Position numbers and translations under genes: made by a program. This document shows, one piece after another, positions 1-22,251 of a DNA stretch of 22,251 nt. Origin of the DNA: a virus; the IMG/VR virus record IMGVR_UViG_3300032323_001912, positions 1 through 22,251 of that record. The stretch is one strand, 5' to 3'. The notes under the pieces were generated by a model. It was not told where the DNA came from and did not search any database. It worked only from the letters and a program-made list of their open reading frames with translations. Position 1 is the stretch's first letter, and every line of letters begins with the position of its first letter.

Positions 1-1
1 T

Positions 2-949
2 ATCCACGAACACGTCAATATACAAGAATTCTACACTAATGTGATGGAGAATTTTTACTCGCGGTACTACAACTCTAAAAAGTTGACCAAGATAGTTCCA
101 CTATCAAAGTTGATTGAGTTTGCCGAGAACATTATTCTTTATGTACTTCCGTACTACAAGCCAGATAAAATTTCACAGGAATGTATAGACTATTGTGAGG
201 ACTTTACAAATACCTTCAAGTTTATCGAGTTGAATCAGATTCCCGTTGGTGATGAGATGAAGAATCAAAACTATATGTGGTACACCGCGACTTCACGTCC
301 AAGTAACTCATGGAACAACTTCAACTTCTCTGCTCTAAATAAAAATGATGGTACACGTAATAAGATTCATTCTAGATTTGAAAACGGGAAGATAGTTCAG
401 TTTGACTATGATGGATTTCACATCAAACTACTGGCAAAGATTCTTGACTACAAGTTCACTAAACACCCATACGATGAAATAAAGGAAGAGTTAGGACTTG
501 ATATTCCTTATGATGAAGTAAAGTCACGGGTGTTCCAAAACATATACGGAACAATTACAGACCAATTCTTACAACATCCATTCTTCCAAAGAGTTCAGGC
601 AATGATTGATGAACTATATCAAGAGTATGTTGAAAAGGGATATACGGAGTCATACTTCTATCATAAGAGATTTCGTGAAATAGAAGACCCAACACCAAAT
701 AAGGTCTTCAATTACTTCTTACAATCATTAGAGACGGAATATAACGTTCGTAAATTAAAAACCGTTCTACCACTGTTAAACAACCGAAGAACGGTATTGT
801 GTATGTATCTTTACGATGCCTTTGTATTTGATATTTCACCTGATGAAATGGACTTCATACCACAACTAAAACGAATGTTCGAGACCGATGGTATGACAAC
901 TAAATGTTCGATTGGTGGTGATTTTGGTAGTATAACACCATATTTATAA
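2..949 (+). CDS. Family A DNA polymerase, C-terminal part (cut by window start)
   Basis: The reading frame is open back to base 2, so the gene begins upstream; the GTG at 41 is probably not its start. Counting from that GTG, motif A is seen as FDYDGFHIKLLA with the metal-binding Asp at 122, motif B as K161 followed eight residues later by Y169-G170, and motif C as LYDAF with Asp259. These spacings match the fingers and palm of Pol I-type polymerases. It would be the phage replicative polymerase, extending primers with the gp32, UvsX and helicase encoded downstream. Oddities: motif C has YDA instead of the usual HDE, so the His and the Glu next to the catalytic Asp are both replaced. The 3'-5' exonuclease region, if any, is outside the window. 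The last two codons and the stop lie inside a TATTTATAA motif. Confidence 0.7.
   Translation: MHEHVNIQEFYTNVMENFYSRYYNSKKLTKIVPLSKLIEFAENIILYVLPYYKPDKISQECIDYCEDFTNTFKFIELNQIPVGDEMKNQNYMWYTATSRPSNSWNNFNFSALNKNDGTRNKIHSRFENGKIVQFDYDGFHIKLLAKILDYKFTKHPYDEIKEELGLDIPYDEVKSRVFQNIYGTITDQFLQHPFFQRVQAMIDELYQEYVEKGYTESYFYHKRFREIEDPTPNKVFNYFLQSLETEYNVRKLKTVLPLLNNRRTVLCMYLYDAFVFDISPDEMDFIPQLKRMFETDGMTTKCSIGGDFGSITPYL
941..947 (+). promoter_or_regulatory. TATTTAT motif at the polymerase stop
   Basis: CATATTTATAA covers the last codons and stop of the polymerase and lies 33 nt before the next ATG. It is one of 13 such motifs found just before starts in this window. The promoter role is inferred. Confidence 0.45.
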
Positions 950-979
950 TGGTACACTATTATTATAGGAATATTACAA

Positions 980-1165
980 ATGATAGACATTATTGAAGAA
1001 ATTGTAAACGAATGGTCAAAAAAAATACCATCGGGTATAATTGATTTGGAAAATGAAACACATCTGTATGAGTTGTTGGATGTTTTGAATCGCAAGATTG
1101 ATAACCCACACATTGTCAAGGCAGTAATGGAAAATATTCGGGAACAAACGAGAGAGAGGTATTGA
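980..1165 (+). CDS. Small conserved-looking phage protein, unknown function
   Basis: 61 residues, acidic and predicted to be helical, with no membrane segment or cysteine. An AGGAA ribosome-binding site stands upstream of the ATG. The protein has the look of small helical phage proteins (a WSKKIPSGIIDL stretch followed by a Leu-rich helix), but I do not recognise the family. Its TGA stop overlaps the TTG start of the next gene, so the two are probably translationally coupled. It sits between the polymerase and a run of unknown genes, which says little about its job. Confidence 0.6.
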   Translation: MIDIIEEIVNEWSKKIPSGIIDLENETHLYELLDVLNRKIDNPHIVKAVMENIREQTRERY

Positions 1166-1551
1166 AGACACAACTTGTATGTACTTTTGTAAAAAAATAT
1201 GAGATAGAAGATAGATTGGAAGATATACAAAATGAGTTTAGAGTTCTAAACAATAAAGTATTTCTTTTGAGATCGGAAAATCTAATAAATGAACTTATTC
1301 TATCTTACAACGTTCTTTTGGATTCGCACAAAGATTTTTTACACGGTTCAATTTTAGTTCACCGTAAAAAAGAAAGTAATACGATTTACACAATCAACGC
1401 ACTCAATGAGTTGATTATGAATCTGAACAATGGTGTCCTTGACAAGACATATCCAATAGAATGGGAAACATACAAAGATACTATGATGTTGAAGAAGCCA
1501 GACGGATTGAAAATAATCAAGATTGATCTGATACGAGTGTATTCAATATAA
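1162..1551 (+). CDS. Hypothetical protein, 129 residues
   Basis: Starts at a TTG inside the TTGA that also holds the stop of the preceding gene, with a GAGAGAGG purine run just upstream as ribosome-binding site. Residues 12-50 are predicted to be helical and coiled-coil prone (many Glu, Leu and Asn). The C-terminal half looks mixed alpha/beta and ends in a short hydrophobic strand. No catalytic motif, signal peptide or membrane segment is visible and I do not recognise the family. TTG is an uncommon start; the next in-frame Met is far downstream, so the TTG is preferred because of the coupling. Confidence 0.55.
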   Translation: MKTQLVCTFVKKYEIEDRLEDIQNEFRVLNNKVFLLRSENLINELILSYNVLLDSHKDFLHGSILVHRKKESNTIYTINALNELIMNLNNGVLDKTYPIEWETYKDTMMLKKPDGLKIIKIDLIRVYSI

Positions 1552-1567
1552 AAATTCAACCATCCTA

Positions 1568-1574
1568 TATTTAT
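1568..1574 (+). promoter_or_regulatory. TATTTAT motif
   Basis: TATATTTATG in the gap after 1551, with its end 33 nt from the ATG at 1607, the same distance as at 941-947. A promoter role is inferred. Confidence 0.45.
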
Positions 1575-1606
1575 GTTATATGGTATTTTCTGTTTAGAGT
1601 ATTATT

Positions 1607-1924
1607 ATGAATGAAATCCAACTTATAAAAGAGACAAACGAAATTATCGAGTCAATCCGAAAAGAATTCGCTTCTATACGAGAAGCCGAAGGATTTGAAG
1701 GTGTATTCTCTGACATTAGTAAACAATTGAAAGACATCTCAATGTTACCAAACAGTACGATTGATGTCTCCAAATATAAAGAACAGGAAATCGTTCAGAC
1801 TCTGAAAAAACTTGGATATGAGTACAAAAAACCATATGGCAATAAACTCCACTTCTTCAATAAAAAAACAAGTATAAGTGTCTACCTCGATAAAACAAAA
1901 GGTATGATAACACCAATACCATAA
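1607..1924 (+). CDS. Hypothetical protein, 105 residues
   Basis: The N-terminal ~50 residues are helical and charged. The C-terminal ~50 residues look like a small alpha/beta domain: a helix (QEIVQTLKKLGYEYK) followed by short strands rich in Tyr, Phe and Lys. No Shine-Dalgarno is obvious, but a TATTTAT motif is 33 nt upstream. It ends 9 nt before the next gene, so the two are likely co-expressed. I do not recognise the family and see no catalytic residues. Confidence 0.55.
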   Translation: MNEIQLIKETNEIIESIRKEFASIREAEGFEGVFSDISKQLKDISMLPNSTIDVSKYKEQEIVQTLKKLGYEYKKPYGNKLHFFNKKTSISVYLDKTKGMITPIP

Positions 1925-1933
1925 GAGGAAACT

Positions 1934-2626
1934 ATGAAACGAATACATGAAGCAACATTACTTTCAGCTGGGAATGCAACATCATTGATGGTATTTATTG
2001 ATTTGGCAATGGTTGTTGAAAAACAACGTGGTATGTTATCTGTTGCCTTCCCATCGTTAGGAAATAAGGGAATCAACAAAATGTTGAGAGGATTTGCCTC
2101 CAATGAAATGTATGGTGAGAAGAAAGAACAGTTACTTGGAATATCAGAACGATTTTATAACAATGGCCCTATCAAGGCACTTTATAAAACACTTTCTTTC
2201 CTTTCGTCTCAATCAACAAAGCCGGAAGAATCTGATAAAAGAATGCAAGATGTAAACCGTGTTCTTTCTAAAATTGAAAGAATGATAAATGGAAAACTTA
2301 CAAATGAAGAACGTGAAATGTTTTCTCAAATGGAAGATAGTCTTGATAATGTCAGTGACGGTCTAAATTCAAATCTAAATTCTTCGTTAGAATCTACCGT
2401 TGGTCAAGAAGAACCAGCGCCAGAAGAGAAGCCGGAAGAAAAACCAGCAGAGGAACCAAAGGAAGAACCAAAGCCAGAAGAAAAACCAAAGGAAGAACCA
2501 AAACCGGCCGAAACTCCAAAAGAAGAACCAAAACCTGAAGAAAAACCAAAAGAAAAGACGGAAGAGCAGTTTAGAAGTCTAATAAAGAGACTTGTTCGGG
2601 AATCTTTGAAAGAATTTCAAAAATAA
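1934..2626 (+). CDS. Protein with a Pro/Glu/Lys-rich linker, possibly structural or scaffold
   Basis: 230 residues in three parts: a mostly helical N-terminal domain (1-155) with a hydrophobic stretch near residues 15-28; a low-complexity linker (about 158-214) of PEEKPKEEP-type units; and a C-terminal amphipathic helix (FRSLIKRLVRESLKEF) that could be a docking peptide. GAGG precedes the ATG. The stretch at 15-28 is too short and polar to call a membrane segment. Charged Pro/Glu/Lys-rich proteins occur among phage prohead core and tail proteins, but that link is only suggestive. It starts MKRIHEATLLSAG, vaguely like the leader peptides described elsewhere in this window, without a clear L-x-E site. 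Confidence 0.55.
   Translation: MKRIHEATLLSAGNATSLMVFIDLAMVVEKQRGMLSVAFPSLGNKGINKMLRGFASNEMYGEKKEQLLGISERFYNNGPIKALYKTLSFLSSQSTKPEESDKRMQDVNRVLSKIERMINGKLTNEEREMFSQMEDSLDNVSDGLNSNLNSSLESTVGQEEPAPEEKPEEKPAEEPKEEPKPEEKPKEEPKPAETPKEEPKPEEKPKEKTEEQFRSLIKRLVRESLKEFQK
2408..2556 (+). repeat. Tandem PEEKPKEEP-coding repeats
   Basis: Imperfect tandem repeats of GAAGAA-AACCAAA-type units inside the gene at 1934-2626, encoding the Pro/Glu/Lys linker. Such arrays readily change copy number by slippage. Confidence 0.8.
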
Positions 2627-2628
2627 TT

Positions 2629-2657
2629 TTGGAAATCTGTAACTTTTTTCGTAGATT
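2629..2657 (+). promoter_or_regulatory. Sigma70-like promoter of the lipoprotein gene
   Basis: TTGGAA, 17-nt spacer, TAGATT. The same TTGGAAAT start and 17-nt spacing recur at 8185 and 22006. It overlaps the end of the preceding gene's 3' region and reads toward the lipoprotein start at 2697. Confidence 0.65.
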
Positions 2658-2696
2658 AGGATTCCTGTAAAAACAGTTCTATTATAAGGAGATATT

Positions 2697-3314
2697 ATGA
2701 AGACATCGATGCTTTCACTCATCACAATTCTTGGACTTATCGGAATCGTCGGTTGCTCAAACACAGAGACAAGTCCAACAGAACCAGAGCCGATTCACAC
2801 AACAATGTCATTCAATTCAGATGGTTCTATTTCAGAACAGCCAATTGAAAGACCAAAACCAGATACGGGTAAAAAGGTTGTACCAAGTCCATTTGTTGAT
2901 CTTATCCGTGTCTTGAATCTTACACCAGAACAAAAACCGCTCGTAGAAAGACTACTTATTCAACATAGAGAATGTACACAATCTTGTATCCAAACACTCA
3001 AGACAATTGAACGTGAAATTCTAATGAACGCAAGAATCGAAGAGAAGAGAATCAAGGATGCGGTAAAGGCCGGTACAATCACAAAAGAAGTCGCAAGACG
3101 TGAATTGGCACAACTTAAACAATCAACACAAGAAAAACTAAAAACACTTCCAAAAAATAAGGTTCGTGAATGTCTAAAAGAGTGTGATACACAATTTCTA
3201 AATTCACTCAAAGAAATTCTTACACCTGAACAGAAGATTACACTTGAAAGATGGATTGCCTCTCGTCAAAAGAGAGGAACCACAGACGATACGAATCCAA
3301 AGGGTCGGGGTTAA
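2697..3314 (+). CDS. Lipoprotein with LTPEQ motifs and twin CX3C pairs
   Basis: 205 residues. A type II signal peptide is clear: Lys2, a hydrophobic core, and a lipobox ending G-I-V-G with the lipidated Cys at 20. After a Pro/Thr/Ser-rich linker (about 25-65) comes a helical domain with LTPEQ at 75-79 and again at 176-180, the signature of CpxP/Spy-like periplasmic chaperone folds. Between them are two CX3C pairs (Cys93/97 and Cys159/163) that could form two disulfides tying a helical hairpin. AAGGAG lies upstream and an intrinsic terminator follows, so it is probably a one-gene unit with its own promoter at 2629. A phage lipoprotein of this type could act in the host envelope, for example in superinfection exclusion or stress buffering, but nothing in the sequence proves that. 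Confidence 0.8.
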   Translation: MKTSMLSLITILGLIGIVGCSNTETSPTEPEPIHTTMSFNSDGSISEQPIERPKPDTGKKVVPSPFVDLIRVLNLTPEQKPLVERLLIQHRECTQSCIQTLKTIEREILMNARIEEKRIKDAVKAGTITKEVARRELAQLKQSTQEKLKTLPKNKVRECLKECDTQFLNSLKEILTPEQKITLERWIASRQKRGTTDDTNPKGRG

Positions 3315-3328
3315 TTCCTGACCCTTTT
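3302..3328 (+). terminator. Intrinsic terminator after the lipoprotein gene
   Basis: An 8-bp stem (3302-3309 with 3317-3324, one G-U pair), 7-nt loop, then TTTT and a second T run after GGG. The stem overlaps the stop codon. Confidence 0.8.
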
Positions 3329-3349
3329 GGGTTTTTCCAACATTGACTA

Positions 3350-3378
3350 TTGACTATTGAAATTTAATTCCGTATATT
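3350..3378 (+). promoter_or_regulatory. Sigma70-like promoter of the gp32-uvsX unit
   Basis: TTGACT (a second copy stands at 3343-3348), 17-nt spacer, TATATT. It directly follows the terminator and leaves a leader of about 70 nt before the gp32-like gene. Confidence 0.7.
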
Positions 3379-3401
3379 AGTATTACAAACTAACAATTGA
3401 C

Positions 3402-3418
3402 CTGATAACAGTTATCAG
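3402..3418 (+). promoter_or_regulatory. Palindrome in the gp32 leader
   Basis: CTGATAAC-A-GTTATCAG is a perfect inverted repeat, flanked further out by AATTG and CAATT. It lies in the untranslated leader 35 nt before the gp32-like ATG. It could be an RNA hairpin or a DNA operator. T4 gene 32 is autoregulated through a structured leader, so the same is plausible here but inferred. Confidence 0.45.
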
Positions 3419-3453
3419 TTCACAATTATCATTTAACTTTTAGGAGTACCTAC

Positions 3454-4209
3454 ATGGCAATCAATCTTGATGCTATCCGCAACCGTTTGAACAATCTGAA
3501 GAATGCGAACAATCGCACTTCAAATATTTGGAAGCCAGAACCTGGTGAACACCAAATCCGAATTGTTCCTTATGTACACAACCGAGAAAATCCTTTCATC
3601 GAGTTGTTTTTCCACTACAATCTTGTAAAGAAGTCCGTAGTTTCACCACAATCATTTGGTCGTCCTGATCCAATCGTTGAGTTTGCAGAGAAGTTGAAGC
3701 AAACAGGTTCAAAGGAAGATTGGTTGATGGGTCGTAAATTGGAACCAAAGATGCGAACATATGTTCCTGTTATCGTTCGTGGTCAAGAAAATGAAGGCGT
3801 AAAGTTTTGGGGATTCGGTAAGCAACTTTACCAAGAACTTCTTTCCTTTATCGCAGACCCTGATTACGGTGATATTACAGACTTGAAGGAAGGTCGTGAT
3901 GTTGTAGTAACTGTAAAGTCGGCAGAAGAAGCCGGTAAGAGTTATGCAGAAACAACAATCCGTATCAAGCCAAAGCAAACACCAGCAACAGAAAATCCTG
4001 ATGTTATCGAAAAGATCAAGGAACAACCACAAATCACAGAACTTTATCCAGAACCAACATACCAAGAGTTGAAGTCATATCTTCAGTCTTGGTTGGGTGA
4101 ATCTGAAACACAAAGTGAAGAAGTGGAATATAAGAAGCCAGCTGAAGCTCCAAAGCAGACAGTAACAAAGTCAGAAGTTGAAGACGCATTTGATGACCTT
4201 TTTAACTAA
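3454..4209 (+). CDS. 32: Single-stranded DNA-binding protein, T4 gp32-like
   Basis: 251 residues. The N-terminal ~20 residues (basic and Asn-rich) resemble the cooperativity region of gp32. The core (about 25-190) has the gp32-type start IWKPEPGEHQIRIVPY, then FFHYNLVKKS and a FWGFGKQLYQELLSFIADPDYGDITD stretch typical of phage gp32 relatives. The tail (about 215-251) is acidic and ends EDAFDDLFN, like the partner-binding tails of gp32 and bacterial SSB. It would coat ssDNA during replication and recombination and load UvsX, the next gene. Oddity: there is no cysteine in the position of T4's structural zinc site, so this version seems to lack zinc. TAGGAG precedes the ATG. uvsX starts 12 nt after the stop. 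Confidence 0.88.
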   Translation: MAINLDAIRNRLNNLKNANNRTSNIWKPEPGEHQIRIVPYVHNRENPFIELFFHYNLVKKSVVSPQSFGRPDPIVEFAEKLKQTGSKEDWLMGRKLEPKMRTYVPVIVRGQENEGVKFWGFGKQLYQELLSFIADPDYGDITDLKEGRDVVVTVKSAEEAGKSYAETTIRIKPKQTPATENPDVIEKIKEQPQITELYPEPTYQELKSYLQSWLGESETQSEEVEYKKPAEAPKQTVTKSEVEDAFDDLFN

Positions 4210-4221
4210 TAGGAGCCCTAT

Positions 4222-4917
4222 ATGGCAAAAAACAAAATGGAACTCACCGATGAACTCGGTGGTGTGATTGCTGAAACTATCAACAAGCAATTCAAATCTC
4301 AAAATCTCAAAACGGCTTACTTCTTGGAAGGTGACGATGATGCACCAACCATCGTGAAGGAATGGGTATCTACGGGGTCAACTATTCTTGACCTTGCCAT
4401 CTCAAACAGAAAGAATGGTGGATTTCCCGTTGGTCGTGTTTGTGAAATAACAGGGTTGGAACAGAGCGGTAAGTCACTACTTGCCGCTCACACCCTACTC
4501 AATACTCAAAAGAAGGGTGGTCTCGCTGTCTATATTGACACAGAAAATGCCCTTTCAACAGAGTTTCTTTCAGCCATCGGTCTCAATCTAAAAGAGATGT
4601 TGTATGTTCCACTCGAAACGGTGGAAGACATTTTCGAAACGGTCGAGACTATTATCGAGAAGGTTCGTTCATCAGATAAGAACCGACTTGTGACTATCGT
4701 TGTTGACTCTATTGCAGGAGCTTCAACAAAGACAGAAATGGCGGCTGACTTTGATAAGGATGGTTATGCAACTGCTAAGGCACTCATCATCTCAAAGGCG
4801 ATGAGAAAGATTACGAACTTGATTGGTCGTGAACGTATCTGCCTTATCTTTACAAACCAACTTCGTCAAAAGTTGAATGCACCTGCATTTTCAGATCCGT
4901 GGACAACACCTGGTGGT
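4222..4917 (+). CDS. uvsX: UvsX/RecA recombinase, exon 1
   Basis: Codes for residues 1-232 of a 381-residue RecA-family recombinase (T4 UvsX has about 390). It forms filaments on ssDNA and drives strand exchange for repair and recombination-dependent replication. Visible are Walker A GLEQSGKS at 78-85, the catalytic-Glu strand IDTENA with Glu108, the Walker B strand LVTIVVDS with Asp162, and the L2-side TNQLRQK at 211-217. The open frame runs on as RMELCLQ-stop, which is intron. The conserved TPGG is completed by KGIPFHAS in exon 2, so the exon must end at the GGT codon ending at 4917. AGGAG precedes the ATG, and the gene is co-transcribed with the gp32 gene. Confidence 0.93.
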
Positions 4918-5133
4918 AGAATGGAACTTTGCCTCCAGTAAAAAATTCGGTGAATTGCTGGAAAATCCTTAGAGCTTTTACACCACAACATAATTGGTAA
5001 CAATAAGTGTGATGGTTTGAAAAGTAAAAGATTGGACAATCAGCATCCAAGCATCTCAGTGATGAGATGAAGGTTCAGAGACTAATATGAGTAATCTTTC
5101 AAAATTGGGTAAGACTTTTCCATTTCACAAACA

Positions 5134-5140
5134 TATTTAT
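5134..5140 (+). promoter_or_regulatory. TATTTAT motif inside the intron
   Basis: ACATATTTATATGT, 18 nt before the intron endonuclease ATG and just before its AAGGAG. An internal promoter for the endonuclease, as in T4 introns, is inferred. Confidence 0.5.
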
Positions 5141-5157
5141 ATGTAAAGGAGATACCT

Positions 5158-6012
5158 ATGAAAGAAGAAAATAACACGAGTGCCGAATATCAGAGTGAAC
5201 TATTGAAATGCGAGATTTGTGGTAAACAAATGAAGTCTATTACAAATTCTCATCTGAGAGATAAACACAATATGACAACCGAAGAGTATAGGGTAATATA
5301 TCCTAACTCTAAGATGATTAGAGATGGTCATAATTCTAAACTAAGTGAGTGGAGAAATTCAGAACGGAATAAAGCTCACTGTGTTGAAATGAATAAGATA
5401 ACTGCTAACTGTGAAAGAAGAAAACAGAAATGTAGAGAGGTTACACAGAGTTTAGAATATAGACAAAATCATAGTCGTCGTATGAAAGAGTATGTCAAGA
5501 AGCATCCGGAAAGTATAGTTTGGAAATCTATTCGTGGTAAAAATCATCACCATTATGGTAAATCAAATTGGCAAAGATGGTTTGATAAATATGGTGAAGT
5601 AGTCGCAAATCAAAAACTTGCGGAATGGAAACAGAAGAATAGAATACCAAGTACCAGTCGTGATACAAAAATTGAGAGAAATGTAAAATCCATCTTGGAA
5701 AAACATCAGATTGAATACATACATCAGTATGATAAGATTTCCAGCATTTATATTGATTTCTTTATACCTAAAGCAAACTTAGCTTTAGAGATTCACGGTG
5801 ATTACTGGCACGCTAATCCAAAAAAATACAAACCGGGTGAGGAAATAAAATATCCAGGAAACCGAATCATAAAAGCTTCGGACATATGGGATAAAGACAG
5901 AAAACGTGTTGAAAAAATAAAATCTCTCGGATATTCAGTAATTGAACTTTTTGAAAGTGACATAACTGAAGACATTGTAATCAATTCAATAACTCATCTG
6001 ATAAAGATATAG
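5158..6012 (+). CDS. Intron-encoded homing endonuclease, Vsr-like (EDxHD type)
   Basis: 284 residues. N-terminal CCHH zinc-finger-like unit (Cys18, Cys21, His32, His37) followed by MTTEEYRVIYP, the pattern of ROS/MucR-type domains found in phage endonucleases. The middle (about 55-165) is basic and DNA-binding-like with a HHHYGKSNWQRWFDKYGE stretch. The C-terminal domain has the Vsr/very-short-patch-repair-like layout: Glu173, a strand with Asp200 (IDFFIP), then LEIHGDYWH with Glu211, His213 and Asp215, and a final KRVEKIKSLGYSVIELFE. This matches the family that includes I-Bth0305I, itself found in a phage recA intron. It would cut intronless uvsX alleles and spread the intron. AAGGAG lies 6 nt before the ATG. 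Its stop codon is part of the intron's S element, so protein and ribozyme overlap. Confidence 0.85.
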   Translation: MKEENNTSAEYQSELLKCEICGKQMKSITNSHLRDKHNMTTEEYRVIYPNSKMIRDGHNSKLSEWRNSERNKAHCVEMNKITANCERRKQKCREVTQSLEYRQNHSRRMKEYVKKHPESIVWKSIRGKNHHHYGKSNWQRWFDKYGEVVANQKLAEWKQKNRIPSTSRDTKIERNVKSILEKHQIEYIHQYDKISSIYIDFFIPKANLALEIHGDYWHANPKKYKPGEEIKYPGNRIIKASDIWDKDRKRVEKIKSLGYSVIELFESDITEDIVINSITHLIKI

Positions 6013-6072
6013 TCCGAACTTACGAGAAATCGTAAGAAGTGTGGTGTAAATATCCACACGATAACAAAATTG

Positions 6073-6522
6073 AAAGGAATTCCATTCCACGCCTCTGTAC
6101 GAATCCGTCTATCATCCATCGGTGCCATCAAGGCAAAGGTGAACGGACAAGATACAATCGTGGGTTCACGAGTAAAGGCAAAGCTCGTGAAGAACAGGTG
6201 CGGCCCTCCTCTACGTGAAGCCGAGTATGCCGTCTATTTTGATAGCGGTATAGATGATTATGGTTCTTGGTTGGAAACAATGAAGGATTATAATCTGGTG
6301 AAACAAAGTGGTGCTTGGTATGAATGGACAGACCAAACAACAGGAGAGATTATCAAGTTCCAAAGTAAGGACTTTGTATCAAAGATAATCAGCAACCCTG
6401 AATACAAAGAAGTGGTCTACGATTCTATCGCCGAAAAGGTGGTGATGCAATACCAGAAAACAGATGAAGTCAGAATTGATGATGTATCAATTACGGACGA
6501 ACCGCTGTTAGACGAGGTTTGA
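6073..6522 (+). CDS. uvsX: UvsX/RecA recombinase, exon 2
   Basis: Codes for residues 233-381. It begins KGIPFHASVRIRLSSIG, which directly continues the RecA motif TPGG of exon 1, then has the remaining core strands and a C-terminal domain with YDSIAEKVVMQYQ and an acidic tail. Read alone the frame could start at a TTG at 6070, but that base triplet is the last of the intron. No separate start site or ribosome-binding site is needed. A 13-bp hairpin follows the stop by 5 nt. Confidence 0.92.
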   Translation, partial: KGIPFHASVRIRLSSIGAIKAKVNGQDTIVGSRVKAKLVKNRCGPPLREAEYAVYFDSGIDDYGSWLETMKDYNLVKQSGAWYEWTDQTTGEIIKFQSKDFVSKIISNPEYKEVVYDSIAEKVVMQYQKTDEVRIDDVSITDEPLLDEV

Positions 6523-6527
6523 TTTAG

Positions 6528-6559
6528 TATGGGGTGAAGAAAAAAATCTTCACCCCATA
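6528..6559 (+). terminator. Perfect 13-bp hairpin after uvsX
   Basis: 6528-6540 pairs perfectly with 6547-6559 around six A's. It is followed by TTTATAT rather than a clean T run. It is probably a terminator or mRNA-end hairpin, and its 3' arm runs straight into the next TATTTAT motif. Confidence 0.65.
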
Positions 6560-6564
6560 TTTAT
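6558..6564 (+). promoter_or_regulatory. TATTTAT motif before leader-peptide cassette 1
   Basis: CATATTTATAT, 36 nt before the ATG at 6600; shares two bases with the preceding hairpin. Promoter role inferred. Confidence 0.5.
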
Positions 6565-6599
6565 ATCATATAACCAAAGTATTTTTTTTGGAGTCCAAA

Positions 6600-7025
6600 A
6601 TGAAATTGTCAAGTAGAAAAGAACTTCTGAAAGAATCAGAAATGAAACTCGCAGAAATCAGAAAATCACTGAATGAAGCAGAGCCATTTAAAATGAAGTA
6701 TATTCAACCCAGTAAGTTTGATCCTTCCCGTACCGTTCTTAGAAAACCAGTTGGTGCTTTTTCAAATAGTAAAACAAGATCTAAAGTAAAAGACGCTGTA
6801 AAGAAGTACAAGTCCTCATTACAAAAATCTATTACTGAATTGAATTCATATTCCACACTCATGGACAATTTAGTAAAAGATATGGAATCTGGTAAAACAA
6901 TAACAATAAGTAAAGCAGAATCTATTATAAAAAAGACATATGTTGCCAACCAAAAATCATCTATTAATATGACAATGGCTGCTATACAAGAATTTGTTGA
7001 CTCAATACAAGACATAGCTGAATAA
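6600..7025 (+). CDS. Leader-peptide protein 1 (putative packaged internal protein)
   Basis: 141 residues. The ATG at 6600 is chosen over an upstream GTG (6534) because GGAG stands 6 nt before it and because MKLSSRKELLKES is shared with five other proteins here. The leader has L-K-E-S at 10-13 and a second site, SLNEA, near 26, both fitting the L/I-x-E plus small-residue cleavage rule of T4-type prohead proteases. The remainder is helical and basic, with no known domain. If the leader is a capsid-targeting sequence, the mature protein would be packaged and injected. First of four such genes between two hairpins (6528 and 8157). Confidence 0.7.
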   Translation: MKLSSRKELLKESEMKLAEIRKSLNEAEPFKMKYIQPSKFDPSRTVLRKPVGAFSNSKTRSKVKDAVKKYKSSLQKSITELNSYSTLMDNLVKDMESGKTITISKAESIIKKTYVANQKSSINMTMAAIQEFVDSIQDIAE

Positions 7026-7031
7026 AATAAA

Positions 7032-7038
7032 TATTTAT
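7032..7038 (+). promoter_or_regulatory. TATTTAT motif fused to a ribosome-binding site
   Basis: AATATTTATTGGAG, only 12 nt before the ATG at 7050. Transcripts started here would have almost no leader, so at this gene the motif may not act as a promoter. Confidence 0.35.
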
Positions 7039-7049
7039 TGGAGCCCTAA

Positions 7050-7478
7050 ATGAAATTGTCAAGTAGAAAAGAATTGCTTTCAGAGGCAGAAAACGAAATG
7101 AAAAAGATTCGTGGTGAATCCTTGAATGAAGCCAAGATCAAGGTAAAGGGCAAAATGGTTGACGAGCCGGAAAAATATGTCATTAGATGTTATAAAGAAC
7201 CAAACTCTTTAAACGTAAGAGGATCGCAGTATGGTAATTTGAGAAAAGGAGAATATCTTGTGCAAAAAGGAGCTGGTACATACACAGGTACTAATGACCT
7301 AAATAAAGCAACGGTTTATAACACTAAGGATAAAATGAGTTATGGTTCACGATCAGACAAAGCTGTGAGGGTATTTTTTTGGGACCACGCCAAAAAGTAC
7401 GAAAAATTTGAAATGGGTGATTTCTTCGAGCCACTTCCGGTCGAAGTCAAGGTAGTAAAAACCGTAAAGCTAATATAA
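7050..7478 (+). CDS. Leader-peptide protein 2, beta-rich body
   Basis: 142 residues. The N-terminus MKLSSRKELLSEAE and a second site GESLNEAK near 24-31 match the leader family. The body (about 35-142) is beta-rich and unlike that of its neighbours: YVIRCYKEPNSLNVRG, GEYLVQKGAGTYTG and a C-terminal VEVKVVKTVKLI strand. No catalytic motif is recognised. GGAG lies 6 nt before the ATG. The combination of a shared leader with an unrelated body is the reason for suspecting capsid targeting rather than simple paralogy. Confidence 0.7.
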   Translation: MKLSSRKELLSEAENEMKKIRGESLNEAKIKVKGKMVDEPEKYVIRCYKEPNSLNVRGSQYGNLRKGEYLVQKGAGTYTGTNDLNKATVYNTKDKMSYGSRSDKAVRVFFWDHAKKYEKFEMGDFFEPLPVEVKVVKTVKLI

Positions 7479-7501
7479 CAACAGAACAATTGGAGATGAA
7501 A

Positions 7502-7873
7502 ATGAAATTATCAAGTAGAAAAGAACTTCTGAACGAAGCAGAATCAACACTCAAATCAATCAAGAAGTCCTTGAATGAAGATTCTACGATTGGATCGTTA
7601 TTCTATAAAGTGGTAAACAACGTAATTGATAAAGATCGTTCTGATAGGAAAGATATATTACTTCCATACACACGTAATATCTTTGTAAAAATGAAAGATG
7701 CGGTAAAAAAACAAAAAATGTCCGATGACAAAATGAAAATGTCATTGAATATACTTGACAAAGTTGAAAGAGAAACGATAACGAAAGTTGGGAATTTTCA
7801 ACTAAAAAGTTTCAGTGAGATAGAAGAGTATATTCTAATTGGTATCAGTACACAAATTCAAAAACAAATGTGA
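7502..7873 (+). CDS. Leader-peptide protein 3
   Basis: 123 residues. Starts at the ATG at 7502, with GGAG 6 nt upstream; in-frame TTG (7490) and ATG (7496) codons overlap or directly follow the ribosome-binding site and are rejected. The leader MKLSSRKELLNEAE is followed by IKKSLNEDS near 21-29, i.e. two candidate processing sites. The body is helical and Lys-rich with a MSDDKMKMSLNILDKVERETI helix. No known domain. It follows the previous gene by 23 nt and is presumably in the same transcript. Confidence 0.68.
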   Translation: MKLSSRKELLNEAESTLKSIKKSLNEDSTIGSLFYKVVNNVIDKDRSDRKDILLPYTRNIFVKMKDAVKKQKMSDDKMKMSLNILDKVERETITKVGNFQLKSFSEIEEYILIGISTQIQKQM

Positions 7874-7893
7874 TGAAATAATTGGAGTCCTAA

Positions 7894-8130
7894 ATGAAAT
7901 TGTCAAGTAGAAAACAACTTCTGAACGAAGCAGAACAAGAAATCAAAAAGATTCGTGGTAAATCAAAAAAAATTGAAGAGGCCGCTGTAATAAACGAAAC
8001 GGCAATTACAGACCGTATGATTGGTGAACTCTCAAAATTAGACCCAGGGTCAAAACAATTTTTGAAAAAACTAGTGGAAGTGCTTTATGAAATCACTAGT
8101 GAGATACGAAGCCGTGCTTATGGTGCATAA
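7894..8130 (+). CDS. Leader-peptide protein 4 (shortest member)
   Basis: 78 residues. Leader MKLSSRKQLLNEAE, then EIKKIRGKSKKIEEA and a possible second site VINETA near 32-37. The mature part would be only about 40-65 residues, one or two helices (FLKKLVEVLYEITSEIRSR). GGAG is 6 nt before the ATG. It is the last gene before a strong terminator, so it closes cassette 1. Confidence 0.68.
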   Translation: MKLSSRKQLLNEAEQEIKKIRGKSKKIEEAAVINETAITDRMIGELSKLDPGSKQFLKKLVEVLYEITSEIRSRAYGA

Positions 8131-8156
8131 CCAATACAGTAATCAGACGAAATAAC

Positions 8157-8181
8157 AAAAGGGAACTTCGGTTCCCTTTTT
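8157..8181 (+). terminator. Intrinsic terminator closing cassette 1
   Basis: A 10-bp stem AAAAGGGAAC / GTTCCCTTTT with a UUCG tetraloop (8167-8170) and a T run. Confidence 0.9.
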
Positions 8182-8184
8182 CAT

Positions 8185-8213
8185 TTGGAAATCTCCCGAA
8201 AATTTCATATATT
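8185..8213 (+). promoter_or_regulatory. Sigma70-like promoter of the exonuclease gene
   Basis: TTGGAA, 17-nt spacer, TATATT; starts right after the terminator and about 25 nt of leader precede the ATG at 8245. Confidence 0.7.
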
Positions 8214-8244
8214 GTAGTCCATTCAAATTCACACGGAATACATT

Positions 8245-9294
8245 ATGATGATTCGGAAATACAAAGACCTACTCAAAGAAGTAGAAGAAGAACACAAAAA
8301 CGCAGATAATCTTCACCGAGATAGTAGGGTTCTCGTAGTAGATGGAACCAATCTTTTCATCCGTGTATTCTCCGCAATCCCAACACTCAACGAAGATGGT
8401 CAACACGTTGGAGGACTTTCAGGATTCATGAAATCACTTGGTGCCACAATTCGTATGGTAAAACCTACGAGAGTTGTGGTCGTCTTTGATGGTAAGGGTG
8501 GTTCACATCGTAGACGTAAAATCTTTGATAACTACAAGGAACGTCGAGCAATCAAGTCCCGTCTCAATCGTGCAGTTGGATTTGAAGATTTAGCTGACGA
8601 ACAGGCATCAATGAAATGGCAGATGGTTCGTCTTTACGAATACCTCCAAAATCTTCCACTCACAACAATCGTGGTTGACCATATTGAAGCCGATGATGTT
8701 ATCGCTTATTTGGCATCCTACTTCAAGGAAAAGGTTTACATCCTATCCAATGACCGAGATTTTCTCCAATTGGTTTCAGAGAATGTAAATGTTTATGTTC
8801 CTACACAGAAAAAAATGTTCAATCAAGAGAATCTGTTGGAACAATATTCCGTGTGGTCTGAAAACTTTACAATCTTCAAGGCATTACTTGGTGATAACTC
8901 TGATTCTATTCCGGGAATAAAGGGTATGGGTGAAAAGACAATTCTGAAACATTTTCCTGAACTTGGTGAACGAAAGAAGATTGGATTGGATGAATTTATA
9001 CAAATCTGTGAATCATATGATGGTAAGGCAAAGGCAATGTTGGAATTGAAACAATCTATTCCACAATTGAAACGAAACTATGAGTTGATGCAGTTATTGG
9101 ATGTGGATATACCCGCATCAACGAAATCAAACATACGAAATATGGTTGATGGTGAAATTTCTAGTATGAATAAGATTCAACTTGATACATTGTGTTTACA
9201 AGATAAACTCCGTGCCGTAATGAATGGTTGGGATGATTGGTTATCCACAAACTTCAAATCGTTGGATTCGTATAGAACTAAAACTATGGAATAG
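8245..9294 (+). CDS. rnh: 5'-3' exonuclease / flap endonuclease, T4 RNase H-like
   Basis: 349 residues, close to T4 RNase H (about 305) plus an N-terminal extension of about 25. Metal-binding acidic residues are in order: VVDGTNLFIR (Asp33), VVVFDGKGGSHRRRKIFDNYK, IEADDVIAYL, ILSNDRDFLQL and LLGDNSDSIPG. These are followed by the helix-hairpin-helix-like GIKGMGEKT that grips duplex DNA. The enzyme would remove RNA primers and 5' flaps on the lagging strand, together with the polymerase and gp32 protein. The first residues (MIRKYKDLLKEVEEE) superficially recall the leader peptides but lack a small residue after L-K-E. The start is weak in Shine-Dalgarno (ACGGA); a second ATG follows immediately. 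Confidence 0.88.
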   Translation: MMIRKYKDLLKEVEEEHKNADNLHRDSRVLVVDGTNLFIRVFSAIPTLNEDGQHVGGLSGFMKSLGATIRMVKPTRVVVVFDGKGGSHRRRKIFDNYKERRAIKSRLNRAVGFEDLADEQASMKWQMVRLYEYLQNLPLTTIVVDHIEADDVIAYLASYFKEKVYILSNDRDFLQLVSENVNVYVPTQKKMFNQENLLEQYSVWSENFTIFKALLGDNSDSIPGIKGMGEKTILKHFPELGERKKIGLDEFIQICESYDGKAKAMLELKQSIPQLKRNYELMQLLDVDIPASTKSNIRNMVDGEISSMNKIQLDTLCLQDKLRAVMNGWDDWLSTNFKSLDSYRTKTME

Positions 9295-9311
9295 ATAGTT
9301 ATAAACATAAG

Positions 9312-9387
9312 GCCGTGGAATTCATTTGATTCGTAGTTTGTTTCTCGACTCCTACACAATCGCTCCGAATCCACGGCTTTTCTTTTT
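9312..9387 (+). terminator. Terminator-like stem after the exonuclease gene, long loop
   Basis: GCCGTGGA (9312-9319) pairs with TCCACGGC (9370-9377), extended by ATTC/GAAT with one bulged A, then TTTTCTTTTT. The loop is about 50 nt and contains most of one arm of the longer inverted repeat (9320-9346), so the two folds compete. Confidence 0.5.
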
Positions 9388-9434
9388 CAATTTGATATTT
9401 ATTAGTAGAGAAACAAACTACATATCAAATGAAT
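9320..9434 (+). promoter_or_regulatory. Long inverted repeat abutting the ribosome-binding site of the GIY-YIG gene
   Basis: Arms 9320-9346 and 9408-9434 are complementary at 25 of 27 positions. The 3' arm ends one base before AGGAG (9435-9439) of the GIY-YIG gene. CTCCT at 9349-9353 in the loop could also pair with AGGAG. A TATTTAT motif lies just before the 3' arm, so transcripts begun there would lack the 5' arm. Translational control is inferred. Confidence 0.7.
9396..9402 (+). promoter_or_regulatory. TATTTAT motif before the GIY-YIG gene
   Basis: GATATTTATTAG inside the loop of the long inverted repeat. A start 6-8 nt downstream would fall at the first base of the 3' arm. Confidence 0.55.
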
Positions 9435-9445
9435 AGGAGAACGTT

Positions 9446-10132
9446 ATGGTCATCTATAAGACCACCAATTTGGTGAATGGCAAACAATACATTGGCAGAG
9501 ACAGCCACAATAATCCAAACTATCTTGGTTCTGGTGTATTATTACAAAGAGCAATTTCAAAATATGGAAAAGATAATTTCAAGAAAGAAATTATTGAAGA
9601 ATGTTTATCATTGGAAAATCTAATACGGCGCGAAGAATATTGGTTGGATTATTATGATGCAGGTAATAACCCTATGTTTTACAATGTTCATAATAAAGGT
9701 AACGGATATTCGGTTAGTGGTGAAAAACATCCTATGTATGGTAAAGAACCGAGTGAAGAGACAAGACAGAAAATTAGCAAAGCAAATCGCGGACAAAAAA
9801 GAACCGATGAAACAAAAAGAAAAATAAGTCAAGCTCTCACCGGAAGAAAAATTAGTGAAGAAACTAGAATCAAAAATAGGAATTCACATCTCGGAAAGAA
9901 ACCACATGAAAACGCAATAATGAAATTGAGAGAATTGGGCGGTAAAAATAGTCCACATTTCAAGGGATATGTTTTGTGTGTAAAGGGTCAATATGAAAAT
10001 CAATCTAAAACAATATCTGATTGGTCTTCTATTCTAAATGTGGGACACTCTCATATTTCTGGTCATTTGTATGGTAAGAAATATAAAAATGGAATAAAAG
10101 GAAATTTCTTTGTGAGAGAATGTAAATTATAA
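9446..10132 (+). CDS. Free-standing GIY-YIG homing endonuclease
   Basis: 228 residues. The N-terminal catalytic domain shows VIYKTTN (2-8) and KQYIGR (13-18), the GIY and YIG elements, and a later LIRREEYWLDYYD helix carrying the acidic residue. Then come NUMOD3-type repeats (GEKHPMYGKEPSEETRQKIS, then TDETKRKISQALTGRKISEETR) that bind DNA, and a C-terminal HTH-like element around SKTISDWSSILNVGHSHISG that resembles NUMOD1. This is the I-TevI/Seg-like layout. It lies between the exonuclease and helicase genes, a typical place for free-standing phage homing endonucleases, which cut near their own site in related phages. AGGAG is 6 nt before the ATG. Confidence 0.9.
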   Translation: MVIYKTTNLVNGKQYIGRDSHNNPNYLGSGVLLQRAISKYGKDNFKKEIIEECLSLENLIRREEYWLDYYDAGNNPMFYNVHNKGNGYSVSGEKHPMYGKEPSEETRQKISKANRGQKRTDETKRKISQALTGRKISEETRIKNRNSHLGKKPHENAIMKLRELGGKNSPHFKGYVLCVKGQYENQSKTISDWSSILNVGHSHISGHLYGKKYKNGIKGNFFVRECKL

Positions 10133-10152
10133 TTGTTCGTAATATTTTCACT

Positions 10153-10180
10153 TTGTAAAATGGTTTTAGTTTCGTATATT
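10153..10180 (+). promoter_or_regulatory. Sigma70-like promoter of the helicase gene
   Basis: TTGTAA, 16-nt spacer, TATATT, 37 nt before the ATG at 10217. The same TTGTAA/TATATT pair with 16 nt occurs at 20104. Confidence 0.6.
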
Positions 10181-10216
10181 GTTTAGTAATAAAATCAACA
10201 CAACTATTGGTATAAA

Positions 10217-11569
10217 ATGACGGACACTCTTGGCGAATATGGACACACCTTCCAAACAAAAGTAATTTCATCTCTCATTTCAGATAGAGGATTCCTACAA
10301 CAAACTTCTGATTTGTTGGAACCGGCTTACTTTGAATCACAGGCAAACAATTGGTTGGTAGATAAGATTCTAAAATACCATACCCAATATAAATCTGCAC
10401 CAACAGCAGAAGTATTCAAGTCACTTCTTGTTCCTGTTGAAGATAAACTTCTACGGACTTCTATCGTTGATGGATTGAAGGAATCACTTCGACTTCAAAA
10501 CTCCCCTGACTTGGAATACGTCAAGAATGAAACGATTGAGTTCTGTAAGAATCAAAAGATGAAAGTTGCCATCCTTGAATCTGTTGACCTTTTGAAAGCT
10601 GGTAAGTTCGATGCAATCAAGAAGAAGGTTGACTCTGCACTCAAAGCTGGTGCTGATAAGGATGTTGGACACGAATACAAAGACCATATTGAAGAACGAT
10701 ATTCAGAAGGTGCTCGTAATTGTGTTGCAACAAACTGGGACGTTATCAACGATATTATGTCAGGTGGTCTTGCTGGTGGTGAGTTAGGTGTTGTAGTTGC
10801 TCCTGCCGGTGGTGGTAAGAGTTGGGGTCTTATCAATGTTGCTGCTAATGCGGTCAAACAAGGTAAGACGGTTATTTACTACACACTTGAATTGAATGCC
10901 TTCTACGTTGGTAGACGTATTGATGCTTACCTTACAAAGATTCCATTCCAAAATCTACAAGAAGAACATTCTCGTGAACGAATCCAAGAAGCAATGGAAG
11001 GACTCGAAGGCAATCTCATCATCAAGTATTACCCTACGAGAACTGCCTCGATAACTACTATCACATCACACATAGAGAAATGTATTTCTCAGGGAAAAAA
11101 GCCAGACATGATTGTTCTTGATTATGCTGACTTGATTCGTCCATCGAAGGCTGGTGATAAGAGATTGGAATTGAATGACATCTACGAAGACCTTCGTGGT
11201 GTTGCTGGTGAGTATGATATTCCAATTTGGACTGCATCACAAGCCAATCGTTCTGCCACAGAAGAAGATGTGATTGAAGGTAACAAGGTTTCGGAATCTT
11301 ACAATAAGGTTATGGTGTGCGACTTCATTATGTCCCTCTCTCGTAAGTTGAATGATAAGATTGGTGGAACAGGAAGATGGCACATTATCAAGAACCGATT
11401 CGGCCCTGATGGTATGACATTCCCAAGTAAGATAAATACAATGACGGGACATATTGAAATCTTTGAACCTAACTCTGACATCGGTAAATCTGTTTCACAA
11501 TCTATGACCGGCGAAGGTATGGTAAAGAAAGCTCTTTCACAAAAGTTCAAGGAATTAGAAGGGTTCTGA
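10217..11569 (+). CDS. 41: Replicative DNA helicase, DnaB/T4 gp41-like
   Basis: 450 residues (T4 gp41 has about 475). The N-terminal domain (about 1-150) is helical and would contact primase and neighbouring subunits. The RecA-like motor starts near 165 with NDIMSGGLAGGELGVVVAP, Walker A APAGGGKS at 195-202, VIYYTLEL (motif 1a), Walker B MIVLDYADL with Asp302, and TASQANRSA (motif H3-like with the sensor Gln), then an Arg-rich KLNDKIGGTGRWHIIKNR segment near the arginine finger. It forms hexamers that unwind DNA at the fork. No loader or primase gene is seen in the window. The ribosome-binding site is weak (TTGG). The next gene begins 30 nt after the stop. Confidence 0.9.
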   Translation: MTDTLGEYGHTFQTKVISSLISDRGFLQQTSDLLEPAYFESQANNWLVDKILKYHTQYKSAPTAEVFKSLLVPVEDKLLRTSIVDGLKESLRLQNSPDLEYVKNETIEFCKNQKMKVAILESVDLLKAGKFDAIKKKVDSALKAGADKDVGHEYKDHIEERYSEGARNCVATNWDVINDIMSGGLAGGELGVVVAPAGGGKSWGLINVAANAVKQGKTVIYYTLELNAFYVGRRIDAYLTKIPFQNLQEEHSRERIQEAMEGLEGNLIIKYYPTRTASITTITSHIEKCISQGKKPDMIVLDYADLIRPSKAGDKRLELNDIYEDLRGVAGEYDIPIWTASQANRSATEEDVIEGNKVSESYNKVMVCDFIMSLSRKLNDKIGGTGRWHIIKNRFGPDGMTFPSKINTMTGHIEIFEPNSDIGKSVSQSMTGEGMVKKALSQKFKELEGF

Positions 11570-11576
11570 TATTTAT
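11570..11576 (+). promoter_or_regulatory. TATTTAT motif overlapping the end of the helicase gene
   Basis: GATATTTATTGA begins right after the helicase stop TGA and ends 24 nt before the ATG at 11600. Confidence 0.45.
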
Positions 11577-11599
11577 TGATATACAATATCGGAGCAGTT

Positions 11600-12322
11600 A
11601 TGTCCTACCTAAATATACCAATCCCACCAATAGACGCAATGGTACGTGGGAATTTCTTACGAGACCAACGGGACTCACACGATAAGAAGTTCCCATGTAT
11701 TATTTTCGGAATGGCATCAATTCCAGCACAAGCCCCACTCTTTCATTTTGTTATGCAAGATGGTGGACTTTGGTGGAGGATGCCAATACACGCTTTCTCT
11801 TGGAAAGAAGATGCAATAGAACAACCACTTGATGAGTTAGTCTTATGGGACTCATTCTCGTATCACGTTTCTGCAACTCAATTCCCTTATCTCAAAAACA
11901 GGAATATGACATTCATTTCCCGTCGGAGAGAAAAATACAAGGGAAGATACTTGTTCACATTAGATTGGGGTGCATCAACAGATTCAGGTGATACAGACTT
12001 TCTATTCTCTGAATACCCGTCTCAACATAAGTGTGGCCACGTTCTTGCGATGGACAATGGAAACTTTGCGATACAACCAAACAATCGTCTTTTACTCCAC
12101 GACCCTTCATTCACAACAAAAGAAGACGTGGTAATAAACAGAATGTATAATAACACTCTTTGGACTGCTGAACGAAATCCAAGATGGGTAACTCCTGAAA
12201 CGGATAATATGCAGTATGACCACACAGATTTAGAAGCCGGTGAGTCAAACGAAAAACGGTCTAAAGAGTATGATGAGAAACTAAATGAAAATACGGATAA
12301 GCCATCTAAACGGAAAGTATGA
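11600..12322 (+). CDS. Hypothetical protein, 240 residues
   Basis: Starts at ATG 11600 with GGAG about 5 nt upstream; an in-frame TTG at 11576 is rejected because it lies before that site and inside the TATTTAT region. Trp- and Phe-rich, with motifs HFVMQDGGLWWRMPIHAF, DELVLWDSFSYH and KGRYLFTLDWG that suggest a compact beta-sheet domain over residues 30-190. The C-terminal ~45 residues are charged and probably disordered. I do not recognise the family. It overlaps the next gene by 38 nt, which suggests joint expression. Confidence 0.65.
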   Translation: MSYLNIPIPPIDAMVRGNFLRDQRDSHDKKFPCIIFGMASIPAQAPLFHFVMQDGGLWWRMPIHAFSWKEDAIEQPLDELVLWDSFSYHVSATQFPYLKNRNMTFISRRREKYKGRYLFTLDWGASTDSGDTDFLFSEYPSQHKCGHVLAMDNGNFAIQPNNRLLLHDPSFTTKEDVVINRMYNNTLWTAERNPRWVTPETDNMQYDHTDLEAGESNEKRSKEYDEKLNENTDKPSKRKV

Positions 12323-12860
12323 TAACGAAACAGGTGCAGACCTCTGCGAAGTATTCGGAACACCCGAAAACGAAACCTACAAAGAACTTTTTGAAACAGG
12401 ATGGCTACCAACAAAAAATGGAGAATGGTATCAATCTCGTTCTTCTCGTGTAAAGATAGATGAGTTATCAGGAACTCGTCGGTATGAAGTGAGAAAGTTA
12501 AACGTATCAAACGAAGGTGATTGGGAAAAGATATTTGGAGAAACAAAGCATTTATACCCAAACTTTCAGGAAGATTACATTAGAACTTGCCTTTCATTCA
12601 ACCACGAGATTTATTACTTTGATGACTCTGTGTTTGCGGTTCTAAATTGGTTTGATGATATTCCATTCTTCTCAACCGTCGTCGGTGGTAGAATGAAGAA
12701 AAATGGAGTAACGCCACTAACTTGTTATTACTTCATCCATAAATTACTTGGACATTCATACCCTTATTTGTATATTAGTGAATGGTATGAACAATTCAAT
12801 TTCAAGTCAAACTATCCTAACTTTGAATGGTGGGATGGGGAAAAATGGGTAAAAAAATAA
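12285..12860 (+). CDS. Protein distantly resembling aminoacyl-tRNA-protein transferases (GNAT fold)
   Basis: 191 residues. Two regions recall leucyl/arginyl-tRNA-protein transferases of the Bpt/ATE group: YKELFETGWLPTKNGEWYQS at 31-50 (compare Y-x2-L-x3-GF-R-x-G-x2-YRP) and a C-terminal YLYISEWYEQFNFK followed by a DGEKW, which matches the YLGYW...K-x-YK...G-x-W ending of those enzymes. The Cys cluster of the classical enzymes is absent. The similarity is by eye and weak. If real it could tag proteins for degradation; otherwise it is an unknown GNAT-like acyltransferase. The start overlaps the previous gene by 38 nt, and no other in-frame ATG fits. Confidence 0.5.
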   Translation: MKIRISHLNGKYDNETGADLCEVFGTPENETYKELFETGWLPTKNGEWYQSRSSRVKIDELSGTRRYEVRKLNVSNEGDWEKIFGETKHLYPNFQEDYIRTCLSFNHEIYYFDDSVFAVLNWFDDIPFFSTVVGGRMKKNGVTPLTCYYFIHKLLGHSYPYLYISEWYEQFNFKSNYPNFEWWDGEKWVKK

Positions 12861-12968
12861 TTCAGAAAATCACCGATTTTTTCTTTCAAACTTCATACTT
12901 ATCTCTATACGATTCAACTTTGGAATCAAAAATAAACGTTTTTAGAAAAAAAATAATCGGAGACAACT

Positions 12969-14825
12969 ATGGATATTAGCAACCGAATCCTTTCGGATAT
13001 TACTGTATTCCAAAAATACGCAAAATACCTACCCGAATTGAATCGGAGAGAAACATGGGAAGAGTTGGTGACGAGAAATAAAGAAATGCACCAAAATAAA
13101 TACCCACAACTTCACGATGAAATTGAATCTGCCTATAAGTTTGTCTACGATAAGAAGGTTCTTCCATCCATGAGATCTCTTCAGTTCGGTGGTAAACCAA
13201 TTGAAATCAACCCATCAAGAATTTATAACTGTTCTTATTTACCAATTGACGACTGGCGTGCTTTTGGTGAAGTAATGTTTCTTCTTCTCGGTGGAACTGG
13301 TGTAGGTTTCTCCGTTCAAAAACATCACGTTGAAAAGCTACCACCAATTCACAAACCAAAGAAAGACCGCGAACGTAGATTCCTCGTCGGTGATTCTATT
13401 GAAGGTTGGGCTGATGCAATCAAAGCCGTTGTAAAGTCATACTTCTTTAGCGGTTCATCACTTCGTTTTGACTATTCAGACATTCGTCCAAAGGGAACTC
13501 GTCTCATCACATCAGGTGGTAAGGCACCAGGACCAGAACCGCTTCGTATTTGTATTGAAAAGATTCGATCTATCCTTGAACTAAAGCACGATGGTGAAAA
13601 TCTAACTCCATTAGAAGTCCACGATATTATCTGTCATATTGCAGATGCGGTTCTTGCCGGTGGTATTCGTCGTGCTGCTCTTATCTCTCTTTTCTCTGCT
13701 GATGATAACGAAATGATTTCGTGTAAGTTTGGTGCATGGTGGGAATTGAATCCTCAACGTGGACGTGCAAATAACTCGGCAGTATTACTTCGTAGTAAGA
13801 TTACCGAAGAGTTCTTCAAGGAGTTGTGGAAGAAGATTGAACTTTCAAACGCAGGTGAACCAGGAATTTACTTCTCAAACGATAAGGACTGGGGAACAAA
13901 TCCATGTTGCGAAATTGCACTCCGTCCATTCCAAATGTGTAATCTCTGTGAAGTAAACGCATCAGATGTGGTAGACCAACAAGATTTGGAAGACCGAGTT
14001 CGTGCTGCCGCATTTATTGGAACGCTCCAAGCATCATACACCGAGTTCCATTACCTCCGTCCAATTTGGCAAAGAACTTGTGAAAAGGATGCACTTCTTG
14101 GAATCGGTATGACTGGTATTGGTTCAGGTGTAGTTCAGAAGTTGGATGTCAAAACTACGGCAAAGATTGCAAAGGAAGAAAACGAAAGAGTTGCAAATCT
14201 TCTCGGTATCAATAAAGCTGCAAGAGTAACTTGTATCAAACCATCAGGAACAACATCATGTGTTCTTGGTACGAGTTCAGGTATTCATGCATGGCACAAT
14301 GACTACTATATCCGTAGAATCCGTATTGGTAAGAATGAGGCACTATACAACTATCTTATCCAAAATCACCCACAGTTGGTGGAAGATGAATACTTCCGTC
14401 CACATGATACCGCCGTCGTTGGTGTCCCACAAAAGGCACCAGACCATGCTATCATGAGAACAGAATCACCTATTCAACTTCTTGAACGAGTGAAGTGGTT
14501 TAGTCAGCAGTGGATTCGTCAGGGACACAGAAGTGGTATGAATACTCACAATATTTCGGCAACGGTATCTATCCGTGAACATGAATGGCCTGCGGTCGGC
14601 GAATGGCTCTGGGAAAATAGGGACACATACAATGGTATTTCAGTATTACCTTTCTCCGACCATAGTTACATACAGAGCCCATTTGAAGATATTACAGAAG
14701 AAAGGTATCATCAGTTAATGGAAACTCTCAAAGACGTGGACTTGAGGCTCGTAATTGAAATGGATGACGAGACTGAATTGGCTGGAGAAATTGCGTGTGG
14801 TGCATTGGGTTGTGAAATAAAATAA
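12969..14825 (+). CDS. nrdJ: Class II (B12-dependent) monomeric ribonucleotide reductase
   Basis: 618 residues, shorter than the roughly 740 of Lactobacillus leichmannii RTPR. Key residues are all present with the right spacing: Cys88 (YNCSYLP, redox), Asn311-Pro-Cys313-Cys-Glu315 (radical-site Cys313 and Glu315), Cys324 (second redox Cys, 11 residues later) and the C-terminal relay pair Cys610/Cys615 (CGALGCE). FLLLGGTGVGFSV (substrate-site region) and KPSGTTSCVLGTSSGIH (phosphate-binding region) also fit. It makes deoxynucleotides for phage DNA using adenosylcobalamin from the host and needs no oxygen or second subunit. CGGAG precedes the ATG. An HNH homing endonuclease gene follows directly. 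Confidence 0.93.
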   Translation: MDISNRILSDITVFQKYAKYLPELNRRETWEELVTRNKEMHQNKYPQLHDEIESAYKFVYDKKVLPSMRSLQFGGKPIEINPSRIYNCSYLPIDDWRAFGEVMFLLLGGTGVGFSVQKHHVEKLPPIHKPKKDRERRFLVGDSIEGWADAIKAVVKSYFFSGSSLRFDYSDIRPKGTRLITSGGKAPGPEPLRICIEKIRSILELKHDGENLTPLEVHDIICHIADAVLAGGIRRAALISLFSADDNEMISCKFGAWWELNPQRGRANNSAVLLRSKITEEFFKELWKKIELSNAGEPGIYFSNDKDWGTNPCCEIALRPFQMCNLCEVNASDVVDQQDLEDRVRAAAFIGTLQASYTEFHYLRPIWQRTCEKDALLGIGMTGIGSGVVQKLDVKTTAKIAKEENERVANLLGINKAARVTCIKPSGTTSCVLGTSSGIHAWHNDYYIRRIRIGKNEALYNYLIQNHPQLVEDEYFRPHDTAVVGVPQKAPDHAIMRTESPIQLLERVKWFSQQWIRQGHRSGMNTHNISATVSIREHEWPAVGEWLWENRDTYNGISVLPFSDHSYIQSPFEDITEERYHQLMETLKDVDLRLVIEMDDETELAGEIACGALGCEIK

Positions 14826-14854
14826 GTTGGAATGGTGATGTGATTTTTATAACT

Positions 14855-14916
14855 CTCCGTTTGAATATTCTTGACTTTATTGTATATTTATAGTAAAGTC
14901 AACTATTCAAACGGAG
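14855..14916 (+). promoter_or_regulatory. Long inverted repeat over the ribosome-binding site of the HNH gene
   Basis: Arm 14855-14879 pairs with 14894-14916: 13 bp (CTCCGTTTGAATA / TATTCAAACGGAG), a small asymmetric bulge (TTC against C), then 9 bp (TTGACTTTA / TAAAGTCAA). The 14-nt loop holds the TATTTAT motif. The GGAG ribosome-binding site (14913-14916) is fully inside the stem. Translational silencing of read-through mRNA is inferred. Confidence 0.78.
14885..14891 (+). promoter_or_regulatory. TATTTAT motif in the hairpin loop before the HNH gene
   Basis: TTGTATATTTATAGTAAA, identical over 18 nt to 21161-21178. A sigma70-like reading (TTGAAT 14861, 16 nt, TATATT 14883) overlaps it. Confidence 0.6.
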
Positions 14917-14922
14917 ATGTTT

Positions 14923-15486
14923 ATGGGAAAGAAAGGGGTTTCAAAATATTTTGGGATATTAAAACCGGGTGATAAATTTGGAGAATGGGAAATTTTATCT
15001 GATGTGTTCGTTGATAAGGAGTCCCGTGTAAATGCAAGATGCTCGTGTGGATATGAATCAAGTCCGAGTGTATTGACGATTATAAAAGGAATATCTACTC
15101 GTTGTTGGAAATGTGGTTATAGTAGAAAGATGGAAGAAAATCCCGCATGGAAGGGGTATAAAGAAATACCATACGGTTGGTTTAGTAAATACTTTGAAAG
15201 AAATACAAAAAGAGCGGGAAAAAGATTTGGAGACATTACCATCGAACAAGTCCACGAATTATGGATAAGTCAGGATAAAAAATGTGCTCTAACTGGTTTA
15301 CCGATAGATTGGATAAAACGTGAAGATGGTGTTTCTTGTTCAATAGATAGGATAAGTTCAGATGGAGAATACACAATTGATAACATTCAACTTGTTCACA
15401 AAGACATCAATCTTATGAAAAACCATTTTGACCAAGATTATTTTATTCAGATGTGTAAATTAGTTTGCCAAAACAATTTGCAATAA
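14923..15486 (+). CDS. Free-standing HNH homing endonuclease
   Basis: 187 residues. The ATG at 14923 is 6 nt after GGAG; the ATG at 14917 touches that site and is rejected. The N-terminus has GEWEILSDVFVD and a zinc-ribbon-like set Cys40, Cys42, Cys61, Cys64, as in many phage HNH proteins. The C-terminal nuclease shows KCALTGLPIDW (121-130) and SIDRISSDGEYTIDNIQLVH (140-159) with Asp142, Asn154 and His159, then INLMKNHF. This fits the phage HNH group with D-R-I...G-Y-T...N-I-Q. It sits just after the ribonucleotide reductase gene, a classic location. Translation is probably gated by the inverted repeat at 14855-14916. Confidence 0.87.
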   Translation: MGKKGVSKYFGILKPGDKFGEWEILSDVFVDKESRVNARCSCGYESSPSVLTIIKGISTRCWKCGYSRKMEENPAWKGYKEIPYGWFSKYFERNTKRAGKRFGDITIEQVHELWISQDKKCALTGLPIDWIKREDGVSCSIDRISSDGEYTIDNIQLVHKDINLMKNHFDQDYFIQMCKLVCQNNLQ

Positions 15487-15488
15487 CC

Positions 15489-15495
15489 TATTTAT
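15489..15495 (+). promoter_or_regulatory. TATTTAT motif
   Basis: CCTATTTATCTA, 47 nt before the ATG at 15542, just after the HNH stop. Its flanks fit the extended motif less well. Confidence 0.35.
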
Positions 15496-15541
15496 CTAAC
15501 AGGGAACTAATCCCGAATATTATACAAACAGGAGAAACGTT

Positions 15542-15718
15542 ATGACAAAGCAAGAACTCTATGAGCAGATCACAAACCTGTTCAACGAATTCACCGTCGG
15601 ACACAATTCAAAGTTCAAGAAGGGTGCAGGAGACGCTCGTAAGGCGTTGGGTGCTATCAAGAAGTTGATTACACCTTACAACAAGGCATCTGTGTCTGAA
15701 GGCAAAGAATCCAAGTAA
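15542..15718 (+). CDS. Small basic protein, possibly histone H1/Hc1-like
   Basis: 58 residues: begins MTKQELYEQITNLFNEF, then KFKKGAGDARKALGAIKKL and a Ser/Lys tail. The K-x-G-x-G-x2-ARKAL-x2-IKKL pattern is like the small histone H1/Hc1-like proteins of Bacteroidota and some of their phages, which bind DNA. The match is short and by eye. AGGAG lies 7 nt before the ATG. The next gene starts 5 nt after the stop. Confidence 0.6.
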   Translation: MTKQELYEQITNLFNEFTVGHNSKFKKGAGDARKALGAIKKLITPYNKASVSEGKESK

Positions 15719-15723
15719 AGCAA

Positions 15724-15924
15724 ATGAAAGAGGAAGATTACTATATAAACGAAAACGGGAAGGTGGTATTCACAGAAGAGTACCACCTTCGCCGTTCATT
15801 TTGTTGCGGATCGGGGTGTGTATCGTGTCCGTATGAACCAAAACATACAAAAGGGGTGACGAATGTTGCGATTAGAGAACGAGGTAGATCCGAAGATAGT
15901 TCAACCCAAACATCTGAAGGGTAA
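15724..15924 (+). CDS. DUF5522-like small Cys-rich protein
   Basis: 66 residues. DYYINENGKVVFTEEYHL followed by RRSFCCGSGCVSCPYEP matches the DUF5522 pattern (G-x2-VFT-x2-YHL-x-RG-x-CCG-x-GC-x2-CPY) widespread in bacteria. The four cysteines (CC, GC, CP) could bind a metal. The family's function is unknown. The C-terminal ~23 residues are polar and unlike the family, and overlap the next gene by 62 nt in another frame. It follows the previous stop by 5 nt. Confidence 0.75.
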   Translation: MKEEDYYINENGKVVFTEEYHLRRSFCCGSGCVSCPYEPKHTKGVTNVAIRERGRSEDSSTQTSEG

Positions 15925-16072
15925 GAAGATTATTTTTAGACGTGGAGATGAGGTACTCATTTCAGAAGTTATTGTTATAGCTGAACAGTGTTTTGTTCGA
16001 TATTTTGGGATAACGATGGATATTACTCAAATGGACGGTTGGACGAAATTGCCGGTTGTTTCATATTTATAA
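15863..16072 (+). CDS. Hypothetical protein, 69 residues
   Basis: ATG preceded by AGGGG. The protein is beta-rich: KHLKGKKIIFRRGDEVLISEVIVIAEQCFVRYFG looks like a small SH3-like or OB-like barrel. It overlaps the preceding gene by 62 nt. It ends Ser-Tyr-Leu because its stop lies in a CATATTTATAA motif, the same ending as at 949 and 17759. I do not recognise the family. Confidence 0.55.
   Translation: MLRLENEVDPKIVQPKHLKGKKIIFRRGDEVLISEVIVIAEQCFVRYFGITMDITQMDGWTKLPVVSYL
16064..16070 (+). promoter_or_regulatory. TATTTAT motif before the first ART-like gene
   Basis: CATATTTATAA at the stop of the preceding gene, 40 nt before ATG 16110. Confidence 0.5.
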
Positions 16073-16109
16073 GTAATAAACGATATGAGGACATTATAGA
16101 GAAACAAAT

Positions 16110-16787
16110 ATGATAAAACTAAAATCTATACTGCAAGAAAAAGGTTCAGAATCTGTATTTCAAAATGTTGCATTTGGTCAAAAGACATCATACAATACCG
16201 ATGCAGAATCTATTGCAAAACTTCAAGGTAAAATTGGTGGTGAAAAGGATACAAAGATAGAAGCTGAAATAGCCAAGATCTTGATAGATTGGTTTCAATC
16301 GGGAATAAATCCATCTGCCGCCAAACAGCTCTACAAACATTTCGAACTGTTCAAAGATGCAAGAGAAAAGTACCCTAAAATTTTCAAACCGGCAACAACG
16401 GACGGAACCCTTCTGTATCGTGGTTTGAGTATGATGCCATCTAGTTTGAAGGATTTTTTCAAAAAGGGAACCCTAAAAAAAGATTGGAAGAAAGAAAAGA
16501 TCGGTACGAGAACATATATGGTTTCAAGTAAACCTGTTTTATATGTACCAGAAAATGATATTCAAAGTTGGACACCCAATAAATCAGTGGCATTGAGCTT
16601 TGCCAAGAGTGCTTTACTAATGACTAAACAAGATGAAAATTTCTTATTCAATCCGAAATTTATAGCATTACTGGCTACAATGGATGAAAAAGAAATTCTA
16701 CATTTTGGTAAAAAATACTCCAACCCGATAACGATTGCAGTTGAATTCGCTACATATACTGAATATGTAAAGTTCTATACTAAATAA
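16110..16787 (+). CDS. Putative packaged ADP-ribosyltransferase 1 (Alt-like)
   Basis: 225 residues. The leader MIKLKSILQEKGS carries I-L-Q-E at 7-10. The body shows the three-part ADP-ribosyltransferase signature in order: LYRGL with Arg104, QSWTPNKSVALSFA with Ser153-Trp-Thr155 (STS-type NAD-binding motif followed by the usual A-x2-FA), and DEKEILHF with Glu193-x-Glu195 (ExE motif of Arg-modifying enzymes). It would transfer ADP-ribose from NAD to host proteins. T4 Alt is packaged, cleaved near its N-terminus, injected, and modifies host RNA polymerase, so the analogy is close. The ribosome-binding site is weak (GAG). It is tandemly duplicated: the next gene begins exactly 714 nt later. Confidence 0.72.
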   Translation: MIKLKSILQEKGSESVFQNVAFGQKTSYNTDAESIAKLQGKIGGEKDTKIEAEIAKILIDWFQSGINPSAAKQLYKHFELFKDAREKYPKIFKPATTDGTLLYRGLSMMPSSLKDFFKKGTLKKDWKKEKIGTRTYMVSSKPVLYVPENDIQSWTPNKSVALSFAKSALLMTKQDENFLFNPKFIALLATMDEKEILHFGKKYSNPITIAVEFATYTEYVKFYTK

Positions 16788-16812
16788 CAGATTGTTCACA
16801 CCAAAGTAATCA

Positions 16813-16819
16813 TATTTAT
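16813..16819 (+). promoter_or_regulatory. TATTTAT motif very close to a start codon
   Basis: CATATTTATAG ends only 4 nt before ATG 16824. No Shine-Dalgarno is visible. A transcript starting here would be leaderless. Confidence 0.4.
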
Positions 16820-16823
16820 AGAT

Positions 16824-17492
16824 ATGATAAAACTCAAAGATATATTATCCGAAGCAGATACAGACCCGAAAACGGTGTTTGGAAATATTGCATTCGGTGA
16901 CGAAAGTGATGACGAATTTTATAAAAAGTTTGTTAGATTACAAGGTAAAACTGGTTCTGAAAAGAATACAAAGATCGAGAAACAGATATTCACACTTCTT
17001 GATGACTGGACAGGTGAATCTACTGGTAATATTGCGAACAAACTTTACAATTACGAATCTTTATTCCGAGCCGCATCTAAAAAGTTCCCTACTATTTTCA
17101 AACCAGATACACCAAATGGAACGGAAGTTTATCGTGGTTTGAAATATACGAATACTAAAATGACTTCTTTTGTAAAAAAGACATCAGAAAAAGATTGGAA
17201 ATGGGTAAAACTTGGCGGTATAGATTACGCAAAATATTCAAAACCGATAGAATATAATCCAGAACGTAATGTTCAAAGTTGGACAACTTCTAAAAATATT
17301 GGAAGTAGGTTTGGTGATTCTGCGGTTCTAATATCAAAACAAAATAACGAGTATCTGTTCAGTCAAAAAGCCATGCGTATCTTTGCTGGCGATGGTGATG
17401 ACGAAAAAGAAGTAATGCACTTCGGAAAAGAGTTTTCAGATGATGTTTTTATTGCATTATCAGTCATAGAGTTCAAACGACTCTTTAAATAA
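16824..17492 (+). CDS. Putative packaged ADP-ribosyltransferase 2 (Alt-like)
   Basis: 222 residues, a paralogue of the preceding gene. The leader MIKLKDILSEADT has I-L-S-E-A at 7-11, a better cleavage site than in copy 1. Catalytic signature: VYRGL with Arg104, QSWTTSKNIGSRFG with Ser152-Trp-Thr154, and DEKEVMHFG with Glu194-x-Glu196. The copies share IFKPxTxxGT before the Arg and the FGxxxAF region near 20. Divergence is substantial outside motifs, so targets may differ. Even the post-stop sequences match (AAATAACAGATTG), which shows a tandem duplication including flanks. No ribosome-binding site is visible, so it may be leaderless or translated by coupling. Confidence 0.72.
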   Translation: MIKLKDILSEADTDPKTVFGNIAFGDESDDEFYKKFVRLQGKTGSEKNTKIEKQIFTLLDDWTGESTGNIANKLYNYESLFRAASKKFPTIFKPDTPNGTEVYRGLKYTNTKMTSFVKKTSEKDWKWVKLGGIDYAKYSKPIEYNPERNVQSWTTSKNIGSRFGDSAVLISKQNNEYLFSQKAMRIFAGDGDDEKEVMHFGKEFSDDVFIALSVIEFKRLFK

Positions 17493-17531
17493 CAGATTGC
17501 CCACCACAAGGTAAATACATGGGAAGTTCGG

Positions 17532-17759
17532 ATGGCAATAGTAAAAAGACAAAAACTACGAGACAACCTCGCAAAAACTTGTTTGGTTTTAGGAACATTC
17601 TTCAATCCTCTTGGATTCGATGCGGCCTTTGCTTTCACTACAAAACTTACAGGAAGTTACTTCATTACAGACGTTATCTTCTATGGGGTTGCGCTGTTAT
17701 TTTTTGGATTTTATTTCTTACTTTCCCGTAAGAAAACAAAACCTGAACCATATTTATAG
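17532..17759 (+). CDS. Small membrane protein
   Basis: 75 residues with a basic N-terminus (KRQKLRDNLAK), a first hydrophobic segment around 15-35 (LVLGTFFNPLGFDAAFAF) and a clear transmembrane segment around 44-65 (ITDVIFYGVALLFFGFYFLL), then a basic RKKTK tail, so both ends are probably cytoplasmic. GGGAAG precedes the ATG. An overlapping frame starting at 17519 gives a less protein-like product and is rejected. It sits among the leader-peptide genes but has no such leader. Its end Pro-Tyr-Leu-stop is part of a TATTTATAG motif. A holin-like or envelope role is possible but unsupported. Confidence 0.65.
   Translation: MAIVKRQKLRDNLAKTCLVLGTFFNPLGFDAAFAFTTKLTGSYFITDVIFYGVALLFFGFYFLLSRKKTKPEPYL
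17751..17757 (+). promoter_or_regulatory. TATTTAT motif at the membrane-protein stop
   Basis: CATATTTATAGG forms the last codons and stop of the membrane protein, 34 nt before ATG 17791. Confidence 0.5.
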
Positions 17760-17772
17760 GATATAATCATAC

Positions 17773-17843
17773 TATTTTTTGGAGTATACGATGGAAATGA
17801 CTAAACAACGAATGATGAAACTTGCTGGTCTTTTGACTGAATC
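17773..17843 (+). repeat. 71-bp direct repeat, copy 1
   Basis: 70 of 71 bases identical to 18433-18503. It covers the T run, GGAG ribosome-binding site, ATG and the first 17 codons (the leader peptide), then similarity stops. Confidence 0.92.
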
Positions 17844-18384
17844 CACAAACAGTCTACCAATAAACGAAGTGTCTACTAGTGATTTAAATTCTACGATTAA
17901 ATATTTCACTGATTTTAAAAAACAAATGACTATTACGTGTGATCAAACCCTTGCAGCTTTGAAAAAAAGAAATCCGGATCCAAAAGAGGTTGCATCTATT
18001 TTTACTCCTCCGGCTCGTAAATTAACTAGTATTGATCCATTGATTAAGGATTGGGTACAATATTGTTTAAAAGGCAGCAATCGTCCTCCAAGTAGTGCTC
18101 CTATCTTTTCGGAAAAAAACTTTTCTCCTAACAAGATAAAATCAGTAATAAAATACTTTGAAGACATTAAAAAATATTCTATATCATCATCTGATAAGGC
18201 CATACTTGGACTTCAGAAAGTAAAATCATTAGGAAAAAAAGCAACCGATGATGATATTGAGATGGTACAAGATGCTTGGTCAAAGGACTCTTTCAAAATG
18301 CAGTCAATGGATTCTTCTTTTGAGAGATGGTGGGATTCTTGCGTAAATGAAATATTCTATTCTTTATATTCCGAGAATCAATAA
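17791..18384 (+). CDS. Leader-peptide protein 7, with a duplicated helical domain
   Basis: 197 residues. The ATG at 17791 lies 6 nt after GGAG; an in-frame TTG at 17779 overlaps that site and is rejected. The leader MEMTKQRMMKLAGLLTES ends in L-T-E-S, with a second site PINEVS near 23-28. The body has two related ~65-70-residue units: about 31-94 and 114-187, both starting IKYF-x-D-x-KK and ending with D-x5-W-x3-C. Each unit is helical. No known domain. The leader is almost identical in DNA to that of the gene at 18451, while the bodies are unrelated. Confidence 0.7.
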   Translation: MEMTKQRMMKLAGLLTESTNSLPINEVSTSDLNSTIKYFTDFKKQMTITCDQTLAALKKRNPDPKEVASIFTPPARKLTSIDPLIKDWVQYCLKGSNRPPSSAPIFSEKNFSPNKIKSVIKYFEDIKKYSISSSDKAILGLQKVKSLGKKATDDDIEMVQDAWSKDSFKMQSMDSSFERWWDSCVNEIFYSLYSENQ

Positions 18385-18432
18385 AATAGGCATAATGGTT
18401 ACAAGACTAAATTTTAAATTAATTGGGTAAAG

Positions 18433-18503
18433 TATTTTTTGGAGTATAAGATGGAAATGACTAAACAACGAATGATGAAACTTGCTGGTCTTTTGACTGA
18501 ATC
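18433..18503 (+). repeat. 71-bp direct repeat, copy 2
   Basis: See 17773-17843. One mismatch, in the spacer just before the ATG. Confidence 0.92.
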
Positions 18504-18834
18504 TATCAATGAGGCAGTAAAGGAAGTAAATTTTGGTAAAGATCCAAAGAGTTTTGCCAAGGGATATAGTGGTTCTTCTACTATGTGGAAAAACACAACA
18601 ATGTTTAGCAAGACAGATGCAATGAACATTATGAAACAGGCACTCCCTGACGGTTACAATGACTTCACACCTGAATTGATTGACAAATTACCAGCTGATG
18701 CAAAGATTCAAATTGCTCGCGAAGGTAGTGTTTGTCTTTATGTAAAAACAACTACAAAACTGAGTAAGGCTTCTTTGAAGGCAGATGAACTCGATCAAGT
18801 AGAACCAGGTCTATACCGAATTTGGTGGGACTAA
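18451..18834 (+). CDS. Leader-peptide protein 8
   Basis: 127 residues. Same leader as the preceding gene, MEMTKQRMMKLAGLLTES, here followed at once by INEAV, so L-T-E-S and I-N-E-A give two adjacent candidate sites. The body (about 25-127) is mixed alpha/beta: a KTDAMNIMKQALPDGYNDF helix region, then strands (AKIQIAREGSVCLYVKTT) and a final GLYRIWWD. I do not recognise the fold. The start at 18451 is fixed by GGAG 6 nt upstream; the in-frame TTG at 18439 is rejected. Confidence 0.7.
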   Translation: MEMTKQRMMKLAGLLTESINEAVKEVNFGKDPKSFAKGYSGSSTMWKNTTMFSKTDAMNIMKQALPDGYNDFTPELIDKLPADAKIQIAREGSVCLYVKTTTKLSKASLKADELDQVEPGLYRIWWD

Positions 18835-18851
18835 TACAATCGGAGTATAAA

Positions 18852-19679
18852 ATGAAATTATCATCAAGAAAACAATTACTCAAAGAAGCATCAACGATGT
18901 TGGAGTCTTTGCGTGAATCAAAGAAGAAAAAATCTTTGAATGAAGCGGTAGACTTTTCAATCATTGGTAGAATAGATGGATGGGATCTGAAGGGGCTAGG
19001 TAATTTTAGTTCTTTTGATCTTTCAAAGCCATATCATTGGAAGAGAATTATGGGAAAAAGTCCCACAAATCTTTCTGAAGAAGAATTGAAACAATCAATA
19101 CTTGATTCTGAAAATAGCATTCAATATGCAAACAAACTAATTATGCTGGCTAAACTTGTAAAGAAACAACTTCAAAATTTCTCATCAAGTGCTTCTTCTA
19201 TTTCAGCCGGTGAAAAGGCATTAGAAGGAAAACAAATCACGGTTCAACATATTGCAGACTTCTTGGAATCAATTTTCATAACTGATACTGCAAATCTAAA
19301 GAAGATTTTTGATATGTATAATGCAAGTATAAAAAAACACTATCCACGAGCAACAGAACTTTACTTGAAAAAACCATCCGATTTGAATGGTATTCCTAAA
19401 GTAAGACAAGGTGGTAAAGATATTGTGTTTCTTTATTCAAGATCAGACGGTAAGGATATTTTACAAGATGCACTCAATGAATCAGTTTTTGAATTGTTGA
19501 GACGGGAATATCCAGAAGTTGCACCTCTTCTTTTGATTCGTGGACAGACTTCTTGGTCTTATTCGGTAAAGAAAAACTTTATTGTTGGTGTTGTGAAATC
19601 AACAATTGCAAGTAAGCCAGCTATGAACAAAAATTGGAAACGTGTATTTGCAAAGTATGCAGATTGGTTAGAAGACTAA
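18852..19679 (+). CDS. Leader-peptide protein 9 (largest member)
   Basis: 275 residues. Starts at ATG 18852 with GGAG 6 nt upstream; an in-frame GTG at 18822 lies inside the previous gene and is rejected. The leader MKLSSRKQLLKEAS is followed by a Lys-rich spacer and KSLNEAV near 26-32. The body begins with FSIIGRIDGWDLKGLGNFSSF, then a long helical region, and ends with a Leu- and Arg-rich part (LLRREYPEVAPLLLIRGQTSW) and a KYADWLED C-terminus. No catalytic motif is recognised. This leader at the DNA level (ATCATCAAGAAAACAA) is closest to that of the next gene. Confidence 0.7.
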   Translation: MKLSSRKQLLKEASTMLESLRESKKKKSLNEAVDFSIIGRIDGWDLKGLGNFSSFDLSKPYHWKRIMGKSPTNLSEEELKQSILDSENSIQYANKLIMLAKLVKKQLQNFSSSASSISAGEKALEGKQITVQHIADFLESIFITDTANLKKIFDMYNASIKKHYPRATELYLKKPSDLNGIPKVRQGGKDIVFLYSRSDGKDILQDALNESVFELLRREYPEVAPLLLIRGQTSWSYSVKKNFIVGVVKSTIASKPAMNKNWKRVFAKYADWLED

Positions 19680-19705
19680 ATTTGAAAATGAATTGGGTAA
19701 CTAAA

Positions 19706-20053
19706 ATGAAACTATCATCAAGAAAACAACTACTTAGTGAGGCATCTCAAACACTTCAATCACTTCGTGAAGCTGAAGAAAAGATTAGCCAAAAAGTTGA
19801 AAACTCTGTAAAGAGAATGAGAGAAGCCACAAAAAAGGCAAATCGTTCAGAAGCTCTATTTGAACTCGCTAAACTTCTAGCAGAACAAAAGTATTCAAAG
19901 ATACTTGACCACACTGCTGAAATCAGAAAGATTGCTGGAACAATGCCTTATGGTATTCAACAGTATGAAAATGAATTGATGACAGAGATGTTAGCCAAGG
20001 CAAAACAAAGATTCAACGTGAAAGAATATGCCGCTATTTATTCGGCACTCTAA
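19706..20053 (+). CDS. Leader-peptide protein 10
   Basis: 115 residues. The ATG at 19706 begins MKLSSRKQLLSEAS, the family leader; an upstream in-frame ATG at 19634 lies inside the previous gene and is rejected. A SLREAEE stretch near 19-25 takes the place of the SLNEA second site. The body is helical and basic (VKRMREATKKANRSEALFELAK), suggesting nucleic-acid or protein binding. The ribosome-binding site is weak (GGGT). A strong terminator follows, closing cassette 2. Confidence 0.68.
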   Translation: MKLSSRKQLLSEASQTLQSLREAEEKISQKVENSVKRMREATKKANRSEALFELAKLLAEQKYSKILDHTAEIRKIAGTMPYGIQQYENELMTEMLAKAKQRFNVKEYAAIYSAL

Positions 20054-20073
20054 AAAGAATACATAGGTAAAAG

Positions 20074-20100
20074 AAACCCATCGTATTCGATGGGTTTTTT
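20074..20100 (+). terminator. Intrinsic terminator closing cassette 2
   Basis: AAACCCATCG / CGATGGGTTT, 10 bp with a TATT loop and a T run. The same ACCCATC...GATGGGT stem recurs at 21977. Confidence 0.92.
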
Positions 20101-20103
20101 GTT

Positions 20104-20131
20104 TTGTAATAATCCAAATTTTTTGTATATT
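20104..20131 (+). promoter_or_regulatory. Sigma70-like promoter of the methyltransferase gene
   Basis: TTGTAA, 16-nt spacer, TATATT. Only 6 nt separate the -10 box from the ATG at 20138, which predicts a leaderless mRNA. Confidence 0.6.
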
Positions 20132-20137
20132 GTTGTC

Positions 20138-21133
20138 ATGCAAAACATACATGATTACATAGAAAACCGTAAGAATCTAAAAGACATATCTGATGATCAA
20201 TTGGATGAAGTCATGCCGATTCTAGCAGAACAACTTTCAAAGTTGGATTATACAATATCTCACTCCGAGAAAGATTTGAGAAAGGATTGGTCTAATCTAA
20301 TCAATTATACACCAACTTCAAATCTAACAGCATCACAAGTTCGTCACGGAATAAAACTGGCAGAACATTTCTATCCAAACTTTTATAAGATAGAATCGAA
20401 TGGTAAGTCATTCCATACTGCGTGGAATCCTGAAGTCTTGGAGAAAGTTCTTCGTTGGTGTAGAACTGGAATGAGTGGGGTGTGGCTATCTTGGATAAGA
20501 CGTGCCGTTTATTTCTCGGCCGGTCTTACATCAAGTACAATGTATCGACCACATATTGCAAAGACTGCCTGTCTTATGTCAGAAACTCCAATGGGAACGT
20601 TATTAGATCCTTGTATTGGTTGGGGTGGAAGAATGTTGGGAACGGTATCTGCTGGTTGGGATTATATTGGATTTGATACCAACCCAGAAACATTCCAAAA
20701 CACACAACGTCTTGTAGAATTTCTTGGTATTCAATCAAAGGTAAAGTTGTTTCTCGATGATTCTATGAATATGGATAAGTATGATTTCGGTAAAGTCGAT
20801 ATAGTTCTAACTTCACCACCATATTATGATGTTGAGATTTACTCAGACTTTGATAACGGGCAATATACAACATTCCCAACATATCAATCTTGGGTTGATG
20901 GTTGGTTATCTCCACTCATCGGAAAAGGATTGGAAAGACTAAACGACGGTGGTATGTCTTGTTGGAATACACAAAATATGCCAAGTAAGAAAATGATGAT
21001 GATAGATGATGTGGAAAGAATACATAATAACTTCGGATGGAATCTTTCAGATACAATTGGAGTATCAAGTCCTGTTAGGAATTTGAGGACTGCAAATAAG
21101 AAGATTCCAGATACTACATTTATCTTCAAATGA
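20138..21133 (+). CDS. DNA methyltransferase (N4-cytosine or N6-adenine)
   Basis: 331 residues. ATG 20138 is preferred to one at 20090, which lies inside the terminator. The N-terminal ~120 residues are helical, probably target recognition. The AdoMet-binding motif is LLDPCIGWGGRMLG (155-168), with IGFDTNP (178-183) holding the acidic residue that binds the ribose. The catalytic motif is LTSPPYYDVE (224-233). TSPPY is typical of N4-cytosine and beta-class N6-adenine enzymes. It could protect phage DNA from host restriction or mark it. It stands alone, with no restriction enzyme nearby, between two terminated leader-peptide cassettes and with its own promoter. Confidence 0.85.
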   Translation: MQNIHDYIENRKNLKDISDDQLDEVMPILAEQLSKLDYTISHSEKDLRKDWSNLINYTPTSNLTASQVRHGIKLAEHFYPNFYKIESNGKSFHTAWNPEVLEKVLRWCRTGMSGVWLSWIRRAVYFSAGLTSSTMYRPHIAKTACLMSETPMGTLLDPCIGWGGRMLGTVSAGWDYIGFDTNPETFQNTQRLVEFLGIQSKVKLFLDDSMNMDKYDFGKVDIVLTSPPYYDVEIYSDFDNGQYTTFPTYQSWVDGWLSPLIGKGLERLNDGGMSCWNTQNMPSKKMMMIDDVERIHNNFGWNLSDTIGVSSPVRNLRTANKKIPDTTFIFK

Positions 21134-21165
21134 AAAAGAATGACCAACTTTATAAAATTTTTGTA

Positions 21166-21172
21166 TATTTAT
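21166..21172 (+). promoter_or_regulatory. TATTTAT motif before leader-peptide gene 11
   Basis: TTGTATATTTATAGTAAA (21161-21178), the same 18 nt as in the HNH hairpin loop; 39 nt before ATG 21211. Confidence 0.55.
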
Positions 21173-21210
21173 AGTAAATAGAATCATTTTTTTTGGAGTT
21201 GGAGTATAAT

Positions 21211-21951
21211 ATGAAACTGAAACGACTTATGAAACTTGCCGGTCTTCTTACCGAGTCAAAATTGAGTGAAGCCACAACTATAAAATCAAAGTTCAATCCT
21301 GCTTTGAGTATAAAAGTTGGTGACGACTCTTGTACACTCGTTACACCATATGGTAATATCACATTCGAAGTTGCCGGACAATATGATGATTTCAGCACAG
21401 CTGCTGGTGTTAGTATGGATTATAGTGCGCCAAAAGGCGGTGTTACACAATCTGAGTGGAAAAATGCAGCAGATGCAATTATGGATTTCGTATCTAACGA
21501 AGATGATTATCTTGAGGCATTAAAAAAGCTATTAGACCCAAAAGTTCTTGGTAAGTACATACCTAAAATTGTAGGCAAACCAATGAGTTCTGGTGTAAAG
21601 GGATCGACTATGCAAAAGAAACCAGCATCTACACCAGCAACATCACAATGGAATATGGAAATGGAAAAAGATACACTCCTAAAGAAAATCCCAGCTCGTT
21701 ATCGAAGTAAGCAATTTAGATATGCTGGTACTATTCTTTCTAAAAAATTAGGTGGATCTTCTAACTTGTCAGGTCGTGGTGTTTATTATCCACTTACTGA
21801 TATTTTAGACGATATTTATGACGCATTTAACGAAAATGATGCAGAGTCAATTAAGTATGCAAAATCTCTCTATATGAAACCAGGTAATACCAAAGAGATA
21901 TTCACCAATTTCAGAGGAAAAGAAGAATTGGAATTAGTTTATATGTATTAA
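21211..21951 (+). CDS. Leader-peptide protein 11
   Basis: 246 residues. Leader MKLKRLMKLAGLLTESKLSEA, a divergent form of the MKLAGLLTES type, with L-T-E-S and L-S-E-A as candidate sites. Start fixed by GGAG 6 nt upstream (21201-21204); a second GGAG at 21195 fits no better start, and the in-frame TTG at 21193 is rejected. The body has a beta-rich first part (ALSIKVGDDSCTLVTPYGNITFEV), then helices with DAIMDFVSNEDDYLEALKKLL, a Ser/Thr/Pro/Lys linker around 135-160, and a C-terminal helical domain. No family recognised. A terminator follows directly. Confidence 0.7.
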   Translation: MKLKRLMKLAGLLTESKLSEATTIKSKFNPALSIKVGDDSCTLVTPYGNITFEVAGQYDDFSTAAGVSMDYSAPKGGVTQSEWKNAADAIMDFVSNEDDYLEALKKLLDPKVLGKYIPKIVGKPMSSGVKGSTMQKKPASTPATSQWNMEMEKDTLLKKIPARYRSKQFRYAGTILSKKLGGSSNLSGRGVYYPLTDILDDIYDAFNENDAESIKYAKSLYMKPGNTKEIFTNFRGKEELELVYMY

Positions 21952-21976
21952 TTCCTTGATACATAAGAACTTATGA

Positions 21977-22003
21977 AAACCCATCCTTTTCGATGGGTTT
22001 TTT
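21977..22003 (+). terminator. Intrinsic terminator after gene 11
   Basis: AAACCCATC / GATGGGTTT, 9 bp with a CTTTTC loop and a T run. Confidence 0.9.
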
Positions 22004-22005
22004 AT

Positions 22006-22034
22006 TTGGAAATGTCAAATTTTTTCCGTATACT
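22006..22034 (+). promoter_or_regulatory. Sigma70-like promoter of the last gene
   Basis: TTGGAA, 17-nt spacer, TATACT, right after the terminator, 29 nt before ATG 22063. Confidence 0.65.
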
Positions 22035-22062
22035 TGTATTCAATCAATTACAAGTTACTAAT

Positions 22063-22251
22063 ATGACACCGAGAAAACAAAAGAAAATTGACGAATTTCA
22101 AATGAAAGCACTTGACGAAATGTTCAAGCGTGTTGGGTTTGAAGGATATGACGAAGAGTTTGCACAACAACCTTATTGGTTTACTAAACGTGAATGGACT
22201 CTTGAAGAAGATGTTGCATTTACAAAATGGTTCATTGACGAATATTCAAAA
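22063..22251 (+). CDS. Hypothetical protein, N-terminal part (cut by window end)
   Basis: 63 codons visible from ATG 22063, open to the end of the window. A basic start (MTPRKQKK) is followed by a helix rich in Met, Phe and Lys, then WTLEEDVAFTKWFIDEY. The W-T-x-E-E-x3-F-x3-F pattern occurs in small phage proteins of unknown function. No Shine-Dalgarno is obvious. The promoter at 22006 suggests it starts a new transcript. Confidence 0.6.
   Translation, partial: MTPRKQKKIDEFQMKALDEMFKRVGFEGYDEEFAQQPYWFTKREWTLEEDVAFTKWFIDEYSK

Follow-up and report, generated by a model that had tools for sequence, protein, structure and literature searches.

Control of homing endonuclease genes by a hairpin and a late promoter is a published mechanism, described for I-TevI, I-TevII, I-TevIII, segB and the mobE gene of Aeromonas phage Aeh1 (PMC2988022; PMC3014915). 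In Aeh1, mobE is an HNH gene located at a ribonucleotide reductase (RNR) gene, its ribosome-binding site falls in a hairpin only on RNA initiated upstream, and a late promoter lies immediately ahead of it (PMC2988022). Resident genes of T4 use a similar arrangement, as for gene e (lysozyme), soc and gene 49, where the Shine-Dalgarno sequence is hidden in early RNA and free in late RNA (PMC3014915). Here we describe a locus of this kind in a stretch of viral DNA of 22,251 nts (IMG/VR record IMGVR_UViG_3300032323_001912), which we call the window. Our reading, to which we assign a probability of about 0.78, is that a promoter placed inside a hairpin times the expression of a freestanding HNH homing endonuclease inserted between the RNR gene and its neighbour. 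The features of the locus are

12969..14825, + strand: ribonucleotide reductase (RNR), 618 aa, probably class II (phrog_367, E 2e-127; Pfam Ribonuc_red_lgC)
14855..14879, + strand: 5' arm, CTCCGTTTGAATATTCTTGACTTTA, with an anti-Shine-Dalgarno CTCC at 14855-14858
14880-14893: hairpin loop of 14 nt, with TATTTAT at 14885-14891
14884..14891, + strand: ATATTTAT, located in the loop; promoter motif of the lineage, probably a late -10 element
14894..14916, + strand: 3' arm, TAAAGTCAACTATTCAAACGGAG
14913..14916, + strand: Shine-Dalgarno GGAG, paired throughout in the long RNA and free in an RNA begun within the loop
14923..15486, + strand: freestanding HNH / endonuclease VII-like homing endonuclease, 187 aa (phrog_1035, E 9e-16; phrog_3322, E 5e-15)
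15489..15495, + strand: TATTTAT of the next gene, which lies right behind RNR in relatives with an empty site
15542..15718, + strand: conserved 58-aa gene, right edge of the insertion site, 100% identical in relatives L004, L005 and L095

The locus resembles Aeh1 mobE in having an HNH gene at RNR, a ribosome-binding site held in a hairpin and an adjoining late promoter. It differs in that mobE is embedded within RNR and uses a T4-type late promoter, whereas the window gene stands behind RNR and carries ATATTTAT, and in that the window arms are unrelated to those of other switches in the same genome. With the T4 endonucleases (I-TevI, I-TevII, I-TevIII and segB) it shares a promoter placement that leaves the late RNA without the inhibitory 5' strand, but those are mostly intron-encoded GIY-YIG enzymes with TATAAATA promoters, and the window gene is a freestanding HNH. 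Unlike T4 gene e, soc and gene 49, which are resident phage genes, none of the 85 non-endonuclease promoter genes of this lineage reaches our pairing threshold. RNR being the upstream gene, the 5' arm would be part of its read-through transcript. That RNA would contain both arms and form the hairpin, burying GGAG and leaving the endonuclease untranslated. Later in infection, RNA polymerase together with a phage late factor would initiate at ATATTTAT in the loop, and the resulting RNA, beginning a few bases downstream and lacking the 5' arm, would expose GGAG for translation.

The two arms form 22 basepairs (13 bp and 9 bp, separated by a 3/1 internal loop) worth -26.5 kcal/mol by themselves. 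The complete leader folds at -39.3 kcal/mol, compared with -13.5 +/- 2.75 in 200 dinucleotide shuffles, none of which matches it (z = -9.4). A sequence-only reading of this DNA had proposed the two arms and the 14-nt loop with TATTTAT, and its coordinates are exact; the order it described (5' arm, motif, 3' arm, ribosome site) is real, and the complete burial of GGAG that it claimed is borne out, 14913-14916 being fully paired. The leader has the paired ribosome-binding site in read-through RNA that characterizes T4-type hairpin-regulated endonuclease leaders, and the promoter motif lies in the loop in sense orientation, where the predicted start would give an RNA without the 5' arm. Opening the GGAG region costs 8.6 kcal/mol in the RNA from RNR and 0.9 in the loop-started RNA, taken to start 12 bases past the first base of the motif. 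The reading frame has in-frame ATGs at 14917 and 14923, and since GGAG directly abuts the first, translation most likely begins at 14923. An indel between its arms hides this hairpin from an ungapped inverted-repeat search (at least 18 nt), which lists only the 9301-9453 repeat. The hairpin is not followed by a T tract, no Rfam family matches the window at gathering thresholds, the exact 20-mer of the HNH 5' arm occurs nowhere else in the viral contigs, and the searches turned up no close HNH homologue whose arms are homologous as well.

The evidence that the loop carries a promoter comes from the distribution of its motif. The coding strand of the window has 16 copies of TATTTAT and the opposite strand 4, where 8.65 would be expected for both together, and most copies are 20-60 bases ahead of genes. 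No other 7-mer is as frequent ahead of genes in a set of 162 non-redundant related viral loci (1560 gene starts), where TATTTAT has 149 sense and 24 antisense occurrences against 20 in an equal in-gene stretch; the preceding base is A in 69% of the sites, and no -35 element accompanies them. The -35 region of T4 late promoters is likewise unconserved (PMC2988020). In Microcystis phage Mel-JY01, the nearest cultured relative found (61% helicase identity), the first 50 kb, which hold capsid and tail genes, have 9 intergenic copies of ATATTTAT in sense and none in antisense, for 0.75 expected, and several of these sites are 41-45 bases before starts, including that of tail tube gp19. Around gp23 in the loci of seven relatives, the motif is in sense orientation at six genes and antisense at none. 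The T4 late promoter TATAAATA does not occur in the loop in sense orientation, the word there being ATATTTAT. We considered the motif as a reverse-strand TATAAATA promoter and set this aside, as the orientation bias toward downstream starts opposes it. A sigma-70 scan gives chance-level counts (20, with 22.1 expected), and a full-text literature search returned no paper joining TATTTAT, phage and promoter and none naming Mel-JY01. Judged by where it occurs, TATTTAT is very probably the promoter of the lineage, formed by a -10 element only, and probably of the late class because it stands ahead of late structural genes in Mel-JY01. An alternative that we regard as unlikely, if a serious one, is that it is a middle-type or host-sigma -10, in which case the switch would sort transcripts by their origin without late timing. 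The motif also precedes many non-structural genes of the window; the phrog_234 profile for gp55-family sigma factors weakly matches one of 11 related records and leaves gp55 undetected in the other 10, the window being a 22-kb fragment; and Ma-LMM01, a phage of a related host, has SigA-like promoters throughout. The absence of a -35 element argues against this alternative, as does the presence of the motif between structural genes in Mel-JY01 and directly behind gp23 in relatives.

Arms around the promoter are a property of endonuclease genes. Among non-redundant promoter and start pairs 20-62 bases apart, 16 of 22 endonuclease genes show arm pairing with z <= -3.5, compared with 0 of the 85 others (Fisher P about 2e-14, an overstatement given the partial kinship among the endonuclease leaders). 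The endonuclease leaders fall into roughly nine separate sets of arm sequences. The group of other genes still includes a few probable endonucleases below threshold, such as the one at 7857 in L226, so the true endonuclease rate is somewhat lower than 16/22. The sequence-only reading had inferred convergent or modular timing control of mobile endonucleases; this association favors the claim, which is tempered by two relatives without arms (L244 and L245, described below) and by a principle that was known earlier.

The second leader of the window to which the hairpin had been compared belongs to a GIY-YIG gene, with the features

9312..9388, + strand: intrinsic terminator of the comparison leader, GCCGTGGA...TCCACGGC plus T tract, with the 5' arm 9328-9346 in its loop
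9396..9402, + strand: TATTTAT of the GIY-YIG gene
9408..9426, + strand: 3' arm of the GIY-YIG leader, with GGAG 9436-9439 outside
9446..10132, + strand: GIY-YIG/NUMOD3 homing endonuclease, 228 aa

The two had been called the same switch, which holds for the layout and not for the detail, as the leader at 9320 includes a terminator and its stem stops a little short of GGAG. With GGAG a few bases past the stem, the cost of opening its Shine-Dalgarno changes from 1.5 to 0.7 kcal/mol, and much of the silencing is probably due to the terminator. Made up of terminator, arms, promoter and gene, the GIY-YIG module (window 9301-9453) is found at several genomic sites, and sometimes twice per contig (L089, L162, L006). 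The terminator loops of these leaders (window 9312-9439) contain a CTCC-type anti-Shine-Dalgarno just before the 3' strand of the terminator, which often matches the Shine-Dalgarno of its own leader (e.g. L112, L164, L171), in a pairing that would cross the main arms. The terminated upstream RNA might act in trans on the GIY-YIG leader.

Covariation of the arms in related phages had been proposed as a check, and compensatory changes are present in the GIY-YIG leaders. For nine of these leaders, the one at 9320 included, cognate arms pair at -18.8 kcal/mol on average and non-cognate arms at -10.0. Covarying pairs include TTTCTC/GAGAAA, TTTGTC/GACAAA, TTGTCTC/GAGACAA and GTGTTCA/TGAACAC, and L164 shows a matched loss of one base on both sides. 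An HNH arm paired with a GIY-YIG arm reaches just -4 to -8 kcal/mol, to be compared with -26.5 for the HNH arms together, which confirms the lack of relation to the arms at 9320; since the HNH arms pair with no GIY-YIG arm, "independently built" holds for sequence. These results bear on the possibility that the inverted repeat acts chiefly at the DNA level, as an operator palindrome over the promoter to which the endonuclease or some other protein binds, giving autorepression of the kind known for I-TevI. The repeat is a near-palindrome of 64 bp centred on the promoter, with an opposite-strand self-match of 82%, and autorepression by I-TevI is published. We nevertheless find an operator quite improbable: the GIY-YIG arms covary while their sequence shifts, for which RNA pairing is a better fit than a fixed protein site, the 3' arm terminates exactly on the Shine-Dalgarno, and the arms of the window and of two HNH relatives (L249 and L246) have no sequence in common.

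The switch reading takes the gene downstream to be a mobile endonuclease. Its product matches phrog_1035, phrog_3322 and phrog_3118, and an alignment shows a conserved HNH core (DRI...Y...N...N.MK), from which nuclease activity and homing are predicted. A single-sequence search of viral contigs finds no close relative, while an alignment search does find HNH relatives, located in many phages immediately after RNR; no related solved structure was found by sequence. In L004, L095, L099, L102 and L172 the site is empty, with 68 bases and one TATTTAT from RNR to the next gene, and the window HNH module sits between the RNR stop and that promoter of the next gene. Because of the empty site in L004, L095, L099 and L102, we take the module to be an insertion. 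Other phages carry different genes at the same place: a GIY-YIG gene complete with terminator, arms and promoter is present in L005 and L202, two GIY-YIG genes occupy the site in L174, and the single one in L084 lacks both the arms and the promoter module. This presence/absence polymorphism is what is expected of homing endonucleases, and it identifies the site behind RNR as a hot spot. The 3' end of RNR (window 14780-14825 and related loci) also varies. By raw counts that ignore kinship between loci, the C-terminal tail reads CAGGAC in 70 of the 90 RNRs where no endonuclease was detected downstream and in 2 of the 15 that are followed by an HNH gene; for CGAxGC, the counts are 4 of 90 and 5 of 15, respectively. 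To go by these tails, the changed one may be an altered, cleavage-resistant homing site.

The endonuclease leaders at the hot spot take three forms. In form 1, arms surround the promoter and bury the Shine-Dalgarno, as in the window, L249 and L246 (HNH) and in L034 and L037 (GIY-YIG beside RNR), where opening the Shine-Dalgarno costs 12-13 vs about 0.5 kcal/mol; the arms of L249, L246, L034 and L037 are unrelated. In form 2, arms around the promoter end at the start codon, without a Shine-Dalgarno and behind a terminator; L275 is a clear case (z -4.6), and L265, L272 and L274 are suggestive and not significant. In form 3, the hairpin is farther upstream and TATTTAT is 11 bases before the ATG, without arms or Shine-Dalgarno. 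This is the form of L244 (51% identity) and L245 (41%), which keep the HNH gene, the site and the promoter and lack arms; loss of arm complementarity with the gene kept, named beforehand as the case that would refute the proposal, does therefore occur, and the promoter-in-hairpin device is common and not obligatory. The layout of L244:1430-1501 and L245:1430-1501 suggests nearly leaderless late transcripts, and such RNA would likewise leave the read-through RNA silent. In L245, the HNH gene has an early in-frame stop.

The hairpin is directly behind the RNR stop, L244 and L245 have a terminator-like hairpin, and L265, L272, L274 and L275 have an intrinsic-type terminator, all of which would agree with a hairpin that serves the RNR messenger, by ending or protecting it, the burial of GGAG being a side effect. 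We judge this very improbable, as no T tract follows the window hairpin, the empty-site relatives have no such hairpin behind RNR, and the arms are always on both sides of the promoter of the endonuclease gene. A chance hairpin is strongly disfavored, to the point of being negligible, for although AT-rich DNA yields many hairpins in any window, this one has z -9.4 and the arrangement recurs at 16/22 endonuclease genes vs 0/85 others.

Two other features of the window deserve mention. The recA gene is interrupted (window 4222-6522), with exon 1 ending near 4919 (TTPGG) and exon 2 resuming near 6073 (KGIPFHASVR), and the RecA of relatives is intact with 384 aa. On either side of a Vsr-like endonuclease ORF (5158-6012), which carries a TATTTAT of its own at 5134, there are weak matches to group I introns (4879-5193 and 5939-6036); the combination resembles I-TevI in td. 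Many small and otherwise unlike proteins share N-terminal leaders, MKLSSRKELLxEAE..SLNE, RMMKLAGLLTES and MIKLKxILxE:

6600, 7050, 7502, 7894, 18852, about 19706; 17791, 18451, 21211; 16110, 16824: small proteins with shared leaders

A Pfam scan of nine of these proteins gives no match. We presume that the leaders resemble T4 capsid-targeting sequences with an [LI]xE prohead-protease site; if so, the proteins would be packaged and injected.

The hairpin-timing mechanism itself is already known from T4-type phages. What is new is the promoter word, the repeated independent construction of the switch (unrelated arms, two nuclease families, one lineage), and the RNR hot spot with several leader forms. 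A broader proposal, tentative and at somewhat less than even odds in our estimate, is that, at several sites, any newly established endonuclease of the two families gains its own promoter-in-hairpin leader with new arms, that the forms at the RNR hot spot (arms burying the Shine-Dalgarno, arms ending at the start codon without one, and a terminator with a nearly leaderless late promoter) have converged, and that a rule of no translation from read-through RNA has been repeatedly selected. ATATTTAT is the likely late-promoter consensus for phages related to Microcystis phage Mel-JY01. So far, only a few coliphages and phages of Aeromonas were known to use the T4 timing trick, and here it would extend to a large uncultured lineage, in which repeated independent selection for silencing of read-through RNA can be tested by comparative genomics alone.
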